From positions 682,001 through 746,000 of the forward strand of contig NZ_JAMGBB010000001.1 in NCBI RefSeq assembly GCF_023516505.1: a DNA stretch of 64,000 nucleotides. The letters run 5' to 3'. This document shows positions 1 to 64,000 of the stretch, one piece after another. A model generated the notes under the pieces. That model made no database searches, was not told the origin of the DNA, and saw only the letters and a list, made by a program, of their open reading frames with translations. How positions within the stretch are numbered: position 1 is the first letter of the stretch; every line of letters starts with the position of its first letter. Source of the DNA: Sphingomonas brevis. GTDB taxonomy: Bacteria; Pseudomonadota; Alphaproteobacteria; Sphingomonadales; Sphingomonadaceae. Made by a program: the position numbers and the translations under genes.

Positions 1-78
1 CAGGACCCGCCAATCAAAGCTGGCTATGGACCCCATGCCGAGCTTTGATAGGGTGCCGGCCAGCGGGAGGCTGGTGCG

Positions 79-597
79 ATGTTCGAACATTGGGGCGAAT
101 TCTACCTGTTGGCGGGCTCGGCGGCGGCCGTGCTGATCGGCCTGATCTTCGTCGTCGTGACCCTGATGCAGGACAAGCCGCGGTCGACAATGATGGCGGG
201 CGCCAGGCTCTACATGGGTCCGGTGGTGCTGCAGGTGAGTTTCGTCCTGGTGCTGAGCGCCGCCGCGCTGACTCCGGGGATCGCCGCGCAATATTATGCG
301 ATCATCGCCGCGATCGTCGCGCTGTGGGGGCTTTATCGCGGCGTTCAGTCGATCGTCGGGATCCGCAAGCTGTGTTGGCAGGAGGACCCGCCGCACTGGA
401 GCGACGTATGGTTCTACGGCGTTTTCCCGACCATCCTGTCACTGGGCGTCGCCGAGGTCGCATGGGCCTTCTGGGCCGGCGAGGCCTGGGCGGTCCATGG
501 AGTGGCGGTCGCGATCACCGCGATCCTGCTGCTCGCAATCAGGAACGAATGGGACCTCGTGACCTGGCTCGCGCCGATGGGCAAGGACAAGGCGTAG
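79..597 (+). CDS. Integral membrane protein of unknown function
   Basis: The 172-residue product has about four to five hydrophobic segments: an N-terminal helix around residues 10-30, then segments near 48-70, 73-95, 115-135 and 140-160. It carries no catalytic motif that I recognise. The ATG at 79 is preceded by a good ribosome binding site (GGGAGG at 65-70, 8 nt spacing), which supports this start over a longer overlapping frame. The gene converges on the TonB-like gene that ends at 682. It is probably a real inner-membrane protein; no function can be assigned. Confidence 0.75.
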   Translation: MFEHWGEFYLLAGSAAAVLIGLIFVVVTLMQDKPRSTMMAGARLYMGPVVLQVSFVLVLSAAALTPGIAAQYYAIIAAIVALWGLYRGVQSIVGIRKLCWQEDPPHWSDVWFYGVFPTILSLGVAEVAWAFWAGEAWAVHGVAVAITAILLLAIRNEWDLVTWLAPMGKDKA

Positions 598-681
598 AAG
601 TCCGAGGGAGTTTTGGGGATTCCGGGGGAGTTTTGGCGACCGGCCCCCCGACCGAGTCGCCAAGCCAGGACTTAACACCGG

Positions 682-1449
682 TTAATCACGCAGGTAAAGC
701 TCTCGCCCTTCGGCCCTCTTGCTGACCGAATAGTCTATGCGGATCCGCACCCATTCGCCGACCAGGCTCTTGCCGCCGACCCGAGGCGGGCGGACCAGGA
801 ACTGCCACGCCGCCTGGCGCACTGCTCCGGCAAGGTGCGACCCGGCCGGCCCCTGGCCCAGCTCGACGCAATCCTCCACCCGGAAGCGCGGCGCGGTGCG
901 GCAGGCGACCATCCCCCAGCCGCCATCCTCCGGCATGGTCTTGGGAAGATAGGCGGCGAGCTCCTGGTTGGTCGGCTCGCGATACCATTCGGCGGCGTAG
1001 AGCGGCTCGCCATTGGGCGCATTTCCGACCATCGCGCTGTCTCCCGGCGCGCTGCCCTGGGCGAGCTGGCCGGCCCCCGGCGCATTGCTACCCAGCTTGG
1101 CGATGTCGGAGGCCTCAAGGTCCTCCTTGCTCATCGGGATTAGGTCGAGCGGACGTTCCGGAATGACCTGCTTGGGCTTGATTGGCGGGAAAATCGGGCG
1201 CGGGCGCGAGCGTTGCGGCTGGGCCTTGGCGCGCGCCTTGCTGGCGCTGGCCTCCTTTTCGGCGGAAAGGTCGAACGTGGAGATCGCGCCGCCCTGGAAC
1301 TGCGGCTTGGGCTTGTCGTGAAAATCGATCGTCAGGAACGCCAGCAGAAGCAGCACCTCGATCGCCACCGCCAGCAGGAACGAGCCGACGCGCCGCCGCG
1401 GCGACGTCCCTTCCTGGCCGTTCCGGTTGCTGTAATGCGTCGCGCTCAA
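682..1449 (-). CDS. TonB-like single-pass membrane protein
   Basis: After a short basic N-terminus (SPRRR) there is one membrane helix (VGSFLLAVAIEVLLLLAFL), then a long Pro/Lys/Arg-rich periplasmic linker (PRPIFPPIKPKQ) and a C-terminal globular part of about 120 residues. This is the layout of TonB-type energy transducers, but the C-terminal domain lacks an obvious TonB signature, so TonB-like is as far as I go. No ATG lies upstream of the membrane helix. The frame is open to a GTG at 1584; I prefer the TTG at 1449, which leaves a short cytoplasmic tail (255 aa). No ExbB or ExbD genes are nearby. Confidence 0.6.
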   Translation of the reverse strand: MSATHYSNRNGQEGTSPRRRVGSFLLAVAIEVLLLLAFLTIDFHDKPKPQFQGGAISTFDLSAEKEASASKARAKAQPQRSRPRPIFPPIKPKQVIPERPLDLIPMSKEDLEASDIAKLGSNAPGAGQLAQGSAPGDSAMVGNAPNGEPLYAAEWYREPTNQELAAYLPKTMPEDGGWGMVACRTAPRFRVEDCVELGQGPAGSHLAGAVRQAAWQFLVRPPRVGGKSLVGEWVRIRIDYSVSKRAEGRELYLRD

Positions 1450-1717
1450 GGGGTGGGCTTTAGAAAGATGTTGCTGACGTTGAAGTGAATTTGGGAGGGG
1501 TGCGGGGCAATAGGCGTTTGGCGGCACGCCCGCAATCGGGTGCGGCCGCGCCGGCCGATTAGGACTGCAAGTGCGAAACTTCACACATGTTCACGGTGAC
1601 CATGGTGGGCCGGCGAACGCCGGACGCCCAAGTGAAACTACGATTTGAATGAGCCGAACGAGTCGCCCGGAAGTGGCACAGACGATAGGCTGTAGGACAG
1701 AAGTTTCCCGACCATTC
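1450..1717. other. Intergenic stretch with no recognised gene
   Basis: Upstream of the TonB-like gene. The TonB-like frame stays open through 1584 without a credible start. I see no RNA gene or strong promoter. It ends at the first palindromic repeat of the GIY-YIG cassette. Confidence 0.5.
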
Positions 1718-1745
1718 GTCGTCCCAGCGAAGGCTGGGGTCTCAT
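1718..1745 (+). repeat. REP-like palindrome, left copy bracketing the GIY-YIG pseudogene
   Basis: 28 bp with the core CCCAGCGAAGGCTGGG, that is a 6-bp stem (CCCAGC/GCTGGG) around GAAG, starting GTC and ending TCTCAT. It is an inverted copy of the repeat at 2059-2086 (five differences at most). The outer stem positions use G-T wobble pairs where the other copies use A-T pairs. Confidence 0.85.
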
Positions 1746-1758
1746 TTGGCTTTGAAAC

Positions 1759-2035
1759 CTACGCGTTGAGCTTATCCCACAAATCCAACCACTGCGGATT
1801 GACCTGTTCGATCAGCTCAATCGTCCAGTTGCGCGGCCTTCTCGCGTGCGATTGCATCCTGAATGCTCTCATGCTGCTCCGCATAAACCAGCCGAGTCAG
1901 TTTGTACCGGCGGCAGAAGGTCGAGCCTTTGCCATTGCGATGCTGCCAGACACGGTCAGGTAGCGTTGAGGTTACTCCGATGTAGAGCACGCCGCGTGGC
2001 CGATTGGTCATGATGTACGTCCAGCCGCCAGGCAT
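1759..2035 (-). pseudogene. GIY-YIG nuclease domain gene, frameshifted
   Basis: Reading from the ATG at 2035, the product opens with the GIY-YIG pattern (GGWTYIMTNRPRGVLYIGVT) and reaches DAIAREKAA before stopping at 1817 after 72 codons. The family's usual C-terminal half is present in another frame just beyond: RNWTIELIEQVNPQWLDLW, ending at a TAG at 1759-1761. Intact relatives have several residues (LKxWxR-like) between REK and the NW motif. A loss of roughly ten bases, not a multiple of three, near 1825-1835 therefore explains the break. Small proteins of this type are about 90-100 aa. The gene is bracketed by inverted palindromic repeats. It is probably inactive, because the conserved C-terminal NP region is out of frame. 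Confidence 0.8.
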
Positions 2036-2058
2036 TTGACGAAGCTAGCAGAGCAGAA

Positions 2059-2086
2059 ATGAGATCCCAGCTTTCGCTGGGATGAC
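2059..2086 (-). repeat. REP-like palindrome, right copy bracketing the GIY-YIG pseudogene
   Basis: 28 bp, the reverse complement of the 1718-1745 repeat with few differences; its core is TCCCAGCTTTCGCTGGGA. It lies 24 bp upstream of the GIY-YIG start codon. A further copy in opposite orientation follows at 2168. Confidence 0.85.
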
Positions 2087-2167
2087 GTTCAAAATGGAAG
2101 TCGGCGTCGAGGAAATTGCCGACTTCACTCGTCATTTCCCCAAAAGCAGAGCAAAGTACCCACCAAC

Positions 2168-2194
2168 GTCATCCCAGCGAAAGCTGGGATCTCA
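2168..2194 (+). repeat. REP-like palindrome, third copy
   Basis: Same 27-28 bp sequence as the reverse complement of 2059-2086, so 2059-2086 and 2168-2194 form an inverted pair with an 81-bp spacer. It lies 46 bp beyond the stop codon of rpoD and could form a hairpin at the rpoD mRNA 3' end. Confidence 0.8.
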
Positions 2195-2240
2195 CTTTCC
2201 TTAATGACGGACGGCCTTCGCTACGCTTCTCGCGACGGCG

Positions 2241-4268
<2,028 letters not shown>

Positions 4269-4279
4269 TAATCCGCCGC

Positions 4280-6172
4280 TTACTCACTGCTGGCTAGCAA
4301 CGCCAGCCTGTCGTTATAACTCTTGCGAGCGCTCATCAGCCGCTGCTGCTCGGCATAGCCGACTTCGCTGATTTCCTGCTTCAGCCTGGTCGTCGCTTCG
4401 CTCAGCGCAACTTCGATTTCGCTCAATGCGATTATCGCCTCCAACGCCGAACCCAAGTCGCTTCGCGCGACCTCCGGGTTGCTGCCCGCCTGGGTGAAGG
4501 AAAAACGCATCGCACCGCGCCGGACACCAATGCCCGCCGCTTGGCTTCCCAATATGGTTTTTATGCCGTCGCGATCAAGGTGCTGGCCCGACATGGCGAT
4601 TTGCACCAGCTGATCGCGTAAGGATGCGCTGCCGCGATCGACCAGGTTGAGGTGCGCCAGCTCCTCGACATGATCGTGCAGCGCCTCGGGGTAGAGGATG
4701 AACCCGCTGAGCAGCGCGCGCGCAATGGCTGGTTCGATTCCGGTCTTATGGACGCTGCGGGTGCTTTCCAGGGCCGGCGGGTTGGGCGCGGCGAAGCGGC
4801 CGCCCCGAGCACCGTACTCGGACATCCCCCGGATGTCCTGCGAGCGGTGCTTCCATTCGCGCCGCGGGTAGAGCGAGCGCGCCTGGCCCTGCTGCGGGCC
4901 CTGACCCTGCCTCTGGGGCCTGACCAGCGCGTCGAACTTGCGCAGCCATTCGTCGCGGTAGAGCTGGCGAACGTTGGGATCGCCGATTGCCCCGGCATGC
5001 TCCATCAGCCGCTGCTTCAGCCCGGCGCGGGCTTCGGGCGTGTCGAGCGGGGCCGCATCGACTTCGTGCCGCCACAGCCGCTCGACCAGCGGCTCGGGGG
5101 CGGCGAGAAGCGCATCAATCGCCTCCTTGCCGCCTGACCTCACCAGGTCGTCGGGGTCCTGGCCCGCCGGCAGCGCCACGAACCTCAGGGTCCGTTCAGG
5201 GCCGAGGTGTGGGAGCGCGCGCGTTGCTGCCCGCACCGCTGCTTTCTGCCCGGCGGAATCCCCATCGAAGCAGCAGATCGGCTGCGCGTCGAGCCGCCAC
5301 AGCCGCTCCAGCTGGGCGTCGGTCAATGCCGTTCCCAGTGGCGCAACCACCTCGCCGATCCCCGCCTGGTCGAGCGCGATGGCGTCCATCTGTCCCTCGA
5401 CGATGACGATGCGCTTGGCCTGCCGGCTGGCGGGGCCCGCCTGGTCGAGGTTGAACAGCGTACGGCCCTTGTCGAACAGGGGCGTGTCGGGCGAGTTCAG
5501 ATATTTTGGCTCGCCGGGCCCCAGGATTCGGGCGCTGAAGGCGATGCAGCGGCCGCGCGCATCGCGGATCGGATAGGTGAGCCGCCCGCGGAACCGGTCG
5601 TAGGGCTGCTTGCCCTCGGCGGCGATCAACAGGCCTGCCTCGACCAGCCTATCCTCGCCGAACGATTTGAGAGCCGTCTTGAGCTTGCCGCGAGAGTCCG
5701 GGGCGAAGCCGAAGCCGAACTTGCGCTTGGTGGCGTCGGTAATGCCGCGCTGCTTCAGATAGTCCCGGGCCGCGGCGCCATCGACGCCGTCCAGCTGCTC
5801 GGTGAACCAGCGCGCCGCGGCCTCCATCACGTCGTGGAGACCGGCCGAACGCTCCTGCCGCTCGCGCTCGCGCGGATCGGGGGCCGGCACCTCCATCCCC
5901 GCCTTGCCGGCCAATTCCTTGACCGCATCCATGAAGGGCAGGCCACGCTGGTCGGTCAAAAACCGGATGGCGTCGCCATGCGCGCCGCAACCGAAGCAAT
6001 GATAAAAGCCCTTTTCGTCGTTGATGGTGAAGCTGGGCGTCTTTTCATTGTGGAAGGGGCAGCAGGCTTTGAATTCGCGCCCTGCCTTGATCAGCTTGAC
6101 CGACGGCCCGATGACCGCGGACAGCGTCGTCCGCGCCCTTAATTCATCCAGCCAGGCGGGGGAAAGCGTCAC
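4280..6172 (-). CDS. dnaG: DNA primase DnaG
   Basis: DnaG synthesises RNA primers for the replisome. The N-terminus carries the CHC2-type zinc ribbon ([12 protein letters not shown] ... YHCFGCG, about residues 36-63), followed by the primase core and a TOPRIM domain ([18 protein letters not shown], then [13 protein letters not shown]). The C-terminal third is the helicase-binding region. The frame is open upstream to 6397, but homologous sequence starts at [15 protein letters not shown], so I choose the GTG at 6172 (630 aa). The upstream extension looks like untranslated leader. The gene is immediately followed by rpoD. Confidence 0.95.
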
Positions 6173-6386
6173 CTGTTTAGCGATAGTAGGTCGATGAGCG
6201 CTGCTCAACCGAGTCGGCGTTTTGTCGTCGCAAGCGTTATGTGAAAATTTAACATTGCGCGCAGATGATTGAATCAAGGGCGTTAATTCCATCCTGTGGA
6301 TAAGCCGAAATCGGGTTACTCTCCCTCTGTTCCGGCAGACAGTGGCGTCAGATCGCTGCGGCGGGGCAATTTGGGAGGGGAACAAC

Positions 6387-6761
6387 ATGTTGACCAAGAT
6401 CGGCGGGCTCGCCCGCTCACTCTACATACTCGTCGCAGTAATCGCCGGTTTCGTGCCCATGGCCGGAATGAATGTGGCGCTGATATTGGTCGTGCTCGGC
6501 CTGATTTCGGGAATTACCATGCCCCGCGAAAGGCTCGTCTTGACGCTCGTTGCGGTGGTCGCCTTGCCGCTGATCGGGACCGCAATGGCGGTTATCCCGG
6601 CTATCGGCGCGCAACTTGGCGCGGTGATGGCCAACCTCCAGCTCGGCGCAGCCGGTGCGGCCGCTGCCGCGATGGCCGTGCTGCTTTATGAGCTGACCAT
6701 GCAAGGCGTAATGGGTCTTGCCGGTGGCGGAAGCGCCAGCGGCAGCAAAGTCACAGCATAG
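6387..6761 (+). CDS. Small hydrophobic membrane protein
   Basis: This 124-residue protein has three or four hydrophobic helices (about 9-30, 27-45, 50-75 and 80-105) and a Gly/Ser-rich tail. I recognise no family. The ATG at 6387 follows a strong ribosome binding site (GGGAGGGG at 6373-6380), so the in-frame GTG at 6342 is rejected. A textbook Rho-independent terminator follows immediately, so it is probably a one-gene transcript. Confidence 0.75.
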   Translation: MLTKIGGLARSLYILVAVIAGFVPMAGMNVALILVVLGLISGITMPRERLVLTLVAVVALPLIGTAMAVIPAIGAQLGAVMANLQLGAAGAAAAAMAVLLYELTMQGVMGLAGGGSASGSKVTA

Positions 6762-6771
6762 CTTAAGCGAG

Positions 6772-6806
6772 TTTGGGGGCACCAATCGGGTGTCCCCAAA
6801 TTTTTT
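6772..6806 (+). terminator. Rho-independent terminator
   Basis: A GTTTGGGGGCACC arm pairs with GGGTGTCCCCAAA around a short AATC loop, followed by six T residues (6801-6806). It ends the transcript of the small membrane protein gene. The T tract abuts the stop codon of the convergent yqeY gene. Confidence 0.9.
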
Positions 6807-7257
6807 AGGCGAGTGCAGCCCTGACAAGGGCGCTGGCCCGGGCGGGCTCGATCGAGCTCGCATGACGCGCCTTCACCTCGCCCATCACCCGGCCCATGTC
6901 CTTCATCGATGATGCGCCTAGCTCGGCGATGATCGCCTGGATCGCGGCGCTTGCCTCCGCGTCGTCCATCTGCGCGGGAAGGAAGCGCTCGATCACCTCG
7001 ATCTCGGCCTCTTCCCTGGCCGCCAGCTCCTCGCGGTTGCCCTTGCGGTAAAGCTCGACCGATTCGCGGCGCTGCTTGATCATCTTCTGCAGGACTTCGG
7101 TTATCAGCAAATCATCGTCGGGCTGGGCCGAAGCGGTGCGAAGTTCGATGTCGCGGTTCTTGATTGATGACTGGATCAGCCGGATCGTCGCCGTGCCTTC
7201 CTTGTCGCCGCCCTTCATCGCGCCAATCAGCGCAGCCTTGATCTCGTCGCGAATCAT
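6805..7257 (-). CDS. yqeY: GatB/YqeY domain protein
   Basis: At 150 aa it matches the YqeY family in length and pattern (MIRDEIKAALIGAMK ... EVLQKMIKQRRESVELY ... ERFLPAQMDDAE ... IAELGASSMKDMGRVMG). The domain is related to the tRNA-binding C-terminus of GatB, but the free-standing protein's role is not settled. The ATG at 7257 is the only sensible start. It is divergent from carA, with about 150 bp between the two starts. Confidence 0.9.
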   Translation of the reverse strand: MIRDEIKAALIGAMKGGDKEGTATIRLIQSSIKNRDIELRTASAQPDDDLLITEVLQKMIKQRRESVELYRKGNREELAAREEAEIEVIERFLPAQMDDAEASAAIQAIIAELGASSMKDMGRVMGEVKARHASSIEPARASALVRAALA

Positions 7258-7323
7258 CCGCCCATCCGTTTCGCTTCATCGGAAAACACCAGTCCTAACG
7301 GCGAAACGCGGCGTTTCACAGCG

Positions 7324-7352
7324 TTGACGTACCGCACATTCTTGCGTAGCGG
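7324..7352 (+). promoter_or_regulatory. Possible sigma-70 promoter of carA
   Basis: TTGACG at 7324-7329 is separated by 17 nt from a weak -10 element, TAGCGG at 7347-7352. It lies 54 bp upstream of the carA start. Only the -35 element is a good match. Confidence 0.3.
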
Positions 7353-7405
7353 CCATGGCTTAGCGAAATCGCCGCAAACTTTTAGACGGAAGGCTCCTCC
7401 CGCCG

Positions 7406-8584
7406 ATGGCCGATGCACATCCCGCGCGCACCCCACAACCTGACGGGGCCACGGGAGTCATTGTTTTCGCCGACGGCCGGACGATCTGGGGCAGGGGCTT
7501 CGGCTCCGAAGGGCAGGTCGTGGGCGAGCTTTGCTTCCACACCGCCATGACCGGCTATCAGGAAATCATGACCGATCCGTCGTTCGCTCGGCAGATCATT
7601 GCCTTCACCTTTCCCCACATCGGCAATGTCGGCGCCAATGAAGAAGACGTCGAGGCAGGCGAAGCGCACGCGCTCGGCTGCCTGGTGCGTGAGGCAGTCA
7701 CGTCGCCGTCCAATTTCCGCAGCCAGCAGGATTTCCCGACCTGGATGGCCGCTACCGGCCGGATCGGCATTAGTGGCGTGGATACGCGGGCACTGACCCG
7801 CCTCGTCCGCCGCGAAGGGCCGCCGACCATCGCGATCGCGCATAACGCCAGCGGCCATTTCGACCTTGAGGCCTTGCAACAGATGGCGGCCGAATGGCCC
7901 GGCCTCGAAGGCATGGACCTGGCAAAGGAAGTCAGTCGCGACCAGCTCGAGGCGTGGAGCGGCGGCAAGTGGGAGCTGGGCGAAGGCTACGCTCTCGGCG
8001 ATAACGACATGTCCAAGCCTCATGTCGTGGCGATCGATTACGGCGCCAAGCGCAACATTTTCCGCAACCTGGTCGAAGCCGGTGCGCGCGTGACGGTGCT
8101 TCCGGCGACCGCCTCGTTCGACGAGGTGATGAGCCACAAGCCCGATGGCTTCTTCCTGTCCAACGGTCCGGGCGATCCGGCAGCGACCGGCGAATATGCG
8201 GTGCCGGTGATCCAGTCGATGCTGGCAACGAAGAAGCCGCTGTTCGGCATTTGCCTTGGCCACCAGATGCTTGCGCTGGCGGTTGGCGGCAAGACCGCCA
8301 AGATGTTCCAGGGGCACCGAGGCGCCAACCATCCGGTCAAGCGGCTGTCCGACGGGCAGGTCGAGATCACCAGCATGAACCATGGCTTCGCGGTCGAGCG
8401 TGCGGGCCTGCCCGACAATGTCCGCGAGACCCATGTTAGCCTGTTCGACGACAGCAATTGCGGGATTGAACTGACAGACCGCCCCGCGTTCAGCGTGCAA
8501 TATCATCCCGAGGCCAGCCCCGGCCCGCAGGACAGTTTCTACCTGTTCGAGCGGTTCGTGAAGCAGCTGGCGAAGGAGGCGTGA
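7406..8584 (+). CDS. carA: Carbamoyl-phosphate synthase small (glutaminase) subunit
   Basis: CarA hydrolyses glutamine and delivers ammonia to CarB for carbamoyl phosphate, the precursor of arginine and pyrimidines. The 392-aa protein has the CPSase small-chain N-domain (GVIVFADGRTIWG ... FHTAMTGYQEIMTDPS) and a class I glutamine amidotransferase domain with nucleophile Cys283 in FGICLGHQML and a C-terminal catalytic His region (VQYHPEASPGP). It is separated from carB by three short genes; its stop overlaps the next start as TGATG, so the whole block is probably co-transcribed. Confidence 0.97.
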   Translation: MADAHPARTPQPDGATGVIVFADGRTIWGRGFGSEGQVVGELCFHTAMTGYQEIMTDPSFARQIIAFTFPHIGNVGANEEDVEAGEAHALGCLVREAVTSPSNFRSQQDFPTWMAATGRIGISGVDTRALTRLVRREGPPTIAIAHNASGHFDLEALQQMAAEWPGLEGMDLAKEVSRDQLEAWSGGKWELGEGYALGDNDMSKPHVVAIDYGAKRNIFRNLVEAGARVTVLPATASFDEVMSHKPDGFFLSNGPGDPAATGEYAVPVIQSMLATKKPLFGICLGHQMLALAVGGKTAKMFQGHRGANHPVKRLSDGQVEITSMNHGFAVERAGLPDNVRETHVSLFDDSNCGIELTDRPAFSVQYHPEASPGPQDSFYLFERFVKQLAKEA

Positions 8585-9039
8585 TGCACAAATTCTGCTT
8601 GTCGGCGATGCTAGCCCTGTCTGCGTTTCCCGCTTGGGCTCAGGACATTGTCGAGGTACCCGCCAGCCAGGCCGGCGTAGCCTTGCCCGAGGATATTTTC
8701 GGCCTTCCTCTTGGGCAATGGTATGTCGCCCGGCAGGTCACACTTGGTAATGAACCCTGCACCGCCGAGGCCTGCGAGGCCGGATTCAATGGCGGCAATC
8801 TCGCCATCAGCGTCGAGCGCGCCAAGGACTATGTCCGGATCATCGCCGGATTCCGCGGCTGCCAGTCAGTGGCATTCCAGGAAGTCCAGACGGGACTGAC
8901 GCCGGAATCGTCGCAGCGAGGCGAAGTGTCCCACCTGCTCAAGAAGGTGGTCAAGGCTGCCGAGAAGTCCTGCAAGCTCAATGCGCCGACCGTGCCGAAG
9001 CTCGACGTCAAATCGCTCTTCCCGGCCAAAGCCAAATGA
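8584..9039 (+). CDS. Secreted or periplasmic protein of unknown function
   Basis: The 151-aa product starts with a clear signal peptide (MHKFCLSAMLALSAFPAWA, cleavage expected before QDIVE). The mature part has five Cys residues (EPCTAEACEAG, RGCQS, EKSCK), compatible with disulfide bonds in the periplasm. The ATG at 8584 overlaps the carA stop (TGATG); a GTG at 8581 is the alternative. No family is recognised. It sits in the carA-carB gap, where operon membership is likely but a functional link to carbamoyl phosphate is not evident. Confidence 0.8.
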   Translation: MHKFCLSAMLALSAFPAWAQDIVEVPASQAGVALPEDIFGLPLGQWYVARQVTLGNEPCTAEACEAGFNGGNLAISVERAKDYVRIIAGFRGCQSVAFQEVQTGLTPESSQRGEVSHLLKKVVKAAEKSCKLNAPTVPKLDVKSLFPAKAK

Positions 9040-9314
9040 AAGTTGGCGTACTCTTGATCGGCGGCGTGGCATTAGCGCTTTCCGCCTGTGCAACACCGCG
9101 AATGCACAGCGTGGCAGAGCTTAATGACGCCGGCCTTGCCTGCGGCCTTACCTATGGCGAGCTGATCCAGGACAATGAGGCCAGGAAGCTGCTGATCCTG
9201 TTTCGGCAGGCGCCCAGCCCGGCCCAGCGCCACTGCGCCTATCAATTCGCCCAGCGCAACCATCTCAAGCTGGTGGTGATCGACGGCATCGATTTTCCTG
9301 AGGAGGCAAACTGA
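9036..9314 (+). CDS. Small lipoprotein of unknown function
   Basis: The 92-aa product has a signal sequence with a lipobox (LSAC at about residues 15-18), so it is probably acylated on Cys18. The mature part (about 75 aa) contains two further Cys residues and no recognised domain. It overlaps the upstream stop by four bases (ATGA) and the rraB-like start by one (TGATG), which indicates translational coupling within the carA-carB block. Confidence 0.75.
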   Translation: MKVGVLLIGGVALALSACATPRMHSVAELNDAGLACGLTYGELIQDNEARKLLILFRQAPSPAQRHCAYQFAQRNHLKLVVIDGIDFPEEAN

Positions 9315-9658
9315 TGGCCGATAATGACTGGCAGCGGCAGGTGCTGATGAACGAAGGGGTGTTTTCGGCGCTTACGTCGAACGGCGAGGATCTGTCCGAT
9401 GGGCGCCACGTGATCCATTATTTCTACGACGGAGACATCGACGGGCTGAAGGAAGCGCTCGGCAACGATGGCTATGTCGTCAGCTCGACCAATACGTCGC
9501 CAGGGGTCATTGCCGAGAATTTCGCGGTGACCGACCGCAGCTGGTCGGAAAGCGAGATGAAGAAGATGTGCGACCTGGCCGATCAGTTCGGCGCCGAATA
9601 TGACGGCTGGGAAGCCTCGATGGTCCGGCAACCCAAGGCCGATCCCGATGCCGAATAG
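9314..9658 (+). CDS. rraB: RraB-type regulator of ribonuclease E
   Basis: The 114-aa acidic protein matches the RraB family (PF06877). It begins [16 protein letters not shown] and continues with [18 protein letters not shown], the DGY turn and a C-terminal [10 protein letters not shown]. In E. coli RraB binds the C-terminal scaffold of RNase E and inhibits it; I infer a similar activity here. The start codon sits in AGGAGG...TGATG, a strong ribosome binding site with one-base overlap to the lipoprotein stop. It lies 41 bp upstream of carB, an unusual neighbour for the family. Confidence 0.85.
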
Positions 9659-9699
9659 CCGCAAACCCTTGTTCCAATTGTTTGAAAAGAAAGACTGAC

Positions 9700-12600
9700 T
9701 TGCCCAAGCGTACCGACATCAGCTCGATCCTCATTATCGGTGCCGGCCCGATCGTCATCGGCCAGGCGGCGGAGTTCGATTATTCGGGGAGCCAGGCGGT
9801 CAAGGCGCTGAAGGCCGAAGGCTATCGGGTGATCGTGGTCAATTCGAACCCGGCAACGATCATGACCGATCCCGAGCTGGCGGACGCGACCTATATCGAG
9901 CCGATCACGCCGGACATCGTCACAAAGATCATCGAGAAGGAACGGCCTGACGCGCTTCTCCCGACGATGGGCGGCCAGACCGCGCTCAACACCGCCCTGA
10001 CCCTGAACCGCACGGGCGTGCTGCAGAAATATGGCGTGAAGCTGATTGGCGCGCAGGCGGAGGCGATCGACAAGGCCGAGGACCGCGAAAAGTTCAAGGT
10101 GGCGATGGACAAGATCGGGCTGGAAAGCGCCCGGTCAGGAATTGCCCACAACCTCGACGATGCGCTGAAGCTGCTCGAGGTCACCGGCCTGCCATCGATC
10201 ATCCGGCCCAGCTTCACGCTCGGCGGCACCGGTGGCGGCGTTGCGTACAACCGCGAAGAGTTCGTCGAGATCGTCAAAAGCGGCCTCGACGCCAGCCCGA
10301 CCAATGAAGTGCTGATCGAGGAGTCGCTGCTCGGCTGGAAGGAATATGAGATGGAGGTGGTCCGCGACCGCGCGGACAATGCCATCATCATCTGCAGCAT
10401 CGAGAATGTCGATCCGATGGGCGTTCATACCGGCGACAGCATTACAGTCGCCCCGGCGCTGACCCTGACCGACAAGGAATATCAGCGGATGCGCTCGGCT
10501 TCGATTGCCGTGCTGAGGGAAATCGGCGTCGAAACGGGAGGCTCCAACGTCCAGTTCGCGATCAATCCGAAAAACGGGCGGATGATCGTGATCGAAATGA
10601 ACCCGCGCGTGTCGCGGTCATCGGCGCTGGCTTCGAAGGCGACCGGCTTTCCGATCGCCAAGGTCGCGGCCAAGCTAGCGGTCGGCTACACGCTCGACGA
10701 GATCGCCAACGACATCACCGGCGGTGCCACCCCGGCCAGCTTCGAGCCGACGATCGACTATGTCGTCACCAAGGTGCCGCGCTTCGCCTTCGAGAAGTTC
10801 AAGGGCGCGTCGGATCACCTGTCGACCGCGATGAAGTCGGTCGGCGAGGTAATGGCGATCGGCCGGAACTTCGCCGAGAGCCTGCAAAAGGCGCTGCGCG
10901 GGATGGAAACGGGCCTCAGCGGCCTCGACCGGGTACGCGACCTGGAAACCGCTTCGGAAGCCGAGATCGAGAACCGGTTGCGCCGGCCGACACCCGACCG
11001 GCTATTGGTCGCGGCCGAAGCGCTGCGGCACGGCTTTACCGTGCAACGAATCCATGAAGTGTCGGGTTTCGATCCCTGGTTCATCGAGCGGCTGGCGGAA
11101 ATCGTCGGCGCCGAGGAACAGGTGCGCGACGAGGGATTGCCGCAGGATGCGGCCGGGATGCGGCGGCTCAAGGCGATGGGCTTCTCCGACAAGCGGCTCG
11201 CCCAGCTGGCCCTGCGGTCGGCCCATGTCGAGCGGCAGATGTCCGAGGTTGCGGCCGGCGGCGGCGGCGTGGTTCATGACGCGCTGAAGGCGCTGACGGG
11301 CGGCGTGACCGAGGCCGAAGTACGCAAGGCCAGGCTGAAGCTCGGCGTTCGGCCGGTGTTCAAGCGGATCGACAGCTGCGCCGCCGAATTCGATGCCGCG
11401 ACGCCCTATCTTTATTCGACTTATGAGGCGCCGCTCTTTTCGACGGCAAATACGCTCGGCGAGCCCGAAGACGAGGCCGAGATCAGCGACCGGCGCAAGG
11501 TGGTGATTCTGGGCGGCGGTCCGAACCGCATCGGGCAAGGCATCGAGTTCGACTATTGCTGCTGCCACGCATCCTTCGCCCTGAAGGATGCCGGTTTCGA
11601 AACCATCATGGTCAATTGCAATCCTGAGACGGTTTCCACCGACCCTGACACGTCGGACCGCCTCTATTTCGAGCCGCTGACGGCCGAGGATGTGCTCGAG
11701 ATCCTCCATCGCGAGGCGGAAAAAGGTATCCTCGAAGGGGTAATCGTCCAGCTAGGCGGACAAACGCCGCTCAAGCTCGCCGCCGAGCTGCAGGCCGACG
11801 GCATTCCGATCCTTGGTACTTCGCCAGACAGCATCGACCTTGCCGAGGACCGTGAGCGGTTTGCCAAGCTGGTCGACAAGCTGGGGCTCAAGCAGCCGGC
11901 CAACGGCCTCGCGCGCAGCCGCGACGAGGCAATCGCGGTCGCTGAACGGATCGGCTACCCAGTACTGCTTCGACCCAGCTATGTCCTTGGCGGGCGGGCG
12001 ATGGAAGTGGTCGACGGGCCGGAGCAGCTCGATCACTATATCGCCACCGCGGTCCAGGTATCGGGCCGCTCGCCGGTGCTGATCGACCGGTACCTCCGCG
12101 ACGCGATCGAAGTCGATGTCGACGCGATCTGCGACGGCAAGCAGGTCGCGGTTGCTGGTATCCTCCAGCATATCGAGGAAGCCGGCGTTCACTCGGGCGA
12201 CAGCGCCTGCTCAATTCCGCCCTACAGCCTGTCGGATGAGGTCGTCGCCGAGATCGAGCGGCAGACCGAGGCGCTGGCCCTGGCACTCAACGTCAAAGGG
12301 CTGATGAACGTCCAATATGCAGTGAAGAACGGCGAAATCTACCTGATTGAGGTCAATCCGAGGGCCAGCCGAACCGTGCCGTTCGTCGCCAAGGCGATCG
12401 GCCGCCCGATCGCCAAGATCGCGGCGCGCGTCATGGCCGGCGAGCCGCTGTCTGGCTTCGAGCCGATCGATCGGGATATCGGGCATATCGCCATCAAGGA
12501 GAGCGTGTTCCCGTTCGTGCGGTTCCCGGGCACCGATCCCGTGTTATCACCGGAAATGAAGAGTACCGGTGAAGTCATGGGAATCGATAGTGATTTCGAT

Positions 12601-13056
12601 ATTGCCTTCGCCAAGTCTCAGCTTGGGGGCGGAGTCATTTTGCCGGAGAAAGGGACCGTGTTCATCTCGGTCAAGGATACCGACAAGGACCATATCGTCC
12701 CGGCTGCCCAGAAGATGATCGACCTGGGGTTCAGGCTGATCGCGACCGGCGGGACGGCCGCCCATCTCGAAGCGCAGGGCCTGCCGGTCGAGCGGGTCAA
12801 CAAGGTCGCGCAAGGGCGGCCGCACATCGTCGACAAGATCGTCGACGGCCAGGTGCAGCTGGTGTTCAATACCACCGAGGGTTGGCAATCGTTGAAGGAC
12901 AGCCAGGCGATCCGCGAGGCGGCCCTGAAGAACAAGGTGCCATACTTCACCACTGCGCCGGCCAGCGTTGCAACGGCACGAGCGATAGGGGCGTTGCGCG
13001 GTCACGCGCTTGAAGTAAAATCGCTACAATCCTATTATTCGGCCTCGAACGACTGA
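9700..13056 (+). CDS. carB: Carbamoyl-phosphate synthase large subunit
   Basis: CarB makes carbamoyl phosphate from bicarbonate, ammonia and two ATP. It has two homologous ATP-grasp halves: the first begins [23 protein letters not shown] and carries the phosphate-binding GGTGGG, and the second begins [19 protein letters not shown] near residue 600. A C-terminal MGS-like allosteric domain is seen in [16 protein letters not shown]. Length (1118 aa) is normal for alphaproteobacteria. No ATG is available; I choose the TTG at 9700 (LPKRTDISS) because a purine-rich AAAAGAAAG lies just upstream. The TTG at 9682 is the alternative. Confidence 0.97.
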
Positions 13057-13140
13057 TTTTCCGCAAATCCTGCCCGACAATGCGCTGCCAGATGGAGCGG
13101 CGCCGGGGCGGATTTTGGCAAGAGACAAAGGTGTTTTGAA

Positions 13141-13614
13141 ATGGCGAGCGACAAGGTGCCGATGCTGGCCGAAGGCTATCAGCAGCTAAACGAAGATGTG
13201 AAGCGGCTGAAGCTGGAGAGGCCTGAAGTGATCGACGCGATCGAGGAGGCGCGCGCCCATGGCGACCTCAGCGAGAACGCCGAATATCACGCCGCCAAGG
13301 AACGGCAGGGCCAGATCGAGGCGATGATCGCCGATATTGAAGACCGGCTGAGCCGGGCGCTCGTGATCGATCCGAGCACGCTTTCCGGTGACAAGGTCGT
13401 GTTCGGTGCCACCGTTACCTTGCTCGACGAGGACGACAAGAAAGTGAGATACCAGCTGGTGGGCCAGACCGAGGCCGACGCCAGGGTGGGGCGGATCAGC
13501 TATAATTCACCGCTGGGCCGCGCGCTGATCGGCCGTCAGAAGGGCGACGAGGTCGACGTGTCGACGCCCGCCGGCGACCGTTCCTACGAGATTGCCAAGA
13601 TCGAGTTCATTTAG
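13141..13614 (+). CDS. greA: Transcription elongation factor GreA
   Basis: GreA rescues backtracked RNA polymerase by stimulating transcript cleavage. The 157-aa protein has the N-terminal coiled coil with the tip signature ([18 protein letters not shown], about residues 36-53) whose acidic residues reach the polymerase active site. A C-terminal FKBP-like domain carries [16 protein letters not shown]. The gene follows carB after 84 bp, and its stop overlaps the rhomboid GTG start by one base. Confidence 0.97.
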
Positions 13615-14237
13615 TGCAATGGCGCAGCGCGACTACGATCATCGCCATCATCACGGTGGCGGTGTCCGCGGCCGCGATCCTTTTTGCCGGCGTTGATTAT
13701 TCGGCGACGTTTGGAGGGTTCATCCCGGCGCGGCTGACCGGACAGCTGGATTTGCCAGGAGCAATTCCGGCGATACTGACGCCCTTGACCTCGGCACTGC
13801 TCCACGGCGGTTGGCTGCACCTTGCGATCAACATGCTGATGCTGGTGTTCGTGGGAACGCAGGTCGAGCGGGTGATCGGCGCCGGCGGCTTGGTCTTAGC
13901 CTATTTGGCCGGTGCGCTCGTCTCGGCCGCGGCTCAGTTTGCCGTCGATCCGGGAAGCACCATTCCGCTAGTCGGCGCCAGCGGGGCGATCAGCGCCTTG
14001 TTCGGCCTCTACGCACTGTTCTTCGGTCAGCCCAAGCAGGTCACCAGGAACGTGAAGCTCAACCGCTGGATCCATGCGGCCTGGCTGCTCGTCACATGGG
14101 TCGTGCTTCAATGGATGACGGCAATGCTGGCAGGAAGCGAGGGCGTGCTCCTGGCCACCCCGGCGCATATCGGCGGCTTTATCGCCGGCATGCTCATGCA
14201 ACGCCCCTTGTTGCTGTGGCGGTACCGTAAAGCTTGA
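13614..14237 (+). CDS. Rhomboid-family intramembrane serine protease
   Basis: A 207-aa polytopic inner-membrane protein with six predicted helices. The catalytic dyad is visible: Ser123 in VGASGAISALFG and His185 in ATPAHIGGFIAG. The Asn of HLAINM near residue 72 fits the oxyanion position, and HGGWLHL is a typical helix-2 motif. It starts with GTG at 13614, overlapping the greA stop (TAGTG). Substrates cannot be predicted. Confidence 0.92.
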   Translation: MQWRSATTIIAIITVAVSAAAILFAGVDYSATFGGFIPARLTGQLDLPGAIPAILTPLTSALLHGGWLHLAINMLMLVFVGTQVERVIGAGGLVLAYLAGALVSAAAQFAVDPGSTIPLVGASGAISALFGLYALFFGQPKQVTRNVKLNRWIHAAWLLVTWVVLQWMTAMLAGSEGVLLATPAHIGGFIAGMLMQRPLLLWRYRKA

Positions 14238-14241
14238 AGCC

Positions 14242-14478
14242 CTAGCTCTTCGGCCGCGAAATGCCCTCCATGCCTGGCTCAAGCAGCCGGTGGAGGTGCA
14301 CCACCACATATTTCATCTCGGCATCGTCGACGCTGCGCTGGGCAGCCCCGCGCCACGCCTCTTCCGCCGCGGCATAGCTGTCGAACAGGCCGACCAGGTC
14401 GATTTTCTCGAGGTCGGTGAATTCCAGGCCTTGCGGATCCTTGACCCGCCCGCCGAAGACGAGATGGAGCTTGCTCAT
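14242..14478 (-). CDS. DUF4170 domain protein
   Basis: A 78-aa protein of a small family common in Sphingomonadales (SKLHLVFGGRVKDP ... DLEKIDLVGLFDSYAAAEEAWRG ... YVVVHLHRLLEP). The fold is probably alpha-beta; no function is known to me. It is the last gene of a minus-strand group with the membrane-associated proteins upstream (14516-16157) and ends four bases beyond the rhomboid gene stop on the opposite strand. Confidence 0.8.
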   Translation of the reverse strand: MSKLHLVFGGRVKDPQGLEFTDLEKIDLVGLFDSYAAAEEAWRGAAQRSVDDAEMKYVVVHLHRLLEPGMEGISRPKS

Positions 14479-14515
14479 TCGCCGCCCGCTAGCACCAAAG
14501 CCGCTGCCGGTTCAA

Positions 14516-14911
14516 TCAGCCCTTGGAGCGGACGGCGTCGACCGCCGCCTGGCCGCTGGACCGGGCAGCCTCGCCGATCCCATCGATCAGCGATTGGACC
14601 GCGCTCGCACCTGCATCCTTGGTGATGTTAAGTTCGCTCAGTCGCTCGCGGCCTGCTTCCTTGGCGGCATCGAACGCATCCCGTGCGCTGGTCGTGATCC
14701 GGCTGCCGGCCTTGCCCATCAGCCGTTGCTCGGCCCTGGTCCTTGGAAGCAAGGCCCCGACGAGGGCACCCAGAGCAAGCCCGCCGCCAAGTGCCAGGAG
14801 GGGAGAACCCTCGACCTGATCGCGAGTCCGTTCGCGGGCGTTGTCATAAGCGTCGATCGCGCGTTCGCGGGCGCTGGGGGAGGTGGAACTGGTCTGCTGC
14901 CGGGGCATCAT
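14516..14911 (-). CDS. Membrane-anchored helical protein (DUF883/YqjD-like)
   Basis: The 131-aa product has a charged helical N-terminus (ARERAIDAYDNARERTRDQV) and a Gly/Ala/Leu-rich single membrane segment (LLALGGGLALGALVGALL, about 40-57). A second amphipathic helical stretch rich in Ala, Arg and Glu follows. The order resembles the ElaB/YqjD group, tail-anchored proteins that bind ribosomes in stationary phase, but the membrane helix is central rather than C-terminal. The start overlaps the upstream stop by four bases (ATGA), which indicates an operon. Confidence 0.65.
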   Translation of the reverse strand: MMPRQQTSSTSPSARERAIDAYDNARERTRDQVEGSPLLALGGGLALGALVGALLPRTRAEQRLMGKAGSRITTSARDAFDAAKEAGRERLSELNITKDAGASAVQSLIDGIGEAARSSGQAAVDAVRSKG

Positions 14912-15330
14912 GCTTTCTCCGTCTTCTTTTGCGCTGTCCGCCGGGACGCCGCTCGCGTCGTCCGCCGCTTCGCAGGCTCCCGAGCTGGCTTGGCTGCGCG
15001 CTTCTCCTTCAACGCCACGGACTTGGACCTGGGTTCAAACAATGGCGTCATGGCGTCATAAAATTTGACTGTTGCCTTCTTGAGCGGCTCGCGGGCGATG
15101 AACATGGCCAATGCGGCGATTACCCCGCCGACCGCGACGGGCCGCTTGGCAACCGCGTCGACAGCGTCCTCGGCCAGGTCGGCACCCTTGTCCTTGGCCT
15201 TTTCCCACGCTTCGCTGGCCAGCGTCTTGGGCTGCAGCCGCTGCTGCAACTCGCGCATTGTGTCGAGCAGCGCGGCCCTGGTCTTCGCGACGTGGATGCG
15301 GGCGGACACGATCTCTGGCGTATCGTTCAC
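14908..15330 (-). CDS. DUF3618 domain protein
   Basis: The N-terminal 60 residues match DUF3618 (EIVSARIHVAKTRAALLDTM ... LQQRLQPKTLASEAW), followed by a membrane helix (VGGVIAALAMFIA, about 87-100) and a very basic C-terminal tail (KREP/KRRTT/RRTAQKK) that could bind nucleic acid or phospholipid. Function is unknown. It overlaps both neighbours by four bases (ATGA). Confidence 0.8.
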   Translation of the reverse strand: MNDTPEIVSARIHVAKTRAALLDTMRELQQRLQPKTLASEAWEKAKDKGADLAEDAVDAVAKRPVAVGGVIAALAMFIAREPLKKATVKFYDAMTPLFEPRSKSVALKEKRAAKPAREPAKRRTTRAASRRTAQKKTEKA

Positions 15331-15659
15331 TTGAGCCTCTCGGCTTCATGCCTGGCCAGCAGGAACAGGCCATAGGCGATCCCGAACGTGATCAGCGAGG
15401 CGATGAGGCCGCCGGCCAGTGGACCAACCAGCGTCGCCAGCGCCAGCGCCAGCGTCATGCAAAGGACGACGACACCGGCGATCAGGAACAGAAATGACGC
15501 CACTCCGTACAGGGCCGGCTTCTTGGCCGCATCGGCCTTGGCCTCGGCACTGGCCCTGGCCAGGCCGAGCTCAGCCTTGGCATAGGCCTTGCCCTCGTCG
15601 ATCAGCTGTCCGAACAGCTCACCGATCGGCCTCTCATCGTCGTCGCCCCCGCTCGCCAT
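15327..15659 (-). CDS. Phage-holin-superfamily-6/YqjE-like membrane protein
   Basis: The 110-aa product has an N-terminal amphipathic segment (ELFGQLIDEGKAYAKAELGL) followed by two membrane helices (about 52-75 and 80-102), the layout of the Phage_holin_3_6/YqjE family (PF07332). Despite the family name these chromosomal proteins are not lysis proteins. In E. coli yqjE neighbours the DUF883 gene yqjD; here it lies between a DUF883-like and a DUF3618 gene, which supports the assignment. Confidence 0.75.
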   Translation of the reverse strand: MASGGDDDERPIGELFGQLIDEGKAYAKAELGLARASAEAKADAAKKPALYGVASFLFLIAGVVVLCMTLALALATLVGPLAGGLIASLITFGIAYGLFLLARHEAERLK

Positions 15660-15662
15660 CGC

Positions 15663-16157
15663 TTACTCTTCGTCGTCCTTGCGACCCTGATCGAGGCCGG
15701 ACTTGACCAGCCGTACCAGGGCGAAGCCGATGATTGCCGCGCCTGCCAGAGCCACGCCCGGACTTTTGCGGACGAATTCCCGAGTATCCTCGATCAGCTC
15801 GTCCGGATCCTTGGCGCTGACCTTGCTGGCGGCATCTTCGAGAGCGCTGGCGGCCTTGCGCGCATATTCGCCATATTCCTCGCCAAGCCGCTCATCCAAT
15901 CCTGCGGCGGTATCGCCGACCAGCTTGGAGACGTTGGCAAGCGCTTCGCCGCCTCGCTCCAGTCCCTGGCCGACCAATCCGCGGGCCTTGTCAGCGGCCT
16001 GGCCCGACAATTTGCCAGTGCCGCTCTTGATCTTTTCGAGCGCCTTGTCGCGAGCTGTGGGTTCCCGCACGATCAATGCCTCCTCATTTTCGGTCGATGC
16101 GCCGGCGACGATCGAATCCGTCCCTTCCGGTAGTGTTTCATCTTTCGGGTCAGGCAT
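15663..16157 (-). CDS. Membrane-anchored DUF883/ElaB-like protein
   Basis: First gene of the five-gene minus-strand group. Its 164 residues are a long charged helical region (about 30-130, repeats such as KARGLVGQGLERGGEALANV) and a C-terminal membrane helix (SPGVALAGAAIIGFALVRLV). This is a tail-anchored form like ElaB and YqjD. The ATG at 16157 is preceded by a perfect AGGAGG, so the upstream in-frame start at 16190 is rejected. A stress or stationary-phase role on ribosomes is inference by analogy. Confidence 0.7.
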   Translation of the reverse strand: MPDPKDETLPEGTDSIVAGASTENEEALIVREPTARDKALEKIKSGTGKLSGQAADKARGLVGQGLERGGEALANVSKLVGDTAAGLDERLGEEYGEYARKAASALEDAASKVSAKDPDELIEDTREFVRKSPGVALAGAAIIGFALVRLVKSGLDQGRKDDEE

Positions 16158-16221
16158 GGCTTCTCCTCCTTTTGCCTCAAAACCCGGCACGCCCGCTCAT
16201 CGTTCCGGTACAGTCGATAAG

Positions 16222-17574
<1,353 letters not shown>

Positions 17575-17624
17575 GTCCTCAAGGCAACACCAACGAGTCA
17601 CAGGAAAAATTTCTGTGAATCAAT

Positions 17625-17669
17625 GCCATGAAAGCGCTTGCCTTCATGGCGTCTTTCTGATTCTTCTAA
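17625..17669 (+). terminator. Rho-independent terminator after eno
   Basis: GCCATGAA (17625-17632) pairs with TTCATGGC (17643-17650) around a 10-nt loop, followed by a T-rich tract (GTCTTTCTGATTCTTCT). Its position between eno and the FtsB-like gene also argues against a start at 17638 for the latter. Confidence 0.75.
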
Positions 17670-17673
17670 CTTT

Positions 17674-17991
17674 ATGACGGTCAATCGTCCCAGGAGCATC
17701 GGACTGATCCGCCGCGCGGCCATGCCGGCGCTGGCGCTGCTCGTCATCGGGACCTTTGCCGGCCATGCCATTGCCGGGCCTAACGGCCTGTTCGCCTGGC
17801 GCGGCTACGCCCAACAGCTAGAGGTCCGCAAGTCCGAGCTGGCGGCGCTCCAGGCAGAGCGGGCCGAGCTCAAGCATAAGTCGGTGCTGCTCGATCCGCG
17901 GCGGGCCGATCCCGACCTCGCCGATGAAATGGTTCGCAAGGACCTCGGCCTCGTCCGGGCCGACGAAGTCGTCGTTCCGCTCGACAACTAA
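17674..17991 (+). CDS. ftsB: FtsB/DivIC-like septum formation initiator
   Basis: FtsB-type proteins join FtsL and FtsQ in the divisome. The 105-aa product has a short cytoplasmic basic N-terminus, one membrane helix (AMPALALLVIGTFAGHAIAG, about 16-35) and a coiled coil (QQLEVRKSELAALQAERAEL, about 47-66). A C-terminal motif DPDLADEMVRKDLGLVRADE is typical of the family (PF04977). Location between eno and pdhA is the usual alphaproteobacterial position. The ATG at 17674 is chosen; the start at 17638 lies inside the eno terminator. Confidence 0.85.
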   Translation: MTVNRPRSIGLIRRAAMPALALLVIGTFAGHAIAGPNGLFAWRGYAQQLEVRKSELAALQAERAELKHKSVLLDPRRADPDLADEMVRKDLGLVRADEVVVPLDN

Positions 17992-18015
17992 TCCACGAAT
18001 AGCTGAGACTACGGA

Positions 18016-18045
18016 TTGCCCTTTCGGGCCTGCCGCTCCTATAGC
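18016..18045 (+). promoter_or_regulatory. Possible promoter of the pdhAB operon
   Basis: TTGCCC (18016-18021) and TATAGC (18040-18045) with an 18-nt spacer, about 30 bp upstream of the pdhA GTG start. The match is moderate. Confidence 0.35.
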
Positions 18046-18076
18046 GCGGCCAATCGACGATTGACTGGAGAGGCCT

Positions 18077-19132
18077 GTGGCGAAAACCGCCCGCAAAACC
18101 GCTGCCGCAACCGCAGCGCCCGGCAAGCCCAACAGGGAGCGCCCGAAAGAGCCGCAGCCTTACAAGGCCTCGAAAGAGGAGCTGCTCGACTTTTACAAGC
18201 AGATGCTGCTCATCCGCCGCTTCGAGGAGCGTGCCGGCCAGCTTTACGGGCTCGGCCTGATCGGCGGCTTCTGCCATCTCTACATCGGCCAGGAAGCGGT
18301 TGCCGTCGGCCTGCAGTCGGCGATGAAGGTCGGACGCGACAGCGTCATCACCGGCTATCGCGACCACGGCCATATGCTGGCCTATGGCATCGACCCCAAG
18401 GTCATCATGGCCGAGCTGACCGGGCGCGAAGCGGGCATTTCCAAGGGCAAGGGCGGCTCGATGCACATGTTCAGTGTCGAGCATGGCTTTTATGGCGGCC
18501 ACGGCATCGTCGGGGCGCAGGTGGCGCTCGGCACCGGCCTCGCCTTCAAGCATCAATATTCGAACGATGGCGGAACCTGTCTCGCCTATTTCGGCGACGG
18601 CGCGGCCAACCAGGGCCAGGTCTATGAAAGCTTCAACATGGCGAAGCTGTGGGACCTGCCGGTGATCTATGCGATCGAGAATAATCGCTATGCGATGGGG
18701 ACAGCCGTCGAGCGGGCGGCTTCGGAACCGGATTTCTACAAGCGCGGCGAGAGTTTCCGGATTCCAGGCATCCAGGTCGATGGGATGGACGTGCTGGCGG
18801 TACGTGGCGCGGCGGAGGAAGCCATGGCCTGGACCCAGGCGGGGAAGGGGCCAATCATTCTCGAGCTGCTGACCTATCGCTATCGCGGCCACTCCATGTC
18901 CGATCCGGCCAAGTATCGGACGCGCGAGGAAGTGCAGGACTATCGCGAGCATCGCGACCCGATCGACCATGCCGCGAAGCTGTTGGAGAAGCTCGGCGTC
19001 AAGGAAGAGGAGCTCAAGGCAATCGACAAGGAAATCAAGGATATCGTTGTCGAAGCTGCGAAGTTCGCTGAGGAGGCGCCGGAGCCTGGGCCCGCCGAAT
19101 TGTACACCGACGTGCTGGTGGAGAGCTACTGA
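18077..19132 (+). CDS. pdhA: Pyruvate dehydrogenase E1 component, alpha subunit
   Basis: With PdhB it forms the thiamine-diphosphate-dependent E1 enzyme that decarboxylates pyruvate and acetylates the lipoyl group of E2. The 351 aa show a basic, Ala/Lys-rich N-terminal extension, then [31 protein letters not shown] and [10 protein letters not shown]. The ThDP/Mg motif is [17 protein letters not shown] with Asn in ENNRYAMGT, and the loop after [16 protein letters not shown] carries the phosphorylation-loop-like region. Start is GTG at 18077. The stop overlaps the pdhB ATG by one base. Confidence 0.97.
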
Positions 19133-20535
19133 TGGCACTCGAACTGAAAATGCCCGCGCTCTCGCCGACCATGGAAGAGGGAACGCTCGCCAAATGGCTG
19201 GTCAAGGAAGGCGACAACGTCTCCTCCGGCGATATTCTGGCAGAGATCGAGACCGACAAGGCGACCATGGAGTTCGAGGCGGTCGACGAGGGAACGATCA
19301 GCAAGATCTTGGTCGCCGAAGGCACCGACGGCGTGAAAGTTGGCACCGTCATCGCATTGATGGGCGGCGATGGCGAAATTGCTGCTCCCAAGGCGGACGA
19401 ACCCAGGACTTCGGCTCCCGAGCCGCAGGCCGCGCCGATTCCCGAGCCGGAGTCGGTCACGCCGACGCCGCACCAGATGGAAACCGCCGCGCGCGACCTG
19501 GTTGCCGACGTCGCCGCCACGCATGACGAGCCCGACGTTCCGGAAGGCACTCCGCTGAAGGAAATGACCGTCCGCGAGGCGCTTCGCGATGCCATGGCCG
19601 AAGAAATGCGGACCGACGACCGCGTCTTCGTGATGGGCGAGGAAGTCGCCCAGTACCAGGGCGCCTACAAGGTCACCCAGGGGTTGCTTGAGGAATTCGG
19701 CCCGCGCCGGGTGGTCGATACGCCGATCACCGAATATGGCTTCGCCGGCCTCGGTTCCGGCGCGGCGATGGGCGGTTTGAAGCCGATCGTCGAGTTCATG
19801 ACCTTCAATTTCGCCATGCAGGCGATCGACCACATCATCAATTCGGCGGCCAAGACCAATTATATGTCGGGCGGCCAGATGCGTTGCCCGATCGTGTTTC
19901 GTGGTCCCAACGGTGCCGCCGCCCGGGTTGGCGCCCAGCACAGCCAGAATTACGGGCCCTGGTATGCCAGCGTCCCCGGCCTCATCGTGATCGCGCCCTA
20001 CAGCGCGGCGGACGCCAAGGGGCTGCTCAAGGCGGCGATCCGCAGCGAGGATCCGGTCGTGTTCCTCGAAAATGAGCTGCTCTATGGCCAGACCTTCGAC
20101 GTTCCCGACCTCGACGATTATGTCCTGCCGATCGGCAAGGCCAAGGTCGTACGTCCAGGCAAGGACGTCACGCTGGTGACCTATTCGATCGGCGTTGGCG
20201 TGGCGCTGCAGGCCGCCGAACAGTTGATGCACGACGGGATCAGCGCGGAGGTGATCGACCTTCGAACCCTGCGCCCGCTCGACAAGCAGACCGTGCTTAC
20301 ATCGCTCGCCAAGACCAATCGACTGGTGGTGGTCGAGGAAGGCTGGCCGACCTGCTCCATCGCCAGCGAGATTATGGCGATCTGCATGGAAGAGGGCTTC
20401 GACGATCTGGATGCGCCGGTGACGCGGGTAACCAATGTCGACGTCCCGCTGCCCTATGCCGCCAACCTCGAGAAGCTGGCGCTGATCAAGGCGGATGACG
20501 TGGTAGCGGCTGCCAAGGCTGTCTCCTATCGTTGA
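19132..20535 (+). CDS. pdhB: Pyruvate dehydrogenase E1 beta subunit with N-terminal lipoyl domain
   Basis: The 467-aa protein has a biotinyl/lipoyl domain at residues 2-78 with the lipoylated Lys43 in [11 protein letters not shown], then an acidic Pro/Ala-rich linker (about 85-135). The E1-beta transketolase core follows ([15 protein letters not shown] ... [20 protein letters not shown] ... [13 protein letters not shown]). Placing a lipoyl domain on E1-beta is a known alphaproteobacterial arrangement. Lipoylation would use the lipoyl synthase encoded at 60923. E2 and E3 genes are not in the window. Confidence 0.97.
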
Positions 20536-20536
20536 G

Positions 20537-21160
20537 CTGACGGACCGCGATCTCGTCCGGCTTTATTGGCCGGCAAAGCTCCGGCCCGCCTTCGATGCCC
20601 TATTTGCGATCGACGATGCGCTCGCCGAAGTCGTGACGTCGTCGACGCAGCCGGCGCTGGGCGCGATCCGGCTCGCCTGGTGGCGCGAGGCGTTGGAGCG
20701 GCTCGATAGAAGCCCGCCGCCGCCCGAGCCGCGATTGCATGCCGCCGCCGCCGAGCTGTTACCGTTGGGCATTACAGGCAAGGAGCTGGCTGCGCTGGAG
20801 GATGGCTGGACTACCCTGCTGGATGAAGTGCCCGACTTGAACAAGGTCGAGGAACGGGGTGTGCGCCTGTTCGCAATCGGGGCGAAGTTGCTGGGTGCCA
20901 GCGATCCGTTCCTGGAAGCAGCGGGCCGGGTTTATGCCCTGGTTCAAATCCGGCGGATGCGCATGGCTGCATTCGCGCAATCTTCATTTGATTTGAGCAA
21001 CTTGAAAGGCCACCGATTTCCTCGACGATTGCGTCCCCTGACCGCATTCGCCCGCCTTGGCGCGCGTGACCTAAAGCAAGGAATGACAATCGAAAGCGAG
21101 GCCACGCCCGCGCGCGCTGCGGCATTGCTTCGCCATTTTGGATTTGGATTCGTCGCCTAA
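20537..21160 (+). CDS. Squalene/phytoene synthase-family protein, non-canonical start
   Basis: The frame encodes DLVRLYWPAKLRPAFDALFAIDDALAEVV, then LGAIRLAWWREALERLD and a helical C-terminus, matching the short squalene/phytoene synthase-like proteins found next to pdhB in sphingomonads. It is shorter (about 207 aa) than true synthases and lacks the paired Asp-rich DxxxD motifs, so catalysis is doubtful. The frame is open only back to 20507 and has no ATG, GTG or TTG before the GTG at 20633, which would cut off the conserved N-terminus. I place the start at CTG 20537, two bases after the pdhB stop; ATC 20528 or CTG 20519 are other options. Confidence 0.6.
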   Translation: MTDRDLVRLYWPAKLRPAFDALFAIDDALAEVVTSSTQPALGAIRLAWWREALERLDRSPPPPEPRLHAAAAELLPLGITGKELAALEDGWTTLLDEVPDLNKVEERGVRLFAIGAKLLGASDPFLEAAGRVYALVQIRRMRMAAFAQSSFDLSNLKGHRFPRRLRPLTAFARLGARDLKQGMTIESEATPARAAALLRHFGFGFVA

Positions 21161-21227
21161 GTGGATTGAATTTCTAAATCCCGGCCATAAAAATTGCCTT
21201 GCCGGATCGCCCTAATTTGGAGGGCCA

Positions 21228-21668
21228 ATGACCCGTTGGATCGCCGGCATCGCTGCCGTTTTTTTACTTGTCGCTGGCGCCGTCTTCGCGCTGCAAGGCC
21301 ATGCCGAGGCACCCGGAATAGCTCCGGCGCCGGAACCACGCCTGGCGGCGGCGTCAGGCGAGAGTCTATCAATCCCTGACGCTCCGGAGGCTGACGCCAA
21401 GGGCAAGGAGCAAAGGCGCTTCGCTCGCGCCGATGCAAATGAGGATGGCAAGCTCAGCATGGCGGAGCTGATGGAGCCTCGGCGCAAGTCATTCGGCAAA
21501 CTGGATGTCGACCATGATGGCAGATTGAGTTTCGAGGAGTGGGCCGCTTGATCCATCAAGAAATTCGCGGAGGCCGATGCCGACAGGGACCAGATCCTGA
21601 ATCCCGTCGAATTTGCGTCGACCGCGCCCAAATCGCGACCGAAGAAGCCGGCTTGCGCCTGCAGCTAA
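21228..21668 (+). pseudogene. EF-hand protein with in-frame stop before the third EF-hand
   Basis: The reading frame starts with a signal-anchor (WIAGIAAVFLLVAGAVFAL) followed by EF-hand loops DANEDGKLSMAE (about 64-75) and DVDHDGRLSFEE (about 92-103). It stops at TGA 21549-21551 after 107 codons. The same frame continues with KFAEADADRDQILNPVEF, a third EF-hand loop, and a C-terminus KKPACACS ending at TAA 21666-21668, which is how intact sphingomonad relatives end. One base change (TGA from a sense codon) explains the break. A truncated two-EF-hand protein might still be made. Confidence 0.7.
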
Positions 21669-21670
21669 CG

Positions 21671-21722
21671 GTCCTCCCCCGCTTGCCTGGGGAGGGGAAC
21701 CATCGAAGATGGTGGAGGGGTA
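21671..21722 (+). repeat. Double-hairpin repeat, left copy of the DUF559 cassette
   Basis: Two tandem hairpins: CCTCCCC/GGGGAGG, then ACCATC-GAA-GATGGT, followed by GGAGGGGTAAGT. It is an inverted copy of 22081-22141. Its GGAGGGG (21714-21720) is the ribosome binding site for the GTG start of the DUF559 gene at 21724. Confidence 0.85.
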
Positions 21723-21723
21723 A

Positions 21724-22143
21724 GTGCCGCCACGACGCGAGAGAAACGAAACTGTCCTTCGTGCCAGGGCGCTGAGACGAGAAATGACGTTGCCTGAGGT
21801 CCTGCTTTGGCGGGAATTACGCAGGCGACCGGGAAGTCTCAAGTTCAGGCGGCAACATCCATTCGGGCGCTGTATTGTTGACTTCTATTGTCCGGCTGCG
21901 CGCTTGGTCATCGAGATTGACGGAATGGCCCATCAAATGGGTTCGGAGGCCGACCGAGATCGTCGTCGCGACAGCTGGTTGCGAAGCCAAGGGTTACACG
22001 TGGCTCGCTTTGCCGTGCCTGAAGTGATGAACGATTTGGAAGCAGTGGTCCGTGAGATTGTCCGAACCGCTTTGAGCCGTTTACCCCTCCACCAAGCTGC
22101 GCTTGGTTCCCCTCCCCAAGATCGGATCTTGGGGAGGAACTGA
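21724..22143 (+). CDS. DUF559 endonuclease-domain protein
   Basis: DUF559 proteins belong to the PD-(D/E)xK-like nuclease group related to very-short-patch-repair endonucleases. The 139-aa protein has the family pattern [39 protein letters not shown] and [11 protein letters not shown] with the candidate catalytic Asp and Glu, then [15 protein letters not shown]. The GTG start uses GGAGGGG of the flanking repeat; ATG 21784 would remove conserved residues. The last 20 or so residues ([18 protein letters not shown]) are encoded by the right repeat and are not part of the domain. The biological role of free-standing DUF559 proteins is unknown. Confidence 0.85.
22081..22141 (-). repeat. Double-hairpin repeat, right copy of the DUF559 cassette
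   Basis: Read on the minus strand it is CCTCCCC-AAGATC...GATCTT-GGGGAGG, then ACCAAGC-GCA-GCTTGGT and GGAGGGGTAAAC. Compared with the left copy, the second stem differs in sequence but keeps pairing (ATC/GAT against AAGC/GCTT). It encodes the C-terminal tails of both DUF559 (plus) and TrmFO (minus) and the TrmFO stop codon TAA. Confidence 0.85.
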
Positions 22144-23454
22144 TTTCAACCATTCCTTCAGCGCGGCGCGGGCCCGGTCGGTGTACAGCCGCTTGCGGTC
22201 GGCCTTTTTTGCCTTGGGGCCCTCGATCGGCGGCATCAGCCCGAAGTTGACGTTCATCGGCTGATAGGTCTCCGCGTCGGCGCCGCCGGTAATGTGACCT
22301 ACCAGCGCACCCAGCGCGGTCTGCGGGGGCGGGGTGGGGAGGGTCCGGCCCTGCAACTCCGCCGCGGCAAATCGTGCCGCCAGCAGGCCGATCGCGGCGC
22401 TTTCGACATAGCCTTCGCAGCCGGTGATCTGACCGGCGAAGCGGATGTTCGGCATGGCCTTCAGGCGCAACTGTTCGTCGAGCAATTCGGGCGATCTGAT
22501 GAAGCTGTTGCGGTGGATACCGCCCAGCCGGGCGAACTCGGCATTCTCCAGCCCGGGAATGGTGCGAAAGATGCGCACCTGCTCGCCATGCTTCAGCTTG
22601 GTCTGGAAGCCGACCATGTTCCATAGCGTGCCGAGCGCATTGTCCTGGCGAAGCTGCACGACGGCGTGCGGCCAGCGACCGGTGCGCGGATCGTCGAGGC
22701 CGACGCCCTTCATCGGTCCAAAGCGGAGCGTTTCGACCCCGCGCGCCGCCATTACCTCGATCGGCATGCAGCCCTCGAAATAGGGCGTGTCCTTCTCCCA
22801 CTCCTTGAACTCGGTCTTTTCACCCTCGTTCAGCGCCGCGACAAAGGCATCATACTGATCCTTCGTCATCGGGCAGTTGATATAGTCCTTGCCGCCCTTG
22901 TCCCACCGCGCCGCCATCCAGCAGACGTCCATGTCGATGCTATCGCGGTGAACGATCGGAGCGATGGCATCGAAAAAGGCGAGGGCGTCGCTGCCGGTGA
23001 TCTTGGCGATCGCCTCGGCCAGGCCGGGCGCCGTCAGGGGGCCGGTCGCGATGATCGTCGATCCGGAGGCAGGTAGTGCATCGACCCGTTCCCGCACGAC
23101 TTCGATCCCCGGATGGTCGGCAATCCGTGAAGTTACTTCCGCGGCGAAGGCTTCGCGATCGACGGCCAGGGCAGATCCAGCGGGAACCCGGTGCTGGTCG
23201 GCCGCCATCATGATCAGCGAGCCCAGCGCCCGCATCTCCTGGTGCAACAAGCCCACGGCATTGTTTTCGGCATCGTCCGAGCGGAAGCTGTTCGAGCAGA
23301 CCATTTCGGCCAGCCGGTCGCTCTCATGCGCGGGCGTCATGTCGCCGCCTCCGCGCATTTCGCTGAGGCGGACCTTCAGCCCCGTTGCCGCCAGCTGCCA
23401 CGCAGCTTCGGAACCGGCCAGTCCGCCGCCAATGATGTGAACGTCTTGAGTCAT
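22081..23454 (-). CDS. trmFO: Methylenetetrahydrofolate-tRNA-(uracil-5-)-methyltransferase TrmFO
   Basis: TrmFO makes ribothymidine at position 54 of tRNA using methylene-THF and FAD. The 457-aa protein opens with the FAD-binding [17 protein letters not shown], followed by the family motifs [49 protein letters not shown] and GGIHRNSFI. The catalytic Cys regions NCP and [13 protein letters not shown] are present. The start is ATG 23454; the longer frame to 23520 only translates a flanking repeat. The last 18 residues (from about [10 protein letters not shown]) are encoded by the DUF559-cassette repeat and probably replaced the original C-terminus. Confidence 0.95.
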
Positions 23455-23471
23455 TTGAGCGCCCCCATATC

Positions 23472-23527
23472 CGTTCGTCCCGAGCGAAGTCGAGGGACGT
23501 GTCTCGACTTCGCTCGACACGAACGGC
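23472..23527. repeat. Palindromic intergenic repeat
   Basis: CCGTTCGT and ACGAACGG form the outer arms; between them lie CGAGCGAAGTCGAG and its reverse complement CTCGACTTCGCTCG. It lies between the divergent trmFO and DUF488 genes. Translated, it yields the artefactual trmFO N-terminal extension. Confidence 0.8.
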
Positions 23528-23539
23528 TAGAGTTTCGAA

Positions 23540-23971
23540 ATGCACATCTTCACCATCGGTTATGAAGCGACAACGATGGGCGAGTTTCTCGCTTCGCTGG
23601 AGCAGGCGGGCGTCAAGCGAGTGATCGATATCAGGGCCGTGCCCAATTCGCGCAGGCCCGGTTTTTCGAAGAACCCCCTCAAGAACGCGCTGGCCGAGGT
23701 CGGGATCGATTATGTTCACCTGAAAGCGCTGGGGACACCCGCGGACGGCCGTTCAGCGGCGAGGGCCGGACGGCAGGAGGATCTGGAGCGAATTTACGCC
23801 GGCCAGCTGGATCTGCCCGAAGCAATGGTCCAGTCCGAGCAAATGCGCGAGCTGGCGGCCGAAGCGCCAAGCGCGCTTCTTTGCTTTGAGCGCGATCCCG
23901 CCGGCTGCCACCGTACTCTGCTGTTGGCGGCTGAGGCGCCGAACGCCGAAGTGACCCACCTTTTCCCCTAA
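23540..23971 (+). CDS. DUF488 domain protein
   Basis: The 143-aa protein fits DUF488 (HIFTIGYEATTMGEFLASLE ... VIDIRAVPNSRRPGFSKNPL ... YVHLKALGTP ... LLCFERDPAGCHRTLL). The conserved Arg, Cys and His in ERDPAGCHR suggest a metal or substrate site, but no activity is established to my knowledge. It starts 13 bp after the palindromic repeat and converges on the host-attachment gene with a 4-bp overlap of stops. Confidence 0.88.
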   Translation: MHIFTIGYEATTMGEFLASLEQAGVKRVIDIRAVPNSRRPGFSKNPLKNALAEVGIDYVHLKALGTPADGRSAARAGRQEDLERIYAGQLDLPEAMVQSEQMRELAAEAPSALLCFERDPAGCHRTLLLAAEAPNAEVTHLFP

Positions 23972-24438
23972 AAGTCGGCGGGAGCTTCCGCTTTGGTCTC
24001 GCCGACCAGAAGCGCCTCAATGTCGGGGATCGGGCGGCGGGTCATCTCCTTGGGAATTTCGCACAGCAGTTTCCGCTCGGCTTCCTTGTGCAACTTCTTG
24101 CGCAGGACACCGAGGGTCTTGGGCGGTGCGATGATCACCAGCTGGTCGAAATCGTTGCGCAGCGCTCGCCGGTTGACCTGCTCGGCCGCAGCCACGGCCC
24201 AACGGTCTTCCTCCTGCTGGTGGAAATCGGTCTCCTCATAGGCCACCCGCCCGCTGTAACCGCCACCCTGGCCGATCGCGCCTGGCGCATCGGTTTTCAT
24301 TTCGCCGTCCCTAAGATCCTCCCGCTCATCGAAATCCTCGGTGCGGAGGTCGATCTGGTTTTCGTCGCCTTCGTTGCGGAAGAAGAGCGTCTTGCGGCCA
24401 TCGGTGACCAGGACAAGGGCGTTGTTGGCGAGCGGCAT
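23968..24438 (-). CDS. Host attachment protein family
   Basis: The 156-aa protein matches the family annotated as protein required for attachment to host cells (PF10116). It begins NALVLVTDGRKTLFFRNEGD, has the Gly-rich loop RHxxH-like region around GQGGGYSGRVAYEETDFH, and ends with FDQLVIIAPPKTLGVLRKKL and LLCEIPKEMTRRPIPDIEAL. The family is related to eRF1 domain 2/3-like proteins. The name comes from a plant-associated relative and should not be read as a demonstrated role here. It is cytoplasmic (no signal peptide). Confidence 0.85.
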   Translation of the reverse strand: MPLANNALVLVTDGRKTLFFRNEGDENQIDLRTEDFDEREDLRDGEMKTDAPGAIGQGGGYSGRVAYEETDFHQQEEDRWAVAAAEQVNRRALRNDFDQLVIIAPPKTLGVLRKKLHKEAERKLLCEIPKEMTRRPIPDIEALLVGETKAEAPADF

Positions 24439-24499
24439 CAGGGTTTCCTCCGGTTAGAATTCACCTAAATTCAACGCGCCCGCCGACGCCCACGTTCCC

Positions 24500-27274
24500 C
24501 TATTGGCCGTCGTCCGGACCAGCGGCGAGGTCTTCCGACGTATCGCCGCCACTTTCCGGCGCAATCTCGTCGCCCCCGTCCAGTTCTACCTCTTCCTCGT
24601 CGCTCTCGTCGATCTTGGCGACCGACACGACCTTTTCCTGGTCCTTGACGTTGAAGATGGTGACGCCTTGCGTGTTGCGTCCGGCAATCCGGATATCGCC
24701 CACGGTCGTGCGGATCATCTTCCCCTGGTCGGTGACCAGCATCAGAGATTCACCTGGCTTGACGGGAAAGCTTGCAACCACGCCGCCGTTACGTTCGGAC
24801 GTAACGATGTTGATGATGCCCTGACCGCCGCGATTGGTGCGGCGATATTCATAGGTCGACGAGCGCTTACCGTAGCCGTTCTCGGTAACGGTCAGCAGAA
24901 ACTGTTCGCCATCCACCAAGGCGGCGTAGCGATCGGCGGGCAGGGTGCATTCCTCGTCCTTTTCCCGCCAGGCCGGGCAGCGGAGATAGGCTTCGCGTTC
25001 CTCCGGGGTCGTGCCGACCCGGCGCAGGATCGACATGGAGATGACCTGGTCGTCACCCTGCAGCCTGACGCCGCGCACACCCATCGAGGCGCGGCTCTGG
25101 AATTCGCGCACGTCAGTCGACTTGAAGCGGATCGCCTTGCCGTTGCGGGTGGCAAGCAGCACGTCATCGTCTTCGGTCAGCAATTCGACGCCGATAATTC
25201 GGTCGAGGTTATCCTCTTCGCCCTCTTCGCCCTCCTCGGAGGTGCCGAATTTCATCGCAATCTTGCCTGCAGTCGGAATGTTGGTGAAGGCATCCATCGA
25301 ATTGCGCCGGACCGTCCCCTTCGCAGTGGCGAACATGATGTGCAGCCCACCCCATTCGGCCTCGTCCTGGGGTAGCGGGAGCACTGTCGTGATCGTTTCC
25401 CCTTCGGCCAGCGGCAGGAGGTTGACCATCGGGCGGCCCTTTGCGGTCGGCCCGCCTTCCGGCAGCCGCCATACCTTCATCCGGTAGACTCGGCCGATGT
25501 TGGAGAAAAACAGCACCGGGTTGTGTGTCGAGGTGACGAACAGCTCCGTGACGATGTCTTCATCCTTGGTCGACATGCCCGAGCGGCCCTTGCCGCCGCG
25601 CTTCTGCTCGCGGAACAGGGCGAGGGGAGTGCGCTTGATGTAGCCGGTCATGGTCACCGTCACGACCATGTCCTCGACCTCGATCAGGTCTTCGTCCTCA
25701 AGCCCGTCGAATGCGGCGGTGATCTCGGCCACGCGGGGCGTTGCGAACTCGGCATCGACCTCGTCGAACTCCTCACGCATGACCTCGTACAGGCGGGCGC
25801 GATTGCTAAGGATCTCCAACAGCTCGCCGATATTCTTGGCGAGCCCTTCGAGTTCGCCGCCGATTTCGTCACGGCCCAAAGCGGTCAGGCGGTGCAGGCG
25901 CAATTCCAGGATTGCGCGGACCTGGATCTCCGTCAGGCGATAGGATTCGCCCTTGGCCTGCGGTTCCACCGCTTCGACAAGTGCGATGTACTGGCGGATT
26001 TGATCCGCGGCCCAATCGCGCTCGAGCAGCTTTTCACGAGCCTCGGCGGGACTGGCCGAGCCGCGGATCAGCTTCACCACCTCGTCGAGATTGGTGACCG
26101 CGACCACCAGGCCAAGCAGGATATGAGCGCGTTCGCGTGCCTTCAGCAGCTCGAACTTTGAGCGGCGGGTGATAACCTCTTCGCGGAATTTGACGAAGCT
26201 TTCGATGATGTCGCGGAGCGCGAGCGTTTCGGGGCGGCCGCCGCGGATCGCGAGCATATTGGCCGGGAAGCTCGACTGGGCGGGAGTGTGGCGCCACAGC
26301 TGGTTCAGCACGACTTCGGGCGTGGCATCGCGCTTGAGGTCGATGACAATCCGGACGCCCTCGCGGTTGGATTCATCGCGAATATCCGAGACGCCTTCGA
26401 TCCGCTTGTCCTTGGCTGCCTCGGCGATCTTTTCGACCAGGCCCGACTTGCCAACCTGGTAAGGGATGGCGGTCAAAACGATCGAGCGGCGATCGCCGCG
26501 CCCTTCCTCGACGTGCGCCCTGCTGCGCATCAGGATCGATCCGCGGCCTGTCGTATAAGCCGCCCGGATGCCCGAAGTGCCCAGGATCAGCGGCGCGGTC
26601 GGGAAGTCCGGACCTTTGACATGCTCCATCAGCCCTTCGGAGCTGATCGTCGGGTCGTCCATATAGGCGCGGCACGCGGCAAGCACCTCGCCCAAATTGT
26701 GCGGCGGAATGTTCGTCGCCATGCCGACCGCAATGCCACCGGCGCCATTGACCAACAGGTTTGGGAAGCGCGCGGGCAGCACCTGCGGCTCGCGCTCGCT
26801 GGCGTCGTAGTTGGGTTGGAAGTCGACCGTGTCCTTGTCGATGTCGCCAAGCAGGAAGTTGGCCACCTTGGCGAGCCGGGCTTCAGTGTAACGCATGGCG
26901 GCCGGCGGATCGGGGTCCATCGAGCCGAAATTACCCTGGCCGTCGATCAGCGGCACACGCAGCGACCAGCTCTGCACCATGCGGGCCAGCGCATCGTAAA
27001 TCGCCTGGTCGCCGTGGGGGTGATACTTACCCATGACGTCACCGACGATGCGGCTCGATTTGCGATAGGGCCGCCCGGCGACATAGCCCGCCTCCTGGCA
27101 GGCATGCAGGATGCGGCGGTGGACCGGCTTCAGACCGTCGCGCACGTCAGGCAGCGCGCGGCTGACGATCACCGACATGGCATAATCGAGGTAACTGGTC
27201 TTCATCTCCTCGACGATGGAGATGGGGGCAATGTCGCCGTGTTGATGTTCGTCGGCGGGAGGCTGGGTCGCCAA
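24500..27274 (-). CDS. gyrA: DNA gyrase subunit A
   Basis: GyrA cuts and rejoins DNA for negative supercoiling. The 924-aa protein has the winged-helix/tower/exit gate ([38 protein letters not shown]), catalytic Tyr129 in [10 protein letters not shown], the GyrA box QKRGGKG near 557, a C-terminal six-bladed DNA-wrapping domain and an acidic tail. The residue aligned with E. coli Ser83 is Gln90, the quinolone hot spot. The start is TTG at 27274, supported by ACAGGAAA six bases upstream; no ATG is available before the conserved N-terminus. Confidence 0.97.
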
Positions 27275-27550
27275 GATATTTCCTGTCGTTCTTGTTGGTA
27301 TTGGACACGGGAGAGTCGCCCGCGTTTCCGGCAGGCGCGCCCCTCCGACTTGCTAGCGGATAGGCAGGGATAAGGCCACCCCCGCGCGCGCGTAACGCGC
27401 ACGCGCGCAAAAGCGCGGTTCAATTGGAGTTCATGCCCGTATCGCTATTGCCGCTTTTCGCAACCGGGCGACAAGGCTATGGGGCTTCCCCGGTATCCCA
27501 CGACATTCGCGCTGCCTTGATGAGCAGGAGCGGCGCATCAGGAGACTGGA

Positions 27551-28834
27551 ATGAAACTAACTTCGACTGCCATGGCGCTGCTGCTCGCAGGTGCAGGCTT
27601 CGCGATCGCTACCCCGGCCCAGGCGCAATATGGTTCCGCGCCGCCGGCGCCGACGCCGTCCTCCAACCAGATGAGCGATGACGCCGCCAAGCAGGATAGC
27701 GGCAACCAGCCAAAGGTCTCAGGCGCGGCCAAGAAGGAGATCGTCGAGCTCCAAACGGCAGTCAACAACAAGGATGTGGCCAATATCCCAGCGAAGGCTG
27801 CGGCCGCCAAGGCCAAGGCCAAGACCAAGGACGACAAATATATTATCGCGCAGCTGCAGCTGAAGGCGGCGATCGCTGCCAACGACAATGCCGCGATGGC
27901 AAGCAGCCTCCAGGAGGTTGTCGACAGCGGATTCCTGAAGCCGGCCGAAGTGGGACCAGTCTTCCTCAACCTCGGCAAGCTTCAGTATAACGCCAAGGCT
28001 TATGACGCCGCCGGATTTGCCTTCGACCAGGTGTTGAAGAGCGATCCGAATAACGTCGAGGCGCTCGTCCTCCTGGCTGAAACGCGCAACAACCAAAACC
28101 GCACGGCCGAGGCAATTGGCTTGATCCAGAAGGCCATTGCGGCGCGGACTGCTGCCGGCCAGAAGGCCGAGGAAGCCTGGTACAAGCGGGCAGTGGCGCT
28201 GTCGTACAATGCCAAGCTGCCGACTGCTCCCACCTTGGCGCGTGAGTGGGTTTCAGCCTACCCCAACCCCGGCAACTGGCGTGACACGATCCGCATCTAC
28301 CAGATGTCGACGCACGCCGCCGATGCGGCATTGCTGGACTCGATGCGCCTGGCACGCGCCACCGGATCGCTGGCCGGCGAAAATGACTATTACCGCTACG
28401 CCAGCACGCTTGTGACCAAGGGGTTCCCGGGCGAAGCCAAGGCCGTGCTCGACCAGGGCTTTGCCGCCAAGGCGATCGATCGGTCGAAGGACATGTTCAG
28501 CCAGCTCTACGGCACGGCGTCGGGCCGGGCCCAGGGTGACCAGGCGTCGCTGGCCGCATCGGCGACCGCCGCCAAGGCCGCACCGGACGCCAAGAAGGCG
28601 ATGGTGATCGCCGAGGCCTATTATGGCTATGGCGATTACAGCCAGTCGGCCGACCTGCTGCGCGCCGCGCTCGGCAAGAGCGGAGTCGACAAGGACCTCG
28701 CCAATCTTCGGCTTGGCATGGCGCTGGCCCAGGCGGGCGACAAGGCCGGAGCGACGGCTGCGCTCAATTCCGCGGGCGGAGCCCAAGCGGATCTTGCCAA
28801 ATTGTGGCTCGCCTACGTCGCCCAAAAAGGCTGA
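27551..28834 (+). CDS. Secreted TPR-repeat protein
   Basis: The 427-aa product has a signal peptide (TSTAMALLLAGAGFAIATPAQA, cleavage before QYGSA), a Pro/Ser/Asn-rich spacer and then helical repeats of TPR type. Examples are LNLGKLQYNAKAYDAAGFAF, the following ALVLLAETRNNQNRTAEAIG, and a pair near the C-terminus (AEAYYGYGDYSQSADLLRAA, LRLGMALAQAGDKAGATAAL). It is likely periplasmic and involved in protein-protein contacts; the partner is unknown. It is transcribed alone, and a terminator follows at 28863. Confidence 0.8.
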   Translation: MKLTSTAMALLLAGAGFAIATPAQAQYGSAPPAPTPSSNQMSDDAAKQDSGNQPKVSGAAKKEIVELQTAVNNKDVANIPAKAAAAKAKAKTKDDKYIIAQLQLKAAIAANDNAAMASSLQEVVDSGFLKPAEVGPVFLNLGKLQYNAKAYDAAGFAFDQVLKSDPNNVEALVLLAETRNNQNRTAEAIGLIQKAIAARTAAGQKAEEAWYKRAVALSYNAKLPTAPTLAREWVSAYPNPGNWRDTIRIYQMSTHAADAALLDSMRLARATGSLAGENDYYRYASTLVTKGFPGEAKAVLDQGFAAKAIDRSKDMFSQLYGTASGRAQGDQASLAASATAAKAAPDAKKAMVIAEAYYGYGDYSQSADLLRAALGKSGVDKDLANLRLGMALAQAGDKAGATAALNSAGGAQADLAKLWLAYVAQKG

Positions 28835-28862
28835 TCCAAGGCTATCTTGAAGCCTGAAATCG

Positions 28863-28897
28863 GGGCGTCGGGCCGGCCGGTCCGGCGCCCTTATTTT
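28863..28897 (+). terminator. Rho-independent terminator after the TPR gene
   Basis: GGGCGTCGGGCC pairs with GGTCCGGCGCCC (one bulge) around GGCC, followed by TTATTTT at 28891-28897. Confidence 0.7.
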
Positions 28898-28993
28898 GTG
28901 CCAAATTGGGATGGTTAATCTCCACCCCCTGTCAGTCGGCGGGCCCAAACCGCAAAGCTTGCGCGCGGCCAAGCCTGCGGGGGGCGAAGTGAA

Positions 28994-30550
28994 GTGCGTT
29001 TTGATGATCGCCTAAGGACAGTGATGACCCAACCGGTCGCCGATGCGCACGACCGGACTGTCCGCTGGCGCCAGCTCGTCGACCTCCTGTCCCGCCCACA
29101 TTACGAAATCGATCCCGCTCTTCTGGATGCGGCATTGACGATGGTCAGGACCGGCATGCGGTCGGTCGCGCGGCCGATCCGCGCCGCAACCGCCCGGAGC
29201 ATTGCCGGCCGCGCCGCCGAGCCCCGCCTGATCGCGATTTTCGCTGGCGACCGGCTTGAGGTGGCCGCGCCGCTGCTCGCCGCTGCTCCGCTCAATGACG
29301 CGGGCTGGGCGGAGGTGGCCGCTGCCGCGAGCAAGGAAGTCGCGTCCTTCATGCGGACGATCAGGGGAGACGTGTCTGAAGCTTCAGAGCCGATTGCTGA
29401 GGAGAGTGCCGCCCCGGCCGCCGAAGAGCCGCATCCCTCGATTGGCGACATTGCCGCCCGCATCGAACGGTTGAAGACCAAGCGCGAGGCTGGCGAGCCG
29501 GAACTGATGGACGACGCGTCGCAGGACTTGCCGCGGCCGCCAGCGGCTTTGCCGCAGCACTCGCTTACCCCCGGCCTTTTCCGATGGGAGTGCGACGCAG
29601 CGGGTGAGATCGGCTGGGTCGAGGGCGCACCGCGCGGGGCCTTGATCGGTCGGAGCTTGCCGGGCGAGGAAGGCGCCCCGCGAGAGCTTATTCGGGCGTT
29701 CACCGACCGGCTGCCGTTTGAAGATACGCTGATTACGCTGCCGACGCCCGCGCTTGACGGTGACTGGCGCTTGTCCGGAATCCCGGCCTTTTCGCCTGTC
29801 GACGGCCGTTTTCTCGGTTACCGCGGAATCGCTCGCCGCGAGGGTCAGCAGGTCGATGCGCCCTCGGCGCCCCCGAAGCTTGCCGCGGCCGCCGATGCCG
29901 AAGCGCTTCGCGAGACAATCCACGAGATCAAGACCCCGTTGAATGCCATCATCGGCTTTGCCGAGATCATCGACGGCCAATATCTCGGGCCGGCGCACCG
30001 CAACTATCGCCAACGCGCGGCGGAGATTGTCGTCCAGGCAAGGATGTTGCTGGCAGCGATCGAGGATCTCGACTTCGCCGCGCGGCTGCAGGGCCGCCAG
30101 CCCGGCAAGGTCGATGCCGCGCCACTGGCTGAAATTATGGCCCCGCTGGTCGAGGAATGGGCCAACCAGGCGCTTGCCAATGGCGTGCAGCTGCGGGTCT
30201 CTCCGCAAACGAGCCAGCTTCGCTCGAGCCTCGATCGGGACCTGGCCGAACGGCTGCTGAAGCGGTTCCTTCGGGCGGTGATCGATTCCACCGCCGCGCA
30301 CGAAACCATCCACGTGGAGGCCAAGGAGGGCAGGGGTCGGCTTACGATCGCGGTCAGCCGGCCCGCGACGACGCTGCATCTTGGCGAATCGCGACTGTTC
30401 GACCCGGCCTATTCGACCGAAGCAACGGGCGAGGGAGCAAGCCTGGGTCTCGGTTTTGCACTGCGCCTGGTTCGCGGCCTCGCACGCCTGGCTGGGGGCG
30501 ACCTTCGGCTTTCGGCATCGGATCTGACGCTGATATTGCCACTTGCCTGA
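28994..30550 (+). CDS. Histidine kinase-like protein with degenerate ATP-binding domain
   Basis: The 518-aa soluble protein has a helical N-terminal region (1-130) and an acidic linker, then a PAS-like segment (about 185-285: FRWECDAAGEIGWVEGAPRG ... FLGYRGIAR). A HisKA domain follows with the phosphoacceptor His in TIHEIKTPLNAIIGFAEII (about 314). In the C-terminal HATPase region, a Gly-rich G2-like motif (GASLGLGFALRLVRG) is present. The N-box Asn and the G1 DxGxG motif are not: RLLKRFLRAVIDS and VSRPATTL stand in their places. ATP use is therefore doubtful. The GTG at 28994 gives an N-terminus (MRFDDRL) like relatives; ATG 29024 with AAGGA upstream is the alternative. Confidence 0.8.
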   Translation: MRFDDRLRTVMTQPVADAHDRTVRWRQLVDLLSRPHYEIDPALLDAALTMVRTGMRSVARPIRAATARSIAGRAAEPRLIAIFAGDRLEVAAPLLAAAPLNDAGWAEVAAAASKEVASFMRTIRGDVSEASEPIAEESAAPAAEEPHPSIGDIAARIERLKTKREAGEPELMDDASQDLPRPPAALPQHSLTPGLFRWECDAAGEIGWVEGAPRGALIGRSLPGEEGAPRELIRAFTDRLPFEDTLITLPTPALDGDWRLSGIPAFSPVDGRFLGYRGIARREGQQVDAPSAPPKLAAAADAEALRETIHEIKTPLNAIIGFAEIIDGQYLGPAHRNYRQRAAEIVVQARMLLAAIEDLDFAARLQGRQPGKVDAAPLAEIMAPLVEEWANQALANGVQLRVSPQTSQLRSSLDRDLAERLLKRFLRAVIDSTAAHETIHVEAKEGRGRLTIAVSRPATTLHLGESRLFDPAYSTEATGEGASLGLGFALRLVRGLARLAGGDLRLSASDLTLILPLA

Positions 30551-30556
30551 TCGCAA

Positions 30557-30631
30557 TGGTGGGCCCGGCAGGATTCGAACCTACAACCAAGCCGTTATGA
30601 GCGGCCAGCTCTACCGTTGAGCTACAGGCCC
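30557..30631 (-). tRNA. tRNA-Ile2 (anticodon CAU)
   Basis: The minus strand folds as a complete cloverleaf with encoded CCA: acceptor GGGCCTG/CGGGCCC, D stem GCTC/GAGC, anticodon stem GGCCG/CGGCT with loop CTCATAA, and T stem GTAGG/CCTGC with TTCGAAT. The CAU anticodon with this acceptor and body matches alphaproteobacterial tRNA-Ile2, read as AUA after lysidine modification, rather than methionine tRNA. Confidence 0.88.
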
Positions 30632-30695
30632 CACCGTCGAAGAAACTGGCATGATCGCGTACTCGGCACCATCCCCAGGATGGTGACGAGCCGCG

Positions 30696-30773
<78 letters not shown>

Positions 30774-30820
30774 ACGCCGGCGAATTGCGCGCCTAGCAGC
30801 GCATTATCGTAGCGAAAAGG

Positions 30821-31060
30821 CTAATTCGCCTTGTTGGTGTCGACCTCGACCGAGACATTCTCGGCCTTGTCGCCAATCTTGTCGGCCTCATTGCCGACAT
30901 CGCTGGCAATATTTTCGGCCATATTGCCGGCATCGGACAGGCCGTTTTCGGCGACGTCGGCGTTGAACTCGGCCGTGACCGTGTCGTTGCCTTCGTCCTT
31001 GGTAACCTGGCACGCAGTAAGGCCCATCGCGAGCAGGGGCAGTAAGATTATCGAGCGCAT
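30821..31060 (-). CDS. Small acidic lipoprotein
   Basis: A 79-aa product with signal sequence and lipobox (LTAC, Cys17), followed by a strongly acidic Asn/Asp/Glu-rich helical tail with a repeated pattern ([20 protein letters not shown]). No known domain. It follows the M28 peptidase gene by 33 bp on the same strand, so it may be co-transcribed. Confidence 0.75.
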
Positions 31061-31093
31061 TATGTTCCTCCCGGCAAAGACTTGCCGGGGTCA

Positions 31094-32479
31094 CTAACGC
31101 CGCTTGCGGGCTTTTGGCTCCTCGATGCCGCCCGACAGGATCGCCAGCACCGCCGTCCAGGCGGCGACATTTTGCCTAAGCTGGGCGGGATCAATCTTGT
31201 CGAGCGTGTCGTCAGGCGTGTGGTGGATGTCGAAATAGCGAGTTCCATCCTGGCTCAGCCCGACACCGGGATGGCCATCCTTCAGCATCGGGCCAATATC
31301 CGAGCCGTCGGCCTCATCGAACTTGCCCGTGACTATTCCAAGGGGCGCCAGCGCCTTGCCGATCGCCTCCGCCTCGGCCTTGCGGGCATCGCCCAGCTTG
31401 CTGTCGACCTTCCAGATCTTGTCGGCGCCAAAGTCGCTCTCGATCAGCGCATAGTGCGGCTGCTTGCCATATTTGGCGCGATAGGCCTCGCCTCCGAACA
31501 GGCCGGGCTCCTCGGCGCCGAACCAGACGACCCGTATCGTCCGAAGCGGCCTGCCGGCATCCATGATCCGCTTGGCGGCGGCGGCCGCTATGGCCACTCC
31601 AGCGCCATCGTCGATCGCGCCGGTGCCCTGGTCCCAACTGTCCAGGTGACCGCCAACCAGCACCGGCGGCAGTGACGGATCGCGCCCTGGTACCTCGGCG
31701 ATAACATTGCCCGACTGGCCGGGAATGGTCTGGTTCTGAAGCACCAGCCGCATTCGGACCGGCTGGCCTCGCTTGATGATTCTAACCAACTGCTCGGCAT
31801 CGGGGATCGACAAGGCGCCCGCAGGAATGGGTTTGGCTCCATCGCTGAAGGTCATCACGCCGGTGTGCGGGTTGCGGTGATGGTCGGTGCCGATCGAGCG
31901 GATGACGATCGCCTGGGCGCCCTTTTGCGATGCGATGGTCGGCCCTTGCCGGCGCGGCGCTCCGAATTGCCCATAGCCGGACCCATCCTGATTGGCCGGC
32001 ATCAGGTGATCGACGAACACAATCTTGCCGCGGACGGCCGCATCCGGCGCGGCCTTGAGCGCGTCGACACTGTCGAACGCGACAATCTCGCCAGTCACGC
32101 CCTCGGGACCGGTCGATCCGCTGTTACCGAGCGCGGCAACGACCATTCTTTGCGGGAATGGAGCCAGAATTTCCGCGCTTTCAAATCCGCGTGACCAGAC
32201 GGGCATGTCGAACGGCTCGATGCGGACATTGGCGAAACCCATTGCGGTAAGCCTGGTTACCGCCCAGTCGCGGGCGCGCGCCTCGGCTTGCGTCCCGGCC
32301 AGCCGCGGTCCGACCTCAGTCGTAAGGCCCTCCACAATGTCCCAGGCATGCTGGTCCCGATCCAGCGCCAGGTCGCGCAGTGACGCAACCTTGGGGTCGA
32401 CCAACGGCGAAGCATGAACTTGGGCTGAAATGGGAGAAGCGGCGGCGAGCAGCGCGGCTGCGACGAACGAACGAACCAT
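31094..32479 (-). CDS. M28-family zinc metallopeptidase, exported
   Basis: The 461-aa protein has a signal peptide (VRSFVAAALLAAASPISA) and a PA-like insert, then the M28 catalytic domain. Two-zinc ligands are visible: the His/Asp of GGHLDSWDQGTGAIDDGAG, the Glu pair in WFGAEEPGLFGG, ESDFGAD, and a late His in FDIHHTPDDTLDKID. It probably releases amino acids from peptides in the periplasm or outside. The start is ATG 32479; frames open to 32563 lack a signal peptide at the true N-terminus. It lies after the radical SAM gene on the same strand. Confidence 0.9.
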   Translation of the reverse strand: MVRSFVAAALLAAASPISAQVHASPLVDPKVASLRDLALDRDQHAWDIVEGLTTEVGPRLAGTQAEARARDWAVTRLTAMGFANVRIEPFDMPVWSRGFESAEILAPFPQRMVVAALGNSGSTGPEGVTGEIVAFDSVDALKAAPDAAVRGKIVFVDHLMPANQDGSGYGQFGAPRRQGPTIASQKGAQAIVIRSIGTDHHRNPHTGVMTFSDGAKPIPAGALSIPDAEQLVRIIKRGQPVRMRLVLQNQTIPGQSGNVIAEVPGRDPSLPPVLVGGHLDSWDQGTGAIDDGAGVAIAAAAAKRIMDAGRPLRTIRVVWFGAEEPGLFGGEAYRAKYGKQPHYALIESDFGADKIWKVDSKLGDARKAEAEAIGKALAPLGIVTGKFDEADGSDIGPMLKDGHPGVGLSQDGTRYFDIHHTPDDTLDKIDPAQLRQNVAAWTAVLAILSGGIEEPKARKRR

Positions 32480-32559
32480 GCCCGAAGAGCTAGCGGCGGC
32501 ATGCAACATTGTCACCGCCGTTGGTCGAAATAACATGATCAAATCTCGAACCGCGGCCA

Positions 32560-33630
32560 TCAAAACAAGCGAAGCTGGTCGCCCTGCGGCGGTTCGAACA
32601 GGTCGCGGCGGAGGGGGATCTTGAGCCGCGGCAAGTCATGTTTGCGGCAGGCGATCTCGAAACGGGTTCGAATCAGCTCGGCCCAGGGTCCCTGGCACTT
32701 CATCCGGGTGAAGAAGTTGGGATCGTTGTCGCGACCTCCGCGGATCGACTGGATGGTCGCCATCACCTTGGCGGCGCGGTCGGGATAATGTTCGTCGAGC
32801 CAGGCCCTAAACAGCGGCGCGACCTCGAACGGAAGCCGCACCGGGAGGAATGTCGCGCCACTTGCCCCAGCCTCCGCGGCCGCTTCGACCAGCGCTTCGA
32901 TTTCATGGTCGGTAATTTGCGGGATTACAGGAGCGATCGAGGCGAACGCCGGAACGCCGGCCTGGCTCAGGGCCTTGATTGCCGCCAGCCGTTTGCGCGG
33001 CGCCGGGGCTCGCGGCTCGAGAGTTCGATGCACCTTGGGGTCGAGCGATGTGACTGAAATCGCCACCGCCGCCAGTCCCAACCTGGCCGCGGGCGCAATG
33101 ATGTCGAGATCGCGCAGGACCCGATCCGACTTGGTGGTGATGGTAAAGGGGTGCCTGGTTTCCAGCAGCAACTCGAGAATAGAACGGGTGATCCGCCAAT
33201 GCTCCTCGATCGGCTGGTAGGGATCGGTGTTCGTGCCCAAGGCGATCGGCGCGACCTCATAGCCCGGACGCGAAAGGGTGGCATGAAGCAGTTTTGCGGC
33301 TTCGGGTTTGGCGAACAGGCGGCTTTCGAAGTCAACGCCCGGCGAAAGGTCATGATAGGCATGGGTTGGCCTGGCAAAGCAGTAGATGCAGCCATGTTCG
33401 CATCCGCGATAGGGATTGATCGACCGATCGAAGCCAACGTCGGGGGAGCTATTTCGGGTAAGGATCGACTTGGGCTTCTCAATCGTCACGGTGGTGCGGC
33501 GGGGCACGATGCCGTCGATACTTTCCACGCTGTCGAGCCAATCTCCGTCGCTGACCCGCTCCTTGAGATTGAAACGGGTGGGGGTTGAATTTCGGGTTGC
33601 CCCGCGCGCCTTGATGGACTCGACCGGCAT
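32560..33630 (-). CDS. PA0069-family radical SAM protein
   Basis: Radical SAM enzymes bind a 4Fe-4S cluster through CxxxCxxC; here Cys77, Cys81 and Cys84 in GCEHGCIYCFARPTH. The remainder (SLDPKVHRTLEPRAPAPRKR, PVIPQITDHEIEALVEAAAE, MKCQGPWAELIRTRF) fits the PA0069 group, related to spore photoproduct lyase-like SplB proteins. The substrate is unknown. I use ATG 33630 (356 aa), where similarity starts; ATG 33660 is the alternative, 12 bp after the transglycosylase stop. Confidence 0.87.
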   Translation of the reverse strand: MPVESIKARGATRNSTPTRFNLKERVSDGDWLDSVESIDGIVPRRTTVTIEKPKSILTRNSSPDVGFDRSINPYRGCEHGCIYCFARPTHAYHDLSPGVDFESRLFAKPEAAKLLHATLSRPGYEVAPIALGTNTDPYQPIEEHWRITRSILELLLETRHPFTITTKSDRVLRDLDIIAPAARLGLAAVAISVTSLDPKVHRTLEPRAPAPRKRLAAIKALSQAGVPAFASIAPVIPQITDHEIEALVEAAAEAGASGATFLPVRLPFEVAPLFRAWLDEHYPDRAAKVMATIQSIRGGRDNDPNFFTRMKCQGPWAELIRTRFEIACRKHDLPRLKIPLRRDLFEPPQGDQLRLF

Positions 33631-33671
33631 GGCGGCACCATGCCCAAATCCATAGAACATATCAAGAACGA

Positions 33672-35423
33672 TTAGCGGCGCCGGCTAGGAAAATCGGGCC
33701 ATTTATGCTGGGCAAGCGAGGTCAGGGTCGGCGTCTGCTCTCCCTCCAATCCCTGGATTACCCACATGTTGCGGAGCACCGAGGGCACGTAGAAGCGCGT
33801 CTCCCAATATGGGATGCTCTCAATCCATAGTAACGGATCGCCGCGGTCATAATAGGCCCAACGCTCGACCGGGACCGGGCCCGCATTATAAGCGGCGATC
33901 ACTTTGGGTAGCTGGCCGCGCGTGGCGGCATTGGAGCGAATGAGCTCAATAAACGCCTGGCCATAATCGATGTTGACCAGCGGGTCCTTGAGATTCGCGG
34001 CACTGACGCTGGTACCGCGGCTTCGCGCCGTGTCGCCCGCGGTCCCGGGCCGCACCTGCATCAGTCCAACCGCGCCCGCCGGGCTGACCGCGTCAGTGCG
34101 GAAATTCGATTCCTGAATGATGTGGGCGTAGGCCAGCGCGGGATCGACTCGCCAGCCGTTGTAAGGGGTCCAGTTCGGAACCGGATAGCGGTCGGCGGCA
34201 TCGACCCGGGCGCCGGCCTGGCCGAAATGAGCCAGCCAGAACTGGGCGCCGGGCAGGTCCATCTTCTTGGCAAGCTGCACCAGCGATCGATGCTCGGCCG
34301 GATTGCAGATCTTCGCCTGGTGGCGCAGCAGCTCCTCGGCCTGGGCCCGCCGCCCCATCGCCAGCAGTTCCGTGGCGCGGCGAATATTGGGCAGGGCCTC
34401 CAGCCGTTCGACGTCTCGCGACGGCGCGGTTTTGGGGAGGCGCTTGTCCATCCCCAACGTCTCGCGCGCCATCAGCCCGTAGAAGCTTTCCTGCGACCGG
34501 GCAGCGGCCTTCAACAATGGGGCAACCTCGGCCGGGCGGCGGCTCGCCTGCGCGGCGCGGGCGGTCCAATAATAAGCGGCGGCATTGAATTCGGGCTCGC
34601 GGGCCAGCGACGCAGCCTGGCGAAATGAATCGTAAGCCGCGTTCCAGTCGTTCATCCGCCACGAGGCAAGCCCCGAAATCCAGGCCGCCTGAGCCGCCCA
34701 TTCGCCGGTCGCGCCTGGCCGTCCGTAATCTGCCGCGCGCCGCGCGTCGGCATCGCGACCGCTCACAAAATACATCCAGGCCACGCGCTGGGCGGCCTCG
34801 GCCCTTGCCTCGAACGACAGGTTGGGAAGGGCGGCCAGGAAAAGTGCCTCGGCGGTTGTTCCGTCGTCGACCTTGATGAGCGGTTCCAGCGCGAGCCGAA
34901 GCTCGTCGGCTGCTCGCTCGCCTTCGACTGGCCTGGTCTTGCCACGGCGAGGCGCGGCGCCAAGCGCTACGGTCGGCCGCGGCCACATGATCGCCGGCGG
35001 CTGGACCGCGCCACGGGTCATCGCCATCCGCTGCAACTGCTCGGCCTGCGGCAGCTCGGGCGCCTCGGCGAGAAGCGCCAGAATCACCGGCAGATCAACC
35101 TTCGGCGAATTTTTGGCGGTGAAGAGCTCGGCCTTGGCATAAGGCTTGAGCGGGTCATCGCCGAGGGCATCGATGCCGACGCGGGCCGCCTCCCATTCGC
35201 CGTTGCCGATTGCCAGCAGCACGCCGGCCCAGTCTTTCGGAACGACCACCGGCTTAATCACCGGCGTGAGCGTGGCCGCAGGGGGCGGCTTGGGCTTGCC
35301 CTGATCGGTTGTCTGAGTGGCCTGGTCGACCGTGCCAACGTCCAGCGGGGCAAGCGGATCGGCGTCCTGGGCAAGCGCCGGGCCTGCCGTCATCATTCCA
35401 ACCAAAAACCAGCCGAACTTCAT
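33672..35423 (-). CDS. Soluble lytic murein transglycosylase (SLT family)
   Basis: The 583-aa exported protein (signal KFGWFLVGMMTAGPALA) has a long superhelical N-terminal region of paired helices (about 60-400) and a C-terminal SLT catalytic domain. The catalytic Glu lies in HIIQESNFRTDAVSPAGAVG followed by LMQVRPGTA, with AAYNAGPVPV near the end. It would cleave peptidoglycan glycan strands with 1,6-anhydro product formation in the periplasm. The ATG at 35423 overlaps the stop of the uracil-DNA glycosylase-like gene by one base (TGATG). Confidence 0.93.
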   Translation of the reverse strand: MKFGWFLVGMMTAGPALAQDADPLAPLDVGTVDQATQTTDQGKPKPPPAATLTPVIKPVVVPKDWAGVLLAIGNGEWEAARVGIDALGDDPLKPYAKAELFTAKNSPKVDLPVILALLAEAPELPQAEQLQRMAMTRGAVQPPAIMWPRPTVALGAAPRRGKTRPVEGERAADELRLALEPLIKVDDGTTAEALFLAALPNLSFEARAEAAQRVAWMYFVSGRDADARRAADYGRPGATGEWAAQAAWISGLASWRMNDWNAAYDSFRQAASLAREPEFNAAAYYWTARAAQASRRPAEVAPLLKAAARSQESFYGLMARETLGMDKRLPKTAPSRDVERLEALPNIRRATELLAMGRRAQAEELLRHQAKICNPAEHRSLVQLAKKMDLPGAQFWLAHFGQAGARVDAADRYPVPNWTPYNGWRVDPALAYAHIIQESNFRTDAVSPAGAVGLMQVRPGTAGDTARSRGTSVSAANLKDPLVNIDYGQAFIELIRSNAATRGQLPKVIAAYNAGPVPVERWAYYDRGDPLLWIESIPYWETRFYVPSVLRNMWVIQGLEGEQTPTLTSLAQHKWPDFPSRRR

Positions 35424-36142
35424 CAATCACTCTCACTCATCAGCAATGACAGGTCGCGCCACGCAAGCGCCTTGTCGGACGGCCGTTGCAACAGCCAGCG
35501 CGGGTGGAAGGTTGCTATCGTGCGCACCCCTTCAATCCGATGAACGCGCCCGCGCGCCCGGGTCAACGGTTCGCCGAGCAAGGCTTTGCACGGACCGTCA
35601 CCCAACAGGATCAGCCGCTTTGGCTTGGCCAGCGCAATATGTTGGCGCGCGATCTCGGCACATTCGGCGCGATCCTTCTCGGACATTCGCGTTCCAGGCG
35701 AATGAATGCAGGACAGAGACGCGCTGTAAGCATCCTCGGCGCCCACGCCGATCGCGGCCAGCATCTTGACGGTCAGCTGCCAGGCGTCGCCACCGATCGG
35801 CTGGCTGCTTGCCAAATCTTCAAGTGCGGGGGCGTCGCTTAGCAGCATGATCGTGGGCTCTTCGGGCCCGTGAGGCATAATTCGCCGCGCGGTCGCCGAT
35901 GCCAGTGGCAGCTGGATGCTGCTGGCGAGCCAGTCCTGAAGCGCGGCGAGAGTTTCCGGCTTCGGTTCGGTGACATTGGCCGTCGGGGGAATATCCGCAG
36001 CCGGCGCTGGGTTGCGGCGCAGCCAGTCACGCGGCGCCTCGCCAACCGCCACGTCGACGCCCGCGTCCAGCCACCAGCCGATCAGGCTGTCGGCGGCTGC
36101 CCGCCCGCCATCGCTTGCAATAACTTGCCGATCCCCACCCAT
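35423..36142 (-). CDS. Uracil-DNA glycosylase-superfamily protein, degenerate family-4 type
   Basis: The 239-aa protein aligns with type-4 uracil-DNA glycosylases. IMLLSDAPALEDLASSQPIGG stands where GEAPGxxEDxxGxPFVG is expected, SCIHSPGTRMSEKDRAECAEI matches the region with two of the cluster cysteines, then RLILLGDGPCKALLG, and HPRWLLQRPSDKALAWRDL is the conserved substrate motif. The N-terminal CxxC that completes the 4Fe-4S site is missing and motif A is altered, so activity may be changed or lost. The start chosen is ATG 36142; 36223 is also open. It is divergent from ETF-QO. Confidence 0.75.
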   Translation of the reverse strand: MGGDRQVIASDGGRAAADSLIGWWLDAGVDVAVGEAPRDWLRRNPAPAADIPPTANVTEPKPETLAALQDWLASSIQLPLASATARRIMPHGPEEPTIMLLSDAPALEDLASSQPIGGDAWQLTVKMLAAIGVGAEDAYSASLSCIHSPGTRMSEKDRAECAEIARQHIALAKPKRLILLGDGPCKALLGEPLTRARGRVHRIEGVRTIATFHPRWLLQRPSDKALAWRDLSLLMSESD

Positions 36143-36268
36143 ATCCCACTGTCGTCCAAGGTTGACGGCGCGGTCAAGGAATCGCAGGGCTTTCAAGGCC
36201 GGAACGACGGTGAGACGCGACAAGGGGCGCGAAACGAGCCGCGCGAAGCGGGAGAGCGAGGAGAGCGA

Positions 36269-37915
36269 ATGAGCCAGCGCGAATCGATGGAATATGACGT
36301 GGTCATCGTCGGGGCAGGGGTGGCCGGCCTGGCCGCGGCTATCCGGCTCAAGCAGCTGGCAGAGGAAAAAGGCCGCGAAATTTCAGTATGCGTGCTCGAA
36401 AAGGGCAGCGAGGTCGGGGCGCATATCCTGTCAGGCGCGGTGATCGACCCGCGGGCGATCGAAGAGCTATTCCCCGACTGGCGCGACCGGGACAGTCCGC
36501 TCACCGTACCGGTGACCGACAACCAGCATTGGGTTCTCACGAAGAGCCGCAAATGGGCGTTGCCTCAGTTCCTGATGCCGCCATTGATGCACAACCACGG
36601 CAAATTCACCGCGAGCCTGGGCAATGTGACCCGCTGGCTGGCGGGGCAGGCTGAGGCGCTGGGGGTGGAGATATTTCCGGGCTTCGCTGCGGCCGAAGTG
36701 CTTTTCAACGAGGAAGGGTCGGTCAAAGGAGTCGCCACGGGCGACATGGGGGTCGCTCGCGATGGAACCCACAAACCGGACTACCAGCCCGGCATGGAGC
36801 TTCATGCCCGCTACACCTTCCTTGCTGAAGGGGCCCGCGGCCATTTGACCAAGGAGCTGACGCGCATCTTTGACCTGCGCAAGGAAAGCGGGCCGCAGGT
36901 TTTCGGCATCGGAATCAAGGAATTATGGGATATTCCTGCCGACAAACATCAACCCGGGCGGGTCATTCACACGCAGGGTTGGCCGCTTGACGACGCATGG
37001 GGCGGGGGGTTCCTCTACCATCAGGCCAACGGCCAGGTGGCTCTCGGTTTCGTCGTCGCGCTCGATTACAAGAATCCCTATCTCTCGCCGTTCGAGGAAT
37101 TCCAGCGCTGGAAGACCCATCCGGCGATCAGCGCCGAAATCGAGGGTGGCAAGCGTGCTTCCTATGGTGCCCGGGCAATCAACGAGGGCGGTTGGCAGGC
37201 CATCCCGCAGCTTGCCTTTCCCGGCGGAGCGCTGATCGGTTGCGCCGCGGGCTTCGTCAACGTGCCGCGGATCAAGGGCAGCCACACGGCGATGAAGTCG
37301 GCGATGCTGGCGGCCGAATCCGCCTTTCGGGCCATTTCTGCCGACCGGCAGAGCGATATCCTCGACGATTATGAACCGGCGGTCCGCTCCAGCTGGATCG
37401 CTGACGAGCTTAAGACGGTCCGCAACGCCCAGCCTGCCGTAGCGCGGTGGGGCGGGACGATCGGCACACTGTTCGCCGGTTTCGACATGTGGCTCAACAC
37501 GCTGAAGATCAGGACACCGTGGACCCTGAAGCTCCATGCCGACCACAGTCAGATCGGCCGCAAGGAACATTATTCGCCGATCGACTATCCCAAGCCGGAC
37601 GGGAAGCTGACCTTCGACCGGCTGGGATCGGTGTTCATTTCCAACACCAATCATGAGGAGGACCAGCCGATCCACCTCACGCTCAAGGACGCCGAGGTTC
37701 CGATCAAGGTCAACCTCGCGCTCTACGACGCGCCGGAACAACGCTATTGCCCGGCGGGCGTTTACGAGATCGTCGAGGACGGCGGTTCACCGCGGCTTCA
37801 GATCAACGCGCAGAACTGCGTCCATTGCAAAACATGTGATATCAAGGATCCGACCCAGAACATTAATTGGGTCGCTCCCGAAGGCGGTGGAGGTCCCAAT
37901 TACCCGAACATGTGA
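36269..37915 (+). CDS. Electron transfer flavoprotein-ubiquinone oxidoreductase
   Basis: ETF-QO passes electrons from ETF (fatty acid and amino acid oxidation) to ubiquinone at the inner membrane. The 548-aa protein has the FAD-binding VVIVGAGVAGLAAAIRL at residues 11-27, GARGHLTKEL, and VNVPRIKGSHTAMKSAMLAA. A C-terminal 4Fe-4S domain has CPAGVYE and NCVHCKTCDIKDPTQNINW. The ATG at 36269 is preceded by GGAGAGCGAGGAG; the longer frame to 35870 is antisense to the glycosylase-like gene. It overlaps the following TPR gene. Confidence 0.95.
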   Translation: MSQRESMEYDVVIVGAGVAGLAAAIRLKQLAEEKGREISVCVLEKGSEVGAHILSGAVIDPRAIEELFPDWRDRDSPLTVPVTDNQHWVLTKSRKWALPQFLMPPLMHNHGKFTASLGNVTRWLAGQAEALGVEIFPGFAAAEVLFNEEGSVKGVATGDMGVARDGTHKPDYQPGMELHARYTFLAEGARGHLTKELTRIFDLRKESGPQVFGIGIKELWDIPADKHQPGRVIHTQGWPLDDAWGGGFLYHQANGQVALGFVVALDYKNPYLSPFEEFQRWKTHPAISAEIEGGKRASYGARAINEGGWQAIPQLAFPGGALIGCAAGFVNVPRIKGSHTAMKSAMLAAESAFRAISADRQSDILDDYEPAVRSSWIADELKTVRNAQPAVARWGGTIGTLFAGFDMWLNTLKIRTPWTLKLHADHSQIGRKEHYSPIDYPKPDGKLTFDRLGSVFISNTNHEEDQPIHLTLKDAEVPIKVNLALYDAPEQRYCPAGVYEIVEDGGSPRLQINAQNCVHCKTCDIKDPTQNINWVAPEGGGGPNYPNM

Positions 37916-39542
37916 TTTCTTCGTCGCGGTAGGCGTCCTGGCCCTTGCGGCAGGATCTGCCCATGCGGCAATTCCGCTGGAAACCTACGTCCAGGCGCGG
38001 GCCGCCGAAATGAACGGCGACGAGACGCGCTCGGCGCGGCTGTTCGCGTCAATGGCAGTTGCCGATCCCGCCGATCGGACCATTGCCCGCCGGGCGATCG
38101 CCACCGCCATCCAGTCGGGGCAGGCTGACCTCGCTGTTTCGCTGGCCAAGGGCATACCCGGCGACCAGTTGCCGATCGATGCGCGGCTGATGCTTGCAGC
38201 CGATGATTTGCGCAACGGCAAGGCCAAGCGTGCGGTCGCCAGCTTGGAGAAGGGCGCGACGTCGACAGAGGTTGAGCTGTTCGCGCCACTGGTCAAGGCG
38301 TGGGATTTGACGTCGCGCGGCAAATCGGATGGGCCGGCCATGCTGGCATCGCTGCCTAGCGGAAGCCCGCTGACCCCAATTGCCGACGAACAGCGCGCTG
38401 CCATGCTGTTTGCGCTCGGCAAGACTGACGAAGCCTTGCCCCTGGCGCAAAAGGCCTTGCTGGAGGGTGGCGGACGCAACGCCCGGCTGCGCCTGGCCTT
38501 CGCCGACTCGCTGGTTCGCCAGAAACGGCAGGACCAGGCACTGGTGATGCTCCAGGGAGATGACGAGGCCCTGGTCGCGGCGCGCAACCGGATTGCCAAG
38601 GGGCAACCGCTGGGCACGGCAATCGAGACGCCAGCGGAAGGCTTTGCCGAAATGCTGATGGCGCTGGCGGTCGATCTCGGCCGCGACCAGAACAAGGCGC
38701 TGCCGATTTCGCTGACCCAGGTCGCACGGCATGCCAGTCCAAATAGTAGCGAGGCAACGATCCTGCTCGCACTGTTGCTAGATGGCGATGACCGCCAGGA
38801 CGCCGCTTTGTCATTGCTTCAGACGATCCCGGCCAACGACCTTCTTGCTGGCGAAGCGTTGGACATCGAAACTCGTTTGCTGGGCGACAAGGGCGATGAA
38901 GCCGGCGCTCTGCGGCGGGCACAGGATGCCGCGGCGTCGCCATATGCCGGACCGCAGGATTATGCGCGGATGGCCAATGTGCTGGGCGATATGGATCGCC
39001 ACGCTGAGGCCGCCGCCGCCTATGGTGAAGCCATTGCCCGGTCGAAAAAGGGAGGCAGCGACTCCTTGTGGACCCTGTACCTGTTCCGCGCCGCAAGCCT
39101 GGAGCAGGCTGGCCGCTGGAACGAGGCCAAGGCCGACCTCGAAGTGGCGATGAAGCTTGAGCCGGAGAACCCGCTGCTGCTCAATTTCCTCGGATATGGG
39201 AAGCTTGAACGGGGAGAAGACCTGGACGTCGCCGAGGCGATGATCCGCAAGGCCAGTGCGCTCCGTCCCAACGATGCGTCGATCACGGATTCGCTCGGTT
39301 GGGCGCTCTACAAGCGCGGACGCTTGCCCGAGGCGATCAGCACCCTGACCAGGGCAGCCGCTGGCGATCCGTCGCAGTCGGAGATTCACGAGCATCTGGG
39401 CGATGCGCTGTTCGCATCCGGGCGGCGGATCGAGGCGCGCTTTTCCTGGCAGGCCGCACTGATCACCGCCAAGGACAAGGCCAAGACCCGGCTTGAAGAT
39501 AAGCTGGAAACCGGCCTGACCCCCGCCACCGCCGCACCCTGA
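37887..39542 (+). CDS. Exported TPR-repeat protein
   Basis: The 551-aa product begins with a signal peptide (TRTCDFFVAVGVLALAAGSAHA) and has many TPR-like helical pairs. The C-terminal ones are clear (LWTLYLFRAASLEQAGRWNE, LLNFLGYGKLERGEDLDVAE, TDSLGWALYKRGRLPEAIST, HEHLGDALFASGRRIEARFS). The start is the GTG at 37887 inside the ETF-QO 3' end (29-bp overlap); the longer frame back to 37653 is a shadow. Its stop overlaps the ispE ATG, suggesting one transcript from ETF-QO through the methyltransferase. Confidence 0.82.
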   Translation: MEVPITRTCDFFVAVGVLALAAGSAHAAIPLETYVQARAAEMNGDETRSARLFASMAVADPADRTIARRAIATAIQSGQADLAVSLAKGIPGDQLPIDARLMLAADDLRNGKAKRAVASLEKGATSTEVELFAPLVKAWDLTSRGKSDGPAMLASLPSGSPLTPIADEQRAAMLFALGKTDEALPLAQKALLEGGGRNARLRLAFADSLVRQKRQDQALVMLQGDDEALVAARNRIAKGQPLGTAIETPAEGFAEMLMALAVDLGRDQNKALPISLTQVARHASPNSSEATILLALLLDGDDRQDAALSLLQTIPANDLLAGEALDIETRLLGDKGDEAGALRRAQDAAASPYAGPQDYARMANVLGDMDRHAEAAAAYGEAIARSKKGGSDSLWTLYLFRAASLEQAGRWNEAKADLEVAMKLEPENPLLLNFLGYGKLERGEDLDVAEAMIRKASALRPNDASITDSLGWALYKRGRLPEAISTLTRAAAGDPSQSEIHEHLGDALFASGRRIEARFSWQAALITAKDKAKTRLEDKLETGLTPATAAP

Positions 39543-40348
39543 TGCGGCTGTCGGAGCCGGCTCCGGCCAAACTGAACCTGGCGCTCCATGTGCGCGGCAC
39601 GCTGCCCGATGGGCGGCATGCGCTAGAAACGATCTTTGCTTTCTGCACTGACGGCGACCGGCTCGACGGTGAGGATAGCGACAAGCTCAGCCTCGACATT
39701 GTCGGGCCATTTGCCGACAGCCTGGCCGCCGATGATCAGAATTTGGTGCTTCGTGCTGCTCATGCCTTGGCCGACGCTGCCAATATTGAGCCCAAGGCCG
39801 CGCTGACGCTCACCAAAAATCTGCCCATCGCCTCGGGCATGGGCGGAGGGTCCGCCGACGCAGCCGCGGCGCTCCGGCTGTTGACGCGGCTGTGGAATCT
39901 GAACCCGTCCTTCGCCGTGGACGTTGCTCCGAAGATCGGTTCGGACGTCCCGGCCTGCCTCCTCAGTCTGAGCGCGCGCGGGACGGAATCCGGCGACAAG
40001 CTTGAACTGGTGCAGGATCTGGCGATTTCGGGTCAGGCCGTGCTGCTGGTCAATCCGCGTGTCGCTCTGTCGACCCGCGATGTGTTCGCGACCTGGGACG
40101 GGATCGATCGCGGGCCGCTTGGCGATTGGCGGCGTGGGCGCAACGACCTTGCATTGCCCGCGCGCTCGCTGGTGCCAGCCATTGGCGACGTGCTTGATTG
40201 GCTGAAAAACCGAACCGGCGCCAATCTTGTGCGCATGTCGGGCAGCGGTGCGACCTGTTTCGCTCTCTTCGGCAATGAGGCCGCCCGCGACGCGGCTGCC
40301 GCCGCTTGCCCGGTCGAATGGTGGCATTTGGCGACCGATTTGCGCTAG
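39542..40348 (+). CDS. ispE: 4-diphosphocytidyl-2-C-methyl-D-erythritol kinase IspE
   Basis: IspE phosphorylates CDP-methylerythritol in the MEP route to isoprenoids. The 268-aa GHMP kinase shows the substrate-binding N-terminus (EPAPAKLNLALHVRG), the ATP-binding PIASGMGGGSADAAAALRLL and a late SGSGATCFALF. It stands between a TPR gene and an NAD(P)HX repair gene with tight spacing. The next enzymes of the pathway, IspD and IspF, are encoded as a fusion at 62782. Confidence 0.97.
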   Translation: MRLSEPAPAKLNLALHVRGTLPDGRHALETIFAFCTDGDRLDGEDSDKLSLDIVGPFADSLAADDQNLVLRAAHALADAANIEPKAALTLTKNLPIASGMGGGSADAAAALRLLTRLWNLNPSFAVDVAPKIGSDVPACLLSLSARGTESGDKLELVQDLAISGQAVLLVNPRVALSTRDVFATWDGIDRGPLGDWRRGRNDLALPARSLVPAIGDVLDWLKNRTGANLVRMSGSGATCFALFGNEAARDAAAAACPVEWWHLATDLR

Positions 40349-40357
40349 GTGCGCCAG

Positions 40358-41701
40358 ATGAGCCGCCCGATCCTCACCGCCGAGCAAATGCGCGCCGCCG
40401 AAGCGGCAGCGATTGACGCCGGGATAGCTGAAACGGTGTTGATGGAACAGGCGGGCAGGGCGCTTGCCGAGGCGGTCCGTCTCTATGCCGGCCCGCGAGA
40501 AACGCTGATCTTATGCGGGCCCGGTAACAATGGCGGCGACGGTTATGTTGCAGCCCGCTTCCTTAAAAATGCCGGCTACACTGTCCGGGTCGCCGCGCTG
40601 GCCGAGCCGACGGCCGATGCCGCGAAATGGGCAAGGGGCCAATGGGATGGCCCGGTAGAGTCGTTCGCCGCAGCCACTGAAGCGCCGATCATCATCGATT
40701 GCTTGTTCGGAACCGGGCTAAGCCGTGGGCTGGAACCCGTTGTTGCGGAAAGACTTTTGCTGCTAGTCGATAAGGCGCTGGTGGCGGTTGCTTGTGACCT
40801 ACCAAGCGGCGTCGCCAGTGATGACGGCACGTTGCTGTCAGCGATCGGGAATTACGACCTGACCGTCAGTTTTGGCGCATTGAAGCCCGCGCACCGGTTG
40901 ATGCCCGCCATGTCGCGCATGGGGCGCACCGTGCTCGCCGACATCGGCATCGATCCTGGCGCGGATTGGTTCGAAATCGAACGCCCAGACCTGCCATCTC
41001 TCGACCCAGCGGGACATAAATATAGCCGCGGCCTCGTCCATTGCCTTGCGGGGCAAATGCCGGGCGCGATCGTCCTGGCCGCGACGGCAGCCGCGAAAAG
41101 TGGTGCCGGCTACGTGCGGGTATCGACGTCGCTGCCCATTTCCGGCCTGCCTTCTTCGGTTGTCCAGTCCGGTGGCGCGGATCTGCAGGATGAGCGCATC
41201 GGTTGCATCCTGGTCGGACCGGGGCTTGGCGACGTGCCGCCGGTGCTGACCCTGGCCCTGACCGCGCCCAAACCGATCGTCATCGACGCCGACGGCATCG
41301 GCCTGGTCGGCGATCCCGAACGGCTCCATGGCCATGACGTCATCCTGACTCCGCACGAGGGCGAATTCGGCAAGCTGTTCGGCAAGTTGGAAGGCAGCAA
41401 GGCCGAGCGTGCGCTGGAAGCAGCCCGCCGTTCGCAATCGGTTGTGGTTTACAAGGGGCCGGACACGCTGGTTGCCGCGCCGGACGGACGCCTGGGCTTC
41501 GCGCCCCCGGCACCGGCCTGGCTGGCCACGGCCGGCACGGGCGACGTCCTCGCTGGGATGATCGCGGCGATGCGGGCCCGGGGACTCGAGGCTTTCGATG
41601 CTGCCTGCGCTGGCGTTTGGTTGCACGGCAGAGCCGCTGAGGCCGCCGGCCCGCACATGATTGCCGACGATCTCCTCGAAGCCATCCCATCCGTCCTGTG
41701 A
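40358..41701 (+). CDS. nnr: Bifunctional NAD(P)H-hydrate epimerase / ADP-dependent dehydratase
   Basis: This enzyme repairs damaged, hydrated NADH and NADPH. Its N-terminal YjeF-N epimerase domain (1-215) has ILTAEQMRAAEAAAIDAGIA and LCGPGNNGGDGYVAARFL. The C-terminal ribokinase-like dehydratase domain (about 225-447) has LVGPGLGD, ILTPHEGEFGKL and the catalytic TAGTGDVLAGMIAAM. The ATG at 40358 follows an AGGTG six bases upstream; GTG 40349 is also possible. Its stop overlaps the GTG of the methyltransferase gene. Confidence 0.95.
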   Translation: MSRPILTAEQMRAAEAAAIDAGIAETVLMEQAGRALAEAVRLYAGPRETLILCGPGNNGGDGYVAARFLKNAGYTVRVAALAEPTADAAKWARGQWDGPVESFAAATEAPIIIDCLFGTGLSRGLEPVVAERLLLLVDKALVAVACDLPSGVASDDGTLLSAIGNYDLTVSFGALKPAHRLMPAMSRMGRTVLADIGIDPGADWFEIERPDLPSLDPAGHKYSRGLVHCLAGQMPGAIVLAATAAAKSGAGYVRVSTSLPISGLPSSVVQSGGADLQDERIGCILVGPGLGDVPPVLTLALTAPKPIVIDADGIGLVGDPERLHGHDVILTPHEGEFGKLFGKLEGSKAERALEAARRSQSVVVYKGPDTLVAAPDGRLGFAPPAPAWLATAGTGDVLAGMIAAMRARGLEAFDAACAGVWLHGRAAEAAGPHMIADDLLEAIPSVL

Positions 41702-42882
41702 GTGAGGAAATAATCCGCATTGCCGCGAGGGGTGATGGAGTAACCGCCAGCGGCCGCCATGTCCCGTTCGCGGTTCCTGGTGACATCATCCATGACGATG
41801 GCAGGCTGGAAGAAGGCCCCGGCCATCAAATCGCGCCATGCAGCCATTTCCCGCAGTGCGGCGGTTGCCAGCTCCAACACCTGACCGACGATGCATATGC
41901 CGATTATTGTGTGTCGCGCGTGGCTGGTGCCTTGGCCCAGCATGGCCTGGATGCTGAAATCCGCGCACCGCACCTGTCGCCGCCGCGCACCCGGCGCCGG
42001 GCAACACTGCGCACGCTGCGGTCGGGCGGCCGCGTCATGATCGGCTTCAACGAGGCCGGCAGCAACCGCATCGTCGACATGATGGAGTGCCATATTCTCC
42101 ATCCTCGCCTGTTCGAATTGCTGGGACCGCTCCGCAAACTGCTGGCCGGATATTTGCCTGCCAAACGCTCGGCCGAAATCCACCTGACGCTGGCCGATCA
42201 GGGCGTGGACCTGATGCTCAAGGGTATCGAAGTCGAAGGTCTCCAGGCAGTCGAAGGGCTTGCGGCCTTTTGCGAGGCAAATCGGCTTGCTCGCTTGAGC
42301 GTTGACGAGGGCCTGGGGCCGGAGCCGCGCTACGAGCCGCAACCGGTCACCGCTACGCTTGGCGGAATCGGCGTGGCATTGCCGGTCGGTGCCTTTCTGC
42401 AGGCCACGAACGACGGAGAGGCCGCCCTGGTAAGCGCAGTTCGCGAAGCGACGGAAGCCGCGTTGCGAACGGCCGATTTGTTCTCGGGCCTCGGCACCTT
42501 TGCTTTTGCGCTGGGTGGGCAAGTCACCGCGGCAGAGGCGGGCAGGGAAGCCGTGCTCGCCGTGAAATCCGCCGCCAACCGCGCCGGCAGGCCAATCGCG
42601 GTCGAACATCGCGATCTCTACCGGCGCCCCTGTGATGGCAAGGAATTGGCCGCATTTGACGCGGTAGTGCTCGATCCGCCCCGCGCCGGGGCGCAGGAGC
42701 AGGTGCGCGAACTGGCCGCGTCCACAGTCGAGCGCATCGCCTACGTCAGTTGCAATCCTGCGACCTTTGCCAGGGATGCCGAAATCCTTGCCTCGGGCGG
42801 CTACCGGCTCGACTGGGTGCGTCCGGTCGGCCAGTTTCGCTGGTCGACCCATGTGGAGCTGGCTTCGGCCTTCAGCCGCTAG
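41698..42882 (+). CDS. RlmD/TrmA-family RNA (uracil-5-) methyltransferase
   Basis: The 394-aa protein has cluster-binding cysteines Cys48, Cys54 and Cys57 (CSHFPQCGGC) with a fourth in MMECHIL, as in RlmD. The SAM-binding domain follows: DLFSGLGTFAFAL, VVLDPPRAGAQEQV and the catalytic-Cys motif YVSCNPATFARD. The TRAM domain usual in RlmD is short or absent at the N-terminus. The target is probably a uridine in 23S rRNA or tRNA; this cannot be decided from sequence. The GTG start overlaps the nnr stop by four bases. Confidence 0.9.
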   Translation: MSEEIIRIAARGDGVTASGRHVPFAVPGDIIHDDGRLEEGPGHQIAPCSHFPQCGGCQLQHLTDDAYADYCVSRVAGALAQHGLDAEIRAPHLSPPRTRRRATLRTLRSGGRVMIGFNEAGSNRIVDMMECHILHPRLFELLGPLRKLLAGYLPAKRSAEIHLTLADQGVDLMLKGIEVEGLQAVEGLAAFCEANRLARLSVDEGLGPEPRYEPQPVTATLGGIGVALPVGAFLQATNDGEAALVSAVREATEAALRTADLFSGLGTFAFALGGQVTAAEAGREAVLAVKSAANRAGRPIAVEHRDLYRRPCDGKELAAFDAVVLDPPRAGAQEQVRELAASTVERIAYVSCNPATFARDAEILASGGYRLDWVRPVGQFRWSTHVELASAFSR

Positions 42883-43340
42883 TGCATGAGGTGCCAGCCC
42901 AGGCAATCGTGGAGGATCCGCGCCCCGGCATGCACTGTAAGGCCGAGCAGGCAGAATGAGGCGAGCGTGAAGATCGCCAACCGGTAGCGGACCGTATTCA
43001 CCGTGCACTGGATGAGGCTGTGAATGACCCGGAGACCGACATAACCCCACGCCAGCCAATAGTTGATACCGCCCCCGAAATTCATCAATGCAAGCGTGAT
43101 CGCGATCGCATAGAAGATCGTCGGTTGTTCCATCAAATGATTGTAATTGTGGGATTTCCACTGCGCAGATGGGTTGGCCTTGCCCTCCATGTCGACGCCG
43201 CGCGCGCCCGCCGGAATGTTATTGAAGGTAACCCCCAGCCGGCGGAATTCGCGCATCCGCGCGACCAGCATCCACAGCATGACGACAAACGTCCAGGCAA
43301 CCAGCGCCACCACCGGCACAAGAATTGGGCTGTAGCTCAT
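42879..43340 (-). CDS. MAPEG-family membrane protein
   Basis: The 153-aa protein has four membrane helices (about 5-27, 72-90, 93-112 and 122-143) and the MAPEG-like pattern HNYNHLMEQPTIFYAIAITL and YVGLRVIHSLIQCTVNTVRY. Eukaryotic members handle glutathione and eicosanoids; bacterial functions are mostly unknown. It follows the deoxyhypusine-synthase-like gene, but a terminator lies between them. Its stop overlaps the methyltransferase stop on the other strand. Confidence 0.85.
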   Translation of the reverse strand: MSYSPILVPVVALVAWTFVVMLWMLVARMREFRRLGVTFNNIPAGARGVDMEGKANPSAQWKSHNYNHLMEQPTIFYAIAITLALMNFGGGINYWLAWGYVGLRVIHSLIQCTVNTVRYRLAIFTLASFCLLGLTVHAGARILHDCLGWHLMH

Positions 43341-43341
43341 G

Positions 43342-43373
43342 AAAAACCCTCCCCTGATTTCTCAGAGGAGGGT
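43342..43373 (-). terminator. Rho-independent terminator downstream of the deoxyhypusine-synthase-like gene
   Basis: On the minus strand ACCCTCCTCTGA pairs with TCAGGGGAGGGT around GAAA, followed by a T tract at 43346-43342. It lies 30 bp beyond the stop of the deoxyhypusine-synthase-like gene and just upstream of the MAPEG start. Confidence 0.8.
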
Positions 43374-43402
43374 GCTTCAGTTCGTTTCGGTTGGCAACCG
43401 AT

Positions 43403-44488
43403 CTATTCGAACAGCCTGGCGAAGCGCCGCTTGTCTCGGCCCTGCCAATGACCGCGGTGATAGGCGTCGCTGGCCAGCAGCGGCAGGACCGAGGTAGCCT
43501 CGGCGTAGACCATCTGCTCGAGCGCGGTCGAAACCTTGCCCCAGCTGGCTGCTTCCTGGAGGGTCGATGAGCTGCAGGCGCCGTCGCGAACGTCGGCGAC
43601 GGTGATTTGCACGGCATATTTATGCACTTCGACATCTTCGTGGCCGAGGATTTCGGCACAAACCACGGTGTCCTGCGCGAAATTCTTCGGAACGCCGCCG
43701 CCGATCATCAGCAGGCCGGTGGTCCCGGCCGCAATCTTGATATCGGTCAGCTCGCGGAAGTCGGCGATGCTGTCGAGCGTCATCCAGTGGCCGCCGCGCT
43801 TCATCGCGTCGACCTGGTGCTTGACCAGGCCGAACCCGGCCGAACTGTCGGTGAACGCCGGACAGAAGATCGGCACGTCATGCTCATAGGCGAGCTTGAC
43901 CAGACTATTGTCCTTCTTGCCGTTCCCTTCGCTCAGCCACTTGCCCATTTCGCGGATGAAGGCGCGGCTCGAATAAGGGCGCGGTTCCAGGCTGTCGGCG
44001 ATTTTGCCGATCGTATAGTCGCAATCCTGCAAGGCCACTTCGTCGATGTAAGTGTCGTAGATGCGGTCGATGTAGAGAGAACGCAGCGTGTCGTCGTCAG
44101 GGATTTCGAGCGCCTGATAATGTTTGTGACCAAGCGCTTCGAAGAAATCCATGTCGACGATGCTGGCGCCGGTGGCGACGATGGCGTCGACCATATTGTT
44201 CTTCACCAGCTCGGCATAAAGGTCCATGCAGCCGCCGGCCGAGGTCGATCCGGCAATCACCAGCCAAACCGAGCAATTGGGATCGGCCAGCATCTGGTTG
44301 TAGATACCGGCGGCGCGGGCAAGGTCGCGGCTGGTGAAGCTCATCTTGCCCATGGCCTCGACGATCGGGCGGGCATCGAAGCTGGTGATGTCGATATGCT
44401 CGACCTCGCTCTTCAGCAGCTCCGCCTTGCGGGTGTCGTTGGCCAGGGCGTCGACGTCCTGGACCTTGTTCAGCGTGTCGGTGGTCAT
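43403..44488 (-). CDS. Deoxyhypusine synthase-like enzyme (probable homospermidine synthase)
   Basis: Deoxyhypusine synthase-type enzymes move an aminobutyl group using NAD and an active-site Lys. The Lys is present as Lys268 in MIGGGVPKNFAQ, with the NAD-site motifs IAGSTSAGGCMDLY, TGASIVDMDFFEALGHKHY and FCPAFTDSSAGFG. Bacteria lack eIF5A, so the hypusine reaction is unlikely. Placement 107 bp from an ornithine decarboxylase gene suggests a polyamine reaction such as homospermidine formation. The start is ATG 44488 with GGAG upstream; the longer frame to 44536 translates a REP-like repeat (LGSRLRGNDE). 361 aa. Confidence 0.88.
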   Translation of the reverse strand: MTTDTLNKVQDVDALANDTRKAELLKSEVEHIDITSFDARPIVEAMGKMSFTSRDLARAAGIYNQMLADPNCSVWLVIAGSTSAGGCMDLYAELVKNNMVDAIVATGASIVDMDFFEALGHKHYQALEIPDDDTLRSLYIDRIYDTYIDEVALQDCDYTIGKIADSLEPRPYSSRAFIREMGKWLSEGNGKKDNSLVKLAYEHDVPIFCPAFTDSSAGFGLVKHQVDAMKRGGHWMTLDSIADFRELTDIKIAAGTTGLLMIGGGVPKNFAQDTVVCAEILGHEDVEVHKYAVQITVADVRDGACSSSTLQEAASWGKVSTALEQMVYAEATSVLPLLASDAYHRGHWQGRDKRRFARLFE

Positions 44489-44506
44489 GGAATGCTCCAA
44501 TTGTTC

Positions 44507-44574
44507 GTCATTCCCGCGCAAGCGGGAACCTAGCAAAAAATCAAGTCTGGGTCCCCGCTTTCGCGGGGATGACG
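44507..44574. repeat. Inverted pair of REP-like palindromes
   Basis: 44507-44530 contains TTCCCGCG-CAAG-CGGGAA and 44549-44574 contains TCCCCGC-TTT-CGCGGGGA; the two are in opposite orientation, about 18 bp apart, between the polyamine genes. The stems differ from the 1718/2059 copies yet remain paired. Confidence 0.75.
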
Positions 44575-44595
44575 ATTAAATAAATAATGCCGTTG

Positions 44596-45783
44596 CTACA
44601 GCGTGATGACGTTCGAAGTACGCTCGCGTTCCGGTACGTCCGTGTAGAGCGATGCCATCGGTTCATCGGTGACGACGACATGGTCCTCGACCCCGAATCC
44701 GTTGAAGCCGGTGCGCATGGCGCAGCCATAGGCGCCGAGCATGCCAACCTCGATATAATCGCCGGCTTGCACGTCCGCGGGCAGCATGAACGGCCCCGCC
44801 ATATGGTCGAGATCGTCGCACGTCGGCCCGTAGAAGCTGAACGCCGCATCCTTGACGTTCGAATCTTCCTCGCGGAGTAGCTTGACCGGGTAGCGCCAGC
44901 CGATATGCGCCGCATCGAACAGCGCGCCATAGGCGCCGTCGTTGATGTACAGCTCGCTGCCGCGGCGCTTTTCGACGCGGACAAGGACGCTGGCATATTC
45001 CGCGCACAGCGCACGGCCCGGCTCGCACCAAAGCTCGGCGGAATAGCTGATCGGCAGCTCTTCGAACGAGCGGTGGATGACCTCGAAATAGGCTTCGAGG
45101 GCCGGGGGTTCCATGCCCGGATACCAGCTGGGGAAGCCCCCGCCGACATCGACGATGTCAACCGTGACCGCTGCCTCCACGATAGCATCGCGGACACGCG
45201 TCATCGCTTCGGCAAAGGCCGTCGGGCTCATCGCCTGGCTGCCGACGTGGAAACAGAGGCCGAGCGCGTCGGACGCCTGGCGGGCTGCCATCAGCAGCGG
45301 CTTGACCTCATGCGGCTCGGCCCCAAATTTCGAGGCGAGGCTGAGCTTGGAGTGATCCGACGAAACACGCAGGCGAACCAGCAGGTTGAGATCGGTGGCA
45401 CCCTTGGTGGCACGGACGATCTTTTCCAGCTCCTCAAGCGTATCGAGGCTGAAGGTCTTCACGCCATAGTTGAAGTAGGACTCGGCGATCGCTTCCTCGG
45501 CCTTGACCGGGTGCATGAAACACAGCGTCGCGTCTGGCAGCGTTTCCGCCACCAGCCGGACCTCTCCAAGCGAAGCAACGTCGTAATGGGTGACCCCCGC
45601 ATCCCACAGCACCTTCAGGAGGGAAGGCGAGGGGTTGGCCTTGACCGCATAGAGCGACTTGCCCGGAAACTTCTCGGCAAAGAAGCGGGCGGCACGCGTG
45701 GCGGCATGCGGACGAAGTAGCGTGACCGGCTGAACCGGTCGGAGGGCGGTAGCTAGCCCCAGCGCGCTATGATGGTTGTGCAA
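44596..45783 (-). CDS. Ornithine decarboxylase (PLP fold type III)
   Basis: The enzyme decarboxylates ornithine to putrescine. The PLP Lys is Lys48 in SLYAVKANPSPSLL. Other family marks are LCFHVGSQ, VDVGGGFPSWYPG, the phosphate-binding WCEPGRALCAE, and the active-site Cys in YGPTCDDLDHMAG. Lysine specificity cannot be excluded. The frame is open to 46056 but similarity starts near 45783, where the TTG has GGAGG nine bases upstream inside a 12-bp hairpin, so expression is probably controlled by its leader. 395 aa. It is followed by the deoxyhypusine-synthase-like gene. Confidence 0.9.
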   Translation of the reverse strand: MHNHHSALGLATALRPVQPVTLLRPHAATRAARFFAEKFPGKSLYAVKANPSPSLLKVLWDAGVTHYDVASLGEVRLVAETLPDATLCFMHPVKAEEAIAESYFNYGVKTFSLDTLEELEKIVRATKGATDLNLLVRLRVSSDHSKLSLASKFGAEPHEVKPLLMAARQASDALGLCFHVGSQAMSPTAFAEAMTRVRDAIVEAAVTVDIVDVGGGFPSWYPGMEPPALEAYFEVIHRSFEELPISYSAELWCEPGRALCAEYASVLVRVEKRRGSELYINDGAYGALFDAAHIGWRYPVKLLREEDSNVKDAAFSFYGPTCDDLDHMAGPFMLPADVQAGDYIEVGMLGAYGCAMRTGFNGFGVEDHVVVTDEPMASLYTDVPERERTSNVITL

Positions 45784-45788
45784 CTCAA

Positions 45789-45850
45789 GGGACCTCCAAC
45801 TGGTAGATCGAGACAAAGCTGCCTTGCGGTTGGAAGTCCCATGGGGCAGC
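45789..45850 (-). promoter_or_regulatory. Structured leader of the ornithine decarboxylase gene (speF-like RNA)
   Basis: On the mRNA strand GGGACTTCCAAC (45840-45829) pairs perfectly over 12 bp with GTTGGAGGTCCC (45800-45789), enclosing a 28-nt loop. The GGAGG ribosome binding site of the TTG start is in the 3' arm and would be hidden. GCTGCC at 45850-45845 can also pair with GGCAGC in the loop (45823-45818), giving a pseudoknot or a competing fold. The position and lineage match the speF RNA motif reported upstream of alphaproteobacterial ornithine decarboxylase genes; I could not compare it with the alignment. Confidence 0.7.
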
Positions 45851-45962
45851 GGAGGCGCGATATATGTGCGGGGGTCCCCCATGTAAAGTTTTTTTGGAGC
45901 CCTAGTCCCGTGTTGGTCCCCGGCAAGAAACGGTTCGCAGAAAGAGCAAGGAGTTGAAGGGT

Positions 45963-46910
45963 TTGGGTAATTATCCTCAAGTGGCCCGCGACGATATTCT
46001 GGCGGCCAGGGAACGAATTTCAGGCTCGGTCGAGCGAACGCCATTAATTGAGTCACGGATTCGCGGGCAACGCATATGGCTCAAATGCGAATGCCTGCAG
46101 ACCGGCGGATCGTTCAAGCTGCGCGGGGCGACCAATCGGCTGATGCTGCTTGACGAGCAGCAGCGCCGTCGCGGCGTGGTCGCTTTTTCCTCCGGCAACC
46201 ATGCCCAGGGCGTGGCAATTGCCGCCGAACGCCTTGGCATTCACGCCATCATTGTCATGCCGGCTGACGCGCCGGCAAAGAAGATCGAAGGCACAAGGTC
46301 CCATGGCGCGGAGATCATCTTCTACGACCGCGCTACCGAGAACCGAGAGGAAATCGCCGCTCGATTGGGGGCGGAGAAAGGCTCGGTCGTCGTGCCGAGC
46401 TTTGACGATCCTCACATCGTTGCCGGCCAGGGGACGGCAGGACTGGAGATAATCGACCAGCTTGGTGCATCGCCTGCACAGATACTGGTGAATTGCGGCG
46501 GCGGCGGCCTGTCATCGGGACTTGCCCTTGCCTGTCCCGATGCCGCGATCGTCACGGTCGAGCCGGAAGGTTGGGACGACATGCGGAAATCGCTGGAGGT
46601 GGGAGAAATTGTGCCGGTAGGCCCAAACCCGCCGCCGACCCTCTGCGATGCGATCCAGACGCTAAGAGTTTCGCCGCTTACCCTGGGCATTCTCAAGGAT
46701 CGCGATGCCCGTGGAGTGGCGGTCAGCGAGGAGGAAACGGTAGCAGCCGTTCGTTGGGCCTGGCAGGAGCATGAGCTGGTCGTCGAGCCGGGCGCCGCGG
46801 TGTCGATGGCGGCTCTGCTATCCGGCAAGGTGGAAATCATCCCGGAGACGGTGGCGCTGGTGTCGGGCGGGAATATCGACCCCGCGCTTCACGCTCGCCT
46901 GGTCAGCTAG
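45963..46910 (+). CDS. PLP-dependent threonine/serine dehydratase-like protein
   Basis: The 315-aa fold-type II enzyme has the PLP Lys in TGGSFKLRGATNRLML, the substrate loop FSSGNHAQGVAIAAERLG and the phosphate-binding NCGGGGLSSGLALACP. It lacks the C-terminal regulatory ACT domains of biosynthetic IlvA, so a catabolic threonine dehydratase or serine racemase is likely. The TTG at 45963 is chosen because AAGGAG ends nine bases before it; the TTG at 45954 touches that site. It is divergent from the ornithine decarboxylase. Confidence 0.88.
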   Translation: MGNYPQVARDDILAARERISGSVERTPLIESRIRGQRIWLKCECLQTGGSFKLRGATNRLMLLDEQQRRRGVVAFSSGNHAQGVAIAAERLGIHAIIVMPADAPAKKIEGTRSHGAEIIFYDRATENREEIAARLGAEKGSVVVPSFDDPHIVAGQGTAGLEIIDQLGASPAQILVNCGGGGLSSGLALACPDAAIVTVEPEGWDDMRKSLEVGEIVPVGPNPPPTLCDAIQTLRVSPLTLGILKDRDARGVAVSEEETVAAVRWAWQEHELVVEPGAAVSMAALLSGKVEIIPETVALVSGGNIDPALHARLVS

Positions 46911-47161
46911 GCGGAAGCGATCCGATATTCGCCGGGCTCGACATGGGCCGGCGAATTGCGCTCGACCGCCCGGGTCAGCTCTTCAAGCTCGGCAGCCAGC
47001 GTCTGGAGCTCGGCAATCAGCACCTTCGGGTCGATTTCGGATAGATTGGCCGAAGCGTCGAGCAGCGTGTCGAGCATCATGGCGATGCACGGCAGAATCG
47101 TCTCTTCGATCCGCTCGAACGCCTCCTCGAGGCGCGCCTGTTGCTGCTGGACATCGCGCAT
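46907..47161 (-). CDS. Small helical protein of unknown function
   Basis: An 84-aa acidic protein, almost entirely helical with a coiled-coil character (QQQQARLEEAFERIEETILP ... VLIAELQTLAAELEELTRAV). No membrane segment or known motif. The ATG at 47161 fits better than 47197. Its stop overlaps the stop of the dehydratase gene on the other strand. Confidence 0.6.
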   Translation of the reverse strand: MRDVQQQQARLEEAFERIEETILPCIAMMLDTLLDASANLSEIDPKVLIAELQTLAAELEELTRAVERNSPAHVEPGEYRIASA

Positions 47162-47196
47162 GGGCGTAGACCATGGGCCGGATGGGTTAAGAAGCA

Positions 47197-47379
47197 ATGA
47201 AAGGGCAATCGTTGAGCACCGTCGCCTCCGCCGCGCTCGCGGTCACCATGATCGCGGCAATCCTGCTGCTGATCTTCGGCGTGAAACTGGCGATGAGGCC
47301 AGAGGAACGTCAGCGTGGGCTGCTAATGATCGCCTGCGGAATCATTTTCGTCGGGAATGTGCTGATCTGGACGCTTTAG
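47197..47379 (+). CDS. Small two-helix membrane protein
   Basis: A 60-aa product with two hydrophobic helices (about 10-32 and 42-58) separated by a charged turn (MRPEERQR). The short length and compact hairpin topology are typical of small uncharacterised inner-membrane proteins. It is divergent from the 46907-47161 gene, 35 bp away. Confidence 0.6.
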   Translation: MKGQSLSTVASAALAVTMIAAILLLIFGVKLAMRPEERQRGLLMIACGIIFVGNVLIWTL

Positions 47380-47410
47380 TTCCGGAACCAACCCCGTCAC
47401 CCCGGCCTTG

Positions 47411-47457
47411 ATGATCGGACCGGTACTGTCCCCCAGACAGTACCGCATGCCGATCAT
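47411..47457. repeat. Long two-part palindrome between convergent genes
   Basis: CGGTACTGTC (47421-47430) pairs perfectly with GACAGTACCG (47436-47445) around CCCCA, and the outer ATGATCGG (47411-47418) pairs with CCGATCAT (47450-47457). It lies between the convergent genes ending at 47379 and 47531. It has no adjoining T tract, so it is not a standard terminator. Confidence 0.75.
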
Positions 47458-47491
47458 GGGTCTGCCTTCTTTGGCCAAAGGAAGAAAAGGC

Positions 47492-47518
47492 GGATCCCGG
47501 GTCAAGCCCGGGATGACG
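47492..47518 (-). repeat. REP-like palindrome
   Basis: ATCCCGGG-TCAA-GCCCGGGAT followed by GACG, the same GTCATCCC...GGGATC architecture as at 1718 and 2059 but with a CCCGGGC stem. Confidence 0.7.
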
Positions 47519-47530
47519 CACCATGGTGCC

Positions 47531-48187
47531 TCACCTGATCGGGCAGCTCGGGTCCAAACGATAGTCCAGATAGCCGTCCACGCTCTTCATCAGCAGGTCG
47601 ATTTCATTGGCGAAGAAGTGATTGGCGCCCGGGATGGTGTCGTGGGCGATTGTGATGTGCTTTTGGGTACGAAGCTTGTCGACCAGCTTCTGGACCGCGC
47701 CAGGCGTCACTACCTCGTCGGCCTCGCCCTGGATGATGATGCCCGATGCAGGGCAGGGGGCGAGGAAGCTGAAATCATACATGTTGGCCGGCGGCGCGAT
47801 CGAGATGAAGCCGCGGATTTCCGGGCGTCGCATCAGAAGCTGCATGCCGATCCAGGCGCCGAAGCTGACACCTGCGACCCAGGTTTGCTCCGCCTCGGGG
47901 TGAATCTGCTGGACCCAGTCGAGCGCGGAAGCGGCATCGCTCAGCTCACCGATGCCATTGTCGAACGTTCCCTGGCTCTTGCCGACACCGCGGAAGTTGA
48001 AGCGCAACGTGGCGAAGCCGCGGCGGACGAAATCCTTGTAGAGCAGCTGGACGATCTTGTTGTTCATCGTCCCGCCGGCCTGCGGGTGGCTGTGCAGGAT
48101 CATGGCGACGGGCGCACGCGGGCGCGGTCCCGGGCTGAAACGGCCTTCCAGACGGCCTTCGGGTCCGGGGAAAATCACTTCGGGCAT
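47531..48187 (-). CDS. Alpha/beta hydrolase
   Basis: The 218-aa protein has the family pattern MILHSHPQAGGTMNNKIV (oxyanion region), FATLRFNFRGVGKSQG, a nucleophile elbow VAGVSFGAWIG with Ser in GVSFG, an acid near GEADEVVTP and His in PGANHFFA. This matches the short dienelactone-hydrolase-like group (COG2945). It is cytoplasmic; the substrate is unknown. It converges with the small membrane protein gene. Confidence 0.88.
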   Translation of the reverse strand: MPEVIFPGPEGRLEGRFSPGPRPRAPVAMILHSHPQAGGTMNNKIVQLLYKDFVRRGFATLRFNFRGVGKSQGTFDNGIGELSDAASALDWVQQIHPEAEQTWVAGVSFGAWIGMQLLMRRPEIRGFISIAPPANMYDFSFLAPCPASGIIIQGEADEVVTPGAVQKLVDKLRTQKHITIAHDTIPGANHFFANEIDLLMKSVDGYLDYRLDPSCPIR

Positions 48188-48305
48188 GGGTGGTCGCTTC
48201 GCCTGCTACTAGGACTGAAAATCCGCGGAAGGGATGCACCGCGGCGGCGGACCCTATATAGGGCTGGCGCAACCTCTGGCAACGGCAGGATTCTGTAGAT
48301 TTCAC

Positions 48306-49379
48306 ATGACCGATTCAGCGACTCGAATTTTCCTTGATCATGCCGCCACGACCAACGTCCTGCCCGAGGCTCGGGCGGCGCTTGAACGCGGCTATGACGC
48401 CTGGGCCAATCCCAGCTCTCCGCATGCCGAGGGGCGCAAGGCGCGCTCGGCGCTGGAAGAGGCCAGGTCGGCCGTCGCCGAGGTATTGGGCTGGCGTCAT
48501 GACGTCATTTTCACCAGCGGCGCCAGTGAATCGGTCGAAATCGTCGCGGCGCGCGCGCGCATTCCTGGCCGCGCCCATGGCGCGACCGAGCATGCCATTG
48601 TGCCGCACGCGATGGGGGCAAGCTCGAAGGTCGTTCCGGTCGATGCCGGCGGCCTGATCGACGAAACAGCGCTCGAAGCGATCCTTGCGGAAGGACCGGC
48701 ACTTGTCGCGATCCAGATGGTCAATAACGAGACCGGGATCCTGCAGCCGCTTGAGCGATTGGCGCCGATGATCCGGGAGGCCGGCTCGCTGTTGCTGGCC
48801 GACTGCGCGCAGAGCGCCAGCAAATATCCGCTTCCTGACGCCGATTTCATCGCCCTTTCGGCGCACAAATTGGGCGCGACGCCGGGTTTTGGCGCGCTGC
48901 TGGTCAGGGACCTCGGCACGCTGGAGCCGGTCGGCGGGCAGGAAAAGGGTTATCGCCGCGGCACCCAGGACGCGCCGAGCGCGCTGGCCTTTGCCGCTGC
49001 GCTATCGGCAAAGCCCTATGATATGGAGCGGCTTGCCGCCCTTCGTTCGCGGCTCGACGAGGGTGTAAGGGCCGCCGGCGGAGTGGTGATCGGTGAAGAC
49101 AGTCCACGCCTGCCGACCATCGGTGCCATATCGCTGCCCGGCGCATCGAGCGCCGCATTGCTCGTTCAGTTCGATCTGGCCGGCATCGCCGTCTCCGCCG
49201 GCAGCGCCTGCTCGTCGGGCAAGATGAAGGAAAGCGCCGTGCTGTCGGCAATGGGCGTCGCGCCAGAAATCGCCGGCGGCTTCCTCAGGATCAGCTTCGG
49301 TCCGATGACGACCGAAGCAGAGGTCGATGCCTTCCTCGCCGAATGGTCGCGGATCGCGAGCCGCGCTCGGGCGGCATGA
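48306..49379 (+). CDS. Cysteine desulfurase-family aminotransferase, paralog 1
   Basis: A class V PLP enzyme of 357 aa. The conserved features are FLDHAATTNVLPEA, TSGASESVEIV, His in ATEHAIVPHAMG, the PLP Lys in ALSAHKLGATPGFGALLV, and the catalytic-loop Cys in AVSAGSACSSGKM, so it should transfer sulfur from cysteine to a protein Cys. ATG 48306 is used (the frame to 48234 lacks similarity). Its stop overlaps the ATG of the second desulfurase (ATGA). It is less typical than paralog 2 (GASES instead of GATEA). Confidence 0.88.
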   Translation: MTDSATRIFLDHAATTNVLPEARAALERGYDAWANPSSPHAEGRKARSALEEARSAVAEVLGWRHDVIFTSGASESVEIVAARARIPGRAHGATEHAIVPHAMGASSKVVPVDAGGLIDETALEAILAEGPALVAIQMVNNETGILQPLERLAPMIREAGSLLLADCAQSASKYPLPDADFIALSAHKLGATPGFGALLVRDLGTLEPVGGQEKGYRRGTQDAPSALAFAAALSAKPYDMERLAALRSRLDEGVRAAGGVVIGEDSPRLPTIGAISLPGASSAALLVQFDLAGIAVSAGSACSSGKMKESAVLSAMGVAPEIAGGFLRISFGPMTTEAEVDAFLAEWSRIASRARAA

Positions 49380-50488
49380 TCTATCTCGATTACCAGGCGA
49401 CCACGCCCGTTGCTCCCGAGGTGGCGGCCGGGATGCGGCCGTGGATCGAGGAGAAGTTCGCCAACCCGCACAGTCCCTCCAAATGGGGCCGTGAGGCGGC
49501 AGCGGCGATCGAGGTCGCTCGGGGGCAGGTTGAAAAGACGCTGGGCCTCGGCGGCGGGCACTTCGCTTTCACCTCCGGCGCGACCGAGGCGCTCAATTGG
49601 GCGCTCAAGGGCGTTTTCGAGACCGCCAAGCGCCGCAAGCTGGTCACCGTCGCTACCGAACATGCCGCGGTGCTCGATACCGCCGAGTGGCTCGAAGGGA
49701 AGGGCATTGAGGTCGTCCGGCTCCAGGTTGGCGCGGACGGTCGCATCGATCGCGACATGGCCGAAGCCGCGATCGACGACAATACGGCGCTGGTCGCGGC
49801 GATGCTGGTCAATAATGAAATCGGCGTGATCCAGCCGATCGCCGAACTTGCGCGGCTTGCCCACGGGGCCGGCGCACTGATGCTGTGCGACGCCGTGCAG
49901 GGCTTTGGCCGGTTGGCGATCCCCGATGGACCGGACCTGGTTGCCGTGTCGGGCCATAAAATCCACGGCCCGAAGGGAGTTGGTGGCTTGTGGATGCGGA
50001 GCGGCTGTGAGCCCGAGCCGCTGTTGCATGGCGGTGGGCAGGAGCAGGGCCTGCGTTCCGGCACATTGTCGCCCGCCTTGTGCGTCGGGATGGGCGAGGC
50101 GGCACAACTAGCGTCCGAACGGCGCGACGCCGATGCGGTACATGTTGAGAAATTATATGAGCTTGCGCTGACAACACTCGGACAGAATTGGAATATTAAT
50201 GGTAGTGTGGCCCATCGCTACCGGGGAAATCTCAACCTTCGCCGCGACGGCCTGGACGGCGCGAGATTGATCTCGGACATGCGCAATATCGCCTTTTCGC
50301 TCGGCTCCGCCTGCGCCAGCGGCTCCGGCCGTCCCAGCCACGTCCTCCGCGCAATTGGGCTGAGCGACCAGCAGGCGCGCTCTTCGATCCGCCTCGGTTT
50401 CGGACGCTACACTGGCGAGGAGGAGCTGGCCTCGGCCTGCCGCCGGATCAACGAGACCGCCAACGCCCAGGCCCGGCTTCCGGCATGA
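49376..50488 (+). CDS. Cysteine desulfurase, paralog 2 (NifS/IscS type)
   Basis: A 370-aa class V PLP enzyme with YLDYQATTPVAPEVA, FTSGATEALNWALKG, TEHAAVLDTAEWL, QGFGRLAIPDGPDLVAVSGH and PLP Lys in SGHKIHGPKGVGGLWM. The loop Cys is in SLGSACASGSGRPSH, typical of group I IscS/NifS. It should supply sulfur for Fe-S clusters or tRNA thiolation. Operon with paralog 1 (four-base overlap) and the ferredoxin gene (four-base overlap). No iscU, iscR or suf genes are in the window. Confidence 0.93.
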   Translation: MIYLDYQATTPVAPEVAAGMRPWIEEKFANPHSPSKWGREAAAAIEVARGQVEKTLGLGGGHFAFTSGATEALNWALKGVFETAKRRKLVTVATEHAAVLDTAEWLEGKGIEVVRLQVGADGRIDRDMAEAAIDDNTALVAAMLVNNEIGVIQPIAELARLAHGAGALMLCDAVQGFGRLAIPDGPDLVAVSGHKIHGPKGVGGLWMRSGCEPEPLLHGGGQEQGLRSGTLSPALCVGMGEAAQLASERRDADAVHVEKLYELALTTLGQNWNINGSVAHRYRGNLNLRRDGLDGARLISDMRNIAFSLGSACASGSGRPSHVLRAIGLSDQQARSSIRLGFGRYTGEEELASACRRINETANAQARLPA

Positions 50489-50817
50489 TCAAGGTCCGGT
50501 TTCTGAAGGCCGACGGGACACTCGACCATGAAATCGAGGCACCGTCCGGCACCAATTTACTCGACCTCGCACAGCGCGAAGGCCAGCCGCTCGAAGGTGC
50601 CTGCGAGGGGCAGATGGCTTGCTCGACATGCCATGTGGTGGTGGCGAAGGAGGACTTCGACCGCTTGCCGCCTGCCAGCGAGGAAGAGGACGACCTTCTC
50701 GATCTTGCCTGGCAGGTCCGCCCGACGTCGCGTCTGGCGTGTCAGATCAACCTTAGCGATGACGTCGGGACCATCACCGTTCAGATGCCCGGCGGAGCCT
50801 ATAACCTCGACCGCTAG
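50485..50817 (+). CDS. 2Fe-2S ferredoxin (ISC/adrenodoxin type)
   Basis: The 110-aa protein binds a 2Fe-2S cluster through CEGQMACSTC and a fourth Cys in SRLACQINL; the spacing (C-x5-C-x2-C-xn-C) is that of adrenodoxin and IscFdx. It begins IKVRFLKADGTLDHEIEAP. Being in one operon with two desulfurases suggests it supplies electrons for cluster assembly. Confidence 0.95.
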   Translation: MIKVRFLKADGTLDHEIEAPSGTNLLDLAQREGQPLEGACEGQMACSTCHVVVAKEDFDRLPPASEEEDDLLDLAWQVRPTSRLACQINLSDDVGTITVQMPGGAYNLDR

Positions 50818-51521
50818 TCGCCCTTGGGCAGCGGCTGGCCGACCCGGCTGTCAAACTCGCCCTTGCGGTGCTTCTCGCCTTTCCCCTTTGGCCGGGTGGG
50901 CAACCGGGCTTCCAGCGCCGCAAGCGTGAGGCGTCCCTGCCCATCGCTGTCGAGCAGCTTGAACCGGGTGGAAGCGGCCTGTCGAAACTCGGCAAGCGTG
51001 ACTGCCCGGTTGAAGTCGGCATCGGCACTGGCCACTGGCTGAGGGATATTGAGCAGCCCGTAACGGGCGCCCCCCTGAAGGCCGTCCAACCGATAGCCGT
51101 CGTATCGGTCTCCTCGTTTCCGGTCATCGCCGAACGGGTGGTCCCGGTCCGGTTCAGGCTTGGGAGCAGTGTCGCCCCGGGGCCGCTTCCAGTCCGTGTT
51201 CACCTGGACGTCGGGCGCGACCTCCCACTCATAGGTGGTGATTTCCTGGGGATCGATCTGGCCATCGTGATTATCGTCGAGCTTGGCGAAGAAGCGGTCG
51301 GCATCGGCCTGCATTTCGTCGGCGGTCAGCACGCCGTCCCGGTTTGCGTCCGCCTGCCCGAACCATCGCGCGATGGGAGATTCGGCGGTCGCCCGTCCGC
51401 GAAACGGCTCGCCCATCGGACTGATGAATGGTGCCCAGGGATAGGCCTTCACGGTGATCGGCGGTTCGTCGGCCGCGGCGGCGGACATCAGGAGAGCGAT
51501 GATCGGCGCGACAAGCGGCAT
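50814..51521 (-). CDS. Exported EF-hand protein
   Basis: The 235-aa product has a short signal peptide (PLVAPIIALLMSAAAA) and two canonical EF-hand loops (DANRDGVLTADE, DDNHDGQIDPQE). A basic/acidic linker and two less regular loops follow (DADFNRAVTLAE, DSDGQGRLTLAA). It is probably a periplasmic calcium binder. ATG 51521 is used because upstream of it the frame runs into the SRP RNA gene. Confidence 0.82.
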   Translation of the reverse strand: MPLVAPIIALLMSAAAADEPPITVKAYPWAPFISPMGEPFRGRATAESPIARWFGQADANRDGVLTADEMQADADRFFAKLDDNHDGQIDPQEITTYEWEVAPDVQVNTDWKRPRGDTAPKPEPDRDHPFGDDRKRGDRYDGYRLDGLQGGARYGLLNIPQPVASADADFNRAVTLAEFRQAASTRFKLLDSDGQGRLTLAALEARLPTRPKGKGEKHRKGEFDSRVGQPLPKGD

Positions 51522-51581
51522 GAGGCTACCTCGGTCCCATCGCGTGAACGGCCGATGAAGGGCTTGGCATTTGGGAGCGGT

Positions 51582-51667
51582 GGAAGCCGACGACCCGGCA
51601 CGAAATCGTTGTGGCTGCTTCCTTCCGGATCTGACCAGGTTGGCGACAGCGCCGTCCGCCGACTTCC
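51582..51667 (-). ncRNA. ffs: Signal recognition particle RNA (4.5S RNA)
   Basis: The minus strand carries the SRP core GGTCAGATCCGGAAGGAAGC, the asymmetric-loop motif bound by Ffh. The ends pair closely: GGAAGTCGGCGG with CCGTCGGCTTCC-like 3' arm (12 consecutive pairs with G-U), then CGGC with GCCG, as in a short alphaproteobacterial SRP RNA hairpin. Boundaries are those of the stem; the transcript may extend a few bases. The gene is divergent from dnaX, a frequent neighbour of ffs. Confidence 0.9.
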
Positions 51668-51752
51668 GCGCGCCATATGGGGACATGGCTCACATGATGC
51701 AAGCAATACTCGCGCCTCGCAAAGCCGGGTCGAGATCATTAAACCATCCTCG

Positions 51753-53387
51753 ATGACTGACGACGAATCGCCGGGCCTTGGCCTAGACCTTCCCGAACTG
51801 CCCGAGCGGCCAAATGACGAGGCGCACTATCGCGTGCTCGCCCGCAAATACCGGCCGCAGACCTTCGCCGAGCTGATCGGCCAGGACGCGATGGTGAAGA
51901 CGCTCGGCAACGCGATCGAGCGCGGCCGCATTGCCCACGCATTCCTGCTGACCGGGGTGCGCGGGGTCGGCAAAACGTCGACCGCGCGGCTCGTCGCCAA
52001 GGCGCTGAACTGCATCGGCCCGGACGGGCACGGCGGGCCGACCATCGAGCCATGCGGCGTTTGCGAGCCGTGCCGGGCGATTGCGGAGGGCCGCCATATC
52101 GACGTGATCGAGATGGACGCTGCCTCTCACACCGGGGTCGACGACGTTCGGGAGATTATCGAGGCGGTGCGCTACGCCAGTGTCTCCGCGCGCTACAAAA
52201 TCTACATTATCGACGAAGTTCACATGCTGTCGAAGAGCGCGTTCAACGCGCTCCTCAAGACGCTTGAGGAACCGCCGGCACATGTGAAATTCCTGTTCGC
52301 CACCACCGAGGTCGGCAAGGTTCCGGTGACGGTTCTGTCGCGTTGCCAACGGTTCGACCTCAGGCGCATCCCGGCCGAGAAACTGGCCGAGCATTTCGCC
52401 TGGGTTGCGGCTGCGGAGAATGTTGAGGTCGAGCCGGAGGCCCTCCACGCAATCGCCCGCGCCGCTGAAGGCTCCGCCCGGGACGGCCTGTCGATCCTCG
52501 ACCAGGCGATTGCGCATGGAGAAGGCAAGGTCACTGCGGAACAGGTGCGCGACATGCTCGGTCAGGCTGACCGCGGGCGTATCCGCCGATTGCTCGAAAC
52601 CCTCTTGACTGGGGACCTTGCCGCGACGCTCGAGCAGCTCGACGAGGCCCATGCGCTGGGCATTGAGCCAGGCTCGCTGCTCCGCGGCCTGATGGAATCG
52701 ATGCACGCCGTGACCCGCGCCAAGGCCGGGGCCAAGGCCGATATGCTGCAGTCCGCCGAGGAGCGCGAGCATAGCGCCGAGCTGGCCGGGCGCCTTGGTT
52801 GGGGCAGCCTCCATCGCCTATGGCAGCTGCTGCTCAAGGGATTGGAGGATGTCCGCATCGCCCCTGATCCGCATGAGGCGGCGACCATGGCCCTGCTGCG
52901 CTTGATCCATGCCGCCGACATGCCTGATCCCTCGGCGCTTGCCGCGATGCTGTCGGGCGGCGGCACGTCAGTTGCCGCTCCAGCGGCGCCAAGCGCTACG
53001 GCACCGCCCGGAGCGAAGGCCAGCGTGCCGACAGACTATCCGTCGCTGGTCGATGCAGTAGAGAAGCAAGGCAAGCAATTGCTTGGCGTCCAGCTGCGCG
53101 ATCATGTCGGCCTGGTCAGTTTCGAACCCGGCGAGTTGGTGTTGAAGCCGTTGAAGCCGCTCGGCCCGGAATTCCCGCGAGAGCTGGCTGCCGCAGCCAA
53201 GGCCGCGACTGGCCAGAATTGGCAGGTGCGCCTGACCGACGAGGGCGGATCGCCCTCGCTTCAGCAGCAGGAAGTCATGGCGGAAGAACGGATGCGCTCA
53301 GCCGTCCTCGAGGAACAAAATGTCCGCGCGCTGCTTGATGAATTTCCCGACGCAACCCTGGAATCGATTGACCGGAAAGAAGCCTAA
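51753..53387 (+). CDS. dnaX: DNA polymerase III gamma/tau subunit
   Basis: DnaX is the clamp-loader ATPase of the replisome. The 544-aa protein has KYRPQTFAELIGQ, the Walker A GVRGVGKTSTA, a zinc module (CIGPDGHGGPTIEPCGVCEPC), Walker B IIDEVHMLSK, the sensor SLSR-like TVLSRCQRFDL and a C-terminal tau-like extension. ATG 51753 starts MTDDESPGLGL; upstream frame to 50868 runs antisense through other genes. Its stop overlaps ybaB (TAATG). Confidence 0.96.
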   Translation: MTDDESPGLGLDLPELPERPNDEAHYRVLARKYRPQTFAELIGQDAMVKTLGNAIERGRIAHAFLLTGVRGVGKTSTARLVAKALNCIGPDGHGGPTIEPCGVCEPCRAIAEGRHIDVIEMDAASHTGVDDVREIIEAVRYASVSARYKIYIIDEVHMLSKSAFNALLKTLEEPPAHVKFLFATTEVGKVPVTVLSRCQRFDLRRIPAEKLAEHFAWVAAAENVEVEPEALHAIARAAEGSARDGLSILDQAIAHGEGKVTAEQVRDMLGQADRGRIRRLLETLLTGDLAATLEQLDEAHALGIEPGSLLRGLMESMHAVTRAKAGAKADMLQSAEEREHSAELAGRLGWGSLHRLWQLLLKGLEDVRIAPDPHEAATMALLRLIHAADMPDPSALAAMLSGGGTSVAAPAAPSATAPPGAKASVPTDYPSLVDAVEKQGKQLLGVQLRDHVGLVSFEPGELVLKPLKPLGPEFPRELAAAAKAATGQNWQVRLTDEGGSPSLQQQEVMAEERMRSAVLEEQNVRALLDEFPDATLESIDRKEA

Positions 53388-53710
53388 TGCCCAGCCTCGA
53401 TGAAATCATGAAAATGGCCGAAGCCGCCCAGGCGCAACTTGCCCAGGCGCAGGAAAATCTCGACAAGGTCGAAGTTGAGGGCGTGTCGGGCGGGGGCCTG
53501 GTCAAGATCAAGGCGACCGCCAAGGGCCGCATTCTCGGCGTGGCCATCGACGACAGCCTGTTGGTTCCGGCCGAAAAATCCATGCTGGAAGACCTGATCG
53601 CAGCGGCGATCAACGATGCCCGTGGGAAGGCAGATGCCGCCGCCGGCGAGCAGATGCAGTCGATGACGGCTGGACTTTCGCTGCCGCCCGGATTCAAGCT
53701 TCCTTTCTAA
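53387..53710 (+). CDS. ybaB: YbaB/EbfC nucleoid-associated protein
   Basis: A 107-aa DNA-binding protein with the family's helix-sheet-helix layout (SLDEIMKMAEAAQAQLAQAQ, VEGVSGGGLVKIKATAKGRI, ESMLEDLIAAAINDARGKAD-like helix). It follows dnaX with a one-base overlap, the usual dnaX-ybaB arrangement; recR, often third, is not here. Confidence 0.95.
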   Translation: MPSLDEIMKMAEAAQAQLAQAQENLDKVEVEGVSGGGLVKIKATAKGRILGVAIDDSLLVPAEKSMLEDLIAAAINDARGKADAAAGEQMQSMTAGLSLPPGFKLPF

Positions 53711-53783
53711 AAAGCCGCCCAAAATAAGCACTTGTATCCGGGCCGGAGCGTGGCAAAGCTGACAGCTTGAGACGCGCGGGGGA

Positions 53784-55421
53784 ATGGGCGTGCAAACATT
53801 GGGTGCAATGCAGGACTGGCCGCTCCGCGTCATGCGGCTGGTCGACCACGCCGAGCGCGAGCATGGCGATGGCGAAATCGTTACCGCTTGGGCCGATGGC
53901 ACGACGAGCCGAACCAACTGGCGCAGCATCGCTCGAGACGCCCGGCGGATGGCCCAGGCGCTCGAAGCGCTTGGCATCGGCCCCGGGGATCGCGTTGCCA
54001 CGCTGGCAATGAACCACAGCCATCACCTGACCAGCTGGTACGGCGCGATCGGCATGGGTGGGATTCTCCACACCATCAACCCACGGCTGTTCGACGAACA
54101 GCTCGAATATATCGCCAACCATGCCGAGGACCGGGTGTTGATTTACGACCATGTCTGGTCGGGCGTGGTCGAGCGGATGAAGCCGCACTGGACGACTATC
54201 GAAAAATATATCTGCTACGATCCGCCCGAGGGCTGGAACGGCGACTTGGGCTTCGCCGAATGGCTGGCCCCCCATGACGGCGATTATGAGTGGGTCGAAG
54301 GCGACGAACGCGATCCCTGCGGCCTCTGTTACACCAGCGGGACAACCGGCAATCCCAAGGGGGTGCTTTACGAGCATCGCTCGACCATGCTCCACACGCT
54401 GGCCGAGGCTTCGCCCGACATCTTCAACCTGTCCAAGCGCGCCGTGGTTCTGCCGATCGTGCCGATGTTCCACGCCAACGCCTGGGGCGTGCCCTGGGCG
54501 GCGCCGATGGTCGGCTGCAAGCTGGTCCTGTCGGCTGACTATCGCCCGGACCGCATGTGCCGGCTGTTCCGCGAAGAACAGGTTACCCACAGCGCCGGCG
54601 TTCCCACCATCTGGCTGACAATGATCGAATATATCGAGCGGACCGGCGAGGAATTGGGTGACCTGGAACAGGTCACCATCGGTGGGTCTGCCGCACCGCG
54701 CGCCATGATCCGCTGGTTCCTGGAACGGGGCATCGAGGTTGGCCACGCCTGGGGCATGACCGAAACCTCTCCGATCGGCACCTGCGGCTCGCGGCCCCTC
54801 GGTTGGAACGAATATTCAGTCGATCAAAAGGTCGACTATATTTCGCGGCAGGGACGGGTGCCCTTCAACGTCGAGCTGCGCACGGTGGACGACGATGGCA
54901 ATGTCTTGCCACGCGATGGCGAGACATCGGGCCGGCTGCAGGCCCGTGGCCCGTGGGTGATCAAGCGCTATTTCAAGGCGGACGCCGACGCGACCGAGGA
55001 CGGGGAATGGTTCGACACTGGCGATGTCGCGGCGCTCCATCCCGACGGCACCGTCCAGATCACCGACCGGTCCAAGGACGTGATCAAGTCGGGCGGAGAA
55101 TGGATCAGCTCGATCGACCTGGAGAATGCGGCGGTTGGCTGCCCGGGCGTCGCGGAAGCCGCCGCAATCGGCATTCCCCATCCCAAATGGGACGAACGGC
55201 CGCTGCTGGTTTGCGTCAGGACGGACGGGAGCGACGTCTGCGCAGTCAAAATCCGCGAGCATCTGACTGTCCATGTCGCCAAATGGTGGCTGCCTGATGC
55301 GATCGAATTCGTCGATGAGCTGCCGCATACCGCCACCGGCAAGCTTTCAAAGAAGACGCTGCGTGAGCAGTTTCGCGATTACCGCTTCGCCGGCGTCGAG
55401 GACATGGTGGGCAGGGATTAG
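53784..55421 (+). CDS. Acyl-CoA ligase (AMP-binding)
   Basis: The 545-aa adenylate-forming enzyme activates a fatty acid or similar acid with ATP and CoA. Motifs: the P-loop-like [33 protein letters not shown], the adenine-binding [11 protein letters not shown], and [16 protein letters not shown] then [20 protein letters not shown] and the C-terminal catalytic Lys in [12 protein letters not shown]. It is closest to medium/long-chain fatty-acid-CoA ligases of the FadK/AlkK type. GGGGGA directly precedes the ATG; ATG 53808 is an alternative. Confidence 0.93.
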
Positions 55422-55436
55422 GCTGTTCCCTCTTTC

Positions 55437-55504
55437 GTCATGCCAGCGAAGCCTGGCATCCATGCAAAATTTGACATGGGCCCCAGCCTGCGCTGGGGCG
55501 ACGG
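55437..55504. repeat. Inverted pair of REP-like palindromes
   Basis: 55437-55461 has ATGCCAGCG-AAG-CCTGGCAT and 55478-55504 has GCCCCAGC-CTGC-GCTGGGGC, in opposite orientation, in the 158-bp gap between the ligase gene and ettA. They are diverged relatives of the 1718/2059 repeat. Confidence 0.7.
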
Positions 55505-55579
55505 GTAGGGCTGGATTCCGCGGCGTCCTTCCCCTATTTGCCCTGCCAAATTCCCGCATTTGAAGGATGTCGCGACCCA

Positions 55580-57259
55580 ATGGCCGCCCAATATGCATTT
55601 GTGATGAAGGACATGACCAAGTCCTTCCCCGGCGCGCAAAAGCCGGTGCTCAGCCACATCAACCTGCAATTCTATCACGGCGCCAAGATCGGCATCGTCG
55701 GCCCCAACGGCGCCGGCAAGTCGACCCTCATGAAAATCATGGCCGGCATCGACAAGGACTTCCAGGGCGAGGCCTGGCCTGGCGAGAATGTAACCGTCGG
55801 CTTTCTGCCGCAGGAACCGCACCTCGACCCGACCAAGAACGTGCTTGAAAACGTCAAGGACGGTGCTCGCGATGTCGCTGACATGGTCGATCGCTTCAAC
55901 GCGATCTCGGCCGAGATGGGCGACCCCAGGGACGACACCGATTTCGACGCGCTGATGGAGGAAATGGGTACCCTCCAGGAAAAGATCGACGCGGTCGACG
56001 GCTGGACGCTCGACAACCAGCTTGAAGTGGCGATGGAGGCCCTGCGCTGCCCGCCGTCGGACTGGCCGGTCGAAAATCTGTCTGGCGGCGAGAAGCGCCG
56101 CATCGCGCTGACCCGCCTGCTGATCCAGAAGCCGTCGATCCTGCTGTTGGACGAGCCGACCAACCACCTCGACGCCGAAAGCGTCCAGTGGCTGGAAAGC
56201 CATCTCAAGGAATATGCCGGCGCGGTGCTGATGATCACCCACGACCGCTACTTCCTCGACAATGTGGTCAGCTGGATCCTCGAAATCGATCGCGGCAAAT
56301 ACTTCCCGTACGAGGGAAATTATTCGACCTACCTGGAGAAGAAGGCCAAGCGCCTTGAGCAGGAGGATCGTGAGGAATCCGGTCGCCAGAAGGCGATCAA
56401 GGACGAGCTTGAGTGGATCCGGCAGGGCCCCAAGGGCCGCCAAACCAAGTCCAAGGCGCGTATCGCCAAGTTCGACCAGCTGGTCGCCGCCCAGGAAAAG
56501 CATGTCCCGGGCAAGGCCGAAATCCTCATCCAGGTGCCGGAGCGGCTTGGCGGCAAGGTCATCGAGGTCAACAACATCTCAAAGGCCTATGGCGACAAGC
56601 TGCTGTTCGACGACCTGTCCTTCACGCTGCCGCCCGGCGGCATCGTCGGTGTGATCGGCCCCAACGGCGCCGGCAAGTCGACCCTGTTCAAGCTGATCAC
56701 CGGCCAGGAACAGCCGGACTCCGGCAACGTCGATATCGGCCCGACCGTCCACCTCGGCTATGTCGACCAGAGCCGCGATCACCTCAACGACAAGAATAAT
56801 GTCTGGGAGGAGATCTCGGACGGCCTCGACTATATGAAGGTCAACGGCCACGACCAGTCGACCCGAGCCTATGTCGGCGCCTTCAACTTCAAGGGCCAGG
56901 ACCAGCAGAAGAATGTCGGCAAGCTGTCAGGCGGCGAGCGCAACCGCGTCAACATCGCCAAGATGCTTAAGCGCGGCGGCAATGTGCTGCTGCTCGACGA
57001 GCCGACCAACGACCTCGACGTCGAGACGTTGAGCGCCCTCGAGGAGGCCATCGAGAATTTCGCCGGCTGCGCCGTGGTCATCAGCCACGACCGTTTCTTC
57101 CTCGATCGGCTTGCGACCCACATTCTGGCGTTCGAGGGCGACAGCCACGTCGAATGGTTCGAGGGTAATTTCGAGGCCTATGAGGAAGACAAGGTCCGTC
57201 GCCTGGGTGAGGAAGCCACCCGCCCGCACCGGACGACCTACCGCAAGCTGACGAGGTAA
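55580..57259 (+). CDS. ettA: Energy-dependent translational throttle protein EttA (ABC-F)
   Basis: EttA binds the ribosomal E site and gates early elongation according to ATP/ADP. The 559-aa protein has two ABC cassettes without membrane helices: Walker A GPNGAGKSTLMKI and GPNGAGKSTLFKL, signatures NLSGGEKRRIAL and KLSGGERNRVNI, Walker B LLLDEPTNHLD and LLLDEPTNDLD. The arm and the linker with Lys/Arg/Glu (about 250-300) match EttA. The start is ATG 55580; the frame to 55538 adds no conserved sequence. Confidence 0.95.
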   Translation: MAAQYAFVMKDMTKSFPGAQKPVLSHINLQFYHGAKIGIVGPNGAGKSTLMKIMAGIDKDFQGEAWPGENVTVGFLPQEPHLDPTKNVLENVKDGARDVADMVDRFNAISAEMGDPRDDTDFDALMEEMGTLQEKIDAVDGWTLDNQLEVAMEALRCPPSDWPVENLSGGEKRRIALTRLLIQKPSILLLDEPTNHLDAESVQWLESHLKEYAGAVLMITHDRYFLDNVVSWILEIDRGKYFPYEGNYSTYLEKKAKRLEQEDREESGRQKAIKDELEWIRQGPKGRQTKSKARIAKFDQLVAAQEKHVPGKAEILIQVPERLGGKVIEVNNISKAYGDKLLFDDLSFTLPPGGIVGVIGPNGAGKSTLFKLITGQEQPDSGNVDIGPTVHLGYVDQSRDHLNDKNNVWEEISDGLDYMKVNGHDQSTRAYVGAFNFKGQDQQKNVGKLSGGERNRVNIAKMLKRGGNVLLLDEPTNDLDVETLSALEEAIENFAGCAVVISHDRFFLDRLATHILAFEGDSHVEWFEGNFEAYEEDKVRRLGEEATRPHRTTYRKLTR

Positions 57260-57263
57260 GTCG

Positions 57264-57650
57264 CTACGCGGAGACCCAATCGGCAGTCACGCGTTCGGCG
57301 GCTGCCATGTCGTCGACGACCAGGATCAGCCGGTTGGCATGATCGCTGTACTGGGTCTCTATATTGACTCCGGCATCGGCCAGGGCGCCGGCGATCGCGC
57401 CAAGTTGGCCCGGAATTTCCTGCTTCAGCCGACGGATCAATACCGGCCGCACCGTCGCAATGCCGATCCCGGCATTTTCGAGCGCAACTCGCGCGGCTTC
57501 GCCATCTTCGACCAAAAAATGGGCGTATCCGACGCCGTCGACGGTGAACACGCCGCCGCCTTCCAGGCTGACGCCTGCAGCGCCCAGGATTTCGCCGAAG
57601 CGTGCCAGCGATCCGGGTTGGCCCGGCAGAGCGATGGAAACGTCAAACAT
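57264..57650 (-). CDS. Tandem ACT-domain protein
   Basis: A 128-aa protein made of two ACT repeats: DVSIALPGQPGSLARFGEIL (1-65) and LKQEIPGQLGAIAGALADAG (about 70-125), each with the Gly/Pro-rich ligand-binding turn. Such free-standing ACT proteins bind amino acids and are thought to be sensors. It overlaps the upstream gene stop by one base (TGATG), so the two are coupled. Confidence 0.88.
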   Translation of the reverse strand: MFDVSIALPGQPGSLARFGEILGAAGVSLEGGGVFTVDGVGYAHFLVEDGEAARVALENAGIGIATVRPVLIRRLKQEIPGQLGAIAGALADAGVNIETQYSDHANRLILVVDDMAAAERVTADWVSA

Positions 57651-58129
57651 CAGTTCTTGACGGCTGCGCGGACGGTTTCGTGAATGTCCTCGCGGATCTG
57701 GTCCCGGAGCTCGTCGCGGCCATCCGCAGTCAGCTGCTTCTGGCGGTTGATTTGATCCTTCAGCCTTTCCAGATCGGCTCGCGCCTGGTCCCGCCGGACA
57801 TCGGCCGCCGCAACTTCCTCGTCGGTCCCGTCGCGGACGCGGAGCAGGGCGAGGTCGGTTTCGGCCTTGACCAGCCGGCCGACCGCGTCGGCCAGCGCGC
57901 GCTTGGTTTCCGCCGGCACGTCGACTTCCTCGCCGTCGCTGCTGACTACCGTCATCTTGTCGAAGCTATGATCGATGGTGCGGTCGACGCGCGCCTCGAT
58001 CCGCTCCGCGACGGATCGCGCATGATCGGAGTCATCGCCCCATGACAATATTCCGTTGCCGTCCTGCAGGATCATTCCCGCGATCAGCGCAACTCCGGCT
58101 ATCCCAATCCAGAAAATGCGGCTTAACAT
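57650..58129 (-). CDS. Membrane-anchored coiled-coil protein of unknown function
   Basis: The 159-aa product has one N-terminal membrane helix (IFWIGIAGVALIAGMIL) and a periplasmic charged helical region with heptad-like repeats (DVRRDQARADLERLKDQINR). No family recognised. The ATG at 58129 (MLSRIFW) is chosen; the longer frame to 58183 would precede the helix with a polar extension. Confidence 0.65.
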   Translation of the reverse strand: MLSRIFWIGIAGVALIAGMILQDGNGILSWGDDSDHARSVAERIEARVDRTIDHSFDKMTVVSSDGEEVDVPAETKRALADAVGRLVKAETDLALLRVRDGTDEEVAAADVRRDQARADLERLKDQINRQKQLTADGRDELRDQIREDIHETVRAAVKN

Positions 58130-58240
58130 TCCAGGCCTCGTTTGACTGTATAGCTCATATAATACAGCTTCGTCCTGCTGCAAAGGATGTCATATGCCCA
58201 TCTGTTTCGCCAGCGAAGCCGAATTCCGGCGCAAGCAGCC

Positions 58241-58528
58241 ATGATCGCCGTCACCGCGCCCCTGCAATATTGGTCGAACGGGGAGGGCGGTTCGCACTTC
58301 CTGACGATCGCCGAGGATGCATCGCTCGAAATCCGGGCTCACGCCTTCCTCAATCCGCGCGGATTCCGCTCGGTCAAGGTCGAATGCACCATCGGCGAGA
58401 TCGTGTGGCGGACGTCGGTCTTTCCACAGAAGAGCGGCGGTTATTTCCTGCCGATGAAGATCGATGTCTGCCGGCGCGCCGGCATTTCCGCCGGCGATCG
58501 GGTGACCGTAACGCTCGACCTGCTCTGA
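58241..58528 (+). CDS. DUF1905 domain protein
   Basis: The 95-aa protein is a single DUF1905 domain (LQYWSNGEGGSHFLTIAED ... SVKVECTIGEIVWRTSVFPQ ... GGYFLPMKIDVCRRAGISAG), a small beta-barrel-like fold often fused to a YdeI domain. Here it stands alone. ATG 58241 starts where similarity begins. Confidence 0.82.
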   Translation: MIAVTAPLQYWSNGEGGSHFLTIAEDASLEIRAHAFLNPRGFRSVKVECTIGEIVWRTSVFPQKSGGYFLPMKIDVCRRAGISAGDRVTVTLDLL

Positions 58529-58957
58529 TCAACCTTCCGGCAGCGGTTCGCCGGTCGCATCCTCGGTTCTGACGACGGTCCTGTTGCGCTTCGCGTCGAG
58601 GCTCCATGGTCCGGGCCCTGCCGCTGCGACAGCCAGAAAGATGAAGCAGAACAGGATCGCAGACTCGCCATGATTCAAAAGGGGGAAGGTCGAGTCCGGC
58701 GCATGCACGGTCCAATATGCGTAGGCCATTTCTCCCGAGAGCAGAAAGGCCGCCGGCCGCGAAAACAGGCCGGCGATCAGCAACAGGCTGCCGAAGATCT
58801 CGATTACGCCGGCGATCCAGAACATTGAGAGGACTGGTGGATTCATGCCGATTGCCGGAAAGCCAAACAGCTTGCCGGTGCCGTGCATGAGGAACAGCAG
58901 CGCGGCAACGATTCGAAGCAGGCTCAGCGCCTGCGGTCCAAAACGGCCTTCCGCCAT
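58529..58957 (-). CDS. DoxX-family membrane protein
   Basis: A 142-aa protein with four helices (about 12-30, 47-67, 72-87, 98-117) and DoxX features (LRIVAALLFLMHGTGKLFGF, IEIFGSLLLIAGLFSRPAAF). The name derives from a thiosulfate:quinone reductase subunit; most bacterial members lack an assigned activity. It converges with the DUF1905 gene. Confidence 0.88.
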   Translation of the reverse strand: MAEGRFGPQALSLLRIVAALLFLMHGTGKLFGFPAIGMNPPVLSMFWIAGVIEIFGSLLLIAGLFSRPAAFLLSGEMAYAYWTVHAPDSTFPLLNHGESAILFCFIFLAVAAAGPGPWSLDAKRNRTVVRTEDATGEPLPEG

Positions 58958-58978
58958 CGATTGCCTCCCTGCCTTCGC

Positions 58979-59713
58979 CTAGCGCAGCCGTTTGACCATC
59001 ATCCGGCCGTCATCGCCGACCTTGGTGCCGAAATTGGGCAGCGCCTTGATCAGGTCCGACAGCCGGTTGAAGCCGTAGTTGCGGACCGCAAAGCTCGACA
59101 CGGCCTTGGCTCGCTGGCCCATTTCGCTGAGCGCGGCATAGCCTTCCTCGTCCCGCTTCGAGGCTTTGAAGGCGTTGCCCAGGACGTGAAGCAGCTCGGT
59201 ATCGATCGGCCGCTGGCCTTCGCCAACGATCGGCTGCTCCAGTGCCTCGGCCTCGGCCGCCGCCAGCGCTGCAACATCGAAGAAACGGGTACAGGCCTGC
59301 TGGAAGCTGGTCGGGGTCTTGGCGGTTCCGAAACCGTAGACCGGCAGGCCGTCCTCGCGGATCCGCTGGGCGAGCGGCAGGAAGTCGGAATCCGATGACA
59401 TGATGCCGAACCCGTCGACGTGACCGCGATAGAGAAGGTCCATCGCGTCGATCGTCATCCGCATGTCGGTGGAGCTTTTGCCCTTGACCACGTCGAACTG
59501 CTGCATCGGCACGATCGAATGCAGTCCGGTTAACGCACCCCAGCCCTTGAGGCTGGTCTTGGCCCAGTTGCCATAGGCCCGGCGAATATTGATCGTGCCA
59601 AGCTCTCCCAGCACCAGAAGCACCTCGTCAATATGGTCCGGCGAGGCGTTGTCGGCGTCGATCAGCAAGGCAATGTTCAGCTCGGATTCGGCAAAGTCGT
59701 TACGGTCAGCCAT
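58979..59713 (-). CDS. NYN-domain (LabA/DUF88-like) protein with OST-HTH tail
   Basis: The 244-aa protein has an N-terminal PIN-like NYN domain with acidic residues of a metal-dependent ribonuclease site (IALLIDADNASP, MTIDAMDLLYRG, GIMSSDSDFLPLAQRIREDG, GFGTAKTP). A C-terminal LOTUS/OST-HTH-like region (about 175-240, LLHVLGNAFKASKRDEEGYA) follows. RNA cleavage or binding is likely but unproven. ATG 59713 is the start consistent with the domain. Confidence 0.88.
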   Translation of the reverse strand: MADRNDFAESELNIALLIDADNASPDHIDEVLLVLGELGTINIRRAYGNWAKTSLKGWGALTGLHSIVPMQQFDVVKGKSSTDMRMTIDAMDLLYRGHVDGFGIMSSDSDFLPLAQRIREDGLPVYGFGTAKTPTSFQQACTRFFDVAALAAAEAEALEQPIVGEGQRPIDTELLHVLGNAFKASKRDEEGYAALSEMGQRAKAVSSFAVRNYGFNRLSDLIKALPNFGTKVGDDGRMMVKRLR

Positions 59714-59827
59714 CGAGTCTTTCGTTCTGTTTATCTGCCGTTCATTCCGCAACGGGGTCGGAACGAAACCGGCGTCTGAACGCTTTAATGCCACGAACGG
59801 CGAAAAAGATTCAGGAAGGATGTTGTG

Positions 59828-60160
59828 ATGAAGCGTCTAGTTTTTGCGTCCATAATAGCAAGCAGCATCGCAGTCTCCGGCTGCGCCACCGATCCCTATG
59901 GCTACAATGGCGGCTATCAATATGACTCGCAGGGCCGTCGCGTCGCGACTGGCGCGGCGATCGGCGGCGCCACGGGCGCGGTCGTTGGTGCCGTGGTTCC
60001 CGGTGTGAACCCGATAACCGGTGCCGTCGTTGGCGCGGTGTTGGGCGGCGTCGCCGGTGCGGTGATCAAGGGACGGCAATATTATCGCGATACCCGCGGC
60101 TATTGCTATTACGTCGACCAGTACGGCAACCCGATCTACGATTATAATACTCGTTGCTAG
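59828..60160 (+). CDS. Glycine-zipper lipoprotein
   Basis: The 110-aa product has a lipobox (VSGC, Cys19) and a Tyr/Gly-rich stretch, then a glycine-zipper segment (GAAIGGATGAVVGAVV ... GAVVGAVLGGVAGAVI) typical of SmpA/17-kDa-antigen-like outer-membrane lipoproteins. The C-terminal Tyr/Cys-rich end (YCYYVDQYGNPIYDYNTRC) resembles other sphingomonad members. GTG 59825 immediately precedes ATG 59828. Confidence 0.85.
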   Translation: MKRLVFASIIASSIAVSGCATDPYGYNGGYQYDSQGRRVATGAAIGGATGAVVGAVVPGVNPITGAVVGAVLGGVAGAVIKGRQYYRDTRGYCYYVDQYGNPIYDYNTRC

Positions 60161-60218
60161 CCGTCCGGGGGACGGCGTCAGCGAAGAGTATCGTCGCTAG
60201 ATATTTAGCAATGTAAGT

Positions 60219-60854
60219 TCAGGCGGGGCGGAAGGTTTCTTCCGCCTCGTCGAGTATGTAGAGCCTGCCATCCGCTATCGAAAAATGGCAGCCGTGCAGC
60301 GATAGCCTGCCATCGGCCTCCCGCTCCGCGACCCAGGGGAAGGTGCGGAGATTGGCGAGCGAGACCCGCACGCCCTCCCACTCCATTTCGAGGAATGCGT
60401 CGCGATCCAGGTGGCTATGCCTGGCGGTAACGCGGTCGCGCGCTTCGTCCAGCTGGCTCACCCATTCGGCGATGAAGTGGCCTTCGCCCGGCGCGGCATG
60501 GTCGAATTTCCGGGTCAGTGCCGCTGCGCAGCCGCCGCACAGGCCGTGGCCCATCACGACCACTTCCTCGACCTCCAATTGTGTCACGGCAAATTCCAGC
60601 GCGGCGGAAACGCCATGCAAACCCGGTGTCGTTTCGAACGGCGGGGCCAGCGCCGCAACGTTGCGGACGACAAACATCTCGCCCGGATTGGCGTCGAAGA
60701 TCACGGCCGGCTCGACTCGGCTGTCGGAGCAGGCAAGGACCATGACTCTCGGGCTTTGGCCTTCGGCCAGTTCGGCCCATCGTTCATGCTCATTGTGCCA
60801 GTCGGTCGTGCGAAAGCGGCGATAGCCGTCGAGCATGTCGGAAAAGCGAGTCAT
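60219..60854 (-). CDS. Beta-class carbonic anhydrase
   Basis: The 211-aa zinc enzyme interconverts CO2 and bicarbonate. Zinc ligands Cys42, His103 and Cys106 are in [10 protein letters not shown] and MGHGLCGGC; the Asp44-Arg46 dyad is present. The substrate region [11 protein letters not shown] and the segment [16 protein letters not shown] near the end are normal. ATG 60854 starts MTRFSDML; the frame to 60875 lacks similarity. It could also supply bicarbonate to CarB. Confidence 0.95.
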
Positions 60855-60922
60855 CGCCGCGCTCGCTACCGGCAACGGGGCAGGGGTGGCAAGTCGGGAT
60901 CCAAATCGCTATCTGGCCCGGC

Positions 60923-61861
60923 ATGAACGCTCCGCTTCCTGTTCCTCCCCAGGCGCCCAAGCAGCGCAAGCCCGACTGGATCCGGGTCAAGGCACCCGTC
61001 AGCGAAGGCTATCATGAGACGCGCAAGCTGATGCGCTCCCTGAACCTCGCCACGGTGTGCGAGGAAGCTGCCTGCCCGAATATCGGCGAATGCTGGACCA
61101 AGAAGCACGCCACGGTGATGATCCTTGGCGACACCTGCACCCGGGCCTGTGCCTTCTGCAACGTCAAGACCGGCATGCCGATGAAGGTCGACCCGCTGGA
61201 GCCGGAGCATGTCGCCATCGCCGCGGCCAAGCTCGGCCTTGAGCATATTGTCGTTACCTCAGTCGATCGCGACGACTTGCCCGACGGCGGCGCGTCGCAA
61301 TTCGTCAAGGTGATCGAGGCGCTGCGCCGCGAAACTCCGCATACGACGATCGAAATCCTGACCCCCGACTTCCGCAACAAGCATGAAGCAGCGGTAGAGG
61401 CGATCGTCGCGGCGCGGCCTGACGTCTACAATCACAATCTCGAGACCGTGCCGAGGCTCTATCCGACGATCCGTCCCGGCGCGCGCTATTACGCTTCCTT
61501 GCGTCTGCTAGAGCAGGTCAAGAAGCTCGATCCGTCGATTTTCACCAAGTCAGGGCTGATGGTCGGGCTGGGTGAGGAGCGGCTCGAGGTCCATCAGGTG
61601 ATGGACGACATGCGCTCGGCCGGGATCGATTTCCTGACGATGGGCCAGTACCTCCAGCCGACGCCGAAGCATGCCAAGGTGGAGGAGTTCGTTACGCCCG
61701 ACGCGTTCAAGGCCTACGCCTCGATTGCCCGGGCCAAGGGCTTCCTGCTGGTCGCGGCATCGCCACTGACCCGGTCGAGCTATCACGCCGGCGACGATTT
61801 CCAGAAGATGCGCGATGCCCGCAACGCCCAGCTGGCGAGGGCAGGGGGCGTCATCGCCTGA
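60923..61861 (+). CDS. lipA: Lipoyl synthase
   Basis: LipA inserts two sulfurs into octanoyl groups on carrier proteins. The 312-aa radical SAM protein has two 4Fe-4S sites: the auxiliary C46-C51-C57 ([12 protein letters not shown]) and the radical SAM C72-C76-C79 (CTRACAFC). Late motifs [17 protein letters not shown] and the final region are normal. Its product is needed by the lipoyl domain of PdhB at 19132. It overlaps the next gene by one base. Confidence 0.97.
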
Positions 61862-62322
61862 TGCCGCGGCATAGCGAGACGCGCCACCTACCATATACCC
61901 CGGATCAGCTGTTCGACCTCGTCGCCGACGTCGGCAGCTATGACGAGTTCCTGCCATGGGTCAGCGCGGTCCGCATCCGGTCCGACAGCGAGCATGAGAT
62001 GGTCGCCGACTTGATCGTCGGCTTCAATGCGTTCAAGGAGCGGTTCGCCAGCCGTGTGACCAAGGAGCGGCCAGGGCATATCTGCGTGGACTACATCGAA
62101 GGCCCGCTAAAATATCTGAAGAATGAATGGCGCTTCGAACCCGCGCCGCAGGGCGGCACCAACGTCCATTTTTCGGTCGATTTCGCGTTCAAGTCGCGGA
62201 TTTTCGAGAGTCTCGCCGGATCGATGTTCGACCGGGCGCTGCGGCGCATGACGGGCGCGTTCGAAAAGCGCGCCGAGCAGCTCTACGGCATCAGCAGGTC
62301 GAGCGCGCAAAGCGCCGCCTGA
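61861..62322 (+). CDS. COQ10/RatA-family START-domain protein
   Basis: The 153-aa protein is a single START-like ligand-binding domain (LPYTPDQLFDLVADVGSYDE, LPWVSAVRI, YIEGPLKYLKNEWRFEP, GTNVHFSVDFAFKS). Alphaproteobacterial members are related to COQ10, which aids ubiquinone function; the RatA toxin name from E. coli is a poor guide. It follows lipA directly and its 3' end overlaps the convergent cinA gene by 40 bp. Confidence 0.88.
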   Translation: MPRHSETRHLPYTPDQLFDLVADVGSYDEFLPWVSAVRIRSDSEHEMVADLIVGFNAFKERFASRVTKERPGHICVDYIEGPLKYLKNEWRFEPAPQGGTNVHFSVDFAFKSRIFESLAGSMFDRALRRMTGAFEKRAEQLYGISRSSAQSAA

Positions 62323-62789
62323 CGGCGAATTCCCGAACGGCCTTCCTTGGCATCGAACAATTGTTGGTCCGCCACGATTTCGTCCGGGCCGGCCCGCCTC
62401 TCGGCGCGGGCGAATACCACCGTTCCAACCGGCTTCTGCTCGGTTCCGCCATCGGGTCCGGCGATACCAGTGATCGCGACCGCGACGTCGGCTCCGGATG
62501 CCTCGAGCGCGCCCTGCGCCATCGCCCAGGCTGTAGCGACACTGACCGCGCCGAACGTCTCGACGACGTCCGGAAAGACATTCAGCTCGGCGATCTTGGC
62601 CTGGTTGGAATAGGTGACGTAGCCGGCTTCGAGCACGTCCGAAGACCCGGGTATTTCGGTCAGGGCGGCGCAGACCAGCCCGCCGGTGCAGCTTTCGGCG
62701 ACGGCGACCCGTCGGCCTGCCTGGCGGTTTGCGTCGATCACTGCCCGCGCCTTGGCGACCAGGTCATCAGGAAGAAGGTAATCACTCAT
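62283..62789 (-). CDS. CinA C-terminal-type nicotinamide-nucleotide amidase
   Basis: The 168-aa protein corresponds to the C-terminal amidase domain of CinA (VAVAESCTGGLVCAALTEI, GYVTYSNQAKIAELNV, SGADVAVAITGIAGPDGG, GTVVFA), which hydrolyses NMN to nicotinic acid mononucleotide. The N-terminal MoaB-like domain is absent, as in E. coli PncC. Its start overlaps the ispDF stop by eight bases, so it is probably translated from the same mRNA. Confidence 0.92.
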   Translation of the reverse strand: MSDYLLPDDLVAKARAVIDANRQAGRRVAVAESCTGGLVCAALTEIPGSSDVLEAGYVTYSNQAKIAELNVFPDVVETFGAVSVATAWAMAQGALEASGADVAVAITGIAGPDGGTEQKPVGTVVFARAERRAGPDEIVADQQLFDAKEGRSGIRRQAALCALDLLMP

Positions 62790-63936
62790 CATTTGGGTCC
62801 ATCCGAATGGTCGCCACCGCCTGGGCCGCGATTCCCTCTCCGCGCCCGGCAAAGCCAAGTCGCTCGGTGGTAGTGGCCTTGATGCTCACGCTGGATTGGG
62901 GAAGTTGCAATATTTCGGCGATGCGTGACCGCATGACGTCGCGATATGGGTGCAGCTTGGGCGCTTCGCAAATCACCGTGCAGTCCACAAAGTCGATCAG
63001 CCCACCCTGCTCGCGGATCAGCGTCGCGGCATGGGCCAGGAAGATCTCGCTATTAGCACCCTTCCACCGGGGTTCAGATGGGGGGAAATGCTGGCCGATG
63101 TCGCCCAGGCCGGCAGCGCCCAGCAACGCATCGGTAATTGAATGTAGCACGACATCGGCATCGCTGTGGCCGGCCAGGCCGCGTTCGTGTGGAATCTCGA
63201 TCCCGCCCATCATGATCGGCCCTTCGCCGGCAAAGGCATGAACGTCGAAACCCAAGCCAGTGCGGCTGATCAGGCGTGCGGCTAGCATAGCTTCGGCCCG
63301 GGCCCAATCGGCAGGCCCGGTCAGCTTGTCGAGCCGAACATCGCCCTCGACCGCCGCAATGGTCAGCCCGGCGGCCCTCGCGACGGTTGCTTCATCGGTT
63401 GGCGATGGGCCCGTCCAGCGGGCGAAGGCATCGCTGAGATCCGCAAGCCGGAAGAGCTGCGGGGTTTGCACGCGCACGGCGTCGGTCCGGTCGAGTGGAA
63501 CGCCGAGCGTCTCGCCTGCCCGGGCGATTGTGTCGGGTATCGACAGGACCGGTACCGCCCCCTGATGCTTTTCCAGCGCAGCCAGTAGCCGGTCGATCAC
63601 CTGTGGCGGGCAAAAGGGACGGGCGGCGTCGTGAACCAGGATGACGTCGCAATCGATCGCGGTGAGGCCGGCGCGAACGCTGTCAGACCGCTCGGCGCCG
63701 CCAATGATAAGCTCGCCGACATCGCGCTGGCCAAGGGCCTGCCCGGCCATTTCTTCCTGACCTTGTCCGATGACCACGCGCACTGCGTCAATCGCCGGAT
63801 GTGACGCCAATGCGTCGACCGCATGGGCCAGCACGGCCTTGCCTCCGATCGGGCGAAATTGCTTGGCTATTCCTCCGCCGAGCCGGCTTCCGGAGCCGGC
63901 GGCAACGATGAGGGCGGTGACGGTTTGCTTAGTCAT
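62782..63936 (-). CDS. ispDF: Bifunctional IspD/IspF
   Basis: The fusion catalyses two non-adjacent MEP steps: CTP transfer (IspD) and cyclisation (IspF). IspD occupies about 1-225 with LIVAAGSGSRLGGGIAKQF, LVHDAARPFCP and the Lys-rich nucleotide loop. IspF occupies about 227-384 with the zinc ligands DVHAF and GHSDADVVLHSITDALLGA and the late KATTTERLGFAGRGEGIAAQ. ATG 63936 starts MTKQTVTALIVAAG; the frame to 63990 adds no conserved sequence. Together with IspE (39542) this gives three steps of the pathway. Confidence 0.97.
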   Translation of the reverse strand: MTKQTVTALIVAAGSGSRLGGGIAKQFRPIGGKAVLAHAVDALASHPAIDAVRVVIGQGQEEMAGQALGQRDVGELIIGGAERSDSVRAGLTAIDCDVILVHDAARPFCPPQVIDRLLAALEKHQGAVPVLSIPDTIARAGETLGVPLDRTDAVRVQTPQLFRLADLSDAFARWTGPSPTDEATVARAAGLTIAAVEGDVRLDKLTGPADWARAEAMLAARLISRTGLGFDVHAFAGEGPIMMGGIEIPHERGLAGHSDADVVLHSITDALLGAAGLGDIGQHFPPSEPRWKGANSEIFLAHAATLIREQGGLIDFVDCTVICEAPKLHPYRDVMRSRIAEILQLPQSSVSIKATTTERLGFAGRGEGIAAQAVATIRMDPNDE

Positions 63937-64000
63937 TGGCGCCGCGCCTTGCCCGTATCCGGCCCTTCCTGTAAAGGCGCGCCCTCCCATGAGCCTGGTA

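Follow-up and report, generated by a model that had tools for sequence, protein, structure and literature searches.

A DUF559 nuclease gene enclosed by inverted mirror-block repeats suggests a partner for a common class of dispersed bacterial repeats

Closest described systems and anatomy of the unit

In REP/REPIN–RAYT (TnpA-REP) systems, a lone enzyme gene lies between inverted palindromic repeats of a dispersed family, inverted doublets are dispersed without a gene, and the repeat type tracks the enzyme, the RAYT, which is an HUH tyrosine transposase that binds and cleaves single-stranded repeat DNA. A second group, the BoxC, PIT and intrastrand triplex motif (TM) repeats, is built from a C-block, a G-block and a mirror G-block, and is also dispersed, in part as inverted pairs. 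According to PMC4666352, BoxC/PIT repeats form triplexes in vitro and are frequent in many bacteria, no triplex formation was evident from in vivo footprints in E. coli, and mobility activities had never been found around the E. coli triplex-motif copies at the time of that 2015 survey; DUF559 is mentioned zero times in that paper. The CGTC-tagged REPs, alphaproteobacterial palindromes with 8–9 bp stems opening in A-T and a CCA tail, form head-to-head dimers and are likewise reported, in PMC3733652, to "apparently lack a dedicated transposase". In a literature search by title and abstract start, with bioRxiv and most subscription journals outside its reach, no link between DUF559 and such repeats was found, and none of the titles of DUF559 papers seen there (PMC9403480 and PMC12907096 among them) concerned such repeats.

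The unit described here was found in a 64-kb stretch of DNA, called the window below. It consists of a DUF559 (PF04480) gene on the plus strand (21724–22143; 139 aa, GTG start, TGA stop) with one repeat copy on each side. The left copy, defined by sequence and fold, lies on the plus strand at 21673–21720 (21671–21722 overall) and comprises a block Y (CCTCCCC, 21673–21679), a 9-nt loop, a complementary block R1 (GGGGAGG, 21689–21695), a hairpin ACCATC/GATGGT (21699–21713), and a block R2 (GGAGGGG, 21714–21720). The right copy, defined in the same manner, is inverted (minus strand, 22084–22137; 22081–22141 overall), with Y at 22137–22131, R1 at 22117–22111, a hairpin ACCAAGC/GCTTGGT, and R2 at 22090–22084. 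The perfect inverted-match arms of the two repeats were 15 nt and 14 nt long, and the loops measured 9 and 18 nt in the left copy and 13 and 20 nt in the right. Folding yielded the outer CCTCCCC/GGGGAGG stem and the inner hairpin, in agreement with the original prediction of two inverted copies with two hairpins each, and the inner stems, which had been said to differ and yet stay paired, both folded. The fold of the right copy had a z score of −5.62, with 0 of 200 shuffles equally good, and that of the left copy was unexceptional by itself (z −1.36; 24 of 200 shuffles equally good).

R2 is the exact mirror of R1 in the window repeats, a third block that had been overlooked earlier, and the order Y, complementary R1, mirror R2 is the signature of the intrastrand triplex motif. 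Unlike the TM repeats, for which loops of 1–6 nt were searched according to PMC4666352, the window copies have loops of 9–20 nt, the second of which (18–20 nt) is closed by a hairpin. A strict motif finder, which required the Y, R1, mirror R2 order and was blind to the actual sequence letters, located two places in the window, namely both DUF559-flanking copies; the reversed window gave none. The type-A pattern occurred four times genome-wide, twice at the window unit, and five times in a looser form; elsewhere in the same genome, the repeats were found as a short inverted doublet (L002), the gene behind which we take to be rimM, and as a single copy (L005). An Rfam search of window positions 21000–23000 found nothing with an E value of 1 or lower, and the flanking pair was absent among the repeats listed by a whole-window search with a minimum length of 18.

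The GTG start at 21724 is closely preceded by GGAGG of the left copy, as expected for the ribosome binding site that this copy had been proposed to supply. The right copy does supply the coding sequence for the C terminus of the DUF559 protein; read on the opposite strand, it provides the final codons and TAA stop (22083–22081) of trmFO (GIDA fold; minus strand, 22081–23520), the host gene whose 3′ end is replaced by the element. The insertion point is bordered on its far side by an EF-hand type gene (plus strand, 21228–21668); past its in-frame TGA at 21549–21551, the frame is open until a second stop, and both pieces were matched by relatives. A further inverted repeat, TATCCGTTCGTCCCGAGCGAAGTCGAG and its inverse, was seen at 23468–23529, at the 5′ end of trmFO, so that the repeats at the two ends of this gene differ. 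At 2057–2197 of the window, a second palindromic pair, AAATGAGATCCCAGC..GCTGGGATGACG and its inverse, resembles the head-to-head dimers of CGTC-tagged REPs described in PMC3733652.

The window protein matched PF04480 at 105 bits, against a curated cut-off of 20.6, and its gene was the only PF04480 match in its 2.59-Mb genome. The protein model (mean pLDDT 89.1, good confidence) matched 3hrl, I-Bth0305I and Vsr, and the predicted fold is that of a Vsr-like PD-(D/E)XK nuclease. Among 44 relatives, D53 and E64 were fully conserved and E25, D66 and H70 almost fully; the window protein has all five residues. No RAYT or HUH protein was named among the 50 matches listed in each of two fold comparisons. 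Genome G000 had no PF01797 (Y1 transposase) match, and the unit carries a PF04480 nuclease and no Y1 HUH tyrosine transposase.

The comparison with REP/RAYT, made in the original prediction, was borne out in layout: inverted doublets, a gene-bearing form, co-divergence and the absence of a detected target duplication are all shared. Unlike REP/RAYT, the enzyme is predicted to be of the Vsr type, neither window copy has, on either strand, the GTAG tag of the hairpin foot, and the unit ends have a mirror-block (triplex-type) structure. By analogy, the DUF559 unit appears to work like a REPIN/RAYT pair, yet it is no member of that system because its enzyme has another fold. The CGTC tag is also absent from the window copies; subtype GACGGAGGGG carries CGTC on the reverse strand, and in the A2 subtype CGTC is present on a stem that, compared by description, is unlike that of the CGTC REPs. 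In contrast to homing endonucleases (I-Bth0305I) and Vsr, the DUF559 gene is free-standing between repeats, with no intron or intein; homing endonucleases lie in such an insert and cut alleles that lack it. As in pairs of MITEs and insertion sequences, gene-bearing and gene-less forms have common ends; unlike in those pairs, the unit is without a transposase and a target duplication was not found.

Occupied sites, empty sites and gene-less doublets

The junction between trmFO and the EF-hand gene was surveyed in 30 same-genus trmFO loci, the 3′ ends of which were readable by script in 24, including four that matched the wrong frame or strand (L092, L098, L099 and L103). An open DUF559 frame was found at the junction in three of the 24 readable loci: the original genome, L083 and L090. 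In the latter two, a repeat lies on each side of the DUF559 frame; the strict motif was found on the EF-hand side, and the trmFO-side repeat, visible in the alignment, has one mismatch and was missed by the strict finder. Accordingly, the case that would have spoken against the original prediction, relatives with the gene at the same locus but without repeats, was not encountered in L083 or L090. The empty site, looked for as the original prediction had proposed, was present in five relatives (L089, L091, L107, L109 and L110) among the 24 readable loci, in which the unit is absent and the EF-hand gene lies directly behind trmFO.

The same plan, a repeat on each side of a DUF559 gene, recurred in varied neighbourhoods, as surveyed in 44 loci from named records and 110 from further relatives, of which L050–L079 and L112–L191 were the top-scoring PF04480 matches rather than a random draw. 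Shifted positions within the same loci served as flank controls. An inverted-match score of at least 15 between the flanks was reached by 63 of 75 DUF559 loci versus 2 of 291 controls, and in a second set by 71 of 80 loci versus 0 of 159 controls. The scoring of flanking sequence for the hairpin repeats, suggested in the original prediction, likewise favored it: a triplex-type motif was present on at least one flank of 142 of 155 DUF559 genes versus 3 of 228 shifted controls, and motifs pointed inward on both sides of 99 of the 155 versus none of the 228. The G box after an asymmetric outer hairpin, evaluated on 250 flanks, fitted the mirror only in 103, the direct order only in 1, both in 135 and neither in 11. 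Left and right copies were of the same type at 84 of 105 two-sided loci, while six mixed two close subtypes and 15 were discordant. The left copy also often sets the ribosome-binding position of the gene: 59 of 133 units had an open start in frame at a distance of 3–15 nt past the left G box, as did 20 of 266 controls in other frames. In 113 of 137 units, the DUF559 frame extended into the right repeat. Hence, the repeat–DUF559–repeat arrangement is one general unit.

Gene-less forms were examined among 148 of 150 copies listed, the genomes holding more. Of the neighbouring pairs less than 1 kb apart, 49 of 51 faced inward, with gaps of 12–83 bp in 41 and 350–392 bp in eight. DUF559 was inside all eight wide inward pairs among these listed copies, and inside none of 11 short doublets opened beside them; one more DUF559-holding pair among the listed copies was in direct orientation, 460 bp apart. 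Short doublets of one pattern numbered 82, 69, 68 and 3 in four genomes, and their interiors were recurrent by eye. Across 78 type-A units, of which 48 were short and 30 of gene size, A-T-(T/C)-T was found beyond both hairpin ends, with little conserved further out. This outer end is common to the short and the gene-bearing units, as in the layout of REPINs and RAYTs. No target duplication was found at the 78 type-A units, the best excess among the lengths and offsets covered being 4 observed versus 1.15 expected; old target duplications may have decayed.

It has to be considered that a different enzyme, such as a RAYT/IS200-type Y1 or a DDE transposase, spreads the repeats and that DUF559 is cargo captured between two copies. 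PMC3733652 describes a linkage of REPs with RAYTs elsewhere, and Y1 transposase genes were present in nine of 16 repeat-bearing genomes checked. However, the remaining seven (G000 and the repeat-bearing G061, G037, G183, G058, G076 and G175) had no Y1 match, all eight wide inward pairs among the listed copies hold DUF559, which argues against capture of cargo, and the kind of target duplication left by DDE enzymes was not found at the type-A units. On the Y1 search, the listed pairs and the lack of a target duplication at the type-A units, cargo capture is considered quite improbable, and the reading of DUF559 as the partner of the repeats is retained.

Several comparisons captured the units in different states. 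A 252-bp stretch with a doublet was aligned with the orthologous site of a relative, at approximately 85% identity, that is without the doublet; of five other insertions or deletions in that comparison, one (B at 141196) contains a different C-rich repeat pair, and DUF559-type repeats were not seen in the remaining four. In genome G155, two units at different places were 96.5% identical, one of them frameshifted. Judged by eye, the copied or inserted stretches at the 252-bp site and in the G155 pair extend approximately 15–30 bp past the motifs; in the G155 pair, the identity continues for approximately 30 bp. Because of this overrun, precise excision at the motif is unsupported. From the doublet-bearing and empty orthologous sites, the near-identical G155 units and the states of the trmFO junction, it follows that copies do arise, and the copied stretch may exceed the motif. 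Both occupied and empty sites therefore exist, and the units have sharp common ends without target duplication.

The copied stretches that exceed the motifs, the start behind the left G box and the frame running into the right repeat would also fit a service of the repeats to DUF559, in which the unit would be a regulatory or self-limiting cassette whose folded ends set the expression or copy number of a selfish nuclease and whose dispersal was left to ordinary recombination among the repeats. We regard this explanation as very unlikely, since it leaves unexplained both the dozens of gene-less doublets and the ends that these share with gene-bearing units. A role of DUF559 in spreading the repeats is the reading followed below.

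Genome-level association and matching of DUF559 subfamily to repeat type

The repeats were counted in genomes with and without DUF559. Within the family, at least four copies (two patterns) were present in 97 of 148 genomes with a strong DUF559 match versus 0 of 51 with no or a weak match, where the line for a strong match (E < 1e-20) was picked post hoc from the data. One to three copies occurred in 13 of those 51, and neither of the two patterns was present in 27 of the 148. Among Pseudomonadota outside the family, a comparison that leaves out 11 own-family genomes, at least four copies (one pattern) were found in 32 of 50 genomes with a strong match versus 10 of 138 others. These counts take genomes as independent of kinship; in a check at the genus level, covering 11 genera with both classes, the mean number of copies was higher with strong DUF559 in nine, lower in one and tied in one. 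Thus, the repeats were not equally common in genomes without DUF559, the outcome that had been named as speaking against the original prediction. In Pseudomonadota genomes without any PF04480 match, at least four CCCTCTCCC hairpins were nevertheless found in seven of 119: 88 in G309 (15 for the reversed-pattern control), 32 in G409 (control 3), 20 in G304, 13 in G274, 8 in G332, 7 in G385 and 4 in G358.

Co-divergence was evaluated with 180 of 183 proteins, three of under 90 aa being left out; 135 had one clear repeat type, and 45 untyped or mixed ones were uncounted. The nearest other DUF559 in a FastTree tree without a support test had the same repeat type in 116 of the 135 (chance 0.25). 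Rows of one genome were barred as neighbours of each other whenever the genome was known; named-record rows were unlabelled by genome, so that a neighbour there may share the genome. In genomes with at least two repeat types, the nearest DUF559 was of the same type in 24 of 26 cases, a value reached by one of 2000 within-genome label shuffles. The DUF559 subfamily thus predicts the repeat type even inside one genome, and host lineage alone does not account for the match within genomes.

This match also bears on the alternative that DUF559 is a mismatch-repair nuclease acting in connection with cytosine methylation, like Vsr, which acts on T:G mismatches at a methylated site, and that the gene lies by chance between terminators or intergenic hairpins unrelated to it. 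In PMC12907096, the Caulobacter DUF559 protein VsrA is required for a DNA damage response in vivo and is linked to cytosine methylation; by analogy, its role in the damage response would be compatible with nuclease action, but it points to methylation-linked repair. On the other side, a passenger gene would not be expected to lie between eight of eight wide repeat pairs among the listed copies, to match the repeat type by subfamily within a genome, or to predict the number of repeat copies. The repair-only explanation is therefore judged unlikely, and an additional repair role of DUF559 beside the spread of repeats is possible.

Proposed mechanism and breadth outside the family

Given these results, the repeat–DUF559–repeat unit is probably the gene-bearing form of small mobile repeats, of which the doublets and single copies are gene-less forms. 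Put briefly, and by analogy, we favor a REPIN/RAYT-like system in which a Vsr/homing-type nuclease takes the place of the tyrosine transposase. The association between DUF559 and the repeats is strong, and the following mechanism is offered as a hypothesis. Each unit end presents a C-rich block, its complement and the mirror of the complement, the second loop being closed in the present case by a variable hairpin. The strand would fold at replication or within a paired doublet, possibly as a triplex, and the free-standing DUF559 protein, with its Vsr/I-Bth0305I fold, may recognize and bind the matching end motif in the folded strand. It would then nick or cut at or beside the motif, and host repair or replication would fill the break with a copy of the doublet or of the entire unit; DUF559 would thereby act on the folded repeat and move it. 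Specificity may come from the pairing of a DUF559 subfamily with a repeat type.

The recurrent arrangement, with subfamily and repeat type matched, suggests that a common class of bacterial repeats owes its spread to DUF559 as the missing partner. A named partner gene would thus be provided for a widespread repeat class of open origin, and DUF559 (PF04480, "protein of unknown function") would gain a testable role, also for E. coli ycjD. If this is true, large populations of short repeats can owe their origin and upkeep to a repair-type nuclease and not to a transposase. A wider claim, that DUF559 nucleases are the missing enzymes of BoxC/PIT/triplex-motif repeats across bacteria and form a second, independent REPIN-like system spread by cut and repair via the mirror-block fold, is put forward tentatively, as somewhat short of an even chance.

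The breadth of the association was evaluated outside the family. A search of 199 Pseudomonadota genomes gave 28 loci, taken as the top matches and including one from the own family (L272); a motif was present on a flank in 25 of the 28 versus 2 of 56 controls, and inward motifs lay on both sides in 7 of the 28. In a plasmid collection, 12 of 34 DUF559 matches were opened, with no control set, and the strict motif was found on a flank in nine of the 12 and inward on both sides in one (Sinorhizobium meliloti). Inverted repeats spanning DUF559 were seen in Sinorhizobium meliloti, Deinococcus, Azospirillum lipoferum and Pseudanabaena, and were short in Picosynechococcus. Several repeat families exist, with examples in other phyla, and the system is wider than the original prediction had supposed.

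In E. coli, ycjD is a DUF559 gene, and a repeat judged by eye to be BoxC-like, a name that follows PMC4666352, adjoins it; the strict motif finder gave no match at ycjD of MG1655. The fabI–ycjD–sapF query was covered to at least 80% in 3333 of 5426 genomes. In two genomes with fabI only, NZ_CP028761.1 (L245) and NZ_CP148349.1 (L246), a TetR-type regulator and an RND efflux gene were seen directly behind fabI, in the position of ycjD in K-12. A strain-level empty site at ycjD was therefore rejected for the two genomes opened, and such genomes are uninformative on mobility because other genes fill the position.

Two further loci differed in their repeats. In an alphaproteobacterium (L254, 1501–1806), no strict motif was found at DUF559, and the gene is flanked by longer compound repeats (TCTCCCCCC..GGGGGAGA, then a long inner palindrome), which may be an additional repeat family within this system. 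In a Chloroflexi MAG (L044, QGUR01000284.1), a DUF559 gene is followed, downstream of position 3309, by CCTCACCCCCTAGCCCCCTCTCC and a hairpin, in a style like that of the other repeats.
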